From Gemmatimonas phototrophica (GTDB lineage: Bacteria; Gemmatimonadota; Gemmatimonadetes; Gemmatimonadales; Gemmatimonadaceae): 64,000 nucleotides of DNA. Made by a program: the position numbers and the translations under genes. Shown piece after piece: positions 1 to 64,000 of this stretch (position 1 is the stretch's first letter; the number at the start of each line of letters is the position of its first letter). The notes under the pieces were generated by a model. That model saw only the letters and a list, made by a program, of their open reading frames with translations. It made no database searches and had not been told where the DNA came from. The stretch lies in contig NZ_CP011454.1 of NCBI RefSeq assembly GCF_000695095.2, positions 4,092,001-4,156,000 of the forward strand. The letters are read 5' to 3'.

Positions 1-87
1 CCTCCTTCCGTCAGGCACGGACCAGATCGAAGGAGGTGCAGAGGAGAGGAGGTGCAGAGCAGACCCTGATGGCGCTGCAGAGCGGGC

Positions 88-1566
88 TCAGCGATGATGT
101 TTGAGCACGTAGGCCGCTTCCGCCTCAAGCCCTGCCACCAGTGCCTCGATGTGCGCCACATCAGTCCGTGCATTCATCACGGTCACGCGCAGCACCCGTC
201 GCCCATCGAGCGTCGTGGCGGTAATCCAGCCACGCCCGCTGCGGTTGTACCGCTCCCGCAGCGCATCGGTGAGCGCATCGCGATCGGTCACATCGGCCTC
301 CGGCGGGTTCCACGCAAAGCACAGAATGTTGCTCTCGGGGACATGCAGCGGCACAAACTGCGCATGCCCCGTCAGCAACGTGTGCAACGTGGTGGCCATA
401 CGGCACAACCGGTCGTATAACGCGGCCAGCGCATCCGCCCCGTAACGCTCGAAGGCCACCCACAACTTCACCACATCGGCCCGGCGGGAACACTGAAACG
501 AGCGTGGCCCAATGTCCCAGGCGCGCGCGTCGTCATTGGGATTGAACAGATAGGGCGCCTTCTGCGAGAAGGCGGCTTCGAGGTCGTGCTCTTCACGCAT
601 GAGCAGGAGCCCTGCGGCCAATGGCAGCAGCAACGTTTTGTGCGGGTCCCACGCAACCGATCGCGCGCGGGCGATACCGGCAATGCGTGCGGCATGCGTT
701 GGCGACAACATCGCCGCACCACCGTGCGCGGCATCCACGTGCAACCACAGCGGACCATTCGCGTCGGCAAACTCCTCACAGGCATCGGCCACGGCATTGA
801 GGTCGTCAAACGTACCCGTGGCCGTGCATCCCGCCGTGGCCACCACCGCCATGACCCGTGTCCCCGCCGTGCGCAGCTCCGCCAGGGTCTTCCGCAGCAG
901 TGGAACGCTGAGGCGATGATCCGCGCTGGGCACGGTCACCACGTGACGCACGCCCAATCCCATCTCGCCAGCCGCACGCATGACGGCGTAGTGGGCATGC
1001 TCCCCGCACACCAGCACCGGCGGTTGCACGCCGACACCCGTGCGCCACACATCGGGAATGGCCCGGCTGCGTGCCGCCAGCAGCGCCGTAAAGGTGGCTT
1101 CGGTGCCGCCACTGGTCATGGTGCCACCTGCCCGCGAGTCCCACCCCACGAGATCGGTCATCCACTCCACCACCTGCTGCTCCAGTGGCGTGAATGACGG
1201 CGACATTTCGCGCACCGCCATGCTCTGGTTGTAGGCGCTGATCAGCGCATCAGTCCACACCGCCGCCGGCAACGGCGCCGACACCTGGTGGCCGATGTAC
1301 ATGGGGTGCGCCAGGCGGTTCACATCGTCGAGCAGCAGCTTGGACAACCGCCGGGCCACGTCCACCAACGGACGCGAGCGGCGCGGCAGCGTTTCGCTGA
1401 GGCGATCGGCAATGACTTCGGCGCTGTGCCACGTGGAGACCGGTCCTTCACCGGCGCGCGTGCTGGACAGGTACTGCGCCGCGAGTTCGAGAATCGGCCG
1501 GGCCGCCTCGAGGGACGTATCCGCCTCGAGGAGCGCCAGCGGATCGACAACGTCGTCTTCAGTCAT
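88..1566 (-). CDS. PLP-dependent group II amino-acid decarboxylase
   Basis: A 492-residue fold-type I pyridoxal-phosphate enzyme of the aromatic-L-amino-acid / diaminobutyrate / glutamate decarboxylase family. It should decarboxylate an amino acid to the amine and CO2 in the cytoplasm. Visible marks are the TSGGTEAT cofactor-phosphate loop, the HVDAAHGG segment with the Asp that contacts the pyridine nitrogen, and the Schiff-base motif DPHK with Lys at about residue 310. The length fits the family (about 470-510). I chose the ATG that begins MTEDDVVDP; the reading frame is open 56 codons further upstream, but those codons look non-coding. The substrate cannot be told from sequence. It is separated by 82 bp from the DUF1835 gene on the same strand, so the two may be co-transcribed. 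Confidence 0.88.
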   Translation of the reverse strand: MTEDDVVDPLALLEADTSLEAARPILELAAQYLSSTRAGEGPVSTWHSAEVIADRLSETLPRRSRPLVDVARRLSKLLLDDVNRLAHPMYIGHQVSAPLPAAVWTDALISAYNQSMAVREMSPSFTPLEQQVVEWMTDLVGWDSRAGGTMTSGGTEATFTALLAARSRAIPDVWRTGVGVQPPVLVCGEHAHYAVMRAAGEMGLGVRHVVTVPSADHRLSVPLLRKTLAELRTAGTRVMAVVATAGCTATGTFDDLNAVADACEEFADANGPLWLHVDAAHGGAAMLSPTHAARIAGIARARSVAWDPHKTLLLPLAAGLLLMREEHDLEAAFSQKAPYLFNPNDDARAWDIGPRSFQCSRRADVVKLWVAFERYGADALAALYDRLCRMATTLHTLLTGHAQFVPLHVPESNILCFAWNPPEADVTDRDALTDALRERYNRSGRGWITATTLDGRRVLRVTVMNARTDVAHIEALVAGLEAEAAYVLKHHR

Positions 1567-1648
1567 GGCAGGGTCAGGGCCGGTCGGGGAAGGCGCTCCG
1601 CGCACGCAACGCAACAGGCACGGCCACAACGGCCTGCCCCGCTGCAAC

Positions 1649-2683
1649 CTAACGTTTGACTTCGTGCAGAATGAGCTGGTAGTGGTGCGGATCCCAACGC
1701 CAATGGCGCGAGGTCGTGTTGTACACACCGCCAATCCAGCGATCGATCCCGTTCCGCTTCACAAAGTCCGCCCGGTCGCGCACGATGTCCTGACCGAGTG
1801 GCGTGAGTTGCACCTGACGCTCCCAGAACGACTTGCCGTCGGAATCGCGCAACGGCGCAATGACCCGCGACCCGTTGGCATGCACGACCAGCGGATGCGC
1901 ACAGTCGCTGAGCCGTTGCACGTACCAGGCAAAGCTCCAATCGCCGAGCCACACCCACGACTCCGCGCTTTGATGAGCGGTAAACAGCTTGGCCAGCGTG
2001 AGCGCCCCCGGCGACAGGGCCTCACACAGCTGGCGCTCGCAGCGTGAGAGCCCTGCCTGCGTATCGGGATACTCTTCAAGCTGACGCCGCAATGCCGGGG
2101 CCAGATGGGGCAGCCGCACGTAGTCATCGTACGCGTAGGCCCGCGCGCCTACTTCCCGATCGATCCGGTCCGTGATGGCCAGCAACGAGTCCGGGGTATC
2201 CGCCGTGAAGGCGTCCCAGGCGGCCGACGCCACGGCAATATCACCGGCCGAGATGGGACGCCGAGCGGCAAAGAGCGGCGTGAACTTCTCCGGCTGCAGC
2301 GGCCCCAGAAAACAGTCGGCCGGCACGATGCTCACCACGGGGCGCTCGGCCAGCGGCCGGCGCTCCAGCCGCGCCAGGATCTGGATGAGCTGGAGCTGAT
2401 CGTAAAGATCGGGCTCGAACCACAACACAAGCTCGTCACCGGGGCCGGCGCTATCGAGCCGCGCATCGCGCTCGACAAAATCGGCCACCGCGGCCGACTG
2501 GCTCTGCCACCCCCGACTGGCCAAGAATTCGCCGCGCACGCGCCGGAACGCCTGCAGGTCGCGATCAGAGGGCACGGGGCCGTCATGGAGCAGGTCCCGC
2601 CACGACAGAATGTCGCCGGGGAGCCCCGATCGGGCCAACGCTGTCGCGGCGTGATCGCCGTTGGTAAGGTGCAGGGTAAGCAT
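1649..2683 (-). CDS. DUF1835 domain-containing protein
   Basis: A 344-residue soluble protein. The N-terminus (MLTLHLTNGD, then a WRDLLHDGPVP segment) and the FEPDLYDQLQLIQIL stretch are typical of DUF1835 proteins, whose function is unknown. The C-terminal third is basic and rich in Trp and Arg and could be a winged-helix-like unit. No signal peptide or membrane segment is seen. The start is the ATG directly before the LTLHLTNGD motif. It lies divergently from the GDP-mannose pyrophosphorylase gene, with about 125 bp between the starts that includes an 11-bp tandem repeat. The family call is moderately firm; no biochemical role can be assigned. Confidence 0.72.
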   Translation of the reverse strand: MLTLHLTNGDHAATALARSGLPGDILSWRDLLHDGPVPSDRDLQAFRRVRGEFLASRGWQSQSAAVADFVERDARLDSAGPGDELVLWFEPDLYDQLQLIQILARLERRPLAERPVVSIVPADCFLGPLQPEKFTPLFAARRPISAGDIAVASAAWDAFTADTPDSLLAITDRIDREVGARAYAYDDYVRLPHLAPALRRQLEEYPDTQAGLSRCERQLCEALSPGALTLAKLFTAHQSAESWVWLGDWSFAWYVQRLSDCAHPLVVHANGSRVIAPLRDSDGKSFWERQVQLTPLGQDIVRDRADFVKRNGIDRWIGGVYNTTSRHWRWDPHHYQLILHEVKR

Positions 2684-2688
2684 AAGTT

Positions 2689-2710
2689 GACGTATGTTGG
2701 ACGTATGTTG
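2689..2710. repeat. 11-bp perfect tandem repeat in a divergent promoter region
   Basis: GACGTATGTTG occurs twice back to back, five bases upstream of the DUF1835 start and about 100 bases upstream of the GDP-mannose pyrophosphorylase start. An 11-bp period is close to one helical turn, so this could be a pair of regulator half-sites. It could also be a chance duplication. Confidence 0.45.
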
Positions 2711-2809
2711 CCGGAACCGGGACCGATTCGCTAGGTCACGGCAAAGCGAGTCCAAATCCGGCCCCGGGCTCCCCAGGGCTGTTTTTTCAACGACAGAGAA
2801 CGCCGACCG

Positions 2810-3991
2810 ATGTCCGAGACCCGTGTCGTCAGTCCAAATCCTCCTTCGTCGGTCACAGCCCACACCGGGGTGGCCGCAGGGACCTTGGACGAGGTGGAAA
2901 TGGAGGCGCTGCTGGAAACGGGCACCGCCATGTGGGCGGTGGTCTTTGCCGGCGGTATCGGCACCCGCTTCTGGCCACTGAGCACGCCACGGCGTCCCAA
3001 GCAGGTCCTCGCCCTCGTCAACGAGCGACCGCTCATTGCCGACACGGTAGCCCGCCTGTCGCCCCTCGTGCCCGCCGAACGGGTCCTGGTGGTCACCAGC
3101 GCCGATATTGTGGAGGCGTTGCACGACGCCATTCCCGAGGTACCGCTGGCCAACATGCTGGTAGAGCCCCGCCCACTGGGTACGGCGGCGGCACTGGCCT
3201 GGGGCGCTCAGGAAGTCTCCCGCCGCGCTGGCCCCGACACGGTGTTCGTGGCCCTGCACGCCGATCTGGCCGTGGGCTACCCCGATGTGCTACGCGATTC
3301 TCTTCGCCGCGCCGCGTCCATTGCCCTCGCCGATCCCGTGCTGGTGACGCTCGGCGCCCGTCCGTCGCGGGCCGAAACGGGCTTTGGCTATCTGCAGCCC
3401 GGCATGCCGATTGATCCGCTGGTGGGACGCGCTGAAGGGGGCGCTTGCCGCGTGGAGCACTTCGTGGAGAAGCCCAGTGCGTCGCTGGCCGACGTGCTCA
3501 TTGACAAAGGCGCGCTCTGGAATACCGGCATTTTTGTCTGGCGCGCCAAAGTGGTGCTCGAGGAGCTGGAGCGGCACACGGCGGAGCTGCAGCATGGCCT
3601 CCCCAAACTGGCCGCTGGGGAGATGACCGCCTTTGCCTCCCTGGTGACCAGTGTGTCCATTGATCGTGGCCTGCTGGAGCGCTCTCAGCAGGTGGTGGTG
3701 CTCCCCACGGAAATGGAGTGGGACGACGTCGGCACGTGGGCCTCGCTACGCCGCGTCCGTGAACTCGATGACACCGGGAACGGGGTCATGGGGCAAGTGC
3801 ACTGCGTAGACTGTAGCGGCAACGTGATCCACGCCGATGGGTGCTGTGTGGTGGCGTACGGCATCAGCGGCATGATCGTGGTGAGCATTGACGGACTCAC
3901 GTTTGTCACCACGCAGGACCGTGCTACCGAACTGGGGCCGCTGCTCGATGCACTCCCGGGGAGCTTGCGCTTCAACCCGGGACGTCACTGA
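2810..3991 (+). CDS. manC: mannose-1-phosphate guanylyltransferase (GDP-mannose pyrophosphorylase)
   Basis: Transfers GMP from GTP to mannose-1-phosphate, giving GDP-mannose for polysaccharide and glycan synthesis. The nucleotide-binding signature FAGGIGTRFWPLS followed by RPKQ is intact, as are VEKP, WNTGIFVW and the late WDDVGTW motif. At 393 residues it is longer than the usual single-domain form (about 350-360) because about 40 residues precede the conserved MWAVVFAGG start. That internal ATG at 2930 is a credible alternative start. The C-terminal isomerase domain of bifunctional AlgA/ManC enzymes is absent. It stands alone, between divergent DUF1835 and convergent crotonase genes. Confidence 0.92.
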   Translation: MSETRVVSPNPPSSVTAHTGVAAGTLDEVEMEALLETGTAMWAVVFAGGIGTRFWPLSTPRRPKQVLALVNERPLIADTVARLSPLVPAERVLVVTSADIVEALHDAIPEVPLANMLVEPRPLGTAAALAWGAQEVSRRAGPDTVFVALHADLAVGYPDVLRDSLRRAASIALADPVLVTLGARPSRAETGFGYLQPGMPIDPLVGRAEGGACRVEHFVEKPSASLADVLIDKGALWNTGIFVWRAKVVLEELERHTAELQHGLPKLAAGEMTAFASLVTSVSIDRGLLERSQQVVVLPTEMEWDDVGTWASLRRVRELDDTGNGVMGQVHCVDCSGNVIHADGCCVVAYGISGMIVVSIDGLTFVTTQDRATELGPLLDALPGSLRFNPGRH

Positions 3992-4006
3992 GCTGCTGCT
4001 GCACCA

Positions 4007-4798
4007 CTACTGACCGCGAAACACCGGCGCGCGTTTTTCCTTGAACGCCGCCATGGCTTCACGCACATCGGCGCTGGCAAAGCAGGTCTTGATGTGCGTG
4101 AGCTCTTCGCGGAGTTGCTGGTCCAGTGACGCATCGGCACTGGACAGCAGCAACCGCTTGCTGAGCGCATACGCGAGCGGTGGGCCACCTGCCAGTTGTT
4201 CAGCGTAGGCAGTGACGCGTTCCGCAAATTCTTCGGCGGGCCACGCGGCGTGGACCAGGCCAATGCGTTCCGCTTCTCCGGCCGTCACGTCGCGTCCGGT
4301 GAGAATGATGTCGGTGGCGCGGGCCTGCCCAATAAGTCGCGGCAGAAACCAGCTGACGCCAGCGTCGGGAGAGAGGCCACGACGCACGTAGCCGGCGGTA
4401 CACACCGCATTGGCCTGCATGACGCGCAAGTCACAGCTGAGCGCGAGCCCAAACCCGGCGCCAGCCGCCGCACCATTGATGGCGGCGATGACAGGTTTCT
4501 CGCACTGCGTGATGGACTGCACCCACCGCCCCACCCAGTAGTACGGATCCAGGCGGTCCGCGCGCGTCCCCGACGGCGGATTGGGATCCGCCAGGTCGAG
4601 CCCGGCACAGAAGCCACGCCCGGCGCCGGTAATCACCACGACCCGCACCGCGTCATCAAGCGCCGCCTCGTGCACCGCCTGCGGCAGTTCGCTCGCCAAC
4701 AGAGGATTCACCGCATTGAGCCGATCGGGACGGTTGAGCGTGATAGTGCACACGCCGGAAGCGGACGTGGAAACGAGGAGATGTGCGTATGGAGGCAT
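4007..4798 (-). CDS. enoyl-CoA hydratase/isomerase family protein (PaaG-like)
   Basis: A 263-residue crotonase-fold enzyme acting on an acyl-CoA. The two oxyanion-hole segments are clear: GRGFCAGLDL and INGAAAGAGFGLALSCDLR. In the active-site region the sequence reads GLSPDAGVSWFLPR. The second glutamate of classical enoyl-CoA hydratases is replaced by Asp in a PD pair, as in PaaG-type epoxyphenylacetyl-CoA isomerases. Isomerase-like chemistry is therefore more likely than simple beta-oxidation hydration, but no phenylacetate genes are nearby. It converges with the manC gene (15 bp apart). Its upstream side faces the palindromic repeat at 4815-4934. Confidence 0.85.
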   Translation of the reverse strand: MPPYAHLLVSTSASGVCTITLNRPDRLNAVNPLLASELPQAVHEAALDDAVRVVVITGAGRGFCAGLDLADPNPPSGTRADRLDPYYWVGRWVQSITQCEKPVIAAINGAAAGAGFGLALSCDLRVMQANAVCTAGYVRRGLSPDAGVSWFLPRLIGQARATDIILTGRDVTAGEAERIGLVHAAWPAEEFAERVTAYAEQLAGGPPLAYALSKRLLLSSADASLDQQLREELTHIKTCFASADVREAMAAFKEKRAPVFRGQ

Positions 4799-4814
4799 GG
4801 ACGGAATTAACTAC

Positions 4815-4934
4815 GTAACAGCGTCATGGGTTATGGGTCAGCAGGTTACCGAGTAACCGCGGGAACAGCGGTGTCGCGCAGTTTCACCGCAGTAACGCGG
4901 TAACCCAATAACCCATAACCCATGACGCCGTTAC
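4815..4934. repeat. 120-bp imperfect palindrome, short type
   Basis: Two arms of about 48 bp (4815-4863 and 4886-4934) are inverted copies. Both begin GTAAC(A/G)GCGTCATGGG, followed by TTATGGG and a GGTTACCG block. The short loop carries GGAACAGCGG, which is the complement of the CCGCTGTTCC found in the centres of the large palindromes near 28.1, 36.5 and 63.7 kb. The left-arm sequence reappears at 63644-63690. It lies between divergent genes, so it could also act on transcription there. Confidence 0.85.
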
Positions 4935-5023
4935 CCTTCGACTGCAGTTGTCTGGATTCACGTACCCAATCATCCCCCCCCACTACCGTCTGTGCGGGTC
5001 CGCTCGCTAGATCACAGGCAGTG

Positions 5024-5551
5024 ATGTCGTTCAGGTGCTCTTCTCGTGCGTCCCGTTCTCCCGGTCTCATGGCTCCCTCCCGCTCTGCCGCTGCACTCGC
5101 TGACGATCCGTCGGCGGTAGCACCCAGCCCGCTCTCCTGTTGCGATGCGTTGGCTCGAACTGCTGTTGAAACGTGGCGCCAGCACGAGCGCCTCGCCCGA
5201 CTCATGCAACTTGGGGTGGAACAGCAGGAGCTCGAGGCCGCCCACGCCATGGTCGACACCATCGACCTCGCGCTGGCCGAAACGGTAAAGATCTTCGAGC
5301 GCGTCTGCGCCACCATTCCCGTGACGGATCAGGCCGACCTGCGCCAGGCGGCCAACGCCATGTGGTTGTCGGCCCGCGAATACCTGCGCCGGCACAGCAT
5401 CGCCGAACGGGCCTCGCGCCAGATTGCCCAGCGGGACGCCGACACGCTGGGCGATCTGCAGATGGAGTACGAACTGGAAGCGTCCGCTCTCCTCGGGCTC
5501 AAGCAGGCGACCGCGACCTACCAGAAGCTGCGTCCCGAAGCCCGCTGCTGA
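5024..5551 (+). CDS. hypothetical helical protein
   Basis: About 175 residues with no family I recognise. From roughly residue 35 on it is charged, Ala/Leu/Glu-rich and almost certainly helical, with phrases such as QQELEAAHAMVDTIDLALAE and QMEYELEASALLGLKQA suggesting coiled-coil or helical-bundle packing. No signal peptide or membrane segment. The first 30 residues are Ser/Arg-rich and of doubtful reality; an ATG at 5069 would give a 160-residue protein. The last 53 bases overlap the 3' end of the convergent 2H phosphoesterase gene. The opposite strand is also open here, but its translation is low-complexity Gly/Arg. Confidence 0.55.
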   Translation: MSFRCSSRASRSPGLMAPSRSAAALADDPSAVAPSPLSCCDALARTAVETWRQHERLARLMQLGVEQQELEAAHAMVDTIDLALAETVKIFERVCATIPVTDQADLRQAANAMWLSAREYLRRHSIAERASRQIAQRDADTLGDLQMEYELEASALLGLKQATATYQKLRPEARC

Positions 5552-6137
5552 TCCGTTCCCCACGCGGGATCACCACCGACGGCGCGCTCTCCACGGGCGC
5601 GCCGTTTTGTGCCAACAGGGGGAGCGTGAACAGCAGTTTGCTGGGCTGCGGATCGCGGGTGAGATACACCTGCAGCGTGTCGATAATGGCCGGGGCCGCC
5701 ACGCGGACAGCCAACAGCTCCCGCTCCGTCTGCGGCGTAAGCGTGGGGTAGAACGTCAGCGTACAGTGCGGTGAAAACAGGAACCGCGAACGCTTGAAGG
5801 GCAGTCCACTGCGCGCCAGTCGCTCATGCAGCAGCCGCAGCGGCCCATTGGGGTCGAGCGGCAGCGAAATGATGTCGGTCTGCATGAAGCGATGCGGCTT
5901 GCCCAGCGGCAGCGACATGGGGGCCGTGCTCGCGGCGATCGGCTCCAGCGCCGCCCGGATTCGTTCAATGGGCGTGTCCGTAGGGATCGCCCCCACTCCC
6001 GACGACCCCACCAGCGTCACATGCGGCGGGGTCAGACGTGCCAACTTGGGATCGTAGCGCTGCTGAATGTCGAGCACGGCCGCGCCGGCTTCCCCTGGGA
6101 GCTCGGCGAGCACGAAGATTCCGAACGAAGCGGGCAT
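5499..6137 (-). CDS. 2'-5' RNA ligase / 2H phosphoesterase family protein
   Basis: A 212-residue protein of the 2H phosphoesterase superfamily (LigT/ThpR, CPDase). The two signature tetrads are present: PPHVTLVG near residue 38 and SPHCTLTFY near residue 127. Each supplies the catalytic His and Thr. Members cleave 2',3'-cyclic phosphodiester bonds in RNA or ADP-ribose derivatives, and the true bacterial substrate is usually unknown. The ATG beginning MPASFGIFVL was chosen because the fold starts there with a hydrophobic strand. The C-terminal 25 residues are Arg/Ser-rich and overlap the convergent hypothetical gene. It is divergent from the small DUF2007 gene, with 52 bp between starts. Confidence 0.8.
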   Translation of the reverse strand: MPASFGIFVLAELPGEAGAAVLDIQQRYDPKLARLTPPHVTLVGSSGVGAIPTDTPIERIRAALEPIAASTAPMSLPLGKPHRFMQTDIISLPLDPNGPLRLLHERLARSGLPFKRSRFLFSPHCTLTFYPTLTPQTERELLAVRVAAPAIIDTLQVYLTRDPQPSKLLFTLPLLAQNGAPVESAPSVVIPRGERISSGLRDAASGRSRSPA

Positions 6138-6189
6138 GCAGAAACATAGCGACCTCACGAAGCCCTGTGGCGAATGCTATTTTCGCCCC

Positions 6190-6459
6190 ATGGGTGAAGC
6201 CATGGTGGTCATTCGCGAGTACGTCAACGAGATGGAAGCGCTCGTAGCGCGGAGCGTGCTCGAGGCACACCAGATTCCGGCGGTGGTGCTGCGCGACGAC
6301 GCCGGTGGGATGCTGCCGGCCATGCGTCTGCTGTACCCCGTGCGGCTCGCCGTACGAACCGTGGACTCGGCGCAGGCACTGCGCATCCTGGACGCGCCGT
6401 TTGAGAATGACGGCCCGACCAATCACGGTGTCTCCTTTGGCGGCCCCCTCGATCGCTGA
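6190..6459 (+). CDS. DUF2007-type small protein (putative signal-transducing protein family)
   Basis: An 89-residue protein: MVVIREYVNEMEALVARSVLEAHQIPAVV is the typical opening of DUF2007 proteins (an alpha/beta ferredoxin-like small domain, function unknown). After a short loop come a YPVRLAVRTVDSAQAL strand-helix and an unstructured tail. No signal peptide or membrane segment. The SDR gene begins 24 bp after its stop, so co-transcription with the SDR and tsaC genes is likely. The open frame extends upstream, but the ATG at 6190 directly precedes the conserved domain. Confidence 0.72.
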   Translation: MGEAMVVIREYVNEMEALVARSVLEAHQIPAVVLRDDAGGMLPAMRLLYPVRLAVRTVDSAQALRILDAPFENDGPTNHGVSFGGPLDR

Positions 6460-6483
6460 TTGCGGTCCCCTTATCCCGTTGCC

Positions 6484-7296
6484 ATGCCCGTACGCTTTGC
6501 TGGACAGGTCGTACTCATCACCGGCGCCTCCACTGGTATTGGCGCCGAGCTGGCCCGCCAGTTTGCAGCCGCCGGCGCGCGCGTAGCGCTGGCGGCACGC
6601 GATGCCGACAAGTTGGAATCGGTGGCGGCCGCGTGTCGCGCCCAGGGCGCCGAGGCCTTGGTCGTCACGACCGACATCACCATCGAAGACCAATGCCGGG
6701 AGATGGTTGCACGAACGGTGCAGCACTTCGGCCGCCTCGACATCCTGGTAAACAACGCCGGCATGAGCATGAGTGGTCGATTCGAAGACATCACCGATCT
6801 GTCCATCTTCGAAAAACTCATGCGCCTCAATTTTCTGGGGAGCGTGTGGTGCACCGCCTTCGCCCTGCCACATCTCAAGCAGTCACGCGGTCGGGTGGTT
6901 GCCATCTCCAGTCTTACCGGCCTCGCCGGCGTGCCCAAGCGCACGGCGTACGCCGCCAGCAAGCACGCCATGGCCGGCTTCTTCGATTCGCTCCGCATTG
7001 AACTCGAAGACAGTGGCGTGAGCGTGACCGTGGTGTATCCCGGATTCGTGTTCTCCGAGATCAACGCCCGGGCCTTCTCCCCCGACGGCACCCCCTTTGG
7101 CGATCGCGCCTATCAGCGCCGTCCCGGTGAGACCATGGAAACCGCGGAGTGCGGTCGTCTCATTCTCAACGCCGTCGCGCGACGGGACCGGGATCTGGTC
7201 ATGACATGGCGCGGCAAAGTGGGGCGGCTTCTCAAACTCATTTCGCCGCGACTGGTGGACCGCATCGCCAAAAAGGCCATCGAGGCCAAGCAGTAG
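6484..7296 (+). CDS. short-chain dehydrogenase/reductase (classical SDR)
   Basis: A 270-residue NAD(P)-dependent oxidoreductase. The Rossmann motif TGASTGIG lies near residue 13, NNAG near residue 88, and the catalytic Ser-Tyr-Lys set is ISS...TAYAASKHA. The residue pattern after the second strand (AARDADKLESV) suggests NADP(H). The overall pattern resembles DHRS7-like and 11beta-HSD-like SDRs with a basic C-terminal tail (SPRLVDRIAKKAIEAKQ). The substrate cannot be assigned. The ATG at 6484 is preferred over a TTG at 6460. It sits in a same-strand run from the DUF2007 gene to tsaC. Confidence 0.88.
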   Translation: MPVRFAGQVVLITGASTGIGAELARQFAAAGARVALAARDADKLESVAAACRAQGAEALVVTTDITIEDQCREMVARTVQHFGRLDILVNNAGMSMSGRFEDITDLSIFEKLMRLNFLGSVWCTAFALPHLKQSRGRVVAISSLTGLAGVPKRTAYAASKHAMAGFFDSLRIELEDSGVSVTVVYPGFVFSEINARAFSPDGTPFGDRAYQRRPGETMETAECGRLILNAVARRDRDLVMTWRGKVGRLLKLISPRLVDRIAKKAIEAKQ

Positions 7297-7329
7297 GGGC
7301 CGGCCCTCCGGTGCGGCTAGCTTACGCCC

Positions 7330-8391
7330 ATGACTGTCGTCCCTGTTAATCCGCTGCACCCGGAACCTCACCTCATTGCCGCGGCCGCCGAGCAGCTGCG
7401 GGCCGGTGCGCTGGTGGCGTTTCCCACGGAAACGGTCTACGGACTGGGCGCGAATGCGCTCGACGCGGAAGCCGTGGCGCGCATTTATGCGGCCAAGGGG
7501 CGTCCCGCGTGGAACCCGGTCATTGCCCACGTCCCCTCCGTAGCCGCCGCAAAGGCGCTCGCCCGCCACTGGCCGGCGACCGCGCAACGGCTGGCCGATG
7601 CGTTCTGGCCAGGACCGCTCACTCTGGTGGTGCCCAAGGCTCCGCATGTGCCGGGGATCGCCACCGCCGGACTTGATGCCGTCGCCGTGCGCATGCCCAA
7701 TCATCCCGTGGCACTCGCGCTGCTGGAAGCGGCCGCGCGGCCCATTGCGGCCCCCAGCGCCAACCGCTTCACCCAAATCAGCCCCACCACCGCGGCGCAC
7801 GTGGAGCGTTCGCTGGGAGATCGAGTGCCGCTCATTCTCGATGGCGGGCCCTGCGCCGTGGGAATCGAAAGCACGGTCGTGGACTGCACGGGTGAAGATG
7901 TCGTCATTCTGCGTCCAGGGATGCTGGGACGTGAGTCGCTGGAAGCGGCTCTTGAGGGATTGGGAGTCGTGGTCAAGCATGCCACCCGCCGCGCGGTGTC
8001 CCACCAGCTCGGCGACGACGCCGCGCCCCTTGGCGGCGCACCACGCTCCCCTGGCATGGTCGACCGCCACTATGCCCCCCGCGCTGAAGTGTGGCTGTTT
8101 GAAACCGGTCAGGAGGGCGAAATGCGCCAGGCGCTCGCACAGCGTCGGGATGACCACGTTTCGGACAAGCCGGTCGTCGCCCTCGTGCGCACCGTCTCGT
8201 TCGCCAGGGACGCCACGCCGGTGCAAATGCTCCAGATGCCCGGCGATCCCCAGGCATACGCCCGCGAGCTCTACGCGGCGCTCCATCACGCCGACGGCAT
8301 TGATGCGGGGCTGGTGCTGATCGAAGCCCCACCCATCAATGATTCCGCCTGGGACGGCGTGCGAGACCGCCTCACACGAGCCGCGCGGTAG
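7330..8391 (+). CDS. tsaC: L-threonylcarbamoyladenylate synthase, TsaC/Sua5 long form
   Basis: Makes threonylcarbamoyl-AMP from Thr, bicarbonate and ATP, the first step of t6A37 tRNA modification. The N-terminal YrdC domain (about residues 15-210) shows [12 protein letters not shown], the KGRPAWNPV nucleotide-binding motif, and PSAN. A C-terminal Sua5 domain follows, joined by the characteristic [11 protein letters not shown] linker that gates the active site. At 353 residues it is the two-domain Sua5 form rather than the short TsaC form. Partner genes tsaB, tsaD and tsaE are not in the window. It is followed after 14 bp by fabI. Confidence 0.93.
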
Positions 8392-8405
8392 GCTATCTTT
8401 TCCCG

Positions 8406-9320
8406 ATGCTACCCATCGACCTGACCGGCAAACGCGTCCTCGTGGCGGGTGTTGCCGATGACAACGGTTTTGGCTGGGCCATCGCCAAAGCGTTTGCTGA
8501 AGCCGGCGCCAACGTGTGCGTGGCCACCTGGCCGCCGGCGCTCAACATCTTTCTCAACCTCCTCGAGCGCGGCAAGCTGGACGACTCGCGGCAGATGCCC
8601 GACGGATCCATGCTCACCTTCGAGCGCATTTACCCGCTCGATGCCGTGTACGACAATCTCGAGAGCACGCCGGCCGACATCCGCGAAAACAAGCGCTACA
8701 AGGAGCTCGGCGATTTCACCATCGACGGTCTCGCCGCGCGTCTCGTCGCCGACTTCGGTGAACAGCCGCTGGATATCGTCTTCCATTCGCTCGCCAACGG
8801 CCCCGAAGTCAAGAAGCCGCTGCTCGAAGTGAGCCGCGCCGGCTATCTCGCCGCCTCCAGCGCCAGCGCCTATTCGCTGGTGTCCATGGTGCAGCGCCTC
8901 GGCCCGCTCATGCGTCCTGGTGGTGCCGTCTGCTCGCTCACGTACATGGCCAGCGAGCGCGCCATTCCGGGCTACGGCGGCGGCATGTCGTCGGCCAAGG
9001 CACAGCTGGAGAGCGACACCCGGGTGCTGGCCTTCGAAGCCGGCCGCAAGTGGGGGGTGCGCGTGAACACCATTTCGGCGGGCCCGTACGCCTCGCGCGC
9101 GGCCAGCGCCATTGGCATCATCGACACCATGGTGAAGTACTGCGCGGCCAACTCGCCGTTGCCCGAAGAACTGTCGGCGCGTGAAGTAGGCACCACGGCC
9201 GCGTTCCTCTGCAGCCCGCTGGCCAGCGCCATCACGGGATCCACCGTATACGTGGACAAGGGGTATCACTCGATGGGCATGGCCGTTGCCCCGCCGACTG
9301 AAGACCGCGCCCCCCGATAA
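8406..9320 (+). CDS. fabI: enoyl-[acyl-carrier-protein] reductase, plant/plastid-type FabI
   Basis: Reduces trans-2-enoyl-ACP with NAD(P)H in the last step of type II fatty-acid elongation. The active site reads [14 protein letters not shown] followed by GGGMSSAK, giving Tyr180, Tyr190 and Lys198. Spacing from the second Tyr to Lys is eight, as in plant enzymes, rather than seven as in E. coli. A roughly 40-residue insertion near residues 45-100 ([34 protein letters not shown]) is the plant-type insert. The tail [14 protein letters not shown] also matches plastid ENR. Diazaborine or triclosan sensitivity cannot be judged from sequence. Confidence 0.95.
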
Positions 9321-9345
9321 CCATCCTCTGCTGAGCGCCGATCGC

Positions 9346-11280
9346 GTGCCCGATACACCCGTAACACGCGTTCCCACGATTCCCCCGCCCGAGAGCGCCG
9401 CTGCGCCCTCGGCGCGGGGGATTGGTTTGCGTGTGCGATTGCTGCTCATGGTGCTGGTAGCGCTGCTCCCGCCCACGGTGGTGGGGATGCTGTTCGAGTT
9501 CGACGCGACCTCCTCCACCGGGATGGTCATGCTGTTCGGGTCCATTGCGCTGTCGTTCGGTCTGGCGTATGCCGTGGGCTCCATCATCGTCAATGCGGTG
9601 GAATCACTCATTGCCGATGCGCACGCGCTGGCAGCCGGGGTTGATGGACACCGGTCCGTGATTCGCTCAAGCGACGAAATTGGACAACTGTCAATCGCGC
9701 TGAATCAGATGGCTGACACCGTGGAGCGCCGGAGCGCCGCGTTGGCGGACAACGAACGGCGCTATCGGTTCCTCTTCGATTCCAATCCCCTCCCCATGTG
9801 GGCGTGGGATGCCGACTCCGGCAACATTCTGGCAGTCAACGAAGCGGCGATTGAAAAGTACGGGTACCCGCGCGATACGTTTCTGACGCTCAAGATCACC
9901 GATCTGCTCGACCCCGAGGAACTGCCGCGTTTCAGTGGAGCGCGCCTCCCTTTCTCCGAGTCCCGACAGAACGCCGGCAGCTGGCAGCACCGCACGGCCG
10001 ACGGACGCCGTCTGGAAATCGAAGTCATTACCACCAGCTCGCGACGCCTGGGGCGGGCCAGCTGGTTGAGCGTCGGCATGGACATCACGGCGCGTCGGGA
10101 GGCCGAGCGCGCGCTCGCCCGCAGTGAAGAGCAGTTGCGGCAGTCGCAGAAAATGGAGGCCATCGGGACATTTGCCGGTGGCATCTCGCACGACTTCAAC
10201 AACCTGCTGACCGGTATGCTGGGGTACTGCGATCTGTTGCTGGTGCAGATGTCAGCAGACGATCCCATTCGCACCGATGTCGCGGAAATCCGCGCACTGG
10301 CGGTACGCGGCACGGAGCTGTCACGGCAGATTCTTTCGGTGAGCCGGCGGCAGATGGTGCAGGCCACGGTGCTCGATCCCAACGACGTGGTGCGCGGACT
10401 GGATCGGCTTATTCGCCGCGTGATTGGCGAGAACATCGAAGTCCATCTCGCGCTGGACACACAGATCGGAACGGTGCGCGCCGATGCCGCACAGCTCGAG
10501 CAGTCGCTGTTGAATCTCGTCAGCAACGCACGCGATGCCATGCCCAAGGGGGGACGTCTGACCATTGAGACGGCCGTCATTGATGAGCGGGAAGTCCGAC
10601 GGCTCAGCCTCGACCAGCAGCTGGACTGGATTGCCATCCGGGTGCGCGATACCGGCATTGGCATGGATGAGGAGGTGAAGGCGCACATCTTTGAGCCGTT
10701 CTTCACCACCAAGGAGCGCGGAAAAGGGTCTGGTCTGGGTCTCGCACTGGCCTACAGCGTGATGGACCAGAGCGGTGGTGAGATTCGAGCAGACTCCGCG
10801 CCCGGGCATGGAACCACCATGCACCTGCTGCTCCCGCGGTTGACCGAGGCTGTTACACCGTCCTTCATCCGCGACGACGCACCGGAGCAGCTTAACGGAC
10901 AGGAAACCGTGCTGCTGACCGAGGACGAAGATGCCGTTCGTACGGTGGCCGTGGCCGCGCTGGAGCGGCGTGGCTATCGCGTGCTGGCGGCCGCCGACGG
11001 TGATGCCGCGATTGCCATTTCACGCGCCTTTCCCGGTCGGATCGACTTGCTCGTGACCGATGTGGTGATGCCCGGGATCAGTGGTCGTGAATTGGCCGAT
11101 GCGCTCACGCGGGCGCGCCCCGGGCTGCCGGTGCTGTACGTGTCGGGGTATACCGAAGACATCGAACTGCTGGCCGGGTTGTCGGGAGATGAGCGTTCGC
11201 TGCTGCCCAAGCCCTTCACATCGCTCGAATTGGCACGACGCGTACGGAGTGCGCTCGACACCGTTGTTCGGAGCAGCTGA
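9346..11280 (+). CDS. hybrid sensor histidine kinase with PAS and receiver domains
   Basis: About 644 residues. Two close hydrophobic segments form a membrane hairpin with little periplasmic part (roughly residues 28-50 and 57-80). They are followed by a HAMP-like stretch, a PAS domain (ERRYRFLFDSNPLPMWAWD onward), a dimerisation domain with phospho-acceptor His about 282 (GGISHDFNN), an HATPase domain (NARDAM, DTGIGMDEE, FFTTKERGKGSGLGL) and a C-terminal receiver domain with phospho-Asp about 572 (LVTDVVMPG). The start is uncertain: the GTG at 9346 clears fabI, while a TTG at 9286 would overlap fabI by 35 bp. No separate response regulator lies nearby, so an orphan phosphorelay output is expected. 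Confidence 0.9.
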   Translation: MPDTPVTRVPTIPPPESAAAPSARGIGLRVRLLLMVLVALLPPTVVGMLFEFDATSSTGMVMLFGSIALSFGLAYAVGSIIVNAVESLIADAHALAAGVDGHRSVIRSSDEIGQLSIALNQMADTVERRSAALADNERRYRFLFDSNPLPMWAWDADSGNILAVNEAAIEKYGYPRDTFLTLKITDLLDPEELPRFSGARLPFSESRQNAGSWQHRTADGRRLEIEVITTSSRRLGRASWLSVGMDITARREAERALARSEEQLRQSQKMEAIGTFAGGISHDFNNLLTGMLGYCDLLLVQMSADDPIRTDVAEIRALAVRGTELSRQILSVSRRQMVQATVLDPNDVVRGLDRLIRRVIGENIEVHLALDTQIGTVRADAAQLEQSLLNLVSNARDAMPKGGRLTIETAVIDEREVRRLSLDQQLDWIAIRVRDTGIGMDEEVKAHIFEPFFTTKERGKGSGLGLALAYSVMDQSGGEIRADSAPGHGTTMHLLLPRLTEAVTPSFIRDDAPEQLNGQETVLLTEDEDAVRTVAVAALERRGYRVLAAADGDAAIAISRAFPGRIDLLVTDVVMPGISGRELADALTRARPGLPVLYVSGYTEDIELLAGLSGDERSLLPKPFTSLELARRVRSALDTVVRSS

Positions 11281-11297
11281 GTGAGGGCCGCAGGCCA

Positions 11298-11756
11298 ATG
11301 ATGAACTGGATCCTGCTCGTGATGGCGGCAATCGCGTCGGTCGTGGTGGCGCTGATCCTTGGCGGGCTGGCCACGGCGCGTACCCATCGCGCCACGCGTG
11401 ACCTGTACTTTCGCGCCCCCATTGATGCGGTGTGGACGTTGGTGCGCACGATCGACGAGACACCGGCATGGTGCGCGAGTCTCCCGGCCATGACGGTGCT
11501 CCAGGAGCACGCGCCGCATGCGCTCACCACGCAACTGCTCGATGACACCGGAACGCCGATGGGCACCTGGACACTGACATTGCTCGCGCAGAAGGGCGGC
11601 ACGCAGCTGTCAGCGGCCGAAGAAGTGGATGTCCGCAATCCCATTCAACGGTTTCTTCGCTCCTTCGGTGCGCACTCGCAACGGCTTGACGGCTTTGTGG
11701 AGGCACTCGGCCGCCAACTGGGAGAACCCGTGAACGAAGCCAACACGGCAACGTGA
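11298..11756 (+). CDS. membrane-anchored SRPBCC/polyketide-cyclase-like protein
   Basis: A 152-residue protein with one N-terminal transmembrane helix (residues 4-25). A domain then follows with the SRPBCC opening pattern RDLYFRAPIDAVWTLVRTIDETPAW and later strands WTLTLLAQ and GGTQLSAAEEV. This helix-grip fold binds hydrophobic ligands, but the ligand is unknown. Two ATGs are adjacent at 11298 and 11301. Its stop overlaps the GTG start of the MFS gene, so the two are translationally coupled. It follows the histidine kinase by 17 bp and may be in the same operon. Confidence 0.7.
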   Translation: MMNWILLVMAAIASVVVALILGGLATARTHRATRDLYFRAPIDAVWTLVRTIDETPAWCASLPAMTVLQEHAPHALTTQLLDDTGTPMGTWTLTLLAQKGGTQLSAAEEVDVRNPIQRFLRSFGAHSQRLDGFVEALGRQLGEPVNEANTAT

Positions 11757-12976
11757 GCGAGACCGCCCGCACGACCGTCGCGCCGGACACGGATCCTGCA
11801 CGATGGCGCATGCTGGCGTTGGTCGCGCTGGCAGAGCTCCTGGGTATGTCGCTCTGGTTCGCCGCCAGTGCCGTGTCGGCGCAGTACCAGACGCGCTGGC
11901 TGCTCACCAGCAGCGAAGCCGCGTGGCTCACCACGGTGGTGCAATTGGGTTTTGTGGGCGGCACCGCCATGTCGGCGCTGCTCAACCTCGCCGATGTGTG
12001 GCCCACCAAACGACTGTTCACCGTCAGTGCCCTGCTGGCCGCTGTGGGCAACGCCATGGTACTCACCGCTTCGGATCTCTCCACGGCGTTGCTCTGGCGG
12101 TTCCTCACCGGTTTCTGCCTCGCCGGTGTGTACCCACCGGCGATGAAGATGATTGCCACGTGGTTCCGGGCCCGCCGTGGCCTCGCGGTGGGCACGGTGG
12201 TGGGTGCCCTCACCGTGGGCAAGGCGCTCCCCTATTTGGTGAAGGCGCTCCCGGGCGCGACCATCACCAATGTCACGTTGGCCGCGTCCGTGGGCGCTGT
12301 GCTGGCTGGCTGTGCCATTGCGCTGGGCTATCGTGATGGCCCGTACCCCTTTCCGCCGCGACGCTTCTCGTGGACGCTGGTGGGTGAGGTGGTACGCACA
12401 CGACCGTGGCGGCTGGCCATGGGGGGCTACCTCGGGCACATGTGGGAGCTGTATGCCGCATGGACCTGGCTTCCGGTGTTCATTGCGGCCAGTGTGACGG
12501 CCCGCGATCCGCAGGCTCTGCACTCCGGCGCGGCGACACTCATTGCGTTTGCCGCGCTCGCTGTGGGCGGTGTAGGGTGCGTCTGGGGTGGCATTCTGGC
12601 CGACAAACGCGGGCGCGCGTGGCTGGTGAATTTGTCGATGGCGATCAGCGGCATTTGTGCGCTGCTCATTGGCCTCACCTTTGGGCGTTCCCTTTGGCTG
12701 TTGGCGCCGCTGGCGCTAGTGTGGGGATTCTTTGTCATTGCCGACAGCGCGCAGTTCTCCGTGATGGTCACGGAGGGCGTGCCGCCCCATGCGGTGGGCA
12801 CGGCACTCACGCTGCAAACGTCGCTCGGGTTTCTGCTGACGGCCGGCGTCATTCAGCTGGTGCCAGTGCTTGCCGACCAGCTGGGGTGGCCCTGGGCCTT
12901 TACGATCCTGGCAGTGGGTCCGGCGTTGGGGATTGCGGCCATACGGCGCTTGAGCGTCCAACCGCCCGCTCCCTAG
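11753..12976 (+). CDS. MFS transporter
   Basis: A 407-residue, roughly 12-helix major facilitator permease. The first helix contains LGMSLWFAASAV, a pattern seen in nitrate/nitrite and cyanate-type MFS subfamilies. The helix 2-3 loop and the cytosolic loop between the two halves (ILADKRGRAW, a relic of the DRxGR motif) are recognisable. The substrate cannot be told. It starts with GTG overlapping the preceding stop (GTGA), so it is translationally coupled to the SRPBCC gene. It converges with the large propeller gene across a terminator hairpin. Confidence 0.85.
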   Translation: MSETARTTVAPDTDPARWRMLALVALAELLGMSLWFAASAVSAQYQTRWLLTSSEAAWLTTVVQLGFVGGTAMSALLNLADVWPTKRLFTVSALLAAVGNAMVLTASDLSTALLWRFLTGFCLAGVYPPAMKMIATWFRARRGLAVGTVVGALTVGKALPYLVKALPGATITNVTLAASVGAVLAGCAIALGYRDGPYPFPPRRFSWTLVGEVVRTRPWRLAMGGYLGHMWELYAAWTWLPVFIAASVTARDPQALHSGAATLIAFAALAVGGVGCVWGGILADKRGRAWLVNLSMAISGICALLIGLTFGRSLWLLAPLALVWGFFVIADSAQFSVMVTEGVPPHAVGTALTLQTSLGFLLTAGVIQLVPVLADQLGWPWAFTILAVGPALGIAAIRRLSVQPPAP

Positions 12977-13017
12977 CCAAACCGCACGTCGTCAGGCCGT
13001 ATCCCGGAAAAACCAGA

Positions 13018-13055
13018 ACGTCTCCGATGGCGGGGGAATCCGCCATCGGAGACGT
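13018..13055 (-). terminator. intrinsic terminator hairpin between convergent genes
   Basis: A perfect 16-bp stem (13018-13033 pairs with 13040-13055; arm ACGTCTCCGATGGCGG) encloses a 6-base loop. Read on the minus strand the stem is followed within five bases by a run of five T, so it best serves the 13081-16332 gene. It may also stop the MFS transcript. Confidence 0.8.
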
Positions 13056-13080
13056 GGGCCACAGAGAAAAAATGTGGCGA

Positions 13081-16000
13081 TTACTGTCCGGTGATCTCCT
13101 CGGCGCTCGTCTGGCGCGCCTGCGGGGTGTCGGCCGGCTTCACTTCAATGACCGGGTGCCCGTGCTTCTTGAGAATCTCGTCGATGGGCGGAAGGAGCTC
13201 CTTGTACGCCTTTCGCAGCTCCACGAGATAGACCTCGAGCTCCTTGGTGAGCAGCTCGAACACCTGCTGCGACTGTTTGGTGGGGCGCGCTTCGGTGCTC
13301 CCCACCACACCGGCCAACGCCGCGATCTGGTTGTTCACCTTGATCGGGAAGTTGAGCGGGTCCTGGCCGGACTGATTCTTCACCTGATAGATCTGCGCTT
13401 CCATCTCGCTGATCTTGGCGTCGAGCGACTTGACCAGGCCGGCGTAGGCGGCCGAATCGCTGCCCACCTGGTTCATGCGCGTAACCGCCTGCTGGCGCAC
13501 GTTGCGCACGGTGCGCACGGCGTCGTTGGCGTCGGTGGTGCGATCGCGGATAGCCATGAGCAGCTTGTACTGCGCCACCAGATCCAGCGGCGTCGCGTCA
13601 CTGCGCGGATCCTTCTTCACCAGCAACTTGGCATCGCCAGCGGGAGCGCCGTCAACGAGCAAGCGCACGGTGTAGTTGCCCGGCAGTACCAATGGACCCG
13701 TGGTCACACCGGCCCACATGATCATGCCGTTGAACGTGGTGGCATCCGGCTCGCGCAGGTTCCACGAGAAGGTGTTCATCCCCACCGTGTTGGTGGGCGG
13801 ACGATCACCGGCCACCGCCCGACGGCCCCCGGGACCACCGGCAGCGACGACTTGATCGCTCGAGAACGACTTCACGGTGCGTCCGGTGCTGTCACGGAAC
13901 TCGATCGTGACCTTGCCGGCCTTCTCCTTGAGCCAGTAGTACACAATCGCGCCGTTGGGCGGATTCTGCCCCACCGGGCTGGTGGGCGCACCAATCTGGA
14001 AGCCACCGCCCCAATTAATGCGATACGACGGACGCGGCGTAAACAAATGCGCCTTCTTGGCCAGCACCTCGGCCGACAGCTGACGCAGCACACCGATGTC
14101 GTCGATCACGTAGAACGAACGACCATGCGTTCCGGCAATGAGATCGCCTTCCTTGATGGCGAGATCGTGCACCGGCACGATGGGGAGATTGCGCTTGAGC
14201 GAGAACCACGTCGCGCCGTCATCGAGTGAGGCGTACACACCGCGCTCGGTGCCGGCGAAGAGCAGCCCCGGACGCACGTCGTCTTCGCGAATCACGCGCG
14301 TAAACTCGGTGTTGGGGATGCCCGTGTTGATGCGCGTCCACGTCTTGCCAAAGTCAGACGTCTTGAAGAGGTACGGCTCCTGGTCGTCCATCTGGAACCG
14401 ATTGGCCGCCACATACGCCGTGCCGGCGTTGAAGTGCGAGGCCTCCACAATGGAGATGCGCGCCCACTCCCGTTCCTTGAGCAGCGGCGGCGTCACGTTC
14501 GTCCACGACAGGCCACCGTTGCGCGTCACGTGCACCAGGCCATCGTCGGTCCCGGCCCAGATCGTTCCCTTGGCAATGGGCGACTCGGCAATGGCGAACA
14601 CCGTGCCGTAATACTCCACGCTCGTCTGGTCCTTCGTGATCGGACCACCCGACGGACCCAGCGTGCGCGGATCGTTGCGCGAAAGGTCAGGCGAAATGGC
14701 GGTGTAGCTGTCGCCTTCATTGGTGGTCTTGAAGAGCACACTCGATCCCACATACAACGTCTTGGGATCGTGCGGGCTCACCACGATGGGGAAGGTCCAC
14801 TGCATGCGGTACTTCGCATCTTTCGCGTCGTGCCCCATGGGATTGAGCGGCCACGGATTCACGTCGCGCTCCATGCCGGTACGCATGTCCTTGCGCGTAA
14901 GGAAGCCGCCGTAGCTGCCGGCAAACACGATGTCCGGATTGTTCGGCAGCGCAGCAATGAAGCCCGACTCGCCGCCGCCGGCGTCCTTCCACATATCGAT
15001 CGTGATGCCACCACGCGCCCGCGACGGACCGCACAGCGTGCTGTTGTCCTGCTGCGCGCCGCAGATCTGATACGGGAAGTGATTGGTGGTGGTGACGTGA
15101 TAGAACTGGGCCGTGGCGAAGTCCTGCGCCGTCCACGTTTTGCCCGTGTCCACGCTCACCGAGGCACCACCGTCGTCGCCTTCAATCATGCGGCTTGGAT
15201 CATCGGGGGCAATCCACAGGTCGTGCGAGTCACCGTGCGGCGGATTGAGGTTGCTCCACGTCTTGCCGGCGTCCTTCGACACCTGGAACTGCACGTTTGA
15301 CGCGTACACCACGTCGGCGTTCTTGGGGTCGGCGTAAATCTTGGTGTAGTACCACGCGCGCTGACGCAGCTTGCGTTCGTCGTTCACACGCTCCCACGTG
15401 GCGCCGGCATCGTCGGAGCGATACACACCGCCCTGATCGGCTTCAATGAGCGCGTACACGCGGCGCGGATTGGCGCCGCTGACGGTGATGCCGATATTGC
15501 CCCAAAGGCCGGAGGGGAGGCCGGGATTCTTGGTGATTTCGGTCCAGGTGTCGCCACCATCAGTGGTCTTGAACATCCCCGAACCCTTGCCGCCGGAATA
15601 GAGCATCCATGGCTTGCGGTACGCCTGCCAGAAGCCGGCGTAGAGCACGTTGGGGTTGCTCGGGTCCATGACCAGATCGGCCGCGCCGGTGGAGTCATCG
15701 CGGAAGAGCACCTTCTGCCACGACTTGCCGCCGTCCTTGCTGCGGAACACGCCGCGCTCGTTGTTGGGGGCCCACACATGCCCCTGCACTGCGGCGTACA
15801 CCAGATCAGGATTGGTGGGGTGCACGCGCACCTTGGCAATCTGCCGCGAATCGTTCAACCCGATGTTCGCCCACGTCTTGCCACCATCGGTGGTCTTCCA
15901 CATGCCGTCGCCGTGCGACACGTTGCCGCGAATGGCGAACTCCCCACCGCCCACATACACCACGTCCGGATTGCTGGGGGCCACCGCCACGGCACCTACA

Positions 16001-16332
16001 GTGCCGCCAAAGTAGCGGTCGGTCATGGGCATCCAGCTTTCACCGCCATCGGTGGTCTTCATGACCCCGCTGCCGGTGGTGCCCATCCAGTACTCCTTGG
16101 GGCGGGCCGCCGATCCGGCCACGGCCACGGAGCGGCCACCGCGGTAGGGGCCAATTTCCCGCCAGCGCACGGCGGAGAGCGCGGCGGTATCGAACGAGGC
16201 GGCCAGCGGGGACGGCGCCGCGGCGCGAGCCACGGGGCGAGCCGCCGTGGGGCGGGCGGTCTGCGCTGACGCGGAGGCCAACGGGACCATCGCGCCGAGC
16301 AGCAGAGCGAAGCGCGGGGAGAAACGCATCAC
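13081..16332 (-). CDS. secreted VPS10/sortilin-type beta-propeller protein (Asp-box repeats)
   Basis: A 1083-residue exported protein with an N-terminal signal peptide ending near ASAQ. Residues about 50-780 contain at least ten Asp-box motifs (for example KTTDGGESW, KTTDGGKTW, RSKDGGKSW, RSDDAGATW, KTSDFGKTW, ASLDDGATW), the signature of BNR/VPS10 ten-bladed propellers. The C-terminal part has a FlgD-like strand unit (GNYTVRLLVDGAPAG) and a helical coiled-coil tail. Such proteins are often annotated 'glycosyl hydrolase', but the sialidase Arg triad and FRIP motif are not evident, so binding or peptidase-associated roles are as likely. The gene at 57557-60733 is a paralogue of the same architecture. 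It is divergent from the SPFH operon. Confidence 0.88.
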   Translation of the reverse strand: MMRFSPRFALLLGAMVPLASASAQTARPTAARPVARAAAPSPLAASFDTAALSAVRWREIGPYRGGRSVAVAGSAARPKEYWMGTTGSGVMKTTDGGESWMPMTDRYFGGTVGAVAVAPSNPDVVYVGGGEFAIRGNVSHGDGMWKTTDGGKTWANIGLNDSRQIAKVRVHPTNPDLVYAAVQGHVWAPNNERGVFRSKDGGKSWQKVLFRDDSTGAADLVMDPSNPNVLYAGFWQAYRKPWMLYSGGKGSGMFKTTDGGDTWTEITKNPGLPSGLWGNIGITVSGANPRRVYALIEADQGGVYRSDDAGATWERVNDERKLRQRAWYYTKIYADPKNADVVYASNVQFQVSKDAGKTWSNLNPPHGDSHDLWIAPDDPSRMIEGDDGGASVSVDTGKTWTAQDFATAQFYHVTTTNHFPYQICGAQQDNSTLCGPSRARGGITIDMWKDAGGGESGFIAALPNNPDIVFAGSYGGFLTRKDMRTGMERDVNPWPLNPMGHDAKDAKYRMQWTFPIVVSPHDPKTLYVGSSVLFKTTNEGDSYTAISPDLSRNDPRTLGPSGGPITKDQTSVEYYGTVFAIAESPIAKGTIWAGTDDGLVHVTRNGGLSWTNVTPPLLKEREWARISIVEASHFNAGTAYVAANRFQMDDQEPYLFKTSDFGKTWTRINTGIPNTEFTRVIREDDVRPGLLFAGTERGVYASLDDGATWFSLKRNLPIVPVHDLAIKEGDLIAGTHGRSFYVIDDIGVLRQLSAEVLAKKAHLFTPRPSYRINWGGGFQIGAPTSPVGQNPPNGAIVYYWLKEKAGKVTIEFRDSTGRTVKSFSSDQVVAAGGPGGRRAVAGDRPPTNTVGMNTFSWNLREPDATTFNGMIMWAGVTTGPLVLPGNYTVRLLVDGAPAGDAKLLVKKDPRSDATPLDLVAQYKLLMAIRDRTTDANDAVRTVRNVRQQAVTRMNQVGSDSAAYAGLVKSLDAKISEMEAQIYQVKNQSGQDPLNFPIKVNNQIAALAGVVGSTEARPTKQSQQVFELLTKELEVYLVELRKAYKELLPPIDEILKKHGHPVIEVKPADTPQARQTSAEEITGQ

Positions 16333-16475
16333 AGCAAAACCTCCAGGGGAAGGAGCATGAGCATCCGTATTACATGAAAGCTACGCCCCAACCGAAGCAG
16401 CGTTGGGGGGCGCGCTTGCCAGTATTTGGCACGCACAATCACCCTGAAACCTGCGGTTACCCCTCGCGTATTGGC

Positions 16476-16499
16476 TATTGAAGTGATATCACTTCAATA
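16476..16499. promoter_or_regulatory. perfect 24-bp palindrome upstream of the SPFH operon, likely operator
   Basis: Each half reads TATTGAAGTGAT outward from the GATATC centre, with no mismatch over 24 bp. It ends 24 bases before the SPFH start codon, a position suited to repression. The operon's second gene encodes a ribbon-helix-helix-like DNA-binding protein, which makes autoregulation the natural guess (inference). Confidence 0.7.
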
Positions 16500-16523
16500 C
16501 CACCCTCTCCGAGGTTCTCAGTA

Positions 16524-17393
16524 ATGCTCCGCGAAATTTCCGTCAAACCCACCAGCGGCGTGCTGGCTGCGGTTGTGCTGTCCGTTGGCCTGCTGGGCGG
16601 CCTGTACGGGTTCTATGTAGGCGCCCGGGCCGATGACTTTGCGATGGCCATTCCCGCCCTCCTGGTAGGCTCGCTCTTGGGGCTGGGGCTGCCCGGCCTG
16701 TTCACGGTGGAGCCCAACGAAGGCAAGGCGCTTACGCTCTTTGGCACGTACAAAGGCACGGTGCGCGAGCCCGGGTTGTGGTGGGTCAATCCCTTCATGA
16801 GCAAGACCGGCGTGTCGCTGCGCGTGCGCAACTTCGAGACGAACAAGCTCAAGGTGAACGACGCGTACTCCAACCCGGTGGAGATCGGCGCCATTGTCGT
16901 GTGGCGCGTGACCGATACCGCCGAAGCGCTCTTTGAAGTGAACGACTATGTGCAGTACGTGGCCGTGCAGAGCGAATCGGCGCTGCGCGCGCTGGCCACG
17001 CAGCATCCGTATGACGCCCACGGCAACAACGAGATTGCGCTCAGCACACACCAGAACGAAGTGAACAAGGGGTTGGCCGAGGCCTTGGTGGACCGCCTGG
17101 CCAAGGCCGGCGTGGAAGTGATTGAAGCCCGCATCAGTCACCTCGCGTATTCCCCCGAAATCGCGGCGGCCATGTTGCAGCGTCAGCAGGCCAGTGCCAT
17201 TGTGGCGGCGCGGCAGACCATCGTGGAAGGGGCCGTGGGCATGGTGCAGATGGCGCTCGACGCCCTCAAGGAACGCGACATCGTGGAGCTGGACACCGAG
17301 CGCAAGGCGGCCATGGTGAGCAATCTGCTCGTCGTGCTCTGTTCGGAGCGGTCGACCCAGCCAGTGGTGAACACCGGCTCGCTGTATACCTGA
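16524..17393 (+). CDS. SPFH/Band 7 domain membrane protein
   Basis: A 289-residue stomatin/prohibitin-type protein. Two N-terminal transmembrane helices (about 12-35 and 42-62) are followed by the SPFH domain: [30 protein letters not shown], then [21 protein letters not shown], and a helical region ending with [37 protein letters not shown]. Such proteins oligomerise into membrane microdomain scaffolds. No NfeD partner gene is next to it; instead a small ribbon-helix-helix gene follows after 42 bp. A perfect palindrome lies just upstream. Confidence 0.9.
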
Positions 17394-17435
17394 TTCCGGT
17401 ATTGGTGATCGTGCCTTTTTCGACCGGCCTGCCTC

Positions 17436-17627
17436 ATGGCTGAACGTAAGTCATTCCTGCTGCGTGTGGACCGCGAGACGTTGGACGCGGTGCAACGCTG
17501 GGCCAATGACGACCTGCGCAGTCTCAACGGGCAGATCGAGTTTCTCTTGAGGCGCGCGCTCCGCGATGCGGGGCGCGCGCCGAAGGGCGGCGGGATGCCG
17601 GATACTGCACCGGAGTCAGAGACATGA
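17436..17627 (+). CDS. small Arc/ribbon-helix-helix-like DNA-binding protein
   Basis: A 63-residue protein: [44 protein letters not shown] has the strand-helix-helix pattern of Arc/MetJ-type regulators, and [14 protein letters not shown] matches the second-helix signature of the Arc family. The C-terminal 18 residues are unstructured. Its stop overlaps the start of the next gene (ATGA), so it is translated together with the alpha/beta hydrolase. It most likely binds the palindrome at 16476-16499 and represses its own operon (inference). Confidence 0.75.
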
Positions 17628-19090
17628 CGTGCTCACTTGTCAGATTATTCATGCTCGGCGGTTTGTTGGTAGCGGGGCCTGACGAGAGTAGCGCGCAAAC
17701 CACTGGATCACCCTGGCAGGTGACGGCACGCGGGGACTCCGTGCAGTTCGACACGCTCTCCGTACGCCTGCGCAGCGGGGAACGGGTGGCGGTTCGCGGC
17801 ACATTGCGCGTACCGGAGTGGCGACGTGGGACCAGCGCACGCCGGGTCACTCTCCGCTGGCTGCGCTTCAGCGGCAGCGTTGGCACGAGTGGACCGGATG
17901 CTCCGCCTATTGTCTTTCTCGCGGGCGGACCTGGTGACGCGGGCACGCGCGCCATCTCCACCATGCCCGTCGCCTTGTTGGATTTTCTGCTCGTCGCAGG
18001 GGATCTGATTGCCTTTGATCAGCGGGCCACAGGCACATCCATTCCCTTGCTTGTCTGTGCGCCATCGGCTGCCGTGTCCCCTGATCTGCGGCTCACTCGT
18101 GCACAGCGCGATTCGCTTTCGCTGTCCGCAGCACACACCTGCCTCGCACAGTTGCAGGCGAGCGGTGTTCAGCGGGCCGGCTACAGCACGGGAGAAAGTG
18201 TCGAGGATCTCGAGTCACTCCGCATTGCGATCGGCGTTCCCAGCGTGTCCTTGTATGGTGGCAGTTACGGCACGCACCTCGGGCTCGCGTACATGCAGGC
18301 GTATCCCAAACGGACCGCGCGCGCCGTATTGGCCGGGGTTGAGGGCCCGGATGACACCTTCAAACGGCCGAGTCGAATCGACGCGGTGTTTGCGGATATA
18401 TCCCAGGTGGCATCACGAGACCCGCGGTTCGCCGGTCGCAGGCCGCTGTTGGAGGTTTTCGATTCGCTGCGCACGCAACTCGCGGCAACGACACCGGTGG
18501 TGACGGTTGGCAGCAGCGAAATCCGCCTGGACGCCTTCGATTTGCAACGATTCGTGACGGATGCGCTGGGCGAGCAGCGGACTATTGTGACGTTGCCGTC
18601 GCAGCTTTACGCCATGGCCGAGGGAAAGCTCGAGCTGTTGGCGCCCACCGCCATGCGCCTGCGCGCCGCCCGACCGCTCAACGCCATGAATTTGCTGGTC
18701 AACTGCGCGTCTGGTGCAAGCGCGGCACGGTGGGCCGCCATTGATGCGGACATCCGCACGGCTCGACTTGGCGATGCCATGGACTTCCCCGCCAACGTGC
18801 AGTGCCGGACGGATGAACTGCGATCAGCGAGGGCAGCGGGCAGTACGCGCAGCAAGGCTGTACCAGTTCCGGTGTTGTTCATCAGCGGGACGTGGGATGG
18901 CCGGACCCCAGTGGCCAATGTGGAGGAGTTGTTGGCGACCTTCACCTTCGGCCGTCATCTGGTGGTGCCATTTCAGTCGCACGGTCTGATGGGTGATCCG
19001 GATGTGGTCGAAGCGTCGCTGCGTTTCCTGCGAGGGGATCATGTAGCGGGTGCACGACTGATTCGAACCGCCCCCGCATTTAGGCAGTAA
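17624..19090 (+). CDS. secreted alpha/beta hydrolase, proline-iminopeptidase/TAP-like
   Basis: A 488-residue exported hydrolase with a signal peptide ending near ESSAQ. The fold opens with [14 protein letters not shown] (oxyanion loop). The nucleophile elbow GGSYG places the Ser at about 214. The later [14 protein letters not shown] supplies the Asp, and [10 protein letters not shown] the His. This set and the C-terminal region fit the TAP-like / S33 peptidase group, so aminopeptidase activity on short peptides is likely. The ATG overlaps the stop of the ribbon-helix-helix gene, placing it third in the SPFH operon. Confidence 0.82.
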
Positions 19091-19122
19091 CCCACTTCCG
19101 TTTACTCACAACACCCACAACC

Positions 19123-20724
19123 ATGCTGCACCTCGCCTTCAAGCGTTCCCGTAGCGCCGGGACGGTGGCACTCGTCCTCACCGTCCTTCTTGTCGTGGCC
19201 GGCCTCATGCTCTCGTCAGTGGCCAACGCGCAGGGGGGGCCGGTGAGCTTCGTGTACCTGCGCGGCGCCGATACCCTTGGCACGGAACAGATCACGCCGG
19301 GCAATGGCGTGGTGCGCGGTGTGCTGCAGTATCGGGGGCAACCGCGCGTGGAGTGGGAGCAGGTGCGCACGCCGCTGCGGCTCACGTTGAACGTGTTCGC
19401 GCCTGGTAGCGCGGCCGATGCGGCGCCGGTACAGGTGGCCAGCTTTGCGCCGCAGGGCGATACCCTGCAGGTGGAGGTGGGCACCCGCGGGGCCATGCGC
19501 CCGCAACGGGTGCCCATGCGCGCCGGGGCGGTGCCGCTGATCAACAACTCCCTGTTGCACAGTGCCCTGCTCACGCAGCTGGCGCGTGAAACCGACCGCA
19601 GCACGCTCCCGGTGATTCTCACGCAGGGCGCGCAGACGCTGGACGCCATCATGGAACGGCGTGGCGACACCACCACCATGACGATGGCCGGCATGGCGCT
19701 GCACATCGTGTGGGCCGACGGCGCGCCAGTGAGTGTCACGGTGCCCGCGCAGAACCTGCGGGCCGTGCGAGCGGGCGCGCCCATTGCGGTGCCGCCAGCC
19801 GCCGCCGTGAACTACGACGCGCCCGCCAACGCACCGTACACCAGTGAACACGTCACCATTCCCACATCGCGCGGCTATACGCTGGCCGGCACGCTCACCC
19901 GCCCCAAAGGCGTGACCGGGAAGGTCCCGGTGCTGGTCACCGTGAGCGGCAGCGGGCCGCAAGATCGCGATTCCCGCATTGCCATCGTGAAGGATTACGC
20001 GCCGTTTCGCGATATCGCCGACACCCTGGGACGCCGTGGCATTGCGGTGTTGCGCTACGATGATCGCGGCGTTGGCCAGAGTGGTGGACGGTCGTCACGT
20101 GATTCCGCCACCAGTGCCGACTTTGCCGATGACATGCTCAGTGCCGTGCAGTTCCTGCGGACCCGCCCCGACGTGGACGGCGCGCGCATCACGGTCGCGG
20201 GGCACAGCGAAGGCGGAATCATTGCGCCACTGGTGGCGGTCAAGGATCCGCTGGTCAAAGCAGTTGCCATCCTCGCCGGTCCGGCCTACGACGGGCGGCG
20301 CATTCTGCTGTACCAGAACGACCTGGGCATCAAGGCGGCGCCCGGACTTTCGGAGAGTCAGCGGGATTCCCTGCGCCGCACCGTCCCGGCGTCGCTGGAT
20401 TCGCTGCAGCGCACCAACCGGTGGATGCGCTACTTCATGACCACCGATCCGCTGGTGACCGCGCGCGCCGTCAAGCAGCCGGTCCTCATTCTGCAGGGCG
20501 ACACCGACATGCAGGTCACTCCCGAGCAGGCGGATACTCTCGCCGCCACCATGAAAGCCGCCGGCAACCGCAACATCACCATGAAGCGCTTCCCGGCCAC
20601 CAATCATCTGTTCCTCGCCGATCCTTCTGGCGCCCCCCAAGGCTACGCGACGTTGAAAGACACGCACGTGCGCCGCGATGTGCTGGGTACGCTGGCCGAC
20701 TGGGTTGTGCGCGTCTCCCGCTAA
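19123..20724 (+). CDS. secreted two-domain alpha/beta hydrolase (dienelactone/S9-like)
   Basis: A 533-residue protein with an N-terminal signal anchor or signal peptide (to about ANAQ). Residues about 38-225 form a beta-rich domain (SFVYLRGADTLGTEQI through VSVTVPAQNLRAVR). The C-terminal catalytic domain follows, opening at YTSEHVTIPTSRGYTLAGTLTRP. The catalytic Ser is about 362 in AGHSEGG, the Asp lies in QGDTDMQV and the His in ATNHLF. The family acts as esterases or peptidases outside the cytoplasm. The N-terminal domain recurs alone in the protein at 21361-22017. It is probably transcribed with the preceding hydrolase (32 bp gap). Confidence 0.85.
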   Translation: MLHLAFKRSRSAGTVALVLTVLLVVAGLMLSSVANAQGGPVSFVYLRGADTLGTEQITPGNGVVRGVLQYRGQPRVEWEQVRTPLRLTLNVFAPGSAADAAPVQVASFAPQGDTLQVEVGTRGAMRPQRVPMRAGAVPLINNSLLHSALLTQLARETDRSTLPVILTQGAQTLDAIMERRGDTTTMTMAGMALHIVWADGAPVSVTVPAQNLRAVRAGAPIAVPPAAAVNYDAPANAPYTSEHVTIPTSRGYTLAGTLTRPKGVTGKVPVLVTVSGSGPQDRDSRIAIVKDYAPFRDIADTLGRRGIAVLRYDDRGVGQSGGRSSRDSATSADFADDMLSAVQFLRTRPDVDGARITVAGHSEGGIIAPLVAVKDPLVKAVAILAGPAYDGRRILLYQNDLGIKAAPGLSESQRDSLRRTVPASLDSLQRTNRWMRYFMTTDPLVTARAVKQPVLILQGDTDMQVTPEQADTLAATMKAAGNRNITMKRFPATNHLFLADPSGAPQGYATLKDTHVRRDVLGTLADWVVRVSR

Positions 20725-20751
20725 CACACGCTGATTCGCAGGAAACGACCA

Positions 20752-21291
20752 ATGTCAATCATTCGCCTGGGGGTATTGGGTGGTCTCGTGGCGCTCGTCG
20801 CGACGTCCATCCTGCTGTATCCGCAGCTCCCCGACATGATTCCGCGCAGCATCGACGCCAACGGTCGCGCCGGGGGCATGATCGCACGCTCGCCCTTCTC
20901 ATGGGGCTTTCCGATCGCCATCTGCATCTCTGTGGCGCTCGTAGTTGAGGTCATCCGTGCCAAGCTGCCGACCCGACCGGATCTGTTCAACTTTCCCGGG
21001 AAGGAGCAGCTGCTGCGCTTGCCCGCCGAGTATCACGGGGAAGTCGTGTCGCAGATGCAGCTGTTCATGGATATCACCAATGCCCAGATGCTCGTGGTAT
21101 TTGCGCTCGTGCAATGGATGCTCTGGCGCGGTGCCCATGGGCAACGCAGCGAAGCGCTCACCATTGCGCTGCTGGTCCTCCCGGTATTGCTGCTGGTGGG
21201 GATGGGGCTGCTGCTCAGTCGCCTCCAGGAAGCCGTCGACCGCGCGCAGCGCCGATACGACAGCCGACGGAATCCCTTAAATACGGACTAG
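20752..21291 (+). CDS. DUF1648/SdpI-like integral membrane protein
   Basis: A 179-residue membrane protein with about four transmembrane helices (roughly 6-24, 52-70, 108-126, 137-158). The segment after helix 1, YPQLPDMIPRSIDANGRAGG, matches the DUF1648 signature (LPdxIPxHxdxxGxp), known from SdpI immunity proteins and from membrane regulators. No toxin gene of the SdpC type is adjacent, so an immunity role is not supported. It lies 27 bp after the hydrolase gene and is likely co-transcribed. Confidence 0.75.
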   Translation: MSIIRLGVLGGLVALVATSILLYPQLPDMIPRSIDANGRAGGMIARSPFSWGFPIAICISVALVVEVIRAKLPTRPDLFNFPGKEQLLRLPAEYHGEVVSQMQLFMDITNAQMLVVFALVQWMLWRGAHGQRSEALTIALLVLPVLLLVGMGLLLSRLQEAVDRAQRRYDSRRNPLNTD

Positions 21292-21360
21292 CCGAGGCAT
21301 ACGAGGTCTCTGAGCATACCCCTCCTGTGATCTTGGAAGACGCGCTGTACATTTGCGCCT

Positions 21361-22017
21361 ATGCGTCGCCTCATTTGCTTGTTCATCGCATTGGTGGTCC
21401 CCTCGGCGGCGCACGCGCAGTCGGCCGCCGACACCGCTTCGGCTGCCGCACCAAGCAGCGCCGTCTTTGCGTACCTCCAATTGGGCGACACCATCGCCTT
21501 TGAGGCGGTCCGCAGCGATACCGCCATGGTGCGCGGGGCGTACATCATTCCCGGGCAGATCCGCCTCAGCTGGGATCAATTGCTCACCAAGGGCGCGCCA
21601 TCGTCACTCACCATTGGCGTGTTCCCTCCCAATGCGCCGGCCGAATTCCGTCCGGTCAGTGAAACCGATTTCGCGACACGCGATGACAGCATCGTGGTCA
21701 CCTCCTATGCGAACGGGAAGACCACCAGCGACACCCGCCCCACCGTGGCCGGAGCCCTCCCGGTGCTGGGACGCTCCATGATCCACCTGTCATACCTCGC
21801 CTTCTACGCGGCGCAGCTGCGAATGCGCACAGTCCCGCTGTACCTCACCTCGTCCGGCAAGACGGTCAACGCGCAGGTCGAGGTCTTCGGGGAACGCGTG
21901 ACCCTGCTGGTCGAGGGGCTTCGGATTGACGCGCTTTGGGACGACGGCGCGCTGGTGGAGGTGCACGTGCCCAGCCAGCAGCTGGTCGTTCGCCGGGTGA
22001 TGCTACTCCCCCAGTAG
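21361..22017 (+). CDS. secreted protein resembling the N-terminal domain of the neighbouring hydrolase
   Basis: A 218-residue exported protein (signal peptide to about AHAQ). Its body aligns by eye with residues 38-225 of the 19123-20724 hydrolase: VFAYLQLGDTIAFEAV against SFVYLRGADTLGTEQI, LPVLGRSMIHLSYLAF against VPLINNSLLHSALLTQ, and DDGALVEVHVPSQQLVVRR against DGAPVSVTVPAQNLRAVR. No catalytic domain is attached. It may bind the same substrate or regulate the enzyme, but no family name is known to me. It lies in the same direction as the hydrolase, two genes downstream. Confidence 0.7.
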   Translation: MRRLICLFIALVVPSAAHAQSAADTASAAAPSSAVFAYLQLGDTIAFEAVRSDTAMVRGAYIIPGQIRLSWDQLLTKGAPSSLTIGVFPPNAPAEFRPVSETDFATRDDSIVVTSYANGKTTSDTRPTVAGALPVLGRSMIHLSYLAFYAAQLRMRTVPLYLTSSGKTVNAQVEVFGERVTLLVEGLRIDALWDDGALVEVHVPSQQLVVRRVMLLPQ

Positions 22018-22137
22018 CAGGCTCTGGGACCACCGGATCAGCACGGCCGTGGCGCCATGCGTATTACATGGGTCGCGGCTGATCATTGTCGCGCCCGTTT
22101 CACATCGTAGCTTCCCTCCAGCAGGACAGACTCACAC

Positions 22138-24726
22138 ATGCGTCATCGTTCTTTTACGCTGGCCGCCGCCGGGCTGACGCTCGGCGCCTGCGCGCCCAAG
22201 CCGGCGCCCGCGCCAGCCCCTACTCCCACTCCGGCTCCCAGTGGGGCACCTACCCCCGCCGCCGGACGTCCCGCTGGCGCCCCCGGCGGATTTGGCCAGG
22301 GTGGCGCGGGTGCCCAGGGTGGCGGTGCCGCCGGTGGTCAGCAGGATCCGCAGCCGCGTCCCTATGGCGCCGTCATCACGCCGCGGGCCACGACCAAAAA
22401 CGGCGTGTTCAAGGTGCACCAGGTGGGCGCGCGCCTGTTCTTTGAAATTCCGCGCGCCGAGTTGGGCAAGGACTATGTGATTGTCACCACGCTGGCCGGC
22501 ACGCCAGACGAAATCGGCATTCGCGGCACCCAGGGTGGCAATAACCTCGTGCGCTTCGAACGTCGCGACAATCGCATCTTCGTACGCGAGGCCGATTACC
22601 GCGACATCATCGCCGACACCGCCGCGTCGCAGAAGCTCGCCGCCGATCTTATTGGCGTGACCAAGATTCTCGCCGCGCTCAACATCGAAGCATACGGGCC
22701 GGACAGCAGCGCGGTCGTGGAAGTGACGCGCATGTTCACCGGCGGCGTCGCCGAATACACCGCCCTTGGCCGTCGCGCCCAGGTCGATGCGGCGCGCTCG
22801 TACATCGAGAAGTTCGCCGCGTACTCGCGCAATGTGAACGTCACCGCCGTGCAGAGCTTTACGCCGCAGGGTGGCGCGCCCGGTGGTGGTGGTGGCTTCC
22901 CCGGCGCGGCCGGCGCGGCGACCGCTCCAACCACGGAGAAGTATACCTTCTCCATTGCCAAGCTCCCCGAGAACCCCATGAAGCCGCGTCTGCTCGACGA
23001 GCGCGTGGGCTACTTCGGCGTGCAGCAGCGTGATTTCAGCGGCGCCACGCAGCGCGTGGAGACGCGTCGCTTCATTGGCCGCTGGCGTCTCGAGTGCAGC
23101 GACAAGAAGGTCGGCAACCTCTGCGTCCCCATCAAGCCCATCACGTACTACCTCGACCCCGCCACGCCGGCGTGGATCAAGCCGTGGATCAGGAAGGGCA
23201 TTGAAGACTGGCAGGTGGCCTTCGAAGCCGCCGGCTTCTACAAGGGCATCATCGCCGCCGAACCGCCGAAGAACGACCCCGACTTCTCGGGTGAAGATGC
23301 CACCGTCGCCATGGTGCGCTGGCTCCCCAGCGCCACCGAAAACGCCGTTGGTCCGTCACTGCGCGATCCGCGCACCGGCGAAATCATTGACGCCGATGTG
23401 CAGACGTATCTCAACGTGATGAACCTCAACCGGTCGTGGTACTTTACGCAGGTGGGCCATCTCGACAAGCGCGCGCAGAAGCTGCCGTTCCCCGATACGC
23501 TCATGGGGCGTCTCGTGGAATACGTCACGGCGCACGAAGTAGGACACACGCTGGGCTTCCCGCACAACTTCAAGGCGAGCTCCATGTATCCCGTGGACTC
23601 GGTGCGCAGCCGCACGTTCGTGAAGACGATGGGGCACACGCCCACGCTCATGGACTACTCGCGCTTCAACTACGTCGCGCAGCCGGAAGACAACATCGCG
23701 CTCGACGATCTCATTCCGAAGGTCGGACCGTATGACAAGTACGCCGTGATGTGGGGCTACACGCCCATCCCTAACGCCAAGACGCCGGAAGACGAAAAGC
23801 CGACGCTGGAGAAGTGGACGCGGATGCAGGACACCATCCCGTGGTATCGCTTTGCGAGCGACGCCGGCGCGGGCGGTGCGGATCCGGGCGAACAGTCGGA
23901 AGCCGTCGGCGATGCCGACGCCGTAAAAGCCACCACGCTTGGCGTGAAGAATCTCAAGCGCACGATGGCGCTGCTGGAAGGCGCCACGGCGTGGAAGGAC
24001 GGCACGACGTTCGACGACCTCGAAGAGCTTTACGGCCGCACCGTGGGTCAGTGGGCCACCGAGATGGGGCATGTCGCGCGCATTCTCGGCGGTCAGTACA
24101 AGCAGGAGAAGTACGTCGGCCAGAAGGGCCCGGTCTATCGTCCCGTGGAGCCGTCGCGCCAGAAGGACGCGCTGCAGTTCCTGCTGGACAACGCCTACAC
24201 GACGCCCACGTGGCTGCTCAACCAGGACATCCTGCGCAAGATCGAGCCGAGCGGCAGCCTGAATCGGGTGGGCAACGCGCAGGCGCGGTCGCTGGCGGCA
24301 CTGGTGGCGAACGAGCGCCTGCAGCGCATGGTGGAAATGGAAGCGATGGCCACGAGCAAGGGCGAGGTGTATCCGGTGGCCGACATGCTGGCCGATCTGC
24401 GCGCCGGACTCTGGAAGGAGATCGGCACGGGCGCGCCCATCGACGCTTTCCGTCGCCGGCTGCAGCGCGTGTATCTCGAAGCGATGGCCAGCAAGATCAA
24501 TCCGCCCGCTGCACCCGCCGCCGCACCGGGCGGTGGTGGCGCCGGCGGACGTGGCGCCGCCGCTCCGGTGGGCACTGCAGACTTCCGTCCGATCCTGAAG
24601 TCGGAAATGCGTGCCCTCGATGCGGACCTCGCGACGGCGATCGGCAAGACGAGCGATCGCATGAGCAAGGCGCACCTGGAAGACGCGCGGGACCAGATCA
24701 GGAAGATGCTGGACAGCGACAAGTAG
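22138..24726 (+). CDS. zinc-dependent metalloprotease lipoprotein (DUF5117/DUF5118/DUF4953 type)
   Basis: An 862-residue lipoprotein. The signal ends in the lipobox LGAC (Cys about 19), then a Pro/Ala/Gly-rich linker to about residue 75. The DUF5118/DUF5117-like beta region follows, and then the metzincin-like catalytic part with HEVGHTLGFPH. His466, His470 and His476 should bind zinc, and Glu467 is the catalytic base. The conserved NFKASSMYP and YVAQPEDN stretches are also present. A helical C-terminal region ends the protein, with a second Gly/Ala-rich linker near residue 790. It acts at the outer membrane or periplasm on unknown proteins. The next gene, 25250-27862, is a full-length paralogue. 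Confidence 0.9.
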   Translation: MRHRSFTLAAAGLTLGACAPKPAPAPAPTPTPAPSGAPTPAAGRPAGAPGGFGQGGAGAQGGGAAGGQQDPQPRPYGAVITPRATTKNGVFKVHQVGARLFFEIPRAELGKDYVIVTTLAGTPDEIGIRGTQGGNNLVRFERRDNRIFVREADYRDIIADTAASQKLAADLIGVTKILAALNIEAYGPDSSAVVEVTRMFTGGVAEYTALGRRAQVDAARSYIEKFAAYSRNVNVTAVQSFTPQGGAPGGGGGFPGAAGAATAPTTEKYTFSIAKLPENPMKPRLLDERVGYFGVQQRDFSGATQRVETRRFIGRWRLECSDKKVGNLCVPIKPITYYLDPATPAWIKPWIRKGIEDWQVAFEAAGFYKGIIAAEPPKNDPDFSGEDATVAMVRWLPSATENAVGPSLRDPRTGEIIDADVQTYLNVMNLNRSWYFTQVGHLDKRAQKLPFPDTLMGRLVEYVTAHEVGHTLGFPHNFKASSMYPVDSVRSRTFVKTMGHTPTLMDYSRFNYVAQPEDNIALDDLIPKVGPYDKYAVMWGYTPIPNAKTPEDEKPTLEKWTRMQDTIPWYRFASDAGAGGADPGEQSEAVGDADAVKATTLGVKNLKRTMALLEGATAWKDGTTFDDLEELYGRTVGQWATEMGHVARILGGQYKQEKYVGQKGPVYRPVEPSRQKDALQFLLDNAYTTPTWLLNQDILRKIEPSGSLNRVGNAQARSLAALVANERLQRMVEMEAMATSKGEVYPVADMLADLRAGLWKEIGTGAPIDAFRRRLQRVYLEAMASKINPPAAPAAAPGGGGAGGRGAAAPVGTADFRPILKSEMRALDADLATAIGKTSDRMSKAHLEDARDQIRKMLDSDK

Positions 24727-24746
24727 GGGGTTTGTTCGGAGTGAAT

Positions 24747-24786
24747 GGGGGCAGCGGACGTCGTCCGCTGCCCCCGTTCCTTTTTG
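24747..24786 (+). terminator. intrinsic terminator after the first metalloprotease
   Basis: Two 14-base arms (GGGGGCAGCGGACG and its complement, 24747-24775) flank a single central base. A T-rich tract with five consecutive T follows. It lies 20 bp past the stop and before the large palindrome. Confidence 0.88.
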
Positions 24787-24790
24787 CACG

Positions 24791-25152
24791 GATCTGAGAC
24801 CGAGACCGCCGACTCCAGACTGCTAGACGTGGACGATGCGAGTTGTGATGATCGAGGTGCGATGGATATCGAATGTGAGAGGGTCGAGACAACGACGACG
24901 ATGAGAAGTCCGAGCACTGGCGTCCGCACGGAACTGCCGCGACTCCCGACGCGCACCAGCGCGAAGCGCGCCGTGCGCCCCCCGCCCCCAACCGGCCGGT
25001 GTGGGGCACATCCGCGCGGAGGAACTGCTCGGACTTCTCATCGTCGTGGTTATCTCGAGACTCTCACATTCGATATCCATCACCATTCGATCGTCACAAC
25101 TCTCACCGTCTGCCTCTGTCAGTCTGAGGTCTCCGATCTCGCCCCCGCGATC
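24791..25152. repeat. large palindromic intergenic element, copy A
   Basis: The inner palindrome runs 24861-25081, starting and ending with GATGGATATCG and its complement. Arms of about 73 bp match closely, including the GAATGTGAGAG and GATGAGAAGTCCGAGCA blocks. Looser outer arms (GATCTGAGAC-type) extend to about 24791 and 25152. The centre carries GTGGGGCAC at 25001-25009 on the plus strand. It fills most of the 523-bp gap between the two metalloprotease genes; the last 97 bp before the second gene show no clear feature. Confidence 0.87.
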
Positions 25153-25249
25153 TTAGCCCTCCCTGTAGTTCCCCTACGGAATGCACCCGCCTAGACTCCG
25201 GTGTCCCGCCAAGTGAGCGGGCGTTCCTCCCTCCTTTTCGTCAGGTCCA

Positions 25250-27862
25250 ATGCGCTTTCGCTCCACGCCGCTGGTGCTGGCCGGTTTGGCTTTTGCCGCC
25301 TGCAAGCCCGCCAAGCAGTTCGTGTCGGCGCCCGCTCCCACGCCTGCGCCTTCCGGCGCAAACACCCGGCCCGCCCCGCGCGCGCCCGTGCCTGGACAGC
25401 CCACCCCCACGCCGGGCCAACCCGGCAATGGCCAGCCGCCCGCCGGCCTGCCCAACATTCCGGGCCTCGCCGGCGCCCTTGGCGCCCAGGGCGAGCCCAA
25501 TCCGCGCCCGTACGCGCAGGTCATCACGCCGCGCGCCAAGAGCAAGAAGGGCGTGTTTGACGTGCACCAGGTGGGTTCGCGCCTCTATTTCGAAATCCCC
25601 GCTTCGCAGGTGGGCAAGGATTTCGTGATCACCAGCGTGCTCGCGGGCACCCCCGCCGGCATTGGCCTGAACGGCACGTTGGGCACCGATCGGCTCATCC
25701 GGTTTGAACGTCGCGAGAATCGCATTCTCGTGCGCGATGTGCGCTACAACAATGTGGCCACGGACAGCCTGCAGCAGACCCGGCGCGCCATGTCGCTGAT
25801 CGAGTTCTACCCGATCATTGCCTCGCTCAACGTCGAAACGTACGGCAAAGACAGCGCCGCCGTCGTCGAGGTGACGCGCATGTTCACCGGCGGCGTGCAG
25901 GAGTTCATTGCCAACGGCCGTCGTGCCACCGTGGACGCGTCGCGCTCGTACATCGACAAGTTTGCCGCGTTCTCGCGCAACGTGAACGTGACCGCCATTC
26001 AGACGTTCACGCCCATTGGTGGCGCAGGTGGCATTCCGGGACTTCCCATTCCGGGCTTTGGCGGCGCCGCACAGGCCACCACCGAAGCGTACACCTTCTC
26101 CATTGTCCGGTTGCCGGACGAGCCCATGATGCCGCGGCTCATGGACGCGCGCGTGGGCTACTTCGGTGAAAACAAAACCGATTTCGGCTCCAACGAGCAG
26201 CGCGTGCTGCCGCGCCGCTACATCGCGCGCTGGCGCCTTGAGTGCTCCGACCAGAAGGTCGGCAATCTCTGCGCCCCCAAGAAGCCCATCACGTACTACG
26301 TGGACCCGGCCACGCCCAAGTGGCTCGTGCCCTTCGTGAAGGCGGGCATTGAGGAGTGGCAGCCGGCGTTTGAGCAGGCCGGCTTTGCCAAGGGCATCGT
26401 ATCGGCCGACGCGCCCAATGATCCCGATTTCTCGGGTGAAGATGCCAGTGTGGCCATGGTGCGCTGGTTGCCGTCGCCGGTGGCCAACGCCGTGGGCCCC
26501 AGCACCACCGATCCGCGCACCGGCGAAATCATCGACGCCGACGTGCAGATGTACCACAACATCATGGACCTCCAGCGCAACTGGTACTTCACGCAGGTGG
26601 GTCATCTGGACCCGCGCGCGCAGAAGTTCCCGTTCCCCGATTCGCTCATGGGGCGCCTGGTGCAGTTCGTCGTGGCGCACGAAGTGGGGCACACCCTCGG
26701 CTTCCCCCACAACTTCAAGGGCAGCTCGATGTATCCGGTCGACTCCATCCGCAGCAAAACGTGGGTGGCGAAGATGGGGCACTCGCCCAGCATCATGGAC
26801 TACGCGCGCTTCAACTACATCGCGCAGCCGGAAGACGGCATCGCCCTCGGCGATCTCGTGCCGAAGGTGGGCCCGTACGACCGCTACGCCGTGATGTGGG
26901 GGTACAAGCCCATCCCGGGTGCCAAGACGTCGGAAGACGAAAAGGCCACGCTCGACAGCTGGGCGCGTATGCAGGACAGTGTGCCCTGGTACCGCTTTGC
27001 CAGCGACGCCGGTGCCGGCGGCGCCGATCCGGGTGAGCAGTCGGAAGCCATTGGCGATGCCGATGCCGTGCGCGCCACCACGCTGGGCTTCAAGAACATC
27101 GCCCGCGTCATGAAGCTCGTGGAAGCCGCGGCGACGAACAACAAGCTCGCCGACTACTCGTTGCTGCGTCAGACCTATGGCGAAGTGATTGGCCAGTGGG
27201 CCACCGAAGCGGCGCACGTCACGAAGATCGTAGGCGGTTCGGACAAGCAGGAAAAGGCCGTGAGCCAGGGCGGTCCCGTCTTTACGCCGGTGCCGCGCGC
27301 CCGTCAGAAGGCGGCCGTGAAGTTCCTGAACGACGAGGTGTTCACCACGCCGTCGTACCTCATCAACGTGCCCACGCTGCGCAAGTTCGAAGCCGACGGC
27401 AACATCAACCGCATCACCGGCGCACAGGCGCGTTCGCTCTCCAGCCTCGTGAACAACACGAAGCTGCAGCGCATGGTGGAAGCGGAAGCCACGGCGTCCA
27501 ACAAGGCCGACGTGTACTCGCTGGGCGAAATGCTCACCGATCTGCGTCGCGGCCTGTGGAAGGAGATCTACGGCGGTCAGCCGGTGAACGCCTATCGTCG
27601 TCGCCTGCAGACCACGTACCTCGAGGCCATGGCGAGCAAGATCAAGCCTGCGCCGCCCAGTGCGCAGGACGCACTGCTGGCCCAGTTCCTGGGGGGTGGC
27701 ATCGTGAACACCCGTGATTTCCGTCCCCTTCTCAAGGACGAAATGCGTGTTCTGGACCGGGAGATCGCCGGCGCCGTGGCCCGCACGAGCGACCGCACCA
27801 CGCGGGCGCACCTGCAGGACGCGCGGGACCAGATCAAGGCCATGCTCGACACCGACAAATAA
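25250..27862 (+). CDS. zinc-dependent metalloprotease lipoprotein, paralogue of the preceding gene
   Basis: An 870-residue lipoprotein with lipobox AFAAC near residue 18, followed by a Pro-rich linker. Architecture and most motifs equal those of the 22138 gene: RYNN/DYRD-type strands, VEVTRMFTGGV, WRLECSD.KVGNLC, YFTQVGHLD.RAQK, and the zinc site HEVGHTLGFPH with His477 as first ligand. The internal Gly-rich linker near residue 255 is shorter, and the second linker differs (FLGGGIVNTRDFRP). The pair looks like a tandem duplication that diverged. It has its own strong terminator, so the two genes are probably separate transcription units. Confidence 0.9.
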   Translation: MRFRSTPLVLAGLAFAACKPAKQFVSAPAPTPAPSGANTRPAPRAPVPGQPTPTPGQPGNGQPPAGLPNIPGLAGALGAQGEPNPRPYAQVITPRAKSKKGVFDVHQVGSRLYFEIPASQVGKDFVITSVLAGTPAGIGLNGTLGTDRLIRFERRENRILVRDVRYNNVATDSLQQTRRAMSLIEFYPIIASLNVETYGKDSAAVVEVTRMFTGGVQEFIANGRRATVDASRSYIDKFAAFSRNVNVTAIQTFTPIGGAGGIPGLPIPGFGGAAQATTEAYTFSIVRLPDEPMMPRLMDARVGYFGENKTDFGSNEQRVLPRRYIARWRLECSDQKVGNLCAPKKPITYYVDPATPKWLVPFVKAGIEEWQPAFEQAGFAKGIVSADAPNDPDFSGEDASVAMVRWLPSPVANAVGPSTTDPRTGEIIDADVQMYHNIMDLQRNWYFTQVGHLDPRAQKFPFPDSLMGRLVQFVVAHEVGHTLGFPHNFKGSSMYPVDSIRSKTWVAKMGHSPSIMDYARFNYIAQPEDGIALGDLVPKVGPYDRYAVMWGYKPIPGAKTSEDEKATLDSWARMQDSVPWYRFASDAGAGGADPGEQSEAIGDADAVRATTLGFKNIARVMKLVEAAATNNKLADYSLLRQTYGEVIGQWATEAAHVTKIVGGSDKQEKAVSQGGPVFTPVPRARQKAAVKFLNDEVFTTPSYLINVPTLRKFEADGNINRITGAQARSLSSLVNNTKLQRMVEAEATASNKADVYSLGEMLTDLRRGLWKEIYGGQPVNAYRRRLQTTYLEAMASKIKPAPPSAQDALLAQFLGGGIVNTRDFRPLLKDEMRVLDREIAGAVARTSDRTTRAHLQDARDQIKAMLDTDK

Positions 27863-27879
27863 GCGATCGGAGATCACAG

Positions 27880-27920
27880 GAAGCGCGGCCGGACGGTGTC
27901 CGGCCGCGCTTCTTGTTTTC
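27880..27920 (+). terminator. intrinsic terminator after the second metalloprotease
   Basis: A perfect 15-bp GC-rich stem (arm GAAGCGCGGCCGGAC) with a 3-base loop GGT is followed by CTTGTTTTC. It begins 18 bases after the stop and directly precedes palindromic element B. Confidence 0.9.
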
Positions 27921-28259
27921 AGAGGTGTGACCTCAGAATCCGACGATGCGATGTCCGAGGTCGGACGATCGAGTGTTGCGATGGATATCGATGTCGGATA
28001 TGCGATAACTACGACGGTGAGAGGTCCGAGTACTTCGTCCGCCTGGAGAGTGCCACTTACCGTTCTCGTTCGACTGCGGGGACGGCCGCTGTTCCAGCGG
28101 CGTCCGTGGGGGGTACGGTCGTGCGGACGTAAGTACTCGCACTGCTCATTGTCGTAGTTGTCTCGACCCTCTCACATACGATATCCATCGCACCTCGGGC
28201 GTCGCAACGCTCGCACCTCAAGATCCCGCCTCGGCCGCCGGCGATCTCAGATCCCGCCC
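27921..28259. repeat. large palindromic intergenic element, copy B
   Basis: The inner palindrome spans 27980-28189 with GATGGATATCG at the left and its complement at the right. Both arms contain AACTACGAC and GAGTACTT, variants not seen in the other copies. The centre holds a small stem CCGCTG-TTC-CAGCGG (28086-28100) followed by a GTGGGGGGTAC form of the core on the plus strand. Outer arms with GATCTCAGATC-type sequence reach about 28259. It fills the gap between metalloprotease 2 and the rhodanese gene. Confidence 0.87.
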
Positions 28260-28276
28260 CTTGCCGGCGATACGAA

Positions 28277-28316
28277 CTCAGCTTATACTTATGTAAGCAT
28301 ATCTTAAACTGAGGAG
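28277..28316 (+). promoter_or_regulatory. AT-rich promoter with inverted repeats and strong RBS before the rhodanese gene
   Basis: CTCAG (28277-28281) and CTGAG (28309-28313) enclose an unusually AT-rich stretch for this genome, including CTTATGTAAG and CATATCTTAA. GAGGAG four bases before the ATG is a good ribosome site. It resembles the region before the pirin gene. Confidence 0.5.
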
Positions 28317-28319
28317 TTC

Positions 28320-28601
28320 ATGCCTACGTTTCGCAGCAAGCCGGTCGATGCCGTTATTGACGTCCGCTCCAAAGTCGAGTTTTGGCTCGGCCATCTCCCG
28401 GGCGCGCAGTGCATTCCCGTGGACACGCTCCCCGCCGGGCTTGAGGGCGTGGCCGGCGTCTCGAAGCAATCCCGGATCCTCGTCTACTGCGCCAGCGGGG
28501 CCCGTTCGGCCATGGCGAAGCAGATGCTGACGGCCGCGGGCTACACCAACGTGACCGACGGGGGAGGCATAGCCAGCGCCCGCCCGGACTTCGCCGAGTA
28601 G
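28320..28601 (+). CDS. rhodanese-like domain protein
   Basis: A 93-residue single-domain rhodanese. VIDVRSKVEFWLGHLPGAQCIPV is the conserved opening, and YCASGARSA holds the catalytic Cys57 in the CxxGxR loop that carries persulfide sulfur. A C-terminal helix and the GGG turn complete the short GlpE/PspE-like fold. It has no signal peptide, so cytoplasmic sulfurtransferase activity is likely. It is an orphan gene: palindrome B lies before it and palindrome C begins at its stop codon. A strong Shine-Dalgarno and an AT-rich promoter suggest independent, possibly regulated expression. Confidence 0.87.
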   Translation: MPTFRSKPVDAVIDVRSKVEFWLGHLPGAQCIPVDTLPAGLEGVAGVSKQSRILVYCASGARSAMAKQMLTAAGYTNVTDGGGIASARPDFAE

Positions 28602-28898
28602 GTGAGAGCTCGGATCTGAGTTCGCCGATCTGAGATCTGGAGGTGAGAGATTGCGAGTCGCGAAGGTGCGATGGATATCGATGTCGGAGGACCGACAACC
28701 ACGACGATGAGAGGTCCGAGTAGTGGCCTCCGCACGAAGCGCCCCCGCTGGTGTGGGGCACTTCCGTGCGGACGCCAGCACTCGGACCTCTCATCGTCGT
28801 AGTCATCTCGACCCTCTCACCCTCGATATCCATCACATCTCGGGCCTCACAACGCTCGCACCTCCCAATCCCGCCTCGGCAATCTCAGATCTCAGAAC
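28602..28898. repeat. large palindromic intergenic element, copy C
   Basis: The inner palindrome runs 28670-28834. Arms share GATGGATATCGA, CGACGATGAGAGGTCCGAGT and TCCGCACG blocks. Outer arms are especially clear here: GATCTGAGATCTGGAGGTGAGAG on the left is mirrored by CACCTCCCAAT and AATCTCAGATCTCAG on the right. The core GTGGGGCAC is at 28753-28761, plus strand. It lacks the small CCGCTG stem of B, D and E. It fills the whole space between the rhodanese stop and the convergent DUF2490 gene stop. Confidence 0.87.
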
Positions 28899-29678
28899 TC
28901 ACCGCGCCATGCCCGTGTAGTGCAGCGAGATCCAGAGGGTGTGATTGATCTCGTTCGCCCGCCGCGGCGCGAACGCGTTGTACAGGTTCATGTAGCCCAC
29001 TTCCGTGCGTGTGGTCGCTGAGAGCGGAATGCCCACGCCCGCCGCCGCGCGATTCTGGCCAATGGTGAACGCCTGCGTGGGTCCCCCCAGCGGCATCAGG
29101 AGTTCGTCCCAGACCCACCCAATCACCGGACGACCGTTCACCTTGGCTGAGCCCAGATTGGCCTGCGCCCGCGGCATGTAGCGCAGGCGGTTCTGATAGG
29201 TGGTGGGGCCGGCCTCTCGCTCGTCATCGCCGGCCACCGAGAGCAACGGGTAGATCCACCGCTGCTCCAGTCGGTACCGGTGGCTCACCGTAAAGGCGCC
29301 GGCCTTGTGCGATAGCAGGAGCTGCTGCCAGGTGCGGTGCTCGCGCGTGGGATTGGCAATGGGCAGACTTCCGTAGGGCTGCGTGGCAATCCAGCCGTAC
29401 CCGGCCGCCACGCGTACCCCTGGCGCCACCGTGAGCTGCACCCCTGGCCGCACCAGCAGCTGCTGCGGCTCCTCCCCCAGGGCGAGACGTCGCCACGACC
29501 CATCAAACCACAGGGCGGTGCGCTTGGTGATGGGCTGGTCCACAAACGTGCCCGCCCACAGGGCATCCTGATGACGGGTGATCCACGGCTGCGCCGGGAG
29601 CACGACGGGGACCGCTGCCATGAGGCACCCGGCGGCACCGCGACGCGCCGCGCGGCGGAGAAAGGCAGTGACGTGCAT
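28899..29678 (-). CDS. DUF2490 domain outer-membrane-barrel-like protein
   Basis: A 259-residue exported protein. A signal peptide ends near LPAQP; then HQDALWAGTFVDQPITKRTALWFDGSWRR starts a series of amphipathic strands with alternating hydrophobic and aromatic residues (LLLSHKAGAFTVSHRYRLEQRWI, TTYQNRLRYMPRAQANL, RTEVGYMNLYNAF). The last strand ends in an aromatic-rich stretch, ISLHYTG. This is the pattern of DUF2490 proteins, thought to form a small outer-membrane barrel of unknown function. The ATG beginning MHVTAFLRR is chosen because it directly precedes the signal peptide. The stop codon sits at the edge of palindrome C. Confidence 0.75.
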   Translation of the reverse strand: MHVTAFLRRAARRGAAGCLMAAVPVVLPAQPWITRHQDALWAGTFVDQPITKRTALWFDGSWRRLALGEEPQQLLVRPGVQLTVAPGVRVAAGYGWIATQPYGSLPIANPTREHRTWQQLLLSHKAGAFTVSHRYRLEQRWIYPLLSVAGDDEREAGPTTYQNRLRYMPRAQANLGSAKVNGRPVIGWVWDELLMPLGGPTQAFTIGQNRAAAGVGIPLSATTRTEVGYMNLYNAFAPRRANEINHTLWISLHYTGMAR

Positions 29679-29834
29679 ACCGGAAAGTATAGACGGTGTG
29701 ACGGACGGGGCTGAAGGGCGCACAACAAACGTCACGAGGCGGGGGCGATCAAGCGGAACCCGTGAGGAGCACGTACTATCGGAAGAACCGGGCGATCCGT
29801 TTCGCCCACCGTTGGCGTCTCCCGCACTCCGTCC

Positions 29835-32800
29835 ATGTGGATTGTCACGCTCGCCCTGCGGCGGCCGTACACGTTTATTGTTGGCGCTTTGCTGGTGGTG
29901 CTCTTCGGGGTGCTCTCGGCGCTGCGCATGCCCACCGACATTCTCCCGGAACTCAACATTCCGGTGGTCTCGGTCATTTGGTCATACAACGGGCTCCCCC
30001 CGGAGGAAATGGAGCGCCGCTTCGGGACGCCCTTCGAGCGCTCGCTGACCACGACCATTACCGGTATCGAACACATCGAGTCACAGTCGATGGCCGGCAT
30101 CTCGGTGGCCAAGGTGTACTTCCAACCCGATGCATCCGTCGAGTCGGCCGTTTCCCAGATTGCGGCGCAGTCGCAGACCATTCTGCGCATCATGCCGCCG
30201 GGCGCCTCGGCCCCCCTCATCATTCGCTACAACGCCGCCAATGTGCCGGTGTTGCAGCTCGCCCTCGGCGGGGACTCGCTCTCCGAACAGCAGCTCAATG
30301 ACCTGGGCACCAACGGCATTCGCACCCGGCTGGCCACGGTGCGCGGGGCGAGCGTCCCGCAGCCGTACGGCGGACGCTCGCGACTCATCAACGTCGATCT
30401 CGATCCGGCGCAGCTGCAGGCCCGCGGTCTCTCCCCCACTGACGTCAGCGACGCCATCAGTGCGCAGAACCTCGTGCTGCCCGGCGGCACCACCAAGATT
30501 GGTGAGCGGGAATACGCAGTTCGCTTGAATGGCAGCCCCACGGTCGTGGAGGCGCTGAACGACCTCCCCATTCGTGTCGTGAACGGTGCCCTTGTTCGTG
30601 TGCGTGATGTGGCGCAGGTGCGCGACGGCTATGCCGTGCAAACCAACATCGTGCACCGCGACGGCGTGCGCGGCGCGCTCGTCACCGTACTCAAGTCGGG
30701 CGGCGCCTCCACCATTGACGTGGTCAACCGCGTACGCGAAGCACTTCCCGGCATTCTGGCGGCCCTGCCATCGGCCCTCAAGGTGGATGTACTGGCCGAC
30801 CAGTCGCTGTTCGTCAAGGCCGCGCTTGAAGGCGTCGTCATTGAAGCGCTCATTGCCGCCTGTCTCACCGCGGCCATGATTCTGCTCTTTCTCGGCAGCT
30901 GGCGCTCCACGCTCATTGTCGCGCTGTCCATTCCGCTCTCCATTCTGGTGTCGGTGACGGTGCTCGCCGCCTTGGGCCAGACACTCAATGTCATGACCCT
31001 TGGCGGTCTTGCCCTCGCGGTGGGTGTATTGGTGGATGATGCCACGGTGGGCATTGAGAACATTCACCGCGTACAGGAACACGAGCCGGACATCGAGCAG
31101 GCCATTCTGCTGGGCGCCGGACAGATTGCCGTGCCCACGCTGGTCTCCACGCTGGCTATCTGCATTGTGTTCGTTCCCATCTTTTTTCTCAGTGGTGCGG
31201 CCGGCGCGCTCTTTCGTCCGCTGGCCATGGCGGTGGTGTTTGCCATGATGGCGTCGTACGTCATCTCGCGCACCCTGGTTCCCACGCTGGTGAAGTTCGC
31301 CATGCAGCGCGAACGGGCGCTGGAAGCGAAGCGCGCGGGGCTGCCACACGCACCGGGGCCCTTTGCGCAGATCCACTATCGCTTTGAGCATTTCTTTGAG
31401 CGCATGCGCGTGCGCTACCGTCTGGCTCTGGCGTCCACGCTGGGCAAACCAGCCTCGCTCGTCGTCATGGCACTGGTCGTGCTCGTGTCCGGTGCCGCCC
31501 TGGCGCCATGGCTGGGACGCGACTTCTTCCCGCAGGTCGACGCCGGACAGATCCGCCTGCACCTGCGCGCGCCGGTCGGAACGCGCATTGAAGAAACCGC
31601 ACGGTTGGTCGCGGCGGTGGAGGCGCGCATCCGTACCATCATTCCGCCCGAAGATCTGGGTACCATTCTCGACAACGTGGGCATTGCCTCCACCAGCCTC
31701 ACGAATCTCGCCTTCAGTGACAACCCCACCACGGGGGTCACCGACGCCGATCTGCTGCTGGTGCTCACCGACGAGCGACGCGGGAACACCGCCCACTACG
31801 CGAGCGAAATTCGTCGCGTCTTGCGTGATGAATTTCCGCAGATGCTGGTATTCTTCCAGTCGGCCGACATCATTGGACAGATTCTCAATGCCGGTCTTCC
31901 CGCTCCGGTGGATGTGCAGGTCACCGGGAGCAACCGGGCCGAGAACATTGTGGTGGCGCGGGCACTCGAACAGCGACTGCGCCAGATCCCCGGCGCGGTG
32001 GATGTGTATCTGCAGCAGCGACTCGAAGCGCCGCAGCTCAATGTGAACGTGGACCGTGTGCGCGCGAGTTCGCTGTCATTGACGCAGCGCGAAGTGGCCA
32101 ATGACCTGCTGGTATCGCTCGCGTCCAGCGGACAGGCGCAGCCCAACGTCTGGCTCAACCCGCAGAACGGCGTGCAATACACCGTCAGCGTGCAGACACC
32201 GCAGTACCGCATGTCGTCGCTCGAGGCGCTCAGTCTCACGCCGATTGCCGGCGCGGGCGGCGGCGCAGCGCAGTACCTCGGGAACCTCGCCGCCATCACG
32301 CGTAGCAGCGGGATGGCGGTGGTCAGTCACTACGATGTGGCGCCGGTGTTCGATGTCTTTGCCAATGTCCAGCATCGCGACCTCGGCGCGGTCGCCAAGG
32401 ACATCGACATGGTGCTCGACTCGGTGCGCCCCTCGCTTCCCAAGGGCACCACCCTCGTGATGCGCGGCCAGGTGGCCAGCATGCGTGAGTCGTACCAAGG
32501 GTTGGTGACCGGGCTGTTCTTCGCGGTAGTACTCGTTTATCTCATCATGGTCATCAATTTTCAGTCGTGGCTCGATCCGCTCATCATCAGCAGCGCCTTG
32601 CCGATGGCGCTGGCCGGAGTTGTCTGGGCGCTCTTTGCCGCCGGCAACACCATCAGTGTGCCGGCCTTCATGGGCGCCATCATGAGTGTGGGTGTGGCCA
32701 CCGCCAACGGCATTCTGGTGGTGGCGTTCGCCAATGAGCGTATGGACGATGGGCTCAGCGCACTCGATGCCGCGCTGGATGCGGCGGCGACGCGGTTGCG

Positions 32801-33017
32801 CCCCGTCATCATGACCGCCGCCGCCATGATTGTCGGCATGATTCCCATGGCACTGGGAGTGGGAGAAGGCGGAGAGCAGAATGCGCCGCTGGGGCGCGCC
32901 GTAATTGGCGGTCTCACCTTTGCCACCTTCGCCACGCTCACCGTGTTGCCGTATGTGTATAGCCGGCTGCGCGCGGGTCGCGCACGCACCGCTCATTTGC
33001 CCGGACTGGCTTCGTGA
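29835..33017 (+). CDS. efflux RND transporter permease subunit
   Basis: A 1060-residue inner-membrane, proton-driven RND pump. It starts MWIVTLALRRPYTFIVGALL, and porter domain 1 begins PTDILPELNIPVVSV. The helix 4 motif LAVGVLVDDATVGIENI contains the proton-relay Asp pair. A second set of helices ends TAAAMIVGMIPMALGVGEGGEQNAPLGRAVIGG. It belongs to the HAE-1/AcrB-like branch, although the sequence is atypical enough that the substrate could be drugs, lipids or metabolites. The membrane-fusion gene overlaps its stop, and no TolC-type outer membrane gene is in the window. Confidence 0.93.
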   Translation: MWIVTLALRRPYTFIVGALLVVLFGVLSALRMPTDILPELNIPVVSVIWSYNGLPPEEMERRFGTPFERSLTTTITGIEHIESQSMAGISVAKVYFQPDASVESAVSQIAAQSQTILRIMPPGASAPLIIRYNAANVPVLQLALGGDSLSEQQLNDLGTNGIRTRLATVRGASVPQPYGGRSRLINVDLDPAQLQARGLSPTDVSDAISAQNLVLPGGTTKIGEREYAVRLNGSPTVVEALNDLPIRVVNGALVRVRDVAQVRDGYAVQTNIVHRDGVRGALVTVLKSGGASTIDVVNRVREALPGILAALPSALKVDVLADQSLFVKAALEGVVIEALIAACLTAAMILLFLGSWRSTLIVALSIPLSILVSVTVLAALGQTLNVMTLGGLALAVGVLVDDATVGIENIHRVQEHEPDIEQAILLGAGQIAVPTLVSTLAICIVFVPIFFLSGAAGALFRPLAMAVVFAMMASYVISRTLVPTLVKFAMQRERALEAKRAGLPHAPGPFAQIHYRFEHFFERMRVRYRLALASTLGKPASLVVMALVVLVSGAALAPWLGRDFFPQVDAGQIRLHLRAPVGTRIEETARLVAAVEARIRTIIPPEDLGTILDNVGIASTSLTNLAFSDNPTTGVTDADLLLVLTDERRGNTAHYASEIRRVLRDEFPQMLVFFQSADIIGQILNAGLPAPVDVQVTGSNRAENIVVARALEQRLRQIPGAVDVYLQQRLEAPQLNVNVDRVRASSLSLTQREVANDLLVSLASSGQAQPNVWLNPQNGVQYTVSVQTPQYRMSSLEALSLTPIAGAGGGAAQYLGNLAAITRSSGMAVVSHYDVAPVFDVFANVQHRDLGAVAKDIDMVLDSVRPSLPKGTTLVMRGQVASMRESYQGLVTGLFFAVVLVYLIMVINFQSWLDPLIISSALPMALAGVVWALFAAGNTISVPAFMGAIMSVGVATANGILVVAFANERMDDGLSALDAALDAAATRLRPVIMTAAAMIVGMIPMALGVGEGGEQNAPLGRAVIGGLTFATFATLTVLPYVYSRLRAGRARTAHLPGLAS

Positions 33018-34243
33018 TGCCCCATTCAGTGATGCCCCACTCGCTCCGTCGTCGCCACGTTCGCCGTGGCCGCATGGCCCCCATTGCGCTGGTGCTCGTT
33101 TTCGGTGCCTTGCTGGCCGCTGGCGCAGTGCCACGACTGGCCCAATCGCGAGCCCGCGAAACCGAGCGCACCGAAGTGAACGCCACGCCCACGGTGTACA
33201 CCGAGAAAGTGCGCCGCGATACCACTGGCACCCCCTTTGAGTTGCCCGGCACCGTAACGGGGCTGCACGAAACGTCCATCTTTGCGCGCGCCAACGGCTT
33301 TGTGCAGTCGCTGCGCGTGGATATCGGGTCGGTGGTGCGACGGGGCGATACGCTGGTGGTGCTGGATATGCCGGAAATTCGCGAACAATCGCTGCAAGCC
33401 GCCGCGGTCCTGGAACAGGTGGAGGCCAGTGCCGCCCTCAGCCGCGCCACGCTGACCCGCTGGAAGCAGCTGGCAGCACAGGGGGTGGTCACTCCGCAGG
33501 AACTGGACGAACGACAGGCGCAGGCGTCGGTCGCCGACGCCAATGTGCGGGCGGCGCGGGCCAACGTCGCCAACCTGCGGGAAGTCCTGCGGTTTGGGGC
33601 GCTCACCGCCCCGTTCACTGGGCTGGTCACCGCCCGCTCCATCGATCTGGGCTCGCTGGTGGTGGCTGGAGCCGCTGCCGGCGCCCGCCCGCTGCTCACG
33701 CTGGTGCAAACCGATACGCTGCGCGTCATGCTGCAGGTGCCGCAAAGTGCTGCGCCGCGCGTACGGGTGGGGCTCACGGCACAGGTCATGGCCCGCGAAG
33801 TGGGAGACTCCGCATTCCTCGGGACCGTGGTGCGCACCGCCGGTGCCATTGAACCCGGTACGCGTACGCTGCTCACCGAAGTGCACATCCCCAATCGCGA
33901 TCGTCGCCTGCTCCCCGGCATGTTTGCGCAGGTGGCACTCAGCATTCCGAGCAGCGGCGCCTCGCTGCGTATTCCGGCCATTGCGCTCATCGTGCGCGCC
34001 GAAGGCACACTGGTCGCGCGGGTGGAAGGGGACAGCGTGCAGCTGGTGCCCATTACACTGGGACGCGACTTCGGCACCACCATCGAAGTCCTCGATGGTG
34101 TCCAGGCCGGTGACAACCTCATTGTCAATCCGGCCGAATCACTGGCCAGTGGCATGCGCGTACGTCCCGTAGCGCGCGGGACGACCAAGACGGCCGAGCA
34201 GCCAGCGGCGAAGTCGTCGGGGAAGCCTGCCGACAAGCCGTAG
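33017..34243 (+). CDS. efflux RND periplasmic adaptor (membrane fusion protein)
   Basis: About 408 residues. An N-terminal hydrophobic anchor (LVLVFGALLAAGAV) is followed by a lipoyl half (GTVTGLHETSIFARANGFVQSLRVDIGSVVRRGDTLVVLD), a helical hairpin (about residues 115-190) and the second lipoyl half (APFTGLVTARSIDLGSLV). The barrel and membrane-proximal domains follow, and the C-terminal tail is Lys/Ala/Pro-rich. It links the RND pump to an outer-membrane channel. Start is ambiguous: the ATG at 33017 overlaps the pump stop by one base, a GTG lies at 33014, and a duplicated 15-bp unit gives another ATG at 33032. The order (permease before adaptor) is the reverse of the common arrangement. Confidence 0.88.
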   Translation: MPHSVMPHSLRRRHVRRGRMAPIALVLVFGALLAAGAVPRLAQSRARETERTEVNATPTVYTEKVRRDTTGTPFELPGTVTGLHETSIFARANGFVQSLRVDIGSVVRRGDTLVVLDMPEIREQSLQAAAVLEQVEASAALSRATLTRWKQLAAQGVVTPQELDERQAQASVADANVRAARANVANLREVLRFGALTAPFTGLVTARSIDLGSLVVAGAAAGARPLLTLVQTDTLRVMLQVPQSAAPRVRVGLTAQVMAREVGDSAFLGTVVRTAGAIEPGTRTLLTEVHIPNRDRRLLPGMFAQVALSIPSSGASLRIPAIALIVRAEGTLVARVEGDSVQLVPITLGRDFGTTIEVLDGVQAGDNLIVNPAESLASGMRVRPVARGTTKTAEQPAAKSSGKPADKP

Positions 34244-34255
34244 CGTGCTTTTCTG

Positions 34256-36361
34256 ATGCGCCACACTCCGACCCCCAAACACCGTATGCTCCGACGCGCA
34301 CTCGCGCTTGCCACGATGCTTGTTCCCGTCGTGGCGCCGGCCCAACAGCAGGCGCTCGCGTCATGGATTGCACTGGATGCACCGGTGGGGCTGGAGCGGC
34401 GCACGACCGTGCCGCTCATCCCGGCACTCACCCGCGCCACTGGTGGCAGCTGGCAGGGCGATGCCCTCGGCAATCTCACACTGCGCAAAGGCAGCGGGTT
34501 ACCGCGACGTGTGGTGGCCTGCGCCATTGATCGCGCCGGCTTTGCGGTCACGCACATCACCAGCACCGGCATGCTGCGCCTGCATCGTGTCGGCAACGTG
34601 GCGCATCCCTTGTGGGATCAGGCACACGAAGGGCAGCAGCTGGAGATTCTCACCGAACGCGGCGCGGTCCCGGCCGTAAGTGCCATTGCCAATGGGCACT
34701 TCGCGCAGCAACACCGCAAGGATTCGCTGGTGGTCACCGCCGACGATCTGTGGGTGGATGTTGGTGCGAGTTCACCCGCCGATGTCGCGGCCCTTGGCAT
34801 TCGCCTGCTGGATCCGGTGCAGCGGCGGCTCGACGCCTTTCGCTACGGTGACCGCACGGCCGGGGCGCAGGCAGGATTGCGCGCCGGGTGTGCCGCGTTG
34901 GTGGCCGCCGCAACAGGTGCGGTCACGACCGGTGAAACGATGTTCGTGATTTCCGTGCAGAGCGCCTTCGGATGGCCCGGCGTTGGGGGCGCGGTCGCGC
35001 GCAGCGGCTTTGCCCCTACCGAAATCACCCTGCTCGCCAACGGGCGTGCGGAACGGCAGCAGCGCTGGGTGCGCGCCGGCCAGTTTGCGGCGGTCAACGT
35101 GGGCACGTTCCGGGCGATGCGTGCCGACTCAGTGCGCATCGTGTCGCCGGCGGTGCGCCACGCCGGCACACTGATGGAAAGCATTGGCGACGCTGACGCC
35201 ACGTGGTTGCTCGAGGCCGCGGCGGCGGCCGCTGGGGTGAGCACACCGTCATCTGCGGCATGGGTACCAGTGGCGACGCGCCATCGGAGCAGCGCGGCGC
35301 TCGATGCGCCGATGCCTGGCGATCCGTTTGCCACCCTCACGCGCTCGCTGGCGCAACTGGCCGATCTGCCCGGTGTGCCCACGCACGAGTGGCGGGTGCG
35401 CGAGGCCATTCTGGCGCAGTTGCCGGCGTGGGCGCGCGACCGCGCGGTGGTGGACAGTGTGGGCAACATCATCGTGAGTGCCGGGCCCGCGCGCGACACG
35501 GTGGTGTTCATGGCCCACATGGACGAAGTGGCATATCACGTGGCCGCCATCGTGCGCGACGGCACGGTGAGCCTGCGTGAACGCGGCGGCGTGATCAACA
35601 GTGCGTGGGAAGGGCAGCCGGCAGTGCTGCACTTTCCCAAAGCGGCCACGGGCGCTCCCGATACGCTGATGGGGGTCTTTGTGCCACGGGATTCGGCGCG
35701 CGTGAAGAATCCGCGGGCACTGACCGCCTGGTTTGGTCTCGACTCCGCCGCGCTGGTGGCGCGGGGGGTGCGCGTGGGACTGGGAGTCACCAGCCCCAAA
35801 GTGAGTGTGCGTCTGTTTGGCTCACGCTTTACCGGCCGCAGCATGGACGACCGCGCCGGATCGACGGCGTTGCTCATGGCGGTGCGCACGATCAACCCGG
35901 CCTCACTGAATCATGCCGTACTGTTTGTGTGGTCGGTGCAGGAAGAAGGCGGTCTGGTGGGGGCTCAGGTGGTGGCGGCTTCGCACGGTGCGAGCACGAC
36001 GCGCATCTACAGTATCGACACCTTTGTCAGCTCCAACACACCGCTCGAGTCCCCGCACTTTGCCTTTGCGCCGCTGGGCAACGGCCCCGTGCTGCGGGCC
36101 ATCGAGAACGGCAGCATCTCACCGCCGACGGTGCGGGCGCAGGTGCAGCGCGCGGCCGCCGCCGCCGGCATTCCCCTGCAGATCGGCCTCACGCAGGGTG
36201 GTACCGACGGCACCACGTTCACCTTTTTTGGTGCCCCCAATACCGGACTGTCCTGGCCCGGCCGCTACAGCCACACACCGGCCGAAGTGCTGGACCTGCG
36301 CGACCTGCAACGGCTGGCCCGCTTGATCGCCGCAGTCGCGCAGCAGCGACCGGAGAAGTAA
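34256..36361 (+). CDS. secreted M42-type aminopeptidase with a duplicated, degenerate N-terminal domain
   Basis: A 701-residue exported protein (signal peptide to about APAQQ). The C-terminal half (about residues 370-700) keeps the M42/M28-like di-zinc aminopeptidase ligands: MAHMDEV, SMDDRAGS, VQEEGGLVGA, YSIDTFVSS and the final YSHTPAE. The N-terminal half (about 50-300) follows the same plan: DALGNLTLRKG, VVACAIDRAGF, DVGASSPADVAALGI, GDRTAGAQAGL and VISVQSAFGWPG. In it, however, the first His is Ala and the catalytic EE pair is SA. It is therefore probably an inactive scaffold or regulatory copy. The gene follows the RND adaptor by 12 bp. Confidence 0.8.
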   Translation: MRHTPTPKHRMLRRALALATMLVPVVAPAQQQALASWIALDAPVGLERRTTVPLIPALTRATGGSWQGDALGNLTLRKGSGLPRRVVACAIDRAGFAVTHITSTGMLRLHRVGNVAHPLWDQAHEGQQLEILTERGAVPAVSAIANGHFAQQHRKDSLVVTADDLWVDVGASSPADVAALGIRLLDPVQRRLDAFRYGDRTAGAQAGLRAGCAALVAAATGAVTTGETMFVISVQSAFGWPGVGGAVARSGFAPTEITLLANGRAERQQRWVRAGQFAAVNVGTFRAMRADSVRIVSPAVRHAGTLMESIGDADATWLLEAAAAAAGVSTPSSAAWVPVATRHRSSAALDAPMPGDPFATLTRSLAQLADLPGVPTHEWRVREAILAQLPAWARDRAVVDSVGNIIVSAGPARDTVVFMAHMDEVAYHVAAIVRDGTVSLRERGGVINSAWEGQPAVLHFPKAATGAPDTLMGVFVPRDSARVKNPRALTAWFGLDSAALVARGVRVGLGVTSPKVSVRLFGSRFTGRSMDDRAGSTALLMAVRTINPASLNHAVLFVWSVQEEGGLVGAQVVAASHGASTTRIYSIDTFVSSNTPLESPHFAFAPLGNGPVLRAIENGSISPPTVRAQVQRAAAAAGIPLQIGLTQGGTDGTTFTFFGAPNTGLSWPGRYSHTPAEVLDLRDLQRLARLIAAVAQQRPEK

Positions 36362-36363
36362 GA

Positions 36364-36700
36364 CGGGTAGATCGCCGAAGCGGGACGGCGATCTGGAGGG
36401 GAGAGCGTTGGGCGTCGCGAGGTGCGATGGATATCGAGGGTGAGAGGCCCGATGACAGCGAGGTGTGAGGTCCGAGTGCTGGCGTCTGCGCTCCCGTGCC
36501 GCACACGGGCTTGGGGAAACAGCGGGGACGACCGCTGTTCCAGCGGCGTCTGTGGGAGGCACATACGGGCGGAGGCAACTACTCGGACCTCTCACCATCG
36601 TGGTTATCTCGACCCTCTCACCTTCGATATCCATCGCACGGTCTCGCCTCCCAACTCGCAACTCCACGTCCCAGATCTCAGATCTCCCGTCTCACCCGCG
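36364..36700. repeat. large palindromic intergenic element, copy D
   Basis: The inner palindrome spans 36426-36635, bounded by GATGGATATCG and its complement. Arms share GGTGAGAG and TGAGGTCCGAGT blocks. A central stem CCGCTG-TTC-CAGCGG (36532-36546) precedes a GTGGGAGGCAC form of the core (36552-36562). The right outer arm (CCAGATCTCAGATCTCCC) contains the stop codon of the convergent 36678-37241 gene, so the element overlaps coding sequence there. Its left end starts just after the M42 peptidase stop. Confidence 0.87.
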
Positions 36701-37241
36701 TCAGCTGCAGCCTTTGGATGCTCCGCGAACGCATCGTGACTACGCCCTCCGTCGCCGGCAGGTCCTCCGCGGTAATGATCTCCTCTTCCAGCGTGTCTCC
36801 CCGCACCCGCAGATGCGTAACCAGCAAAACCCGCCCGGCTTTGAACGACGAGACCAGCACGTCACCCAGCAGCGAGGTCTGGAGCGTAACGCCGCCCCCC
36901 TCATCCACAAAAAGCGACTGGGGTCCCGTGCCACGACAGAGCCGGTAGTCCTTGGTGGCGCGCACGGTGTCCCGTTCGCTGTAGGTGGTTTTCCACGGCA
37001 CACACTGGCCATCGGCGGTGGGCAGGGCCCCCAGCTCCATCGTGACTTGCACCGGGGTGGCGTTCGGGCGCAGGGGCAGGTTCACCAGGGTGCCCTTCCA
37101 CACCCCGGCGAGGTCGGGGGCGGGCTGGGCCCGGGCGGCGGGGGCCACGGCGAGGAGCAACGCGGGCAGCAGGACCCGCCGCGAAACCTTCAGGGTGCGC
37201 TGTAACAATCGCCGGTCCTTCGCGTAGGTTGGGGGGAACAT
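36678..37241 (-). CDS. hypothetical secreted protein
   Basis: About 187 residues. A hydrophobic signal-like stretch (RRVLLPALLLAVAPAARAQP) precedes a beta-rich mature domain: LAGVWKGTLVNLPLRPNATPVQVTMELG, CVPWKTTYSERDTVRATKDYRLCRGTG, GDVLVSSFKAGRVLLVTHLRVRGDTLEEE. It looks like a lipocalin-type or similar small barrel, but I recognise no family. Two cysteines could pair. The start is uncertain: the ATG at 37241 would overlap the divergent kinase start by two bases, and a TTG at 37208 would give a normal-length signal peptide. Its last codons (VRREI and stop) lie inside palindromic element D. Confidence 0.65.
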   Translation of the reverse strand: MFPPTYAKDRRLLQRTLKVSRRVLLPALLLAVAPAARAQPAPDLAGVWKGTLVNLPLRPNATPVQVTMELGALPTADGQCVPWKTTYSERDTVRATKDYRLCRGTGPQSLFVDEGGGVTLQTSLLGDVLVSSFKAGRVLLVTHLRVRGDTLEEEIITAEDLPATEGVVTMRSRSIQRLQLTRVRREI

Positions 37242-39087
37242 GACCATGTCAGAAAATACCGCGCCGGACGCGGTCCCGGCGTTCCGTACCGCCCTCCGTG
37301 GCCAGTACGACATTCAGCGGGAATTGGGGCGTGGCGGCATGGGTATCGTGCTGCTAGCCCGCGACGAGCGACTCGACCGTTCCGTCGCTCTCAAGGTGCT
37401 CCCGCCGCAGCTGGCCGAGGATGCCGACACGCGCGAGCGATTCCTGCGCGAAGCGCGCATGGCGGCGCAGCTGTCCCATCCCAACATCGTACCGGTGTAC
37501 CGGGCCGATGACATCGGCGGCTTCGCCTTCTTCGCCATGGGGTACGTGGACGGCGAAACCCTTGGCGATCGCATCCGCGACCGCGGCACGCTGTCGGCCC
37601 CGGATACCGTACGCATTTTGCGCGAAGTGGCCTGGGCGCTCGCCTATGCGCATGCCCGCGGCATTGTGCACCGCGACATCAAGCCGGAAAACATTCTGCT
37701 CGATCGCCAGAGCGGCCGCGCCATCGTGACCGACTTCGGCATTGCGCGCGCCGACTTTAACCCGGCGCTCACGCAGGACGGCCTCGTGCTGGGCACCGTA
37801 CACTACATGAGCCCCGAGCAGGCCACCGGCGAACCGCTCGACGGCCGCAGTGATTTGTACGCGCTGGGGTGCATCGGCTTCCTCGCCTTGAGCGGTCGCT
37901 TGCCGTTCGATGGGACCACTCCGCAGGGCGTGCTCGTGGCCCATGCCACCAAGGAACCGCCGGCGCTTCGCTCCGTAGCGCCCTCGGTCTCCCCTGCCCT
38001 CGCGTCAGTCATTGACCGCTGTTTGCGCAAACGCGCCGACGAACGCTTCGAGACGGGTGAGGCACTCGCCGATGCCTTGGGCAAGGCCCTCGAAGCCATC
38101 GAGCAGGATGCCCGGGGGCAGGCCAGTGCCGTCGTGCTCTCCAGCGAATCCGCCATGGCCGTCTGGCGGCGCGCCGCAGAATTGCAGGCTGAAGCAGCCG
38201 CTCGACTGGAAACGCGAATACGTAGCAACGAAACGCGCGCGTTGGCCCCTGCCACCGACAGTAGTGCGTCTGCTGGGGTGACACCCACGGATGCCTATCG
38301 TTTGCGTGATGTGGAGGCCGCCGCCGTGGAAGCCGGCATTTCGCAGCGATACGTGGCCCTCGCGCTGGACGAAATGCGCAGCATAGCGCCGGGGGAAATG
38401 GCCAAAGCCGACGTTTCCCCCTTTGCCGAACGCCTCGCCACGCGCGTGTTCGGCACGTCGCAGCGCACCGTGTCCGTTTCTCGTGTCTTCCGAGCGCCGC
38501 CGCGAACGGTGCTGCAGTCGCTGGGGCGCTCGTTGCAGGCTTCACCATGGTTGCTTTCGCTGCAGGACACCTTGGGCGGCCATCCGCTGGACGGCGGCGT
38601 TTTGGTGTTCAGTATCCCCGACATGGTGGCTGGCAACTACAAATGGACATGGACGAAGTACGGCGTGTACGCCCCTGACGTACGGGTGACGATTGCCGGT
38701 TTGCCTGGCGACTCGCGTGCCTGCGAGGTCACCATGACCATCGATTTGCGGAAGGGACGGAAGCCAAACTTGTGGGGCTACGGGATCATCAGCGGCCTGG
38801 GAGCGGCAGGAGGGGCCGGCATTGGTGCCGTCATTGGCAAGGCGGCCCTGGCCTTGGCCGGCGCGGCCCTCTCAGGCCCGGCGATGGCCGGCGCCGTCGT
38901 GCTCGGCATCGGGTGTCTGGCCGGCACCGGCCCGTGCTACCGCTGGGAAATCCGCAAAGCCGTCAGCGAATTGGAGGCCGCGCTCACAGCCATCGATGCC
39001 TCCATGCGCGCCTTCGACATCTTTGGGGAGAATCCGCCGCCGCCACCACCGCCGGTGGCCAGTGCCGGCGGCGACATGTTCTTCTGA
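37240..39087 (+). CDS. serine/threonine protein kinase with an unusual C-terminal region
   Basis: A 615-residue Hanks-type kinase. The glycine loop GRGGMGIV, Lys52 (VALKVL), catalytic Asp146 (HRDIKPEN), DFG Asp165 and SPEQ define an active PknB-like domain (about residues 20-290). Beyond this there is no PASTA or extracellular sensor. Instead there is a helical linker, a DUF1707/SHOCT-like helical pair (AYRLRDVEAAAVEAGISQRYVALALDEM), a beta-rich domain and a Gly/Ala-rich hydrophobic hairpin (about 510-560) that may insert in the membrane. The end is Pro-rich. An alternative ATG lies six bases downstream. It is divergent from the hypothetical secreted gene with essentially no spacer. Confidence 0.88.
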   Translation: MTMSENTAPDAVPAFRTALRGQYDIQRELGRGGMGIVLLARDERLDRSVALKVLPPQLAEDADTRERFLREARMAAQLSHPNIVPVYRADDIGGFAFFAMGYVDGETLGDRIRDRGTLSAPDTVRILREVAWALAYAHARGIVHRDIKPENILLDRQSGRAIVTDFGIARADFNPALTQDGLVLGTVHYMSPEQATGEPLDGRSDLYALGCIGFLALSGRLPFDGTTPQGVLVAHATKEPPALRSVAPSVSPALASVIDRCLRKRADERFETGEALADALGKALEAIEQDARGQASAVVLSSESAMAVWRRAAELQAEAAARLETRIRSNETRALAPATDSSASAGVTPTDAYRLRDVEAAAVEAGISQRYVALALDEMRSIAPGEMAKADVSPFAERLATRVFGTSQRTVSVSRVFRAPPRTVLQSLGRSLQASPWLLSLQDTLGGHPLDGGVLVFSIPDMVAGNYKWTWTKYGVYAPDVRVTIAGLPGDSRACEVTMTIDLRKGRKPNLWGYGIISGLGAAGGAGIGAVIGKAALALAGAALSGPAMAGAVVLGIGCLAGTGPCYRWEIRKAVSELEAALTAIDASMRAFDIFGENPPPPPPPVASAGGDMFF

Positions 39088-39105
39088 CCGTCAGGGTAGA
39101 CAGTG

Positions 39106-39146
39106 CCTCAGTAATAAGATATATTTCTCCGTACTCCAACCTGAGG
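39106..39146 (+). promoter_or_regulatory. AT-rich putative promoter/operator before the pirin gene
   Basis: CCTCAG (39106-39111) and CTGAGG (39141-39146) enclose TAATAAGATATATTTC, far more AT-rich than its surroundings. The same CTCAG...CTGAG framing and a TAAGATAT string (on the other strand) occur before the rhodanese gene. Function is inferred only from position and composition. Confidence 0.42.
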
Positions 39147-39151
39147 TCTGC

Positions 39152-40057
39152 ATGTCCATTCGTCCGGTCAAACGCATCGTTACCGCCCAGCCCACCATGG
39201 AAGGGGCCGGTGTGCACCTCCATCGTGGCTTCGGTTTTGGCGAAACGGCCGAGACCGACCCGTTCCTGCTCTTCGACGATTTCCGTGGCGACGCCCCGGC
39301 CCAGTATCAGGCCGGTTTTCCCTGGCACCCGCACCGCGGCATTGAGACCATTACCTACGTGTTGGCCGGCAACGTTGAGCATGCGGACTCGCTGGGGAAC
39401 CGCGGCATGCTCGGCGCTGGCGACGTGCAATGGATGACCGCCGGCAGCGGCATCATTCACCACGAAATGCCGCACGGCGACCCGCAGGGACGCATGCATG
39501 GGTTCCAGCTGTGGGCCAACCTGCCCTCGGCGCAGAAAATGGTCGCGCCGCGCTATCAGGACGTGCAGTCGAAGGAAATTGCGGAGATCATCGACGATGA
39601 TGGCACCACGGTACGGGTGATCTGCGGTGAGTTCTGGGGCAAGACGGGGCCGGTGGATGGCATTGCGGCTGATCCCTGCTATCTCGATGTGTTTGTCCCG
39701 GCTGGCGTGAAAAAGTCACTGCCGGTAGACGCATATCGCAGCACATTCGCCTACATTTTTCAGGGCAGTGGTACGTTCCGGCACGCGTCGGATCCGATGG
39801 GCGTGCTGACCGAACGTACGGCCGGCAACGACGATGACCTCGTGCGCGACATGTCGGGGAATCGCTCGCTCATCTTTTTCGACACTGGCAACGAAGTGGT
39901 CGTGCGCGCAGGCGAGGAAGGCATTCGCTTCCTGCTTGTGAGCGGTGCGCCCATCAAGGAACCGGTTGCATGGTACGGGCCCATCGTGATGAACACCCAG
40001 GCCGAGTTGCAGGAGGCGGTGCGCGAGTTGCGCGCGGGGACGTTCATCAAGCATTGA
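39152..40057 (+). CDS. pirin family protein (bicupin)
   Basis: A 301-residue pirin. The first cupin shows ETDPFLLFDDFRGD, the metal-binding HPHRGIETITYVL (His59, His61) and GSGIIHHEMPHGDPQGRMHGFQLWANLP (His103, Glu105). The second cupin is degenerate in ligands, as usual. Bacterial pirins include quercetinase-like dioxygenases and redox or stress-linked regulators of metabolism, so the exact role here is open. The ATG follows an AT-rich promoter. The DUF481 gene starts 19 bp after its stop, so they may be co-transcribed. Confidence 0.92.
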   Translation: MSIRPVKRIVTAQPTMEGAGVHLHRGFGFGETAETDPFLLFDDFRGDAPAQYQAGFPWHPHRGIETITYVLAGNVEHADSLGNRGMLGAGDVQWMTAGSGIIHHEMPHGDPQGRMHGFQLWANLPSAQKMVAPRYQDVQSKEIAEIIDDDGTTVRVICGEFWGKTGPVDGIAADPCYLDVFVPAGVKKSLPVDAYRSTFAYIFQGSGTFRHASDPMGVLTERTAGNDDDLVRDMSGNRSLIFFDTGNEVVVRAGEEGIRFLLVSGAPIKEPVAWYGPIVMNTQAELQEAVRELRAGTFIKH

Positions 40058-40076
40058 ACGCTCAGCCTTTGTCGTC

Positions 40077-40925
40077 ATGACTGTTCGCACAGTGGCCGCT
40101 GGTTTTTGGACGATGTTGGGGCGGGGCTCTCTGAGCCTCGCCCTTTCGCCGTGGCTGGCCATGGCGCAGCCGGCCCAATCGGCCGCTGCGGCATCAGCGG
40201 CGAGTGCCGCCAAGCCGGCCGCCAAACCGGCCTCGCCAGCGCCCAAGAAAAAGAAGGTGGAGTTCACCGGCTCCATGGGCTTCTCGCAAACCAACGGCAA
40301 CGCCAACGCGATGGCCGCCAACGTGACCAACAAGGTGAAATACTCGTTGGCTGGCTGGAGCTTTCAGCAGGATCTCGCGTTCTTCTACGGCGAAGCCAAC
40401 GCCAAGGTCAACACGAACTTCTGGAACGGTGGCCTGCGCGGCGAGCGCGTGGTGGCCGAACGCGTCTCCCTGTTTCTGGCGTCACGCTACGACCGGAACG
40501 TGGTACAGGGTGTCGCCAATCGCTATCAGCAGGGCTTTGGTGTGACCGTCAAAGCGGTGGAAGACCACGCCAACAAGCTCAATGTCGCGGTGGGCGGATC
40601 GCTCTTTCAGCAGCAGCTGACGGCCGGCAGCACGGCCAAAGTGTCGCGCGCGTTCCCGGCGGCTCGCGCCGCGATTGACTACCGCCGCAAACTCACCGAC
40701 CTCGCGTACGTGCAGCAGACGGCCGAGTATCTGCCCGCCATCGGTGATACCGCCACGTCGTATTTCGTGAATACGGAGAGTTCCGTTGTGGCCCCCATCT
40801 CCAAGAGTGTCGGCCTCAAGGTGGGGTATGTCATTCGCTACAATAGCGAACCCCCCATTCGCAACAACATCCAGTTGCGCGCCATGGACACGTTCTTTTC
40901 GTCGGGGCTGACGCTGACGTTCTGA
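40077..40925 (+). CDS. DUF481 (YdiY-like) outer-membrane protein, copy 1
   Basis: A 282-residue exported protein: signal peptide to about AMAQP, a low-complexity Ala/Lys/Pro spacer (to about residue 58), then a beta-strand-rich DUF481 domain opening VEFTGSMGFSQTNGNANAMAANVTNK. It ends in an alternating-residue strand with C-terminal Phe (FFSSGLTLTF), the signature for outer-membrane assembly. Function unknown; the family is thought to form a salt-stress-induced barrel. The protein at 42903-43661 is a close paralogue, and a SoxCD-like enzyme pair lies between them. Confidence 0.85.
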   Translation: MTVRTVAAGFWTMLGRGSLSLALSPWLAMAQPAQSAAAASAASAAKPAAKPASPAPKKKKVEFTGSMGFSQTNGNANAMAANVTNKVKYSLAGWSFQQDLAFFYGEANAKVNTNFWNGGLRGERVVAERVSLFLASRYDRNVVQGVANRYQQGFGVTVKAVEDHANKLNVAVGGSLFQQQLTAGSTAKVSRAFPAARAAIDYRRKLTDLAYVQQTAEYLPAIGDTATSYFVNTESSVVAPISKSVGLKVGYVIRYNSEPPIRNNIQLRAMDTFFSSGLTLTF

Positions 40926-40946
40926 GTGGTGCTCCAGGAACCGATG

Positions 40947-40964
40947 GCACGGAGGCATCCGTGC
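40947..40964 (+). terminator. weak hairpin after the first DUF481 gene
   Basis: GCACGGA and TCCGTGC pair around a GGCA loop, 22 bases past the stop. No T-tract follows, so termination ability is doubtful. Confidence 0.3.
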
Positions 40965-41063
40965 GGTCAGTTCTACGGACTCGCCCAAGCACACGGAAGT
41001 TGAGGTACATTCTCGCCCATCAGAACGTCCTCATCACGATGTGCCACCGGCAAGGAAGACGAT

Positions 41064-42317
41064 ATGGGGCAGCGCATGGGCGACCAGAAGCCAGATCAGG
41101 GTCTGGCATCGCCGAGCAGAAGGACCCTCATGCAAACGGGCGGGCTGTTGGCTGGCGCCGCCATAACGGCACCGCTGGTGCGAGCACTGGCGCAAACGCC
41201 TATGCCGCCCGATCCCACACGCGTGCCCGGTGCCCCCAGCGACTCACTCGGCATCCGTTCGCCCTTTGAACAGCCGCGGCTCACGCCGGTCGGTGTGGTG
41301 CAGGGCTCGAGTTGGACCCCGCATCAGGACCTGCACGGAACGCTCACGCCGGCGGAGCTGCACTTTCAGCGGCATCACAATGGCATCCCGGCCATCGACC
41401 CCTCCACGTATTCGCTTACGCTGCACGGGATGGTGGAGCGCCCACTCACCTTCACGCTCGCTGAACTGAAGCGGTTCCCGTCCATCACGCGCACCTATTT
41501 CCTCGAGTGCTCCGGTAACGGTGGGCGCGCGTGGAACAATCCGCGGCCGGACATGTCGCCGCAGGTGGTCGACGGACTCACCAGCAACACGGAGTGGACC
41601 GGCGTACCCGTGTCCACGTTGTTGCGTGCCGTCGGTGCGAAACCCGGCGGGCAGTGGGTGCTCGCAGAGGGCGGCGACGCGGCGGTCATGACGCGCAGCA
41701 TTCCCATGGACAAGATGCTGCGCGATGCGCTGGTGGTGTACGCGCAGAACGGCGAGGCGCTGCGCCCCGGCAACGGCTATCCGGCACGGCTGCTGCTCCC
41801 CGGATGGGAAGGCAACATGTGCGTGAAGTGGTTACGGCGACTTGAGGTCCTCGATGCACCGGTCATGTCGCGCGAAGAGACCTCCAAGTACACCGACCCG
41901 CTCCCCGACGGCACCTCCCGCCAGTTCAGCTTCGTGATGGATGTGAAGTCGGTCATTACCGCGCCCGCGTATCCCGCCGTGCTGCCGGAAAAAGGATGGC
42001 ACGCCATCCGCGGCATTGCCTGGACCGGACGGGGCACGGTATCGCACGTGGACGTGAGCACCGACGGCGGACGCACCTGGCATCAGGCCACGTTGCCGGC
42101 CGGCGCGACTCCACTTTCGCACACCCGCTTTGAGTATCTCTGGCGCTGGGATGGCAAGCCCGCCCGCCTTCTGAGCCGGGCACACGATGTCACCGGAGCC
42201 GTGCAGCCGACAGCGGAAGAGTTTCGGAAAGTCCGCGGCAAGGCCCCGGGGTATCACTTCACGTCTATTCGCTCGTGGGATGTTGCGGCCGATGGCACTG
42301 TCACCTTTGGAGGCTGA
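41064..42317 (+). CDS. soxC: SoxC-like molybdopterin sulfite/sulfane dehydrogenase catalytic subunit
   Basis: A 417-residue sulfite-oxidase-family protein. A twin-arginine signal (SRRTLMQTGGLLAGAA) exports the folded enzyme. The molybdopterin domain contains YFLECSGNG, whose Cys149 should bind molybdenum. A C-terminal dimerisation domain follows, with the VSTDGGRTWHQA motif. SoxC together with the cytochrome SoxD oxidises sulfane sulfur or sulfite on SoxY. The cytochrome gene starts two bases after the stop. No soxXYZAB genes are in the window, so the pair may work as a stand-alone sulfite dehydrogenase. An AAGGAAG ribosome site supports the 41064 start. Confidence 0.88.
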   Translation: MGQRMGDQKPDQGLASPSRRTLMQTGGLLAGAAITAPLVRALAQTPMPPDPTRVPGAPSDSLGIRSPFEQPRLTPVGVVQGSSWTPHQDLHGTLTPAELHFQRHHNGIPAIDPSTYSLTLHGMVERPLTFTLAELKRFPSITRTYFLECSGNGGRAWNNPRPDMSPQVVDGLTSNTEWTGVPVSTLLRAVGAKPGGQWVLAEGGDAAVMTRSIPMDKMLRDALVVYAQNGEALRPGNGYPARLLLPGWEGNMCVKWLRRLEVLDAPVMSREETSKYTDPLPDGTSRQFSFVMDVKSVITAPAYPAVLPEKGWHAIRGIAWTGRGTVSHVDVSTDGGRTWHQATLPAGATPLSHTRFEYLWRWDGKPARLLSRAHDVTGAVQPTAEEFRKVRGKAPGYHFTSIRSWDVAADGTVTFGG

Positions 42318-42319
42318 CC

Positions 42320-42883
42320 ATGCGACGCGCACATCTTGGGATCGTCGTGCTGGTAATTGGCGCCTGTTCCACCCCCTCCGACCGCGCGGATCCGACCTAC
42401 GGCCTGGGCAAAACACCCAACGTCGCGCAGCTGGCCGCGATGGATCGCGACGTGGACCCACGGGGCCGTGGGCTGCCTGCGGGCGAGGGGACGGTGTCTC
42501 AGGGGGCTGTGGTGTACGCGGCCCAGTGCGCCTCCTGTCACGGTGCCCGTGGCGAAGGGCGCGCACCGTCACCCGCATTGGTCGGCCGCACGCCGGCCGC
42601 CGGGCACGTCTTTGCGCTCGACAACAAAGCCCCGCGCACGATTGGCAACTACTGGCCGTACGCCACCACCGTGTTCGACTACGTACAGCGAGCCATGCCG
42701 CAGTCCACACCGGGCACCCTCACGGCGGCTGAAACGTATAGTGTCGTGGCCTACCTGCTGAACGAAAACGGCATCATTGCCCCGGATGCCGTGATGAACG
42801 CGCAGACACTGCCGGCCGTCGTCATGCCCGCAGCCAGATTCTTTGTGCGCGACAACCGCACCGGTGGTCGTCTGTTCCGTTGA
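42320..42883 (+). CDS. soxD: SoxD-like c-type cytochrome lipoprotein
   Basis: A 187-residue cytochrome c. The N-terminal signal ends in lipobox IGAC, suggesting a lipid anchor. One haem site CASCH follows near residue 75, and the region RTIGNYWPYATTVFDYVQRAMPQ and YLLNENGII is characteristic of SoxD-type and SorB-like cytochromes that take electrons from SoxC. A distal Met ligand is plausible in RAMPQ. It begins two bases after soxC, so the two are translated together, and it precedes the second DUF481 gene by 19 bp. Confidence 0.85.
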   Translation: MRRAHLGIVVLVIGACSTPSDRADPTYGLGKTPNVAQLAAMDRDVDPRGRGLPAGEGTVSQGAVVYAAQCASCHGARGEGRAPSPALVGRTPAAGHVFALDNKAPRTIGNYWPYATTVFDYVQRAMPQSTPGTLTAAETYSVVAYLLNENGIIAPDAVMNAQTLPAVVMPAARFFVRDNRTGGRLFR

Positions 42884-42902
42884 CTCCTTGCCACGTTCAC
42901 GT

Positions 42903-43661
42903 ATGACACACTTCGCGCGCACCTTGGTCATCACGGCCGCCATCGCGGCCTCCGCCACTGCTGTCATGGCACAGGACGCCGCCAAGAAGAAGAATCTCGA
43001 GGTGTCCGGCACGGCCGGCTTTGCGCAGACCAACGGCAACGCCAATGCCCTCAGCACCAACTTCGGCAACAAACTCAAGTACTCACTGAAAGGGTGGATC
43101 CTCAACGAGGATCTGGCGTTCTTCTACGGCGAAGCCAACGACAAGGTGAACGCCAACTTCTGGAACGGTGGCCTGCGCGCGGAGCGCACACTCACGCCGC
43201 GCATCGGTCTCTTTGTGGCCACCCGGTTTGATCGCAACGTGCTGCAGGGTATTGCCAGCCGTTTTGAAGAAGGCTTTGGTGTGGATGCCAAGCTGGTTGC
43301 GGAAAAGCGCGAACAGCTCTCGGTGCAGTTGGGGGCATCCATGTTCCAGCAGCAGCTCACCGCCGGCTCCACGGCCAGCATCAAGCGCAATTATCCCGCG
43401 GCACGCGCCGGGCTGGATTACAAGCACCTCTTCTCCGACCTGGCCTTCGTGCAGCAGACCGCGGAGTATCTGCCCAATCTTTCGGACGGCGATTCGTATC
43501 TCGTGAACACCGAAACCTCGCTGGTGGCGCCAATCTCCAAGCGCATTGCCGTCAAACTGGGCTACGTGATCCGCTACAACAGCACGCCGCCGGTCCGCGC
43601 CGGCATCGCCCTCAAGTCCACGGATACGTTCTTCTCCAGCGGCCTCACGTTTTCGTACTGA
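42903..43661 (+). CDS. DUF481 (YdiY-like) outer-membrane protein, copy 2
   Basis: A 252-residue exported protein with a signal peptide ending near VMAQ, and without the long Ala/Lys/Pro spacer of copy 1. The body matches copy 1 closely by eye: FAQTNGNANA, DLAFFYGEAN.KVN.NFWNGGLR.ER, FQQQLTAGSTA, AYVQQTAEYLP and APISK. It ends in FFSSGLTFSY, a C-terminal aromatic strand. It follows soxD by 19 bp and precedes the MBL exonuclease by four bases, so it is probably the last gene of the sox unit or the first of the repair operon. Confidence 0.85.
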   Translation: MTHFARTLVITAAIAASATAVMAQDAAKKKNLEVSGTAGFAQTNGNANALSTNFGNKLKYSLKGWILNEDLAFFYGEANDKVNANFWNGGLRAERTLTPRIGLFVATRFDRNVLQGIASRFEEGFGVDAKLVAEKREQLSVQLGASMFQQQLTAGSTASIKRNYPAARAGLDYKHLFSDLAFVQQTAEYLPNLSDGDSYLVNTETSLVAPISKRIAVKLGYVIRYNSTPPVRAGIALKSTDTFFSSGLTFSY

Positions 43662-43665
43662 GTGC

Positions 43666-44724
43666 ATGCTGCTGCGTACCACCGACCGCGGGCTCTACTG
43701 CGACGCGGGCGATTTCTACATCGACCCGTGGTCACCGGTGGAACGCGCGGTCGTCACACACGCCCACGGCGACCACCTCACGTGGGGCTGTGAGTCGTAT
43801 CTCGTCAGTGAACCGGGCGCCGCCATTTCGCGCGAACGGCTCGGTGCCTGGGGACGTGGCCTGTCGTCGCTACCATACGGCGAAACACGCACCATCAACG
43901 GTGTACAGATCTCACTGCACCCGGCAGGCCATATCCTTGGCTCGGCCCAGGTGCGAATTGAGCATCACGGCGAGGTGTGGGTGGTCTCGGGTGACTACAA
44001 GACCGACGCCGACCCCACCTGTACGCCGTGGGAACCGGTGCGCTGCCATACGTTCATCACGGAAAGCACGTTTGGCCTCCCCATTTATCGGTGGCCGGCG
44101 CAACAGGAGGTCTTTGCGCGTATCAATGCGTGGTGGCGGGCCAATGCGGCGAATGGCGCGGTGTCCTTGTTGTGCGGCTACGCGCTGGGTAAAGCGCAGC
44201 GACTGCTGGCCGGTCTCGACCCAACGATTGGCCCCATTCTCACACATGGTGCCGTGGAGCGCATGACGTCGCTCTACCGCGCCGGAGGCATCGCGCTTCC
44301 CGTCACACGGCACGCCAGCGATGCCCTGCGCGACACGCAGATTACCGGCGCCATGCTGATTGCGCCGCCCAGTGTGCTGGGCTCTCCGTGGCTACGCCGC
44401 TTTGGCGACGTGCGCACGGCGTTTGCCAGCGGGTGGATGCAGGTGCGCGGCGCGCGACGCCGCCGCAGTGTGGATGCCGGCTTCACCCTCAGCGACCATG
44501 TGGATTGGCCACAGCTGCTGGGGGCGGTTAGTGCCACCGGTGCCGAGCGGGTGTGGGTCACGCACGGATTCACCGGGCCGGTAGTGCGGTGGCTTACCGA
44601 ACAGGGGCTCGACGCCCGCGCCATCGCCACTCGCTGGGAAGGCGAGCGCGATGACGCGGCCGTTGATGCCGCGGAGACCGACGACGCTACGCCCGCTGAC
44701 GCCGACGGCGCTGCACCAGCATGA
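43666..44724 (+). CDS. ligase-associated DNA exonuclease (metallo-beta-lactamase fold)
   Basis: A 352-residue cytoplasmic nuclease of the CPSF/SNM1-like MBL group found with bacterial ATP-dependent ligases. VTHAHGDHLTWG supplies the zinc-binding HxHxDH, HPAGHILGSAQ and SGDYKTD follow, and the late VWVTHG completes the site. The C-terminus is an acidic Ala/Asp-rich tail. Known 'ligase-associated' proteins form an operon with an ATP-dependent DNA ligase, an Lhr-type helicase and PdeM. Here those partners begin 5 kb downstream. The tail overlaps the end of the opposite-strand PEP-CTERM gene by 38 bases. Confidence 0.88.
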   Translation: MLLRTTDRGLYCDAGDFYIDPWSPVERAVVTHAHGDHLTWGCESYLVSEPGAAISRERLGAWGRGLSSLPYGETRTINGVQISLHPAGHILGSAQVRIEHHGEVWVVSGDYKTDADPTCTPWEPVRCHTFITESTFGLPIYRWPAQQEVFARINAWWRANAANGAVSLLCGYALGKAQRLLAGLDPTIGPILTHGAVERMTSLYRAGGIALPVTRHASDALRDTQITGAMLIAPPSVLGSPWLRRFGDVRTAFASGWMQVRGARRRRSVDAGFTLSDHVDWPQLLGAVSATGAERVWVTHGFTGPVVRWLTEQGLDARAIATRWEGERDDAAVDAAETDDATPADADGAAPA

Positions 44725-45442
44725 GCACGCCCAGACCAGCGGCCATGAGCGCGTAGGTGGAGGGCTCGGGGACGGTGGAAACGGCGTTGGCAGTGACGGA
44801 GAAATTGTCGAGGCGGGAAGAAAACGAGGCAGCACTGCAGACTTGTCCAACAAAGGGACAGTCTCCCCCCCCGCTCATGATATACCCAAATTCCATTGTT
44901 GTGCCGTTCACTGAAAAGTCTGGACGAAGCAATCCACTTTGATTGTTCGGATCAACCCAGTTCGTAACACCCGCACTAGTGATACTGTAGGTTGCCCAAC
45001 TTGTGGTTGGACGCAACGTTCCGTTTGACAAGAAGAAGAACAATCCGTCCTGCCTCAGTGTTGGCACGTAATTGCCAAAAAAAGGCTCTGAGTAACCGGC
45101 AGTAGATAGGCCCAGCAGGTCATAGGAAAAGCTGAGCGAGGCGAGCGCGCCATTCACCCGAGGATCGTAGGTAAAGGTGCTGTTGATGTTCGCAACCCGG
45201 TAACGGTTGGTTCCGCTTGCCTGAGCAAGAGTGGAGGAATGAAACCAGTTACTCCCCAGGTTCCCTCCTGTATCCTCCAACAGCTCGGTACCAGTTGTGA
45301 ATGGGGTCTTCGTAATCTGTGTGAAACTCCATTGCGCAGCGACGAACTCCCCCTGCGAATAGCTCACGGACTGGGCCACCAACGGATTGGCAGCGGCGAA
45401 GCCAATGGCGCACAACAGGGCAGTAGCACAACGATGTGACAT
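44687..45442 (-). CDS. PEP-CTERM sorting-domain protein
   Basis: A 251-residue exported protein: signal peptide to about LVAQS, a Ser/Thr/Asn/Gly-rich beta domain (TFTYDPRVNGALASLSFSYDLLGLS, RLDNFSVTANAVS), then VPEPSTYALMAAGLGVLMLVQRRRR. This is a full PEP-CTERM tail: motif, one transmembrane helix and a basic cluster. Exosortase would cut and release or attach it in an EPS matrix. No exosortase is in the window. Codon and base use are more AT-rich than neighbours, hinting at transfer. Its 3' end overlaps the exonuclease gene. Confidence 0.85.
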   Translation of the reverse strand: MSHRCATALLCAIGFAAANPLVAQSVSYSQGEFVAAQWSFTQITKTPFTTGTELLEDTGGNLGSNWFHSSTLAQASGTNRYRVANINSTFTYDPRVNGALASLSFSYDLLGLSTAGYSEPFFGNYVPTLRQDGLFFFLSNGTLRPTTSWATYSITSAGVTNWVDPNNQSGLLRPDFSVNGTTMEFGYIMSGGGDCPFVGQVCSAASFSSRLDNFSVTANAVSTVPEPSTYALMAAGLGVLMLVQRRRRQRA

Positions 45443-45681
45443 ACGTCCTCGGGAAGGTGTCTGAGTGATATTCTGGTACAGCTACGCCCCCTGCCCTCCG
45501 GGATTCTCACTCTTCCAAATTCCGTGGCGTACACGCCACACACTCGCCTCGTTTGGGTGCACGACGTATCGTTTCCTGCGTCCATTGCATCTACCCAGCC
45601 CGCTTGTCCGTTACCCAACCTCCGCACCCCACCCCACCCCACGGCTTCCCCCCGCTGTCCGCCACCGCCCCCTCGGCGACG

Positions 45682-46209
45682 GTGGAGATCGGGACGGCCT
45701 TGGAGCGCCTCATGGCGCGCTTTTCGGCGCTCGCCATGCGCGCGGCCAGGGCGCGCGGGCTGCCCACGGACGAGATTGACGAAATCCTCCAGGACGTCCG
45801 CATCCGTTTGTGGAAGGCGCACCCGGAAAGTGAGAATCTGGAGCGCCTGAGTGCGTCTTATTTCGTCAAGGTGGTGTCATCGGCCGTCGTGGACCGAATC
45901 CGGCGCCAGCGGCGTTCGGAGACCAGTCTTGATGTGGCCACGGCCGCGACGATGGTCCCGGACGCGTTGCGGGTACTGCCGCCCGATGCGGCGGAGCAGG
46001 ACGCGCTGGCCGCACGGCTGGAGCGGGCGCTGGCAACGTTGCCACGCAACCGTCGATTGGTGGTGCAGCTGCACCTCGACGGCTATCAGCGACAGGAGAT
46101 CAGTGGGATGACCGGCTGGACGGAGGCCAAGGTGCGCAATTTGTTGTATCGTGGCCTCGACGACCTTCGGGCACACCTGCGGGCGGAGGGAGACCAGAAC
46201 GATGCATGA
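45682..46209 (+). CDS. ECF RNA polymerase sigma factor
   Basis: About 175 residues. Region 2 reads RARGLPTDEIDEILQDVRIRLWKAHP with ASYFVKVVSSAVVDRIRRQRR, and region 4 reads ALATLPRNRRLVVQLHLDGYQRQEISGMTGWTEAKVRNLLYRGLDDLRAHL. It directs RNA polymerase to stress-type promoters. The start is uncertain. I use the GTG at 45682; an ATG at 45553 would add 43 Pro/His-rich residues that look non-coding, and an ATG at 45712 is also possible. The next gene overlaps its stop by eight bases and probably encodes its anti-sigma factor. Confidence 0.85.
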   Translation: MEIGTALERLMARFSALAMRAARARGLPTDEIDEILQDVRIRLWKAHPESENLERLSASYFVKVVSSAVVDRIRRQRRSETSLDVATAATMVPDALRVLPPDAAEQDALAARLERALATLPRNRRLVVQLHLDGYQRQEISGMTGWTEAKVRNLLYRGLDDLRAHLRAEGDQNDA

Positions 46210-46885
46210 CGACGAACTGAAGCAAGCTTGGGCCGCCCTGCAGGCGCAGCGGCGGACGGCCAACGATCCCTCGCGTCCGGCGCCGTTGCCTGAAGTGGTT
46301 GAAGCCGCACTCGACGGCACGCTCTCCGCGGACGAACGGGAGCGCGTGTTGGAAGATCTCCTGACGAAGGGTCGTAGCAATGAATTGCGGCTACTGCACA
46401 CCATGCGCCACGCCGCAAACGAAAGCACCATCTCCGTCCACCGCCCACCGGCCCCCACCTGGCGGCGGTGGTGGCCAGCGGCTGCCGCAGCAACACTCAT
46501 GGTGGCTGTTGGCCTCCCCACCTGGCGTGCCCAACGGACAGAAACGGCAAGTGCCTCAGACTCCGCCACGTACCGCAGTGCCACGGCCGACGCCGTGCAA
46601 CTGATCGCACCAGCCAGTGGCGTCACGTGGTCTGGCTCCGGTGCTGACACGCTGCGCGTGATCTGGCACCCCGTTCTCAACGCGGTGTCCTATCGGGTGG
46701 AGCTACTCGATGCCAACGGTCGCGTCGTGGCGTCGCGGGAAGTCGCGGGCGACACGACGGCGCTCTTGCCAACGCCTGCTGACGGCTCCACGACCGCGGC
46801 GGCTGGGTGGTGGGTCTACGCGTCACTCGCCAATGCACGCGAGGTACGCAGTGAACTGCGCTTACTTGAGCCCCGCCGCCCGTAG
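46202..46885 (+). CDS. putative membrane anti-sigma factor with an extracytoplasmic Fn3-like domain
   Basis: A 227-residue protein. A cytosolic helical N-terminus (DDELKQAWAALQAQRR ... EVVEAALDGTLSADERERVLEDLL) is followed by one transmembrane helix (about residues 89-105, RRWWPAAAAATLMVAVGLP) and an exported beta-sandwich resembling fibronectin III (LIAPASGVTWSGSGADTLRVIWHPVLNAVSYRVELLD). This layout and the eight-base overlap with the ECF sigma gene suggest an anti-sigma factor. A canonical zinc-binding HxxxCxxC motif is absent, so the call rests on context. It converges with the CHAT gene, overlapping by 24 bases. Confidence 0.65.
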   Translation: MHDDELKQAWAALQAQRRTANDPSRPAPLPEVVEAALDGTLSADERERVLEDLLTKGRSNELRLLHTMRHAANESTISVHRPPAPTWRRWWPAAAAATLMVAVGLPTWRAQRTETASASDSATYRSATADAVQLIAPASGVTWSGSGADTLRVIWHPVLNAVSYRVELLDANGRVVASREVAGDTTALLPTPADGSTTAAAGWWVYASLANAREVRSELRLLEPRRP

Positions 46886-49744
46886 CCATCCACGCATGGT
46901 GTGGCCCAGGCGAGACCACCACGGCCGCGGCGGCATAACGGTAATGCGGAGCGTTGGATCGCCGACATAGTCGAGGTTGGCCCAAATGGCTGGCGAGATG
47001 CCCTCCCGCATGGCATCACGCTGCACGCGGTGCACCGCGGTCACCACGTCATCGCCGCGCTGCAGCGCCTCGTAGAGCCGGACCATGTGCGGCACGATGG
47101 CCGTATCGTTGAGCGCCCATCGCGTGGCCACCACGCCGCGGGCACCGGCATCCAGCGCCGTGCTTACCAGTCCGTGCAGCGATTGACCGGCCAGCATCAC
47201 TCCCTCGCCACTCGCGCAGGCGGAGAGTACGACCAAGTCGAAAGGCAATGGCTGCGCCTGTAGCCCGGCCAGCGACAAAAACCCATCGTCGGTGTCTGAC
47301 GGCTGCAACACCAACCCGTTGTTCACGAACGAGGCCGGGTTGGCCACCGCATGCGTGGCCACATGCAAGACCGGTCCGCCGCGTACGAGCCGTTTGGTCA
47401 CGGCATCGCGTGTCGCGGACACTCCGGCCAATTGCTCGCTAAACCCCAACAACCGGGCCACGCGGCGCGCCTCCTCCCTGGCGCCCGGCAACCGCCCCCA
47501 CGGCATGCCGGTCACCGCATTGCGTGGCATCTCGGCCGGCGCGCCAATCACCACCGACGACGCCCCTGACCTCCGGGCCACGCTCACGGCACCACCCAGC
47601 GCATCCTCCACGGACGGCGCGGTGACGAGTTCGTATCGCTCCAGCACCGATTGGCCAAGTGGGTCATTCAAGGCCACGAACGGGAGGCGGTGCAGATCGC
47701 CATCGGGCACCAGAATCACCCGTGTCACGGTGGCGGGCAGCTGTTGCAACACCGGCACCAACACCTGTGCGGAGAGCGTTGCCGTGAGGGCCGCTGGGCG
47801 TGCGCCTGCCCGCAGAAAGGCGGTGAACGCAGCGATTGACGTGGACAGCGAATCGATGGGCGGCAGCCCCACGTTCACCAGGGTGTCGCGTGTGAGCACA
47901 TAGGCCGTTGTGGGCTCACCCCCTCGACCCGTCATAAAGGCCACAACCGCCTGAGATGGCAGCAAGCGCGCACGGGCCAGGGTGGGGAGTCGTGCGGGAT
48001 CTACACGGCTACTATCCACCACGCGCACCACCGTGCCACTGGACGGAGTACTCTCCACCGACAATGCGCCGCGCTGCAATTCGATCTGCTGCGCGGCACG
48101 CAGTCTGCGCCATTCGGCCATGGCCAGCGCTTCCGCCGGGCGTCCTGCCCGTGCAAATAGCGCCGCGGTGGTGGCCAGCCCAAGATCGCGATCCCAGTCA
48201 AACTGCCGATCACCGATGGCCGCCAGCGCCTGCTCGCGCGTGCTCTGTGACAGGCGCCAACGATCGAGCGCGATGGCCCCTTCTGTAAACGCTCGCCATG
48301 CAGGTTCAAACCGGCCGAGCGTCGCCTGTGCCTCGGCCCGTCGACTCACCACTTCAAATCGCGCGGGCGGCCGCAGCGTACGATGCTCGCGCAGCAGCGT
48401 GTCCCACTGCGCAATCGCCCGCTCCGCCCGTCCCGCCGCCAGTTGCTGCAGGCCGGTGAAGTAGCGCCATTCTGCCCGCCACCCCGGCATGTTGCGCGCG
48501 GCCATGAGCACGACCGCCGAATCCAGCAACGCCGCACTGGCCACCAGATTGCCGGATCGGCGCGCGATGTCGCTGCGGGCCAGCACCCCTTGGACCGCCA
48601 GCTGCGGCGCCACCCGGTCGGCCCGTTGGAGCAGGCCACGCCATTGGGAATCCGCCGCCGCGAGTTGGCCATCGACGTGATGCAATCCGGCCATGGCATA
48701 GTCGGCGTAGGCCTGGCCGGTGGCATCACCCAACGTGGTCATGAGTGCGCGGGCACGCCCATACTGCTCAATGGCGTCGCCGGTCGCGCCGAGCTTACGG
48801 TCCACTTCACCCAGCTGCAATGTGGCCCACGCTTCGCCGGAGAGGCTGGCACTGCGACGGGCGGCGGCGAACGACGCGGTGAGTCGTTCGCGTGCCTCCC
48901 GATAGCGCCCACGACCGATCAATGAGTTTCCCTGCCACTGCCACGTGGCCGCCACATTGCTCCATTGGCGCGAGCCACGTTGCAGCTCGGCCACGGTGTC
49001 GAGCAGGGCAAGCGACGCGGCAGCCATTCCACTGTTCTCGAGGTACTGCGCGCGACTGAACAAGCAGGTGCTGTATAGCACCGGCCCCTGTTCCCGCGCT
49101 GCCCGCTCGCGGGACTGCCACACGCTGTCGGCAATCTTGGCCCCCGACCGCACGTCGACCTGCAGCTGTGTGCAACCTGCCCGCGCCTGCAACCACGCAT
49201 CACGCGCCGGAACCAACGCCGTGGCCTGCCCCATCAAACTGCGAGCGGAATCCACGCCATAGACCCGCATGGCGAGGAGCGCCCGTCCCATGAGCGCCTC
49301 CGACTGCCCGATGGAATCGCCCCGTTGCACCGACAGGCGTGTGGCCTGTGCCAACAGGGCCAGCGCCTCCCGCAACGCCCCATGGTTGGCCACGGTGTTG
49401 GCCAGCCCCACCAGCGCGTACGGCGCCCCCGGCGCCAGGGTATCCCGAGCGGCCTCGCGATACCGCGCGGATGAGGAGTCTTCCTGAAAGGCCAATCGGA
49501 ACATGGTGCCGTCCAGCAGCGCCAACATGGCCGCGTTCCCCGCCAGACGCGTGCGCCAGATGCGCACCGTATCTTCGTCGGTCCCGTACTGGTAAGCATT
49601 GTGCAGGGAGCGTACGAGGTCTCTGGCCAATACCGGCTGACGCACCAGCGCTGCGGGCTGCGCCCCGGCATTCGGCGAAGCTCCCAGCCACATGGCCGAG
49701 AACAAGACGGCGACGGTAGCTATTCTGTTGCAGAGGCTTTGCAT
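46862..49744 (-). CDS. secreted TPR-CHAT caspase-like protease
   Basis: A 960-residue protein with an N-terminal signal peptide (to about AGAQP). About 500 residues of TPR-like helical repeats follow (for example HGALREALALLAQATRLSVQRGD and GRGRYREARERLTASFAAARR), then a C-terminal CHAT domain. The CHAT catalytic dyad is visible: His798 in LHVATHAV and Cys843 in LSACASGEG. CHAT proteases relate to separase and caspases, and some are known to act in bacterial defence or programmed responses. The signal peptide implies action outside the cytoplasm, which is unlike the defence forms. It is convergent with the ECF/anti-sigma pair and divergent from the DNA ligase. Confidence 0.88.
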   Translation of the reverse strand: MQSLCNRIATVAVLFSAMWLGASPNAGAQPAALVRQPVLARDLVRSLHNAYQYGTDEDTVRIWRTRLAGNAAMLALLDGTMFRLAFQEDSSSARYREAARDTLAPGAPYALVGLANTVANHGALREALALLAQATRLSVQRGDSIGQSEALMGRALLAMRVYGVDSARSLMGQATALVPARDAWLQARAGCTQLQVDVRSGAKIADSVWQSRERAAREQGPVLYSTCLFSRAQYLENSGMAAASLALLDTVAELQRGSRQWSNVAATWQWQGNSLIGRGRYREARERLTASFAAARRSASLSGEAWATLQLGEVDRKLGATGDAIEQYGRARALMTTLGDATGQAYADYAMAGLHHVDGQLAAADSQWRGLLQRADRVAPQLAVQGVLARSDIARRSGNLVASAALLDSAVVLMAARNMPGWRAEWRYFTGLQQLAAGRAERAIAQWDTLLREHRTLRPPARFEVVSRRAEAQATLGRFEPAWRAFTEGAIALDRWRLSQSTREQALAAIGDRQFDWDRDLGLATTAALFARAGRPAEALAMAEWRRLRAAQQIELQRGALSVESTPSSGTVVRVVDSSRVDPARLPTLARARLLPSQAVVAFMTGRGGEPTTAYVLTRDTLVNVGLPPIDSLSTSIAAFTAFLRAGARPAALTATLSAQVLVPVLQQLPATVTRVILVPDGDLHRLPFVALNDPLGQSVLERYELVTAPSVEDALGGAVSVARRSGASSVVIGAPAEMPRNAVTGMPWGRLPGAREEARRVARLLGFSEQLAGVSATRDAVTKRLVRGGPVLHVATHAVANPASFVNNGLVLQPSDTDDGFLSLAGLQAQPLPFDLVVLSACASGEGVMLAGQSLHGLVSTALDAGARGVVATRWALNDTAIVPHMVRLYEALQRGDDVVTAVHRVQRDAMREGISPAIWANLDYVGDPTLRITVMPPRPWWSRLGHTMRGWLRAAGLK

Positions 49745-49804
49745 TACCGGGAATGTGCGGTGCTGTCCTGGTGATTGTCGAGCACACGTCCCCGTCCGTT
49801 ACCC

Positions 49805-51394
49805 ATGCAGCAATTCGCCGCCCTGTACGACGCCATTGATGAGAGTACCGCCACCAATCACAAGGTGGCGGCACTGGTGGCGTATTTCCGCGAGGCCCCA
49901 CCGGCGGATGCAGCGTGGGCGGCAGCGTTTCTATTGGGACGCCGCCCCAAGCGTCTGGTCAAGGCACCCCATTTGCGCAGCTGGGCCGCCACCGCTGCTG
50001 GCGTGCCCGACTGGCTCTTTGAAGAGTGCTACGCACAGGCCGGCGATCTGGCAGAAACCATGGCGCTGCTGGTACCGCACGGCCACACGCTCAATGATGA
50101 ATCCTTCACGTGGTGGGTGGAGACGCAGTTGCTCCCGCTCGCGCAGTGCGAGCCCGACGAACAGCACCAGCGGTTACTGACGGCGTGGAGCACACTGGGG
50201 GGCTCGGCACGGTTTGTCTTCAACAAGCTGCTCACCGGCGCCTTTCGAGTGGGCGTCTCTGATGGACTGGTCGTTCGCGCACTGGCGCAGATGAGTGGGG
50301 TGCCCGCAGAGACCATCGCGCATCGTCTGATGGGGGAATGGGAGCCCACTGCGGCGTGGTATACGCAGCTCATTGGCACGGAAACCACCGACGCAGATTG
50401 GAGCCGCCCGTATCCGTTCTTTCTGGCACATCCGCTGGAAGGCCCGGCGGAGTCGCTGGGCGACGTACACGACTGGCAGGTGGAATGGAAATGGGATGGC
50501 ATTCGCTGTCAGCTGGTGCGACGTCGTGGACGCACCTTTCTCTGGAGTCGCGGCGAAGAGTTGCTGGCCGGTCGCTTTCCCGAAGTGGAAGCGAGCGCCG
50601 AGTGGCTCCCGGATGGGACCGTGCTCGACGGGGAGCTGCTGGCGTGGCGCGATGAGCAGCCGCTCCCCTTTGCCGAATTGCAGAAGCGCATCAACCGTCG
50701 CACCGTTGGCAAGAAATTGCTCGCCGATGTTCCGTGTCATTTGCTGGTGTACGACTGCCTCGAAGCGCAGGGCACCGATGTGCGCGCGTTGCCCATGACG
50801 GATCGCCGTCAGCAGGCCGAGCAGGTGGTGCGGGCGTTGCCCGGCGGCGCGCGCATTGGCCTCTCGCCAGTCATTGCTGCAGACACGTGGGAGGCAGTCA
50901 GCGCGGCGCGGCTGGAGGCCAGACGCGCTCAGGCCGAAGGACTCATGCTCAAGCGCGTGACCTCGGCCTACGGCGTGGGGCGCAAGATGGGCGAGTGGTA
51001 CAAGTGGAAGGTGAACCCGCTCACCGTCGATGCCGTGCTGGTCTATGCGCAGGCGGGGCACGGACGACGGGCCGGGTTGTACACCGACTACACGTTTGCC
51101 ATCTGGGACGGTGACACGCTCGTCCCCTTCGCGAAGGCGTACAGTGGACTGACGGACGCCGAGATACGACAGGTGGATCGTTTCATCCGCGCCAACACCA
51201 TCGAGAAGTTCGGCCCCGTACGCACCGTGAAGGCGGAACTCGTGTTTGAGCTCGCCTTTGAAGGCATTCAGCGCAGCCCGCGCCACAAGAGCGGTATTGC
51301 CGTGCGCTTTTCGCGCATTGCGCGCTGGCGGCAGGATAAGCCCTCGCAGGAAGCAGACACCCTCGCCACCGTAAAGGCCCTGCTCGATGCATGA
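49805..51394 (+). CDS. ATP-dependent DNA ligase (ligase-associated damage-response type)
   Basis: A 529-residue ligase. The N-terminal helical DNA-binding domain (about residues 1-200) contains GGSARFVFNKLLTGAFRVG. The nucleotidyltransferase domain contains VEWKWDGIRCQLV with the AMP-accepting Lys229, then DGELLAWRD and EGLMLKR. The OB-fold domain contains WYKWKVNPLTVDAVLVY. The three-domain form resembles archaeal and eukaryotic-like LigB enzymes. The ATG at 49805 is preferred to a TTG at 49775. The helicase start overlaps its stop by eight bases. Confidence 0.93.
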   Translation: MQQFAALYDAIDESTATNHKVAALVAYFREAPPADAAWAAAFLLGRRPKRLVKAPHLRSWAATAAGVPDWLFEECYAQAGDLAETMALLVPHGHTLNDESFTWWVETQLLPLAQCEPDEQHQRLLTAWSTLGGSARFVFNKLLTGAFRVGVSDGLVVRALAQMSGVPAETIAHRLMGEWEPTAAWYTQLIGTETTDADWSRPYPFFLAHPLEGPAESLGDVHDWQVEWKWDGIRCQLVRRRGRTFLWSRGEELLAGRFPEVEASAEWLPDGTVLDGELLAWRDEQPLPFAELQKRINRRTVGKKLLADVPCHLLVYDCLEAQGTDVRALPMTDRRQQAEQVVRALPGGARIGLSPVIAADTWEAVSAARLEARRAQAEGLMLKRVTSAYGVGRKMGEWYKWKVNPLTVDAVLVYAQAGHGRRAGLYTDYTFAIWDGDTLVPFAKAYSGLTDAEIRQVDRFIRANTIEKFGPVRTVKAELVFELAFEGIQRSPRHKSGIAVRFSRIARWRQDKPSQEADTLATVKALLDA

Positions 51395-53924
51395 TCGGGT
51401 GGAGGCGTGGTTCGGTGCGCGGGGCTGGCGTCCGTTCGATTTTCAGCGGGAGGTGTGGCGTGCGTATGCGAGCGGCGAATCGGGACTCATTCACGCGGCC
51501 ACCGGCACGGGAAAAACATACGCCGCCTGGATGGGGCCACTCATTGAGTCGCTGAACGACACGCCGGTCGTCCGGAAGGCGCGACGTCGGGCCGATGCGC
51601 TGCCGCTGCGCGTCCTCTGGATTACGCCATTGCGCGCGTTGGCCGCCGATACTGAACAGGCGCTCCGACTGCCCGTGGACGAGCTGGGGCTCCCGTGGAC
51701 CGTGGAATCGCGCACCGGCGATACCTCGCAGGCGCGTCGCGCGCGCCAACGGGAGCGCCTGCCGACGGCACTGGTGACCACTCCGGAATCGCTGTCGCTG
51801 CTATTGTGCCGCAAGGACTCGGCGGCGCTGTTCGCCGACCTGCGCTGTGTGGTCGTGGATGAATGGCACGAACTGCTGTCCACCAAACGTGGCGCGCAGG
51901 TGGAGCTCGCCTTGGCGCGATTGCGGCAGCTGCGCCCGACACTGCGCACGTGGGGGGTATCTGCCACGCTGGGCAATCTTGATGTGGCGGCGCAGACCCT
52001 TCTGGGCTACACCAACACCGGTGCACCGCGCACGCCTCGGCTCGTACGAGGCATTGTACCCAAGGACATCGAGGTGGAGGCACTGGTCCCCGAGACCATG
52101 GATCGCTTTCCGTGGGCCGGGCACCTGAATACCAAGCTGCTCCCCGAAGTCATGCAGCGGCTTGCACAGGCGGAGAGCGCCATCGTGTTCACGAACACGC
52201 GCTCGCAGTGCGAGATCTGGTTTCAGAGCATCATTGCCGCCAACCCGTCGTGGTTTGAGTTCACGGCCATTCATCATGGCTCACTATCGCGCGCGCAGCG
52301 CGAAGATGTGGAAGACGGCCTCAAATCCGGGCGATATCGCGTGGTGGTGGCCACCAGTTCCCTCGATCTGGGCGTGGACTTCACGCCGGTGGACCTGGTG
52401 ATGCAGGTGGGAAGCCCCAAGGGGGTGGCGCGTCTGCTGCAGCGGGCTGGACGCTCCGGACACTCGCCGGGGCGCGTGTCGCGCATTGTGTGTGTACCCA
52501 CCCACGCCTTCGAACTGGTGGAGGTGGCCGCAGCGCGCGATGCCATGCGTGCCGGCGCCATTGAAAGCCGCGACCCGGTGGACCGCCCACTGGATCTGCT
52601 CGCGCAACACCTGGTGACGCTGGCGTTAGGTGGAGGGTTCACGCGAGCAGGGGTGCTGGCGGAGCTGCGCACCACGCGCGCCTATCGTGATCTCACCGGG
52701 GACGAGCTGGACTGGGTCATCGATTTCGTCACGCGGGGTGGTGAAGCGCTGCGGGCGTACCCCGAATATGCCAAAGTGGTCTGTGTTGATGGCGTGTACA
52801 TCGTGACCGATCGCCGAGTGGCGCTGCGGCATGTGCTCAACATTGGCACCATCGTGAGTGATGCCGCCATTGCCGTACGGTATCTCAAGGGTGGGCGACT
52901 TGGCACAGTCGAAGAGTCGTTCGTGTCGCGGCTGTCACCCGGCGACAGGTTCATCTTTGCCGGTACGCCCCTCGAGTTTGTACGGTTGCGTGATCTCACC
53001 GCCTGGGTGCGCAAGGCCAAAGGGATGAGCGGGGCCGTTCCGCGCTGGCAGGGGGCGCGCATGCCGCTCTCCACGGAACTCGCGGCCGCCGTGCGCGACA
53101 AACTCGAAGAGGCACGACGCGGCGAGTATCTGTCGCCGGAAATGCGGTCCGTGAAGCCGGTGCTGCTCATGCAGGCGGAGCGCAGTGTCATTCCGCGCCC
53201 GGATGAACTGCTCATTGAGCGCACCGAAACGCGTGATGGTCATCATCTGTTTGTGTATCCCTTTGAGGGACGGCTGGTACACGAAGGGCTGGCGGCGTTG
53301 TGTGCGTACCGCATGGCGCAGCTGCAGCCCTTCTCCTTCTCCTTCAGCTGCAACGACTACGGGCTTGAGCTGTTGAGCCCCGAGCGGGCACCGCTGGAAG
53401 AGGCGTTGGAGGCGGGGCTCTTCAGTATCACCCATCTACTGCACGATGTCACGCATAGTCTCAACGCGGCAGAGTTGGCGCGGCGCCAGTTTCGCGAGAT
53501 TGCCCGCGTGGCGGGACTCATTTTCTCCGGCTATCCCGGACAATCCAAAAGCGTAAAGCAGCTGCAGGCATCGAGCGGCCTGTTGTACGATGTCTTTGTG
53601 AACTACGACCCGGAGAATCTGCTCGTGGCGCAGGCGCGCCGCGAAGTGCTGGAGCGCCAACTTGAGGCCAGCCGATTGGGGCGGGTGCTGGACCGGCTGT
53701 CGCGCGCGACGATTCGCGTGGTGGATGTAGAGCGCCCCACGCCACTCGCGTTCCCCCTCATGGTGGACATGACGCGGGCCAAACTCAGCACCGAAAAGCT
53801 GGCGGACCGCGTGAAGCGCATGACCGTAGCGGCGGAGAAGCCGACCAAGTCGGGGGTGATGTCGGTGTTCCGCATTGACGAGACCGTGACGAAGCTCATG
53901 GGTCCGAGCGGCGGCGAACGGTGA
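51387..53924 (+). CDS. ligase-associated Lhr-type DEXH helicase
   Basis: An 845-residue superfamily 2 helicase. Motif I is ATGTGKT, motif II is DEWH, motif III is SATLGN, and the second RecA domain holds TNTRSQCE, HHGSLSRAQRE, VVATSSLDLGVDF and QRAGRSGHSPG. A winged-helix and the Lhr-core C-terminal domain follow (YIVTDRRVALRHVLNIGTIVSD and LVHEGLAALCAYRMAQ). Lhr-core enzymes are 3'-to-5' DNA/RNA-DNA helicases linked to repair. It overlaps ligase at its start and PdeM at its stop, so the three are tightly coupled. Confidence 0.93.
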   Translation: MHDRVEAWFGARGWRPFDFQREVWRAYASGESGLIHAATGTGKTYAAWMGPLIESLNDTPVVRKARRRADALPLRVLWITPLRALAADTEQALRLPVDELGLPWTVESRTGDTSQARRARQRERLPTALVTTPESLSLLLCRKDSAALFADLRCVVVDEWHELLSTKRGAQVELALARLRQLRPTLRTWGVSATLGNLDVAAQTLLGYTNTGAPRTPRLVRGIVPKDIEVEALVPETMDRFPWAGHLNTKLLPEVMQRLAQAESAIVFTNTRSQCEIWFQSIIAANPSWFEFTAIHHGSLSRAQREDVEDGLKSGRYRVVVATSSLDLGVDFTPVDLVMQVGSPKGVARLLQRAGRSGHSPGRVSRIVCVPTHAFELVEVAAARDAMRAGAIESRDPVDRPLDLLAQHLVTLALGGGFTRAGVLAELRTTRAYRDLTGDELDWVIDFVTRGGEALRAYPEYAKVVCVDGVYIVTDRRVALRHVLNIGTIVSDAAIAVRYLKGGRLGTVEESFVSRLSPGDRFIFAGTPLEFVRLRDLTAWVRKAKGMSGAVPRWQGARMPLSTELAAAVRDKLEEARRGEYLSPEMRSVKPVLLMQAERSVIPRPDELLIERTETRDGHHLFVYPFEGRLVHEGLAALCAYRMAQLQPFSFSFSCNDYGLELLSPERAPLEEALEAGLFSITHLLHDVTHSLNAAELARRQFREIARVAGLIFSGYPGQSKSVKQLQASSGLLYDVFVNYDPENLLVAQARREVLERQLEASRLGRVLDRLSRATIRVVDVERPTPLAFPLMVDMTRAKLSTEKLADRVKRMTVAAEKPTKSGVMSVFRIDETVTKLMGPSGGER

Positions 53925-54601
53925 GCACAGCAGACGAGCCAGTGCCGGCGGGCGCCCTCTCCACCACGGTAGCTGGCGAGCACGTGGTCATGCTCCCCGA
54001 GCGCGCCCTCTGGCTACCGGCGCAGGACACCTTGTGTGTGGCCGATTTGCACTGGGGTAAAGCGGCGGCCTTTCGCGCGGCGCATGTGCCCGTGCCCATG
54101 GGCACCACCTCCCGTGATCTGGCACGGCTCTCCAGCGCGCTCGAGGTGACCGGCGCATCACATCTGGTTGTGCTGGGGGACTTGCTGCACGCACGCACCG
54201 GTCGCCACGACGAAACGTTCCGCACGATCGCGGCGTGGCGCGAGGCACACTCGGCGTTGCGTATCACCCTCGTGCGTGGCAATCACGATCAACACGCCGG
54301 CGATCCGCCGGCCGACCTGCGGATTGGCTGCACCGACGATCCCCTACCGCTCGGGGCCTTCGTAGGCATGCACGAACCCATGGGGCATGCGAACGGCTAT
54401 GTGCTCGCCGGCCATCTGCATCCCAGCGTGACCGTTCGCGGGCGCGGCCGACAATCGCTTCGCCTCCCCTGTTTCGTCTTTGGCGATGGCGTAGGCGTGT
54501 TGCCCGCCTTCTCGAGTTTTACCGGTGGGGGCATGTACCAGCAGTCGCCCGGCGACCGGCTCTTTGGCATAGCCGGCGACTCGGTGGTGCCGCTGAACTA
54601 G
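53921..54601 (+). CDS. pdeM: ligase-associated PdeM-type calcineurin-like phosphoesterase
   Basis: A 226-residue metallophosphoesterase. Metal-site motifs are in order: VADLHWGK, VLGDLLHAR, RGNHDQ, GMHEPMG and GHLHP. This is the PdeM form found with bacterial ligase/helicase/exonuclease sets. It may act as an endonuclease or phosphatase on DNA ends. It begins with GTG, overlapping the helicase stop (GTGA), and ends the operon. No clear terminator follows. Confidence 0.88.
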   Translation: MSTADEPVPAGALSTTVAGEHVVMLPERALWLPAQDTLCVADLHWGKAAAFRAAHVPVPMGTTSRDLARLSSALEVTGASHLVVLGDLLHARTGRHDETFRTIAAWREAHSALRITLVRGNHDQHAGDPPADLRIGCTDDPLPLGAFVGMHEPMGHANGYVLAGHLHPSVTVRGRGRQSLRLPCFVFGDGVGVLPAFSSFTGGGMYQQSPGDRLFGIAGDSVVPLN

Positions 54602-54685
54602 CGATGCGCTGACTCGAACCTGGCAGGTGCCCGAGAATTCTGTGAACCGATCGCACAACGAGCCGTGCCTCGCTTCTTCGCGAAA

Positions 54686-55573
54686 TCAGTGCTTGCCGCG
54701 GGCCTTCTGCACCAATGTGTAGACCAGCACCAAGGCACCGCCGCACACGACGCCCAGCAGCGCGTCAAGCACCGGCTTGGCAACCACCGCCAGCGGCCCC
54801 GTGGTGTGTGCCCACGCTTCCAATATCACATCCACCGCGTGCCACCCGTGCGCGATGATGCCACCGCCCACAGTGAACATGGCGGCGGTGCCAAGCACCG
54901 ACAGCGCGCGCATGAGCATCGGCGCGCCCTTGAGCAGTACGCCACCAATGGCGCGACCGCGATTGTGCAGCGCGAGTCCCAGATCGTCGATTTTCACGAT
55001 GCCCGCGACCAGTCCATACACAAACACCGTGGCGCCAAGACTGACCAGGCTCAAGGCCAGGACCTGCTCACCAATCGGGGCCGTACTCATCGTGCCCAGC
55101 GAAAGAATGATGATTTCCGCCGACAGCACGAAGTCCGTGCGAATGGCGCCCTTGATCTTGCCCTGCTCCACCGCCAACAGCTCTTCTGCACTCAAATCCG
55201 GATTGGCAATTACCGGTGAGGGCGCATCGACCTCGTCCTTGTGGAGGTACTTGTGCACCAGCTTCTCCACCCCTTCGAAGCAGAGAAACAGGCCGCCCAC
55301 CATCATGAGTGGCATCACCATGGATGGCGCAAAGGCACTGATCACCAGCGCCACTGGCACCAGAATGACCTTGTTCCACAACGAGCCCTTGGCGACCGCC
55401 CACACCACTGGCAGTTCACGCTCCACCCGTACACCACTCGCCTGCTCGGCGTTGAGGGCGAGATCATCACCCATGACGCCACTCGTTTTGGTTGCCGCAA
55501 CTTTGGTCAGCACCGCGACATCATCCATCATGGACGTGATGTCATCGAGCAGCACGAGCAGACTGGTAGCCAT
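54686..55573 (-). CDS. DUF808 (YedI-like) inner membrane protein
   Basis: A 295-residue membrane protein. MATSLLVLLDDITSMMDDVAVLTKVAATKTSGVMGDDLALNA is the highly conserved DUF808 start. About six transmembrane helices follow (near 73-92, 95-110, 155-175, 180-200, 222-245 and 260-285). Function is unknown. It is next to the hemolysin-III gene on the same strand (41 bp apart). Confidence 0.9.
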   Translation of the reverse strand: MATSLLVLLDDITSMMDDVAVLTKVAATKTSGVMGDDLALNAEQASGVRVERELPVVWAVAKGSLWNKVILVPVALVISAFAPSMVMPLMMVGGLFLCFEGVEKLVHKYLHKDEVDAPSPVIANPDLSAEELLAVEQGKIKGAIRTDFVLSAEIIILSLGTMSTAPIGEQVLALSLVSLGATVFVYGLVAGIVKIDDLGLALHNRGRAIGGVLLKGAPMLMRALSVLGTAAMFTVGGGIIAHGWHAVDVILEAWAHTTGPLAVVAKPVLDALLGVVCGGALVLVYTLVQKARGKH

Positions 55574-55614
55574 GTATTCGGAATGAAAGACGAAGGACGC
55601 TGCGGTTTAGTGCT

Positions 55615-56277
55615 TTAGCGGACGGTGACCGCGACCGGCGCCGAATAGAAGAGCACCGCGAAGTAGTGACAAATGCTGCCGCCGAGAACAAACAGATGCC
55701 ATACCGGGTGTGTCCACGCCCGGCGCTTGTCCACGTAGAAGACCACGCCACCGGTGTAGAACAAGCCACCACCAACCAAAAGTGCCAATCCAGCCTTATC
55801 CATGGAGGCGATGAGTGGCTTGGCGGCAATGATGGCCACCCACCCCATGGCCACGTAGACCGCTGTGGAGAGCTTGGCCATGGCGCCGCTGCCGAAGAGC
55901 ACCTTGAACAGCACCCCCAGTGCCGCCAGCGTCCACACAATGCCGAAGAGGGTCCATCCCCACCGCCCACGCAATACGCCCAGCGTGAACGGCGTGTACG
56001 TGCCGGCAATCAGCAGATAGATGGCGGCGTGGTCGAGTACGCGCATTTTCTGCTTGAGCGTGGGGTGCGAGATGGCATGGTACAGCGTGCTGGCGGCGTA
56101 GAGCGCCACCAGCGCCGCACCAAAAACGCTCGCTCCCACAAGGGCAGTCCGCTCGCCGCGGTTGGCCGCCGAGAGCACCAGAATAGGCAGGCCAATCAGA
56201 CTGGCCACAAAACCGGCCCCATGCGTGAGAGCGTTGGCGAGCTCTTCACGGGGGCCGGCAGTTCGACGCTGAGACAT
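55615..56277 (-). CDS. hemolysin III / PAQR family membrane protein
   Basis: A 220-residue protein with seven predicted transmembrane helices. Family motifs are intact: STLYHAI after helix 2, LDHAAIYLLIAGTYTPF in helix 3, and HPVWHLFVLGGSICHYFAV in helix 7. The conserved Ser, two Asp/His and C-terminal His residues form the zinc hydrolase site known in PAQR and adiponectin receptors. The bacterial substrate is unknown, and real hemolytic activity should not be assumed. It is probably co-transcribed with the DUF808 gene. Confidence 0.92.
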   Translation of the reverse strand: MSQRRTAGPREELANALTHGAGFVASLIGLPILVLSAANRGERTALVGASVFGAALVALYAASTLYHAISHPTLKQKMRVLDHAAIYLLIAGTYTPFTLGVLRGRWGWTLFGIVWTLAALGVLFKVLFGSGAMAKLSTAVYVAMGWVAIIAAKPLIASMDKAGLALLVGGGLFYTGGVVFYVDKRRAWTHPVWHLFVLGGSICHYFAVLFYSAPVAVTVR

Positions 56278-56306
56278 TCCTGAAATCTAACCGACCGAGC
56301 TGGTGG

Positions 56307-57560
56307 TTACCGTAACGACCCCAGCAGTCGCGCCACGAAGCCGTTCAGGCTGGCCGTGGTATCCATCCAGCGAATGACCGCCACGACGTCATTGACGGGA
56401 TCCACGTAGATGAAATTGTTGCCGGCGCCGACGTGGACAAACGCCTCCGGCGGCGCGGCAGCCAGATACGACCGGTCGGGGTTCACGAACCAGTTCATGT
56501 AGCCGTAGGTCTTTTGCGCCGGAGTGGGGGTGAGCGCCTGCGTCACCCACGCATCGCTCAGCAGCCGCTTGTCACCCCACAGGCCCCGCCGCTGCGTGAG
56601 CAGGCCAAAGCGAGCCATGTCCCACGCGTTGAGCACCATGCCGCCACCCCAGTGGCCACCGCCGCTCACGCTCTGTACCTCACGCCCGTCCAGCACGATC
56701 CACGAATTGTCGTAGCCGTACCAGCGCCACGTGTTGGACGCCCCAATGGGGTCCATGATGCGCTCCTTGAGCACCTCCGGCAGGGGCCGCCGCCACACCT
56801 GCAGCGCCGCCAGTGCGAGCACATTCACGCGAGTGTCGTTGTACTCGTAGGCACTGCCTGGTTCCACGCGCGGGCGTGTGGTCCAGGTGGCCGCGTTCTG
56901 CGCCGGTCGATCGGCCCACTCCGGCTTGCCCCACAGCGTGCCTTCCCAATCACTCACCTGGCGCAGCAAATGATCCCACGTGAGCCGCTTGTTGTGCGGC
57001 GTGTCGAAGGGCATGAGCAGCTTGTCGGTGCCAGGCCAATCGCGGCTGTAGGCGGTGCCGTTCGGACGTGCCCGCACAATGGGTGGTACGTATTTGGCCA
57101 CCGTGTCGTGCACGCTGCGAATGCGCCCTTCGTCCACGGCCAGCCCCACCACCGTGCTCACGAAGCTCTTGGTCACGCTGTTCGTGATCTCCTCTGCTTC
57201 AGGATCACCCCAGGTCGCCACCACATAGCCGCGACGCACCACAATGCCGGTCGCCACTCCACGCGGCGGCAGCGGCCCAATGGCATCTCCCAACGGTTCG
57301 CGTCCGAAGCTCTGCAGATGATTGAGCTCCAGATCACGCGGCGTCTTGCTTTCCTTGCTGATGGCGAAGGCCACCGCATCCGCGAGCTTGGCCGAGTCCA
57401 TGCCGACTGCAGACGGCGCCCGACGCTCCCAGCTTCCGGCCGGCGGCACATAGGGCGCCACCGAAGCACTCTTCTTCTGCGCCGACGCCGGTGAGGCAAG
57501 CCCCACCACCAGCGTCGTCGCACCCACAACCCGATACCCAATACTCCGAACTGTGGTCAT
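56307..57560 (-). CDS. secreted serine hydrolase, class C beta-lactamase/penicillin-binding fold
   Basis: A 417-residue exported protein (signal peptide to about ASAQK). SVTKSF gives the nucleophile Ser128 and general base Lys131, and YNDTRVN gives the Tyr-X-Asn motif. The third motif is likely HVGAGNN, in place of KTG. Such proteins are esterases or D-amino-acid peptidases, and antibiotic resistance should not be inferred. Its ATG overlaps the stop of the upstream propeller gene (ATGA), so translation is coupled and the two proteins probably work together. Confidence 0.85.
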   Translation of the reverse strand: MTTVRSIGYRVVGATTLVVGLASPASAQKKSASVAPYVPPAGSWERRAPSAVGMDSAKLADAVAFAISKESKTPRDLELNHLQSFGREPLGDAIGPLPPRGVATGIVVRRGYVVATWGDPEAEEITNSVTKSFVSTVVGLAVDEGRIRSVHDTVAKYVPPIVRARPNGTAYSRDWPGTDKLLMPFDTPHNKRLTWDHLLRQVSDWEGTLWGKPEWADRPAQNAATWTTRPRVEPGSAYEYNDTRVNVLALAALQVWRRPLPEVLKERIMDPIGASNTWRWYGYDNSWIVLDGREVQSVSGGGHWGGGMVLNAWDMARFGLLTQRRGLWGDKRLLSDAWVTQALTPTPAQKTYGYMNWFVNPDRSYLAAAPPEAFVHVGAGNNFIYVDPVNDVVAVIRWMDTTASLNGFVARLLGSLR

Positions 57561-60500
57561 GCGATCGGCCCCTTCCCCTTCGCCTTGCCAATCACGCCCG
57601 GCACGTTGTTCGCCTTGAGCAGGGCGTTGAACGCCGGCACATCCACGTTTTCGATCTGCTCCACTTCAGCGCGAATGGCACTCCACACCTTCTCCAACTC
57701 GGCCAGACGATCCTTCACCGGCTGCGTGAGCGCCGTGTTCCCTTCCACCTGCCCCATGAGGAAGCCGTACTGCCCGTTGATCCCGTTGGCGTAGTTGATG
57801 ATGTCCTGCCCGTTGGCCGCCTTGGTGGTCAACCGCGGGTCCATCTTCTCCAGCTTGCCATTCAACGAACGGCCAGCCTTGGCAATGGTATCAGCGGCGC
57901 TGGTTTCCTTCGCACGCGCCACGTAGCCCTGCACCTGCGTCTTCACATCACGCAGCCGCAGCACGGACTCGTGAATCTCGGTAATGCGCGTCGCCAGCAG
58001 GTTGGCCACCGAATCGCGCTCCGCAATCACGGCCACCGGCGCATCAATGCGCGGATCCATCTTCACCACGAGTGGCTGCGTTTGCACCGTGCTTCCCACG
58101 GTGAGCCGAACGGTGTAGTTGCCCGGCGTAACTCGCGCGCCGCCGTCGCTCGGTGCGCCGAAGAGCAGCACATTGCCCACGCGCGTGGGCATGGGGCGGC
58201 GCAGGTTCCACGTGAGCGTATTCAGTCCCGCCTTGGCGGTGAGTCGGCTCAGGGAATCCTTGGTCGCGTAGGAGCGCACCACCATGTTCTTGCTGTCGAG
58301 AAACTCGACCGACACCGCCGTGGCGCTGTCCGGCGCCGCGGCCAGTCGGAAATACACGGTCGCACCGTTGGGCGGATTCTTGCCGGCGTTTTGCGGCGTA
58401 CCAAAGCCACCGCCACCCGCAAAGAGAATGGCCTCGCGTGGTGCGTACAGATGCGCAGTGGCCTTCTCCACACTCTCGGCCCGCTGACGCAGCACCGACA
58501 GGTCGTCGAGAATCCAGAACGCGCGCCCTTCGGTGGACGCAATGAGATCGCCGTGCTTCACCTGCAAGTCCGTAACCGGTACCACCGGGAAGTTGCCGCG
58601 GAATGGCAGCCACTGCGCGCCCGCATCGTACGACACGTACACACCCGTTTCGGTCCCCGCGTACAACAGCCCTTTCTTCACCGGGTCTTCGCGCACGACA
58701 CGCACCGGCTCTCCATCACGCAGGCCATTCACGATGCGCGTGAAGGTGGCCCCGTAATCCTTCGATACGAAGATGTGCGGCGTGGGATCACCCACGCGGT
58801 CCTTGCGGAACGACACGTACAGCGTGGCCGGATCGTGCGGCGAGATGGCAATTTCATTCACGAGGCCATCGCCCCACGCAGCCGGCGTGACGTTCGTCCA
58901 CGTCTTGCCACCGTCGCGCGTGCGCTGAATGAGACCGTCGTCGGTGCCCACGTACAGTGTGGACGCATCGTGCGGTGACTCTTCGATCACCACAATGGTG
59001 GCATACACCTCGCCACCAGCGCCTTCGTTGGTGATGGGGCCACCACCCCACCCCTGCCGCGTCTTGTCGTTGCGCGTCAAGTCGCCGGAGATCGGCGTCC
59101 ACGCCTGCCCACGATTGGTGGTGCGGAAGAGCACGTTGCCGCCGTGGTACACCACCTTGTCGTCGTGCTGCGACACCTCAATGGGCGCCGTCCAGTTGAA
59201 GCGGTACTTCGTCTTGTCGGTAGGCTCGGTGAGGTTCATCTCGGGCCACGGCATGATGGCGCGGGTGAGCCCCGTGTTGGCATCCTGCTCTTCGATGATG
59301 CCCTGATAGCAGCCACCGTACACGTAGCGCGGGTTCTTCGCACTCACACCCATGTTGGCGCTTTCGCATCCCGGGCCTTCCTTCCAGTCGCGCAACCCGA
59401 TCGCGCCGCCGTCGCTGCGGGACGCAATGATGACCGAGCTGTTGTCCTGCTGGCCGCCGTACAGCTTGTACGGGAAGTCGTCGTCCACCGCCACATGGTA
59501 GAACTGCGACGTAGGCTGGTTGTCCTGCGTGCTCCAGCTCTTGCCACCGTTCAATGAAATGCTGGCGCCACCGTCGTTGGCATTGATGAGATACCGCGAA
59601 TCACGCGGGTTGACCCAAACGCCATGATTGTCGCCGTGCATGGCCGGCAGCACGGCAAACGTGCGGCCACCATCAATGCTCTTGAGCAACGGCGCGTTGC
59701 TGATGTACACCACGTCGGCGTTGGTGGGGTCGGCCGTGATGTGCATGTAGTACCAGGAGCGCGTCTGAATCAGCCGGTCGCCGCTCAGCAGGCGCCACGA
59801 CTTGCCGGCGTCATCGCTGCGGAACAACCCACCGGCTTCCGCTTCCACAATGGCGTACACACGGTCGGGATTGGCCGGCGACACGGACACGCCAATCTTG
59901 CCCATCAGCTTGGGCAGTCCTTCGGTGAGCCGTTTCCAGGTATCGCCGCCATCGGTGCTCTTCCACATGCCGCTGCCGGCGCCGCCGGAACGCACCATCC
60001 ACGGCGTACGCTGGTGATCCCAGAACGCCGCATACAGGATGCGCGGATTGGTGGGGTCCATGGACAGGTCACTGGCGCCGCTGGTGGCGTTCTCTCCCTT
60101 CAGCAGCAGTGTCCACGTCTTACCGCCGTCGGTGCTGCGGTAGATGCCACGATCGGTGGTCCCTTTCCAGCGATCGCCCTGCACGGCGGCGTACACAACA
60201 TCCGGATTGGTGGGGTGCACCCGCACCGCCGAGATCTGCCGTGACGCCTCCAGCCCCGTCCGGGTCCAGGTGCGCCCCTGGTCGGTGCTCTTGTACATGC
60301 CGTCGCCGTAGGTGCTCGACTGGCCGCGAATGGCGTGCTCGCCGCTCCCCACGTACAGCACGTTCTCATCGCTCGGCGCCACGGCAATGGCCCCAATGGA
60401 GCTCGACGTGAAGAAGCCGTCGGAGATGTTGCGCCAGTTCATGCCGGCGTCGTCGGTACGCCAAAGCCCCCCGCCGGTGTAGCCGGCGAAGTACGTCATG

Positions 60501-60733
60501 GGGTTGCTGGGCAGGCCGACCACGGCCACCGACCGGCCCCCACGCCACGGGCCAACGTTGCGCCACGAAAGCGCCGCAAAGGTCGTGGAATCGAACGCGG
60601 ACAGGGCGGGGCGAGCGGCGGCCTTGCCTGCCGTCTGGGCGTTGAGCGAGGCCGGGAGGGCCAAGGGAAGCGCCAAGGCCAGCGCCAAAGACGCCCGGCG
60701 GGCGGCGAGGTGGGGACGACGATGACGGGGCAT
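57557..60733 (-). CDS. secreted VPS10/sortilin-type beta-propeller protein, paralogue
   Basis: A 1058-residue exported protein. A signal peptide (SLALALALPLALPASLNAQ) precedes an array of Asp-box repeats: RTDDAGMNW, KSTDQGRTW, RSTDGGKTW, KSTDGGDTW, RSDDAGKSW, RTRDGGKTW and others. A Fn3/FlgD-like unit (GNYTVRLTVGSTVQTQPL) and a helical tail follow. The layout repeats that of the 13081-16332 protein. The ATG at MPRHRRPHL is chosen because it directly precedes the signal peptide; the frame is open far upstream, but without coding character. It is followed by a coupled serine hydrolase. Confidence 0.88.
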   Translation of the reverse strand: MPRHRRPHLAARRASLALALALPLALPASLNAQTAGKAAARPALSAFDSTTFAALSWRNVGPWRGGRSVAVVGLPSNPMTYFAGYTGGGLWRTDDAGMNWRNISDGFFTSSSIGAIAVAPSDENVLYVGSGEHAIRGQSSTYGDGMYKSTDQGRTWTRTGLEASRQISAVRVHPTNPDVVYAAVQGDRWKGTTDRGIYRSTDGGKTWTLLLKGENATSGASDLSMDPTNPRILYAAFWDHQRTPWMVRSGGAGSGMWKSTDGGDTWKRLTEGLPKLMGKIGVSVSPANPDRVYAIVEAEAGGLFRSDDAGKSWRLLSGDRLIQTRSWYYMHITADPTNADVVYISNAPLLKSIDGGRTFAVLPAMHGDNHGVWVNPRDSRYLINANDGGASISLNGGKSWSTQDNQPTSQFYHVAVDDDFPYKLYGGQQDNSSVIIASRSDGGAIGLRDWKEGPGCESANMGVSAKNPRYVYGGCYQGIIEEQDANTGLTRAIMPWPEMNLTEPTDKTKYRFNWTAPIEVSQHDDKVVYHGGNVLFRTTNRGQAWTPISGDLTRNDKTRQGWGGGPITNEGAGGEVYATIVVIEESPHDASTLYVGTDDGLIQRTRDGGKTWTNVTPAAWGDGLVNEIAISPHDPATLYVSFRKDRVGDPTPHIFVSKDYGATFTRIVNGLRDGEPVRVVREDPVKKGLLYAGTETGVYVSYDAGAQWLPFRGNFPVVPVTDLQVKHGDLIASTEGRAFWILDDLSVLRQRAESVEKATAHLYAPREAILFAGGGGFGTPQNAGKNPPNGATVYFRLAAAPDSATAVSVEFLDSKNMVVRSYATKDSLSRLTAKAGLNTLTWNLRRPMPTRVGNVLLFGAPSDGGARVTPGNYTVRLTVGSTVQTQPLVVKMDPRIDAPVAVIAERDSVANLLATRITEIHESVLRLRDVKTQVQGYVARAKETSAADTIAKAGRSLNGKLEKMDPRLTTKAANGQDIINYANGINGQYGFLMGQVEGNTALTQPVKDRLAELEKVWSAIRAEVEQIENVDVPAFNALLKANNVPGVIGKAKGKGPIA

Positions 60734-60802
60734 CGGGTCGAGCTCCTGAAGGATCGGAAGGGGCAGGTCGAAACTCCAAGCTATCACCTTCACCTCCAAG
60801 TC

Positions 60803-62113
60803 GTGTCCCTGCTCCAACCCTCGCCAGCATCCACCACGTTCCGCTACCGACGGACCGCCGATTTCACGGCGCTCCGCCTTGGCCGGGCCATTCTGGGATA
60901 CCTCGCGGTCATCGTCGCCATCATCACGCTGGCCCCGTTCCGCTTTGCCAGTGCCCCGGTGCACGGGCTCACCAGCCTCTGGAACTGGCAGGATCTCATC
61001 CTGAACGTGGTGATGTTCATGCCGTTCGGGTTCGTCTACCAGCTTACACGCCCGCGGGGAACGCCATTTCGCTGGCCCAAGGTGCTGCTCTTGGGCGCGG
61101 TGCTGAGCGGGGCCATAGAAATCGCCCAGCTCTTTGCCCCCACGCGGTATACCTCCCTGTTGGATCTGGCCACGAACACGACCGGGACCTTGCTGGGCGC
61201 CTGGGCATTCAACGCCCTGGCTGCGCGGGTCCGCGGAGATGCCGCCGTCCGTCTGCTCGCCCTCGAGTTGCCGCTTATGGGACTCGTGTACCTGCTGGTG
61301 CCGCTCTGCTGGCTAATTGGCCTGGGCAGCGAGGCCGAGGTGCGTCGTCTGTTGGTGCTGGGCCCGAGTGTCATGGCCGGCGCCATTCTGGGCACGGTCC
61401 ACGCGTCCTTTGTCCGGCACGAACCGGGGGGCGGGCCACGACGCTTCACCCCACCGCCCCGCGGGATACCGTGGTGGCTGGTCGCCTCGACGCTGGGCTG
61501 GTCGCTGGTGGCCCTGGTGCCGGGGGCGCGGGGGGACCTGTCGGTCATTGTGTCGGGGACCCTGCTCACCTTGGCCAGCGGCTTTCTGCGCGACATTGGA
61601 ACGCGTCGAATCGTGCGCGCCGGGGGCTCCCGCCGCCTGGAGCTACCCACCCTCCGGATGGTGCTCCCCATTTTTGCCGCGTACCTCGCGCTATCGGCAC
61701 TCTGGCCCCTCACCGACGCCACACCCGTCTGGCACGGTGCGCTGGCGCTGACCCTCCCCGGCGTTCCCCTCTCCCAACCGCTGGTCTATCGTGCACTCGA
61801 ACAGGTCGCCGCTTTTACGCTGGTGGGTTACATGGGCGCCGAATACCATGGCCGCGAAGACACGAACGGCGGGACCGGGGTGCTCCGTCTGGCCTTCTGG
61901 AGCGGTGTCGCCGCCGTGCTGCTCCAGGCGGCCCGCGGCTTCCATGAATCGCACGGGGCCAGCCTGTCCTTACTGGTGCTCACGCAGATCGCGGGCGTGT
62001 TTGGCCAGTGGGTATACATCCTGCAGCGGGCGCACGTGCAGGCGCTGGTGAAACGCCGCGCGCTGCTGGAGCGCCTTCGTCAAGCGACCAGCATGCAGCG
62101 CGCGGCGGCCTAG
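60803..62113 (+). CDS. VanZ-like membrane protein
   Basis: About 436 residues with many transmembrane helices. The N-terminal half fits the VanZ domain: TLAPFRF, then WNWQDLILNVVMFMPFGFVYQL, then LSGAIEIAQLFAPTRYTSLLDLATNTTGTLLGA. The C-terminal half adds about five more hydrophobic helices of no known family. VanZ proteins are linked to teicoplanin resistance in some clusters, but most, like this one, stand alone with unknown function. The start is uncertain: I use the GTG at 60803; an ATG at 60722 would overlap the divergent propeller gene start. Confidence 0.75.
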   Translation: MSLLQPSPASTTFRYRRTADFTALRLGRAILGYLAVIVAIITLAPFRFASAPVHGLTSLWNWQDLILNVVMFMPFGFVYQLTRPRGTPFRWPKVLLLGAVLSGAIEIAQLFAPTRYTSLLDLATNTTGTLLGAWAFNALAARVRGDAAVRLLALELPLMGLVYLLVPLCWLIGLGSEAEVRRLLVLGPSVMAGAILGTVHASFVRHEPGGGPRRFTPPPRGIPWWLVASTLGWSLVALVPGARGDLSVIVSGTLLTLASGFLRDIGTRRIVRAGGSRRLELPTLRMVLPIFAAYLALSALWPLTDATPVWHGALALTLPGVPLSQPLVYRALEQVAAFTLVGYMGAEYHGREDTNGGTGVLRLAFWSGVAAVLLQAARGFHESHGASLSLLVLTQIAGVFGQWVYILQRAHVQALVKRRALLERLRQATSMQRAAA

Positions 62114-62134
62114 CCGTAGAGACCTCTCGCCGAA

Positions 62135-63586
62135 TCAGGCCGGACCGAGGTCGGCATCGACCTCGATCTCCACCAGATACTCATCCCCGATGAGATGCGC
62201 CTCCACCATGGTGTTGGCCGGCAGGATGTGACCGAAACGCTCGCCATGCGCACGAGCCACCGCCTCCCAGTCGCGGTTGACGTTGCTCACAAAGACACGC
62301 GAGCGCACCACATCTTCCAGACGACCGCCGAGCGACTGCAGCGCCCCGGCGATCTTGTCGATGCAGAAGTGGGTCTGCGCGGCCGCGTCGGTGCCGCCAA
62401 TGGCGCGGCTGCCGTGGGTGGCCGTGGTACCCGACACATGAATACGCTGCCCCTTCCGCACCGCGCGGCTGTAGCCGGCCATTGGCTCCCACACCGTCCC
62501 ACTCAAGGCGAGCGTACGCCCATCGTGTCCCGGGCGGGTGCTGAACGGCGCCGGAAAGCTGGACAGGTGGTGTGACAGATCACCACTGGCTGTGAGATAC
62601 GGCGGCGTGCGGTATTCATCGCCACAGTCGCCGGGAATGGGCAGCAGGGCCGCTTGTGCCGCTGCAATGGCGGAACGATCGGCGTCATCCATCGCGAAGG
62701 CAAAGATGCGCGCGGTGTCGCCCACATGCTGCGAATGGCTGAGTCGCGCCCCCACAATCACCCCGGCCACGCCAGGTTGGTCGAGCACCCACCGGCTGGC
62801 CACGGTCGCAATGGACACCCCATGCTTCTGCGCTACCGCATGCACCACCTGCAGTAGTTGTTGAAAGACCCCCCAGCCGCCGGCGGTCCGGATGAAGCGC
62901 CCATATTTCATTTGCGACCAGGTATCGAGCGTCTCCCAATTGGGCTCCGGGGCGCCCAGCCACTTCTCACTCAGGAATCCGCCAAGTACGGTGCCATAAC
63001 ACAGGACACCGACACCGTGCTCGCGCGCATACGGCGCCAGCGTCCTGGTAAAGCGCGTATCCACCAGACTTCCGCTCACCTGATTGCTCACGAGGCGGAT
63101 GCCACTGGCAATGGCCACGCGCAAATGGGCGGTATCGAAGTTGGTAACCCCAATCGCCGTGATCCGCCCGGCATCACGCTCCGCCTCGAGATGCCACAGC
63201 GCGTCCAGCCAGCGCGGATCGGCAAAGGTCCAGGCATGGAACTGCAGCAGATCAATTGTGTCCGTCTGCAGGCGGGAACAGGCGCGCTCCACGGCCGTCC
63301 GGGTATCCTCCGCACTGACCGGCCCGGGCTCAGGCACCCACTTGGTAAGGCACTGCACCGCGGCCGACGAGGCGCGGCGGAATTTCCCGGCGACAAGTTC
63401 GGCCGAGCCGTAGTGATCGGCCATATCGAACGTGGTCAAACCGGCCTCCACGTACGGCGCCATGGCCTGCGCCGCCGCATCGAGATCCAGCACGCGACCA
63501 TCGCGCTCCATATCGGCAATCTGCCAGAGGCCCGTGAGCACACGGGAGATCTCGAGACCAGGCGCCAGGGTAGTCCGCTGCATCAT
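62135..63586 (-). CDS. aldo/keto reductase fused to a RidA-family domain
   Basis: A 483-residue two-domain protein. Residues about 1-325 form an aldo/keto reductase barrel: FDMADHYGSAE with the catalytic Asp and Tyr, LTKWVP with the Lys, and LLQFHAW with the His. IGVTNFDT and GVIVGARL mark the cofactor region. Residues about 345-483 form a RidA/YjgF domain (MAGYSRAVRKGQRIHVSGTTATHG, KIAGALQSLGGRLEDVVRSRVFVSNV, VEAHLIGDEYLVEIEVDADL). RidA enzymes hydrolyse reactive enamines, so the fusion may couple reduction to removal of an imine intermediate. No partner genes are nearby. Confidence 0.9.
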   Translation of the reverse strand: MMQRTTLAPGLEISRVLTGLWQIADMERDGRVLDLDAAAQAMAPYVEAGLTTFDMADHYGSAELVAGKFRRASSAAVQCLTKWVPEPGPVSAEDTRTAVERACSRLQTDTIDLLQFHAWTFADPRWLDALWHLEAERDAGRITAIGVTNFDTAHLRVAIASGIRLVSNQVSGSLVDTRFTRTLAPYAREHGVGVLCYGTVLGGFLSEKWLGAPEPNWETLDTWSQMKYGRFIRTAGGWGVFQQLLQVVHAVAQKHGVSIATVASRWVLDQPGVAGVIVGARLSHSQHVGDTARIFAFAMDDADRSAIAAAQAALLPIPGDCGDEYRTPPYLTASGDLSHHLSSFPAPFSTRPGHDGRTLALSGTVWEPMAGYSRAVRKGQRIHVSGTTATHGSRAIGGTDAAAQTHFCIDKIAGALQSLGGRLEDVVRSRVFVSNVNRDWEAVARAHGERFGHILPANTMVEAHLIGDEYLVEIEVDADLGPA

Positions 63587-63635
63587 TGCTGTGTGAAAAG
63601 TGAGAGGGGAGATATGGGAATCAGACGTGCGGGGG

Positions 63636-63873
63636 GCGATGGAAACAGCGTCATGGGTTATGGGTTATCGGGTGACCGAGTAACTGCGGTAAGAACTGGG
63701 ACGACCGCTGTTCCAGCGGTGTCCGTGAGGGGCACGTCCCGTGCGGACGCCAGCACTCGCACCTCGCATCGTCGTGGTTGTCTCGACACTCTCACCCTCG
63801 ATATCCATCGCACCTCGCGACTCGCAACGCTCTCACCTCCACGTCTCACCTCGGCCGTCTCACGTCTGTTGTC
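63636..63873. repeat. large palindromic element, copy E (chimeric, with a short-type left half)
   Basis: Only the right half of the large palindrome is intact. A CCGCTG-TTC-CAGCGG stem (63705-63719) and the core GTGAGGGGCAC (63725-63735) are followed by the right arm ending in the complement of GATGGATATCG at 63799-63809, then outer-arm sequence. On the left, GCGATGGA (63636-63643) breaks off and continues as AACAGCGTCATGGGTTATGG, the arm of the short palindrome near 4.87 kb. The right end abuts the stop codon of the gene at 63874. Confidence 0.82.
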
Positions 63874-64000
63874 TCATTCCGGGGGCAGGACGCGGGTGAT
63901 GGCCGTGAGATCTCCTCCCCGCCGCGCCAGTGCCCGCGTTTCGCGCCAGTACACGAGTGTGCCCAGTGTCATGACCACCAGCCAGACCAGCGTGGAGTGC
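63874..64000 (-). CDS. partial membrane protein, C-terminus only
   Basis: The last 41 codons of a gene that continues past the window edge. They read one hydrophobic helix (TLVWLVVMTLGTLVYW) followed by a basic, Arg-rich cytosolic tail ending TRVLPPE. No family can be named from this fragment. Its stop lies directly at the end of palindromic element E. Confidence 0.6.
   Translation of the reverse strand, partial: HSTLVWLVVMTLGTLVYWRETRALARRGGDLTAITRVLPPE

Follow-up and report, generated by a model that had tools for sequence, protein, structure and literature searches.

The large palindromes in the window, a 64,000-nucleotide stretch of the Gemmatimonas phototrophica chromosome, belong to one of several dispersed palindromic-repeat populations of this genome, and four of these populations are associated with genes of the 23S-rRNA IVP family (PF05635/TIGR02436, four-helix bundle). 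The complete genome encodes exactly four such proteins, and each of the four genes adjoins a different palindrome family, here termed A, B, G and H. This arrangement suggests that IVP helps the repeats to spread. The partner gene of the window palindromes lies outside the window and was therefore invisible to the first-pass annotation, which was made from the window alone.

Palindromes in the window and their genome-wide distribution

The first-pass annotation had reported five copies of a single palindrome family, and all five are present at the coordinates it gave. Four of them are dimers of inverted family-A arms (A-A'), with self-palindrome scores of 204, 167, 90 and 46 bits, while the fifth proved to be a hybrid of families A and B. 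The first dimer (24791..25152) comprises arms at 24804-24927 and 25016-25137 with a spacer of ~89 nt; an inverted-repeat search delimits it as 24801-25141, with arms of 116 nt and 82% complementarity, i.e. the palindrome is genuine. Immediately upstream, between the stop codon and the palindrome, lies an intrinsic-terminator-like hairpin with a T run belonging to the upstream gene (24743..24779, plus strand). The second dimer (27921..28259; arms 27925-28042 and 28123-28244, spacer ~81 nt) is also preceded by an intrinsic-terminator-like hairpin (27876..27916, plus strand), and its left arm has decayed, leaving an arm-arm identity of 62%. The third (28602..28898; arms 28614-28733 and 28768-28890) has a spacer of only ~35 nt and fills the gap between convergent genes, and the fourth (36364..36700; arms 36369-36489 and 36569-36686, spacer ~80 nt) has convergent genes on either side. 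The hybrid element (63636..63873) consists of a B left arm (63644-63689), a spacer with GGGACGACCGCTGTTCCAGCGG and an A right arm (63743-63864), and is 91% identical over 202 bp to a copy elsewhere on the chromosome (928263-928464). A family-B palindrome with arms GTAACAGCGTCATGGGTTATGGGT... is found at 4815..4934; its cognate is the IVP gene at chromosome position 3778395. The single-strand folds of two copies are 14-16 s.d. below those of dinucleotide shuffles, and none of the Rfam covariance models matched the window at the gathering threshold.

Throughout the genome we found 50 family-A elements: 30 are dimers, whose inverted arms measure ~120 bp, and the remaining 20 are solo or hybrid arms. 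A 21-mer from the A arm has 76 genomic matches at <=2 mismatches, as opposed to 0 for the reversed control pattern. All copies are located between protein genes and none inside an rRNA gene. With a total length of 240-360 bp and arms of ~120 bp, these dispersed intergenic elements are, as had been proposed, far above REP and BIME units in size, and no transposase is encoded near them. The dimers follow stop codons at a median distance of 16 bp; 13/30 occupy convergent gaps and 0/30 divergent ones. Target-site duplications could be sought only at boundaries blurred by heptad repeats, and the one candidate empty site comes from a comparison of species too diverged to align.

Association of palindromes with IVP genes

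The A-flanked IVP gene is located between inverted A arms at 1231113 (minus strand) and 1231869 (plus strand). The gene at 3778395 has B arms on both sides (57 bp, 96% identical), the gene at 3663938 is flanked by two H palindromes, and the gene at 1684458 is followed by a G palindrome. Within 805 kb of G. phototrophica DNA, the IVP arms have matches at dispersed places numbering 46-49 for A, 13-15 for B, 8 for G and 3 for H; genome-wide, family B reaches 53 matches. The encoded proteins score above the curated PF05635/TIGR02436 cut-off and exhibit the four-helix-bundle fold, their fold neighbors being 2gsc and 2rld, followed by Avd (4dwl) and the DGR ribonucleoprotein (8ub7/8ube).

Inverted arms enclose 42/55 IVP loci (at the other 13/55 they were undetected), compared to about 1-3% of ordinary genes (2/150, 1/150 and 2/150 in three counts). 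The association holds also when viewed from the side of the repeats: among 20 palindromes detected de novo in G. phototrophica (400 kb random sample plus the window), 13 match an IVP flank, while in 20 draws of random flanks the number of matches had a median of 0 and a maximum of 7. The corresponding figure for the related genome G029 is 5/13. Palindromes without an IVP partner in the same genome amount to 7/20 in G. phototrophica, 8/13 in G029 and 4/5 in G021. In one G. phototrophica region, the genes between the unpartnered families are host genes and a Uma2-like gene. The gene-less A palindromes cannot be derived from today's IVP locus by deletion alone, because their ~80-nt loop is missing there.

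Inverted heptad-periodic arms enclose IVP genes throughout the genus, and IVP genes from Chloroflexota and from cyanobacterial plasmids are likewise situated between such arms. In the cyanobacterial plasmids these are pure inverted heptamer arrays on both sides, e.g. (GGGAACA)n and (TGTTCCC)n; within the 100 of 279 kb read of a Nostoc plasmid, the array occurs only at the IVP gene.

Family A is species-specific and is replaced by family C in the sister clade

Conservation of family A across Gemmatimonadota, on which the first-pass annotation had made a widespread element depend, is not seen: the family is species-specific. None of 60 relatives carries it, save for short fragments in two, and a search of GTDB and IMG/VR with the A-arm 21-mer yielded no other record. 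What stands of the proposed mobile element is thus a dispersed, probably non-autonomous family, but not one with a sequence conserved across the phylum. A phage or viral origin was discarded, as the pattern is missing from IMG/VR and IVP is missing from phages.

The sister clade possesses an unrelated family, C, which in at least 10 cases occupies the same intergenic gap as A. The two are not diverged forms of one family, since the similarity of their consensus sequences does not exceed that of shuffles. Orthologous copies of C are 85% identical and paralogous ones 72%, the orthologue being the best match in 54/65 cases, and short-term concerted evolution was rejected on this ground. Homogenization of arms within an element by gene conversion was likewise rejected for family A, where the partner arm is the best match in 0/60 cases. 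No movement was observed: three species that are ~94% identical carry family C at the same sites, with no empty site among them, so activity is old or rare. The palindromes have been inherited in place over at least ~5% divergence.

The IVP loci are mostly syntenic across the genus, and the genes are under purifying selection (pN/pS 0.04-0.40 in 9/10 pairs), while the sequences of the arms and palindromes vary among clades. At one orthologous IVP locus the arms are of family A in G. phototrophica and of family C in G006/G018, i.e. in each case of the locally abundant family.

Base-pair evolution and alternative explanations

The palindromes might be maintained because they serve the host at gene ends, through 3'-end protection, bidirectional termination or DNA architecture, with IVP acting as a hairpin-binding regulator and not as an agent of mobility; in our opinion this is unlikely. 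The location of the dimers just past stop codons, their preference for convergent gaps and the stability of the sites in three species agree with such a function, as does the observation that in family C the paired columns diverge at half the rate of the unpaired ones (0.088 vs 0.176; flanks 0.204) and contain 17 compensatory double changes (9 distinct pairs), compared to 0-2 in shifted controls. However, pair-breaking single changes number ~450, and changes to G-U are not above those to A-C (103 vs 127, counted on a DNA-like structure without G-U taken from a third species). We therefore see no sign of RNA selection, and the structured RNA that had been suggested finds no support in base-pair evolution. 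A count based on alifold had given 220 vs 100, seemingly indicating tolerance of G-U, but the alifold-derived structure is biased for this purpose, and the excess disappeared once it was replaced by the structure without G-U. A host function is further at odds with the arms of one A element being hardly closer to each other than to those of different elements (similarity 0.76 vs 0.73), with the location of some copies behind a normal terminator, and with the wholesale sequence replacement between clades.

The palindromes could also be primary, and the IVP genes cargo that was inserted into or captured by palindromes of other origin. The existence of palindrome families without an IVP gene and the constant position of IVP loci across the genus are consistent with capture, but we regard it as distinctly unlikely, given that each of the four IVP genes in the complete genome adjoins a different family and that the orthologous locus carries each clade's own abundant family; chance capture predicts no joint change of the arms of a fixed gene and the dispersed copies.

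A protein-free origin, in which slippage generates heptad tracts, template switching at the fork generates palindromes, and the sites are hot spots, appears highly improbable. It would account for the period-7 structure, which is seen in family C (z = 59), the outer arms of A (z = 17) and the 42 IVP arms (z = 11.8), and of which the outer GATCTGAGATCT stretch pointed out by the first-pass annotation is a part. It would also account for the inverted interior of an orthologous G009 copy, for the double changes from A-C to G-T in family C, as expected of arm inversion, and for the half-and-half A/B hybrids. Nevertheless, copies far apart have a 120-bp arm and a ~80-bp spacer in common, which requires copying from a template and not local slippage, and the association with IVP is left unexplained.

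Least probable of all is that the elements are ordinary MITEs or REP-type repeats which owe their movement to a conventional DDE or Y1 transposase, now lost or located elsewhere: they are short, intergenic, multicopy and non-coding, with terminal inverted repeats, but the complete genome lacks any PF01797 (Y1/RAYT) protein, which rejects RAYT as the mobilizer (8/29 other members of the genus have one each), no gene other than IVP was seen between matching arms, and the A-arm 21-mer does not recur in any other record of GTDB or IMG/VR that was searched.

A model for the spread of palindromes

From the association of the four genes with four families we infer that IVP mobilizes the palindromes. 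The explanation that we consider probable as a whole is that an IVP oligomer would recognize the RNA or single-stranded DNA hairpin formed by its own palindrome family and would help to copy it into sites behind genes. Copying may use a reverse transcriptase in trans, in an Avd-like manner, or the single strands of the replication fork. New copies would often enter gaps already used by older palindromes, such that each lineage would overwrite the sites with its own family. Most present copies would be slowly decaying, and tolerated because of their location at gene ends.

Comparison with known systems

REP hairpins carry a GTAG/CGTC tag at the foot, and the size of their units is not comparable with that of the elements described here: REP/REPIN units have 20-40 bp, in contrast to 240-360 bp with heptad-periodic arms of ~120 bp. 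As in REP/BIME and REPIN-RAYT systems, dispersed intergenic palindromic populations turn over faster than the gene. RAYT is a vertically inherited single-copy gene linked to repeats of its own (PMC8049555); in Gemmatimonas a cognate gene with these properties exists, but it encodes IVP, a four-helix-bundle protein without a known catalytic domain, and RAYT is absent. Since the IVP genes are mostly syntenic and under purifying selection while the arms vary, the system is REPIN-RAYT-like, but with an Avd-like protein.

The intervening sequences (IVS) of 23S rRNA from Coxiella, Leptospira and others are excised by RNase III; their mobility has been proposed but, to our knowledge, never demonstrated. 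Their IVP/S23p ORF occupies the loop of a long stem; they also have inverted repeats at their termini, and heptamers lie by the ORF (GACAGAT in Coxiella; PMC4990558). The IVP loci described here resemble them in lying between inverted arms, but the elements are found between protein genes and the great majority of copies are gene-less.

The STRR heptamers of cyanobacteria and Xanthomonas (GGGAATC, GGGGA(C/T)T) are intergenic arrays, many of them inverted pairs (70-75 per Xanthomonas genome; PMC4692102). Their tandem 7-bp unit has its counterpart in the heptamer arrays on each side of the plasmid IVP genes of cyanobacteria and, in degenerate form, in the Gemmatimonas arms, where, unlike in STRRs, the heptads are fused into one long stem.

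Avd and IVP have the same fold (4dwl, 8ub7/8ube). In diversity-generating retroelements (DGRs) Avd is needed for retrohoming; unlike in DGRs, neither a reverse transcriptase motif nor a pair of template and variable repeats was seen in the neighborhoods of IVP genes. A relation between Avd and IVP has been pointed out before (PMC10053308). MITEs and foldback elements share with the palindromes a short non-coding sequence, many copies and long inverted arms, but here there is no parent transposase, and the gene between matching arms is IVP.

Implications

The structures of IVP/S23 four-helix-bundle proteins have been solved, but we know of no function assigned to them, nor of any explanation offered over decades for the rRNA intervening sequences. 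Our results provide a candidate role for IVP/S23, as the partner of a dispersed palindrome population, which would place the rRNA intervening sequences in a genome-wide context and makes IVP a candidate cause of heptameric intergenic repeats. More tentatively, and with less than even confidence, we propose that IVP/S23 proteins across bacteria may drive an unrecognized class of mobile palindromes by Avd-like copying to gene ends, possibly with an RNA intermediate and a reverse transcriptase in trans, and that the 23S IVS and the heptamers of cyanobacteria and xanthomonads could be products of the same system. The IVP-hairpin pairs coexisting in one genome are specificity controls for one another. 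Our findings suggest that the REPIN-RAYT mode, in which a vertically inherited gene accompanies a population of hairpins that evolves fast, has had more than one origin, involving unrelated proteins.

Palindromes of the window and of the whole chromosome

The five large intergenic palindromes described in the first-pass annotation (24791-25152, 27921-28259, 28602-28898, 36364-36700 and 63636-63873) are present at these positions of the window, which corresponds to 4092001-4156000 of the chromosome, a single 4,716,552-bp contig. Four of them are indeed of one type, dimers of family A (A-A') with two inverted arms of ~120 bp; the fifth (63636), assigned to the same type, is a hybrid with a left arm of family B and a right arm of family A. 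A sixth palindrome, B-B', is located at 4815-4934. The proposed long hairpins are borne out by two window copies that we folded, 14-16 s.d. below shuffles. The window also contains two very long reverse-strand ORFs (13081-16332 and 57557-60964) with many internal repeats in common, which probably encode sialidase/beta-propeller-like repeat proteins.

Searches with blast, patterns and profiles, and inspection of the loci themselves, revealed 50 family-A elements genome-wide, 30 of them dimers and the other 20 solo or hybrid arms, i.e. a dispersed family that extends beyond the window's five copies. The copies are ~75% alike, arm orientation is identical in all dimers, the commonest spacer length is 80-81 nt, and arms paired in one element resemble each other hardly more than arms from different elements do. 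A 1.32-Mb stretch (1849474-3168035), which may be the chromosome's terminus half, is free of family A (mean largest gap under random placement 0.42 Mb; simulation P < 1/5000), although it holds other palindrome families. At 896-941 kb (L043-L045) eight B/A hybrid elements lie within 45 kb, several of them at sites that bear palindromes of another family, C, in sister species. Conservation of family A in relatives was not found: blastn detected it as short fragments only, in two of 60 genomes, and an arm 21-mer has no match in the GTDB or IMG/VR collections.

Association with IVP genes

When 400-kb samples of four genomes were scanned de novo, each yielded several families of palindromes, many of them showing a period of 7 bp; two inverted pairs from a related genus enclose an ORF whose start resembles a four-helix-bundle protein. 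G. phototrophica has exactly four genes for the PF05635 "23S rRNA intervening-sequence protein" (IVP), and all of them adjoin palindromes, each of a different family. The gene at ~1231390, which lies in the gap that follows an rpoC-like C-terminus, is surrounded by A arms, the one at ~3778395 by B arms and the one at ~3663938 by H palindromes, while a G palindrome follows the gene at 1684458. IVP genes are associated with palindromes, with family specificity inside one genome: 13 of the 20 de novo palindromes of G. phototrophica (random sample plus window) match one of these four flanks, versus a median of 0 for random flanks. Elsewhere 5/13 (G029, a distant species) and 1/5 (G021) match IVP flanks, with no partner gene seen for the remaining palindromes. 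In L222 (8574-9560), a Uma2-like gene has unpartnered GGAGAGCACGGAGG-type palindromes on either side, and another small ORF is surrounded by CACAGAGG palindromes; genes other than IVP may likewise have families of their own.

Inverted arms, scored at 36 bits or more within 600 bp, enclose 42 of 55 IVP loci (largely Gemmatimonas, but with three Chloroflexota records included), compared with 1-2 of 150 ordinary genes per genome. As a set, these arms exhibit excess identity solely at lags 7 and 14 (z 11.8 and 8.1). IVP genes on cyanobacterial plasmids (Calothrix, Nostoc, Pseudanabaena) are flanked by inverted heptamer arrays, with one exception among six. In the Pseudanabaena plasmid (L328) the gene, with long heptamer arrays, is located between cas6 and cas4.

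Synteny of the IVP loci is largely kept across the genus, and pN/pS of 0.04-0.40 in nine of ten pairs indicates purifying selection; the tenth pair includes a copy with a stop codon. One orthologous IVP gene has A arms in G. phototrophica and C arms in two other genomes (G006 and G018). Turnover of the arms in step with the local palindrome family, around a gene that stays in place, is the published pattern of RAYT transposases and their REPIN repeats (PMC8049555), and the IVP loci resemble it, except that G. phototrophica has no RAYT.

Turnover, position and structure

Family C, discovered via one of the family-A blastn fragments, shows no detectable similarity to A and has 26-30 copies per species in the stretches read from three sister species. 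The fetched elements with comparable flanks are all at the same place in the three species, and orthologues are 85% alike versus 72% for paralogues. At least 10 of 33 C sites share their intergenic gap with a G. phototrophica family-A element, where a rough count predicts fewer than ~1 by chance; the remaining compared gaps include two with other palindromes, one with another repeat, one nearly empty (36 bp) and one without a palindrome. At one coincident site G029 bears yet another palindrome and G001 and G023 none. Between G009 (L149) and G006 (L147), an orthologous palindrome differs by inversion of its loop, a sign of palindrome-mediated inversion. In L042 (8548-9463), tandem ~250-bp units with inverted GAGGACTG motifs occupy a position that carries a palindrome in sister species.

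A structured RNA, one of the options raised in the first-pass annotation, fares poorly. With one species' fold applied to the other two, family-C divergence is 0.088 in stems, 0.176 in unpaired columns and 0.204 in flanks, and there are 17 compensatory double changes (9 distinct pairs) versus 0-2 in shifted controls; however, single breaking changes are far more frequent than compensatory doubles, and G-U is not favoured over A-C. Weak constraint or palindrome-correcting replication errors account better for this substitution pattern. Nor can the palindromes generally be the terminator, because two window copies sit behind a normal intrinsic terminator. According to simple gene calls, family-A dimers lie a median of 16 bp downstream of a stop codon and, in co-directional gaps, 93 bp (median) upstream of the next start; 13 of 30 are between convergent genes and none is in a divergent gap (in a random set of gaps of 100 bp or more: 19 convergent, 68 co-directional, 25 divergent).

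IVP protein and a possible mechanism

The protein scores as TIGR02436 and PF05635. Its structural model (pLDDT 93) matches best Xcc0516 (2gsc) and BT_0352 (2rld), followed by Avd (4dwl) and Avd in the DGR ribonucleoprotein (8ub7, 8ube), the latter group with weak E-values and probability near 1. The relation between PF05635 and Avd, which is essential for retrohoming, has been pointed out (PMC10053308). It is only this relation that hints at copying through RNA by a reverse transcriptase acting in trans; next to the IVP genes, no motif of such an enzyme was seen.

The Coxiella IVS, for which mobility has been proposed, combines an S23p ORF, inverted repeats and heptamers (PMC4990558), and heptameric inverted repeats were reported from Xanthomonas and Nostoc with no mention of IVP (PMC4692102). 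Our literature search, with preprints and most subscription journals outside it, found no link of IVP or the four-helix-bundle protein to inverted repeats or mobile elements. We observed no movement of palindromes; what characterizes them is heptad arms, gene-end position, stable sites and turnover between clades. We propose that an IVP would bind the hairpin of its own palindrome family and help to copy it into gene ends, where new copies may often land at places in which older palindromes stood.

Follow-up and report, generated by a model that had tools for sequence, protein, structure and literature searches.

The 64-kb window (the whole stretch of 64,000 nucleotides that was analysed) belongs to a complete chromosome of 4,716,552 bases that starts at dnaA (a gene recognised by eye) and carries two photosynthetic reaction-centre genes (puf-bearing). 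Between two tandem paralogous genes of the window lies a long imperfect palindrome, copy A of a family that we call alpha (Table 1). Its arms of 116 nt each are 82% complementary and stand 109 nt apart, and its fold energy is -226.9 kcal/mol (z -16). Further alpha copies (B to D), a composite of an alpha arm with an arm of a second type, beta (copy E), and a beta-beta palindrome lie in the same window. Rfam gave no match at the gathering score across the 64 kb. A consensus scan for terminator-like sites (a GC stem followed by a T run) found none inside copies A, B or C, and a simple intrinsic terminator was rejected for these copies on that ground.

Table 1. Alpha and beta elements of the window, with the neighbourhood of copy A.
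Feature	Position	Strand	Remarks
Gene upstream of copy A	22138..24726	+	862 aa ORF
Intrinsic-terminator-like hairpin of the upstream gene	24743..24779	+	Ordinary; 17 pairs, tail CTTTTTGCAC; outside the element
Alpha copy A, left arm	24801..24916	+	Core GATGGATATCGA at 24861-24872
Alpha copy A, spacer	24917..25025		Without the usual central GACGCCGCTGGAACAGCGG hairpin module
Alpha copy A, right arm	25026..25141	-	Core at 25070-25081
Gene downstream of copy A	25250..27862	+	870 aa ORF; paralogue of the upstream gene
Alpha copy B, paired arms	27930..28235		Cores 27980 and 28178; outer limits approximate
Alpha copy C	28602..28898		Cores 28670 and 28823; occupies the whole spacer of convergent genes
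Alpha copy D, paired arms	36363..36680		Cores 36426 and 36624; between convergent genes; outer limits approximate
Copy E, composite	63641..63880		Beta arm (63641-63690) opposite an alpha arm (core 63798)
Beta-beta palindrome	4815..4934		CGTCATGGGTTATGGGT...; arms 4815-4862 and 4887-4934

On the chromosome the alpha core pattern GRTGGATATCGANNNTGAGAG has 81 matches, 76 of them with at most two mismatches, and the reversed control has none. Five matches with three mismatches at 2.19-3.02 Mb were considered chance and left out. The loci fetched comprise 31 arm pairs in inverted orientation and a further 19 solo arms (about 50 copies), in a census that is based on the core pattern and may miss diverged arms; similarity searches within the genome scored the best 40 of 77 and the best 40 of 66 candidates. 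Elements are ~250-340 bp long, with arms of about 100-130 nt. Each arm begins at the neighbouring gene's stop codon with a variable outer segment, followed by a near-invariant core, a mid segment (two main types) and an inner segment (four types, P, Q, S and U). The centre that comes next frequently contains a small hairpin, which may point either way (b in 15, a in 7, both in 1 and none in 8 of the 31 copies). The beta arm type (CGTCATGGGTTATGGGT; CCCATAACCCATGACG) has 42 matches in the genome and builds its own palindromes as well as composites with alpha arms, most near 0.80-0.93 Mb. By coordinates, nine solo alpha arms, including that of copy E, stand opposite a beta arm. At one locus (L077:1-5501, source genome 1229800-1235300) two alpha arms in inverted orientation, separated by ~770 bp, flank a small predicted gene, and a third arm lies nearby.

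Alpha elements lie directly after stop codons. With gene orientation taken from our own crude gene caller, all 31 paired copies are intergenic: 14 between convergent genes, 16 between tandem genes, none between divergent genes and one with an uncalled neighbour. The 19 solo arms are distributed 6, 11 and 2, and the 74 element-free spacers of the same loci 6, 55 and 13, over the same three classes. Compared with these spacers, paired copies show an excess of convergent (Fisher P 2e-5) and a deficit of divergent (P 0.018) placements. Of 48 stop codons adjoining an element, 18 read TGA with GA directly after, versus 5 of 109 in other genes (P 4e-7); in many cases the end of the element therefore provides the stop codon or overlaps it. 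All 50 alpha loci fall outside 1.85-3.17 Mb, the ter region opposite the origin. Such a gap arose in 0 of 20000 random placements if copies are treated as independent, and has P 0.05 if they are treated as 19 clusters. The scarcity agrees with that published for Gemmatimonadota: of the repeats counted in Gemmatimonas phototrophica by PMC11237797, in the part considered here, 86 lie outside the high-strand-bias region that surrounds ter and 4 within it. A single beta pair does lie within the interval, at 2.60 Mb.

It had been proposed for copies A and B that copy-specific variants are often common to both arms, as expected if base pairing is under selection or the arms are homogenised. The string quoted for copy A is real (GATGAGAAGTCCGAGCA at 24900-24916, its reverse complement at 25026-25042) and its variant is present in both arms, but arms of further copies carry the GAGAAG variant too, and the coincidence therefore proves little. 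Likewise, AACTACGAC and GAGTACTT are present in both arms of copy B, but the stretch between them differs (in arm orientation, GGTGAGAGGTCC on the left and AATGAGCAGTGC on the right). Covariation was assessed across the family by permuting right arms among copies, the resulting chimeras standing in for R-scape. One pair with arms only 66 bp apart (1466701) was included in the 31-copy identity test, has no inner type in the module test, and was left out of the 10-column scan and of the Mantel, mismatch, duplex-energy and tract tests.

Concordance between the two arms is zoned. In the outer arm (-45 to -3 from the core GATGGATATCGA) identity is 0.653 within copies versus 0.588 between copies (z 5.5, 0 of 5000 permutations, 31 pairs), and the far outer arm behaves similarly (z 3.4, 2 of 5000). 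Over whole arms of the 31 pairs the values are 0.713 and 0.687 (2 of 5000), the core being invariant. In a 10-column scan the concordance is highest between -20 and -6 (z 4.5), with a second maximum between -60 and -51 (z 4.1). Outer duplexes are also more stable than those of chimeras in an alignment-free comparison (-47.4 versus -38.9, z -6.3, 0 of 10000), and the longest shared tract of the outer arm reaches 10.9 nt versus 8.3 nt by chance (z 6.1). In the mid arm the longest shared tract is likewise extended (13.5 versus 10.5 nt, z 3.8, P 0.0006), but neither identity site by site (+21 to +50; z 0.6) nor duplex energy (P 0.09) is significantly raised there, which counts against homogenisation. 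The mid module type is equal in both arms of 16 of 30 copies, with 17.2 expected. The inner arm goes the other way. Site-by-site identity at +51 to +72 has z -0.9 (loop side z -0.6) and the longest shared tract z -1.5; two overlapping windows of the 29 scanned, which together span +50 to +64, show arms less alike than chance (z -2.2 and -2.4, P 0.012 and 0.005), and inner duplexes are weaker than in chimeras (P 0.038). With inner-type classes that were defined after inspection of the data, only 2 of 30 copies carry the same inner module in both arms versus 8.7 expected (P 0.002). Covariation is real at the copy A site and is beyond chance for the outer arm and the mid-arm tracts, where the proposal of shared variants holds; as a general statement it is wrong for the inner arm, which takes in the inner part of the string quoted for copy A.

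The original prediction was to be checked against common descent, and outer-arm covariation exceeds it. Similarity among left arms correlates only weakly with similarity among right arms (Mantel r 0.17, P 0.11 for the outer arm; r 0.08, P 0.22 for the whole arm), so that descent of entire copies from common ancestors does not account for the outer concordance and is unsupported as its cause. Outer arms of copies less than 60 kb from each other resemble one another scarcely more than those of distant copies (0.601 versus 0.591); regional homogenisation among neighbouring copies was set aside as negligible. Mismatches, which were not oriented by transcription, show no greater strand asymmetry of the G-U type than chimeras do (74 versus 92, chimeras 76 versus 95). 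With the same limitation on orientation, transversion mismatches in the outer arm are depleted (242 versus 311 in chimeras), whereas transitions are not (166 versus 171). Each common inner-type pair occurs either way round with respect to the centre, and the inner modules have therefore been reshuffled.

Among 60 relatives, clear alpha relatives at two mismatches or fewer were found only in the congener G004 (nine matches, core GATGGAAATAGACAWTGAGAG). The family exists in species-specific versions; scattered matches to the alpha pattern in 12 other genomes look like chance. The nine usable pairs of G004 show weak concordance in the outer (P 0.027) and mid (P 0.012) segments. Inner avoidance is not seen in these nine pairs (P 0.44), which counts against it. 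Comparison of the source genome with G004 gave alpha loci with both flanks matched at 223989/L126 and 1231152/L124, and a match of one flank only at 3168092/L141. At 223989/L126 both arms have changed alike between the two genomes. The copy D locus in relatives shows a synteny break without a clean empty site. Set against the defined termini of a MITE, the outer ends of alpha fade into stop codons.

In three relatives (L160-L162) the site of copy A is occupied by an unrelated long palindrome, gamma, directly after another stop codon. Gamma is present in the source genome (G000), G006, G009 and G018 at positions matched by flanks. We arranged its copies by hand into 13 orthogroups, six of which include G000, and excluded matches shorter than 300 bp. 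Of 41 species comparisons, 10 align better with the centre inverted than direct at a score margin of 10; the difference is large in two of these, both from orthogroup 9, and smaller in the others. In the clearest case, G009 versus G018 in orthogroup 9, identity rises from 0.826 in direct alignment to 0.903 after inversion of the centre. Substitutions polarised with G000 as outgroup (6 of the 13 orthogroups; some changes common to two ingroup species are counted twice) fall on 93 of 3658 Watson-Crick, 14 of 136 G-T, 43 of 478 mismatched and 28 of 449 unpaired positions; the slow rate at paired sites may reflect site-to-site rate variation. Single changes at mismatches restore Watson-Crick pairing in 17 of 33 cases versus 10.8 expected (P 0.02, with the same double counting). 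Across ten G006-G018 pairs there are 26 double changes versus 9.5 in a slid control, of which 10 keep Watson-Crick pairing when about one third would do so for random double changes. Unpolarised pairwise counts and majority-of-three polarisation confuse breaks with restorations and were set aside.

Gamma elements hold two inward-facing terminator-like hairpins, usually with different stems, and their position is conserved across the four Gemmatimonas genomes. Read by eye from printed rows, 10 of 10 copies in G000 have one stem of the GCGCCCGYCGG type and one other, and none has that type on both sides (P 0.004); in the copy L240 at 1641 a second stem is not clearly recognisable. An automatic comparison of the 18 copies that passed the filter found no stem avoidance (intra 6.44, inter 5.98). 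One orthogroup has nearly equal stems on both sides in G006 and G018, which counts against inner avoidance.

We give about an even chance to a reading in which alpha elements are long imperfect palindromic repeats at gene 3' ends whose arms are matched mainly by arm-to-arm tract copying, with the innermost modules escaping. A limited set of interchangeable arm modules would supply the parts of each element. One arm would then be copied tract-wise onto the other, by template switching during replication or by gene conversion inside the element, and the same copying could account for flipping of the centre. The choice of template switching as the copying step is suggested by sequence comparison: such switching is reported to homogenise the arms of inverted repeats and to invert their spacers (PMC8604942, in the part drawn on here), and we find tract-wise homogenisation in the outer and mid arms of alpha and spacer inversion between relatives in gamma orthologues. 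Of the two causes originally offered, homogenisation fits better, because shared variants lie in tracts, gamma centres are inverted and G-U mismatches show no asymmetry beyond chimeras. Selection for pairing along the whole stem is contradicted by the inner arm, where duplexes are less stable than those of chimeras and module types of the same kind avoid one another. Selected base pairing in a transcribed or extruded hairpin, with arms covarying by compensatory substitution, is an unlikely source of the concordance, even though outer duplexes are stabilised, copy A folds very stably, the outer mismatches that are depleted are transversions and not transitions (which can wobble on one strand), pair-restoring changes in gamma exceed expectation and the copies lie where transcript 3' ends would be. 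In addition to the inner arm, the tracts and the unoriented G-U counts, it is opposed by the double changes of gamma orthologues, which are not enriched for compensatory ones. We consider it improbable that the concordance is due to descent alone, from a small number of master elements with arms in agreement from the outset and inner pairs passed on as cassettes. Such descent would suit the unusual centre common to copies 1849531 and 3870098, the outer variants common to the adjacent copies 3535269 and 3536635, and the species-specific versions, which imply amplification or genome-wide homogenisation; against it stand the weak left-left versus right-right correlation, the slight effect of distance between copies and the reshuffling of inner modules.

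A role as bidirectional terminators or insulators between convergent genes, which pairing and inner differences alike would serve, is compatible with any origin and is possible, if on the doubtful side. It draws on the convergent placement of 14 of 30 paired copies versus 6 of 74 element-free spacers (divergent, 0 versus 13 of 74) and on the paired hairpins of gamma, but 16 of 30 paired copies lie between tandem genes, copies A to C have no terminator-like site and a separate terminator precedes copy A. By inference, alpha would act at gene 3' ends as a hairpin or insulator. Within the copying model, the innermost modules are probably kept different because two identical ones would pair with each other or leave the middle of the palindrome too perfect; the case for such selection is weaker than that for arm homogenisation. 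Quite unlikely, in our judgement, is an elaborate form of the model in which outer arms are continually rewritten to match, inner hairpins are held different, one for each direction of transcription, to avoid cross-pairing, and the centre flips in place, so that the elements would form an invertible, self-correcting family of 3'-end insulators evolving in concert within each Gemmatimonas species.

REP, BIME and REPIN elements are extragenic palindromes with units of 20-40 bp that bear a GTAG/CGTC tag and occur as inverted pairs and mosaics at gene 3' ends. Alpha resembles them in its extragenic place at gene 3' ends, its palindromic form and its inverted and mosaic combinations, with 31 paired copies, alpha-beta composites and beta-beta pairs, but its arms reach ~130 nt and its copies number tens. 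A link to the Y1 (RAYT) transposase was rejected for the source genome and G004, in which PF01797 has no match; 10 of the 31 genomes searched have one. ERIC (127 bp) and YPAL/RU-2 (168 bp), as outlined in PMC2229807, are enterobacterial palindromic intergenic miniature repeats that are co-transcribed with their neighbours. Alpha is likewise an intergenic palindromic repeat of one to a few hundred bp, but differs from these in phylum and sequence, is about twice as long and is modular. Template-switch-corrected quasipalindromes, so far as PMC8604942 and PMC7202029 describe them, are likewise imperfect inverted repeats with homogenised arms and, as in gamma, inverted spacers; alpha differs in being present in many copies and in having a zone refractory to homogenisation. 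The best reading of alpha is an interspersed palindromic repeat with homogenised arms, a known kind of element, that is unusually long and modular and has an inner zone resisting matching.

Alpha also shares avoidance of the ter region with the Gemmatimonadota repeats of PMC11237797. The considered part of that paper describes no repeat sequence, palindrome, family or gene-end position, and the word start 'palindrom' is absent from its main text. In the literature searched on palindromic, intergenic and inverted repeats of Gemmatimonas (largely the main texts of freely accessible papers), these elements are undescribed beyond those counts. Our data give sequence content to repeats that have so far only been counted. 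They also provide a natural multicopy system that separates homogenisation of inverted-repeat arms from selection for pairing, because each predicts different zones of one stem, and they caution that arm covariation in a repeat does not on its own point to an RNA structure under selection. Elsewhere in the window, 14079-16083 and 58483-60394 have divergent direct repeats in common, with units of ~31-76 nt, and resemble genes for repeat-domain proteins.
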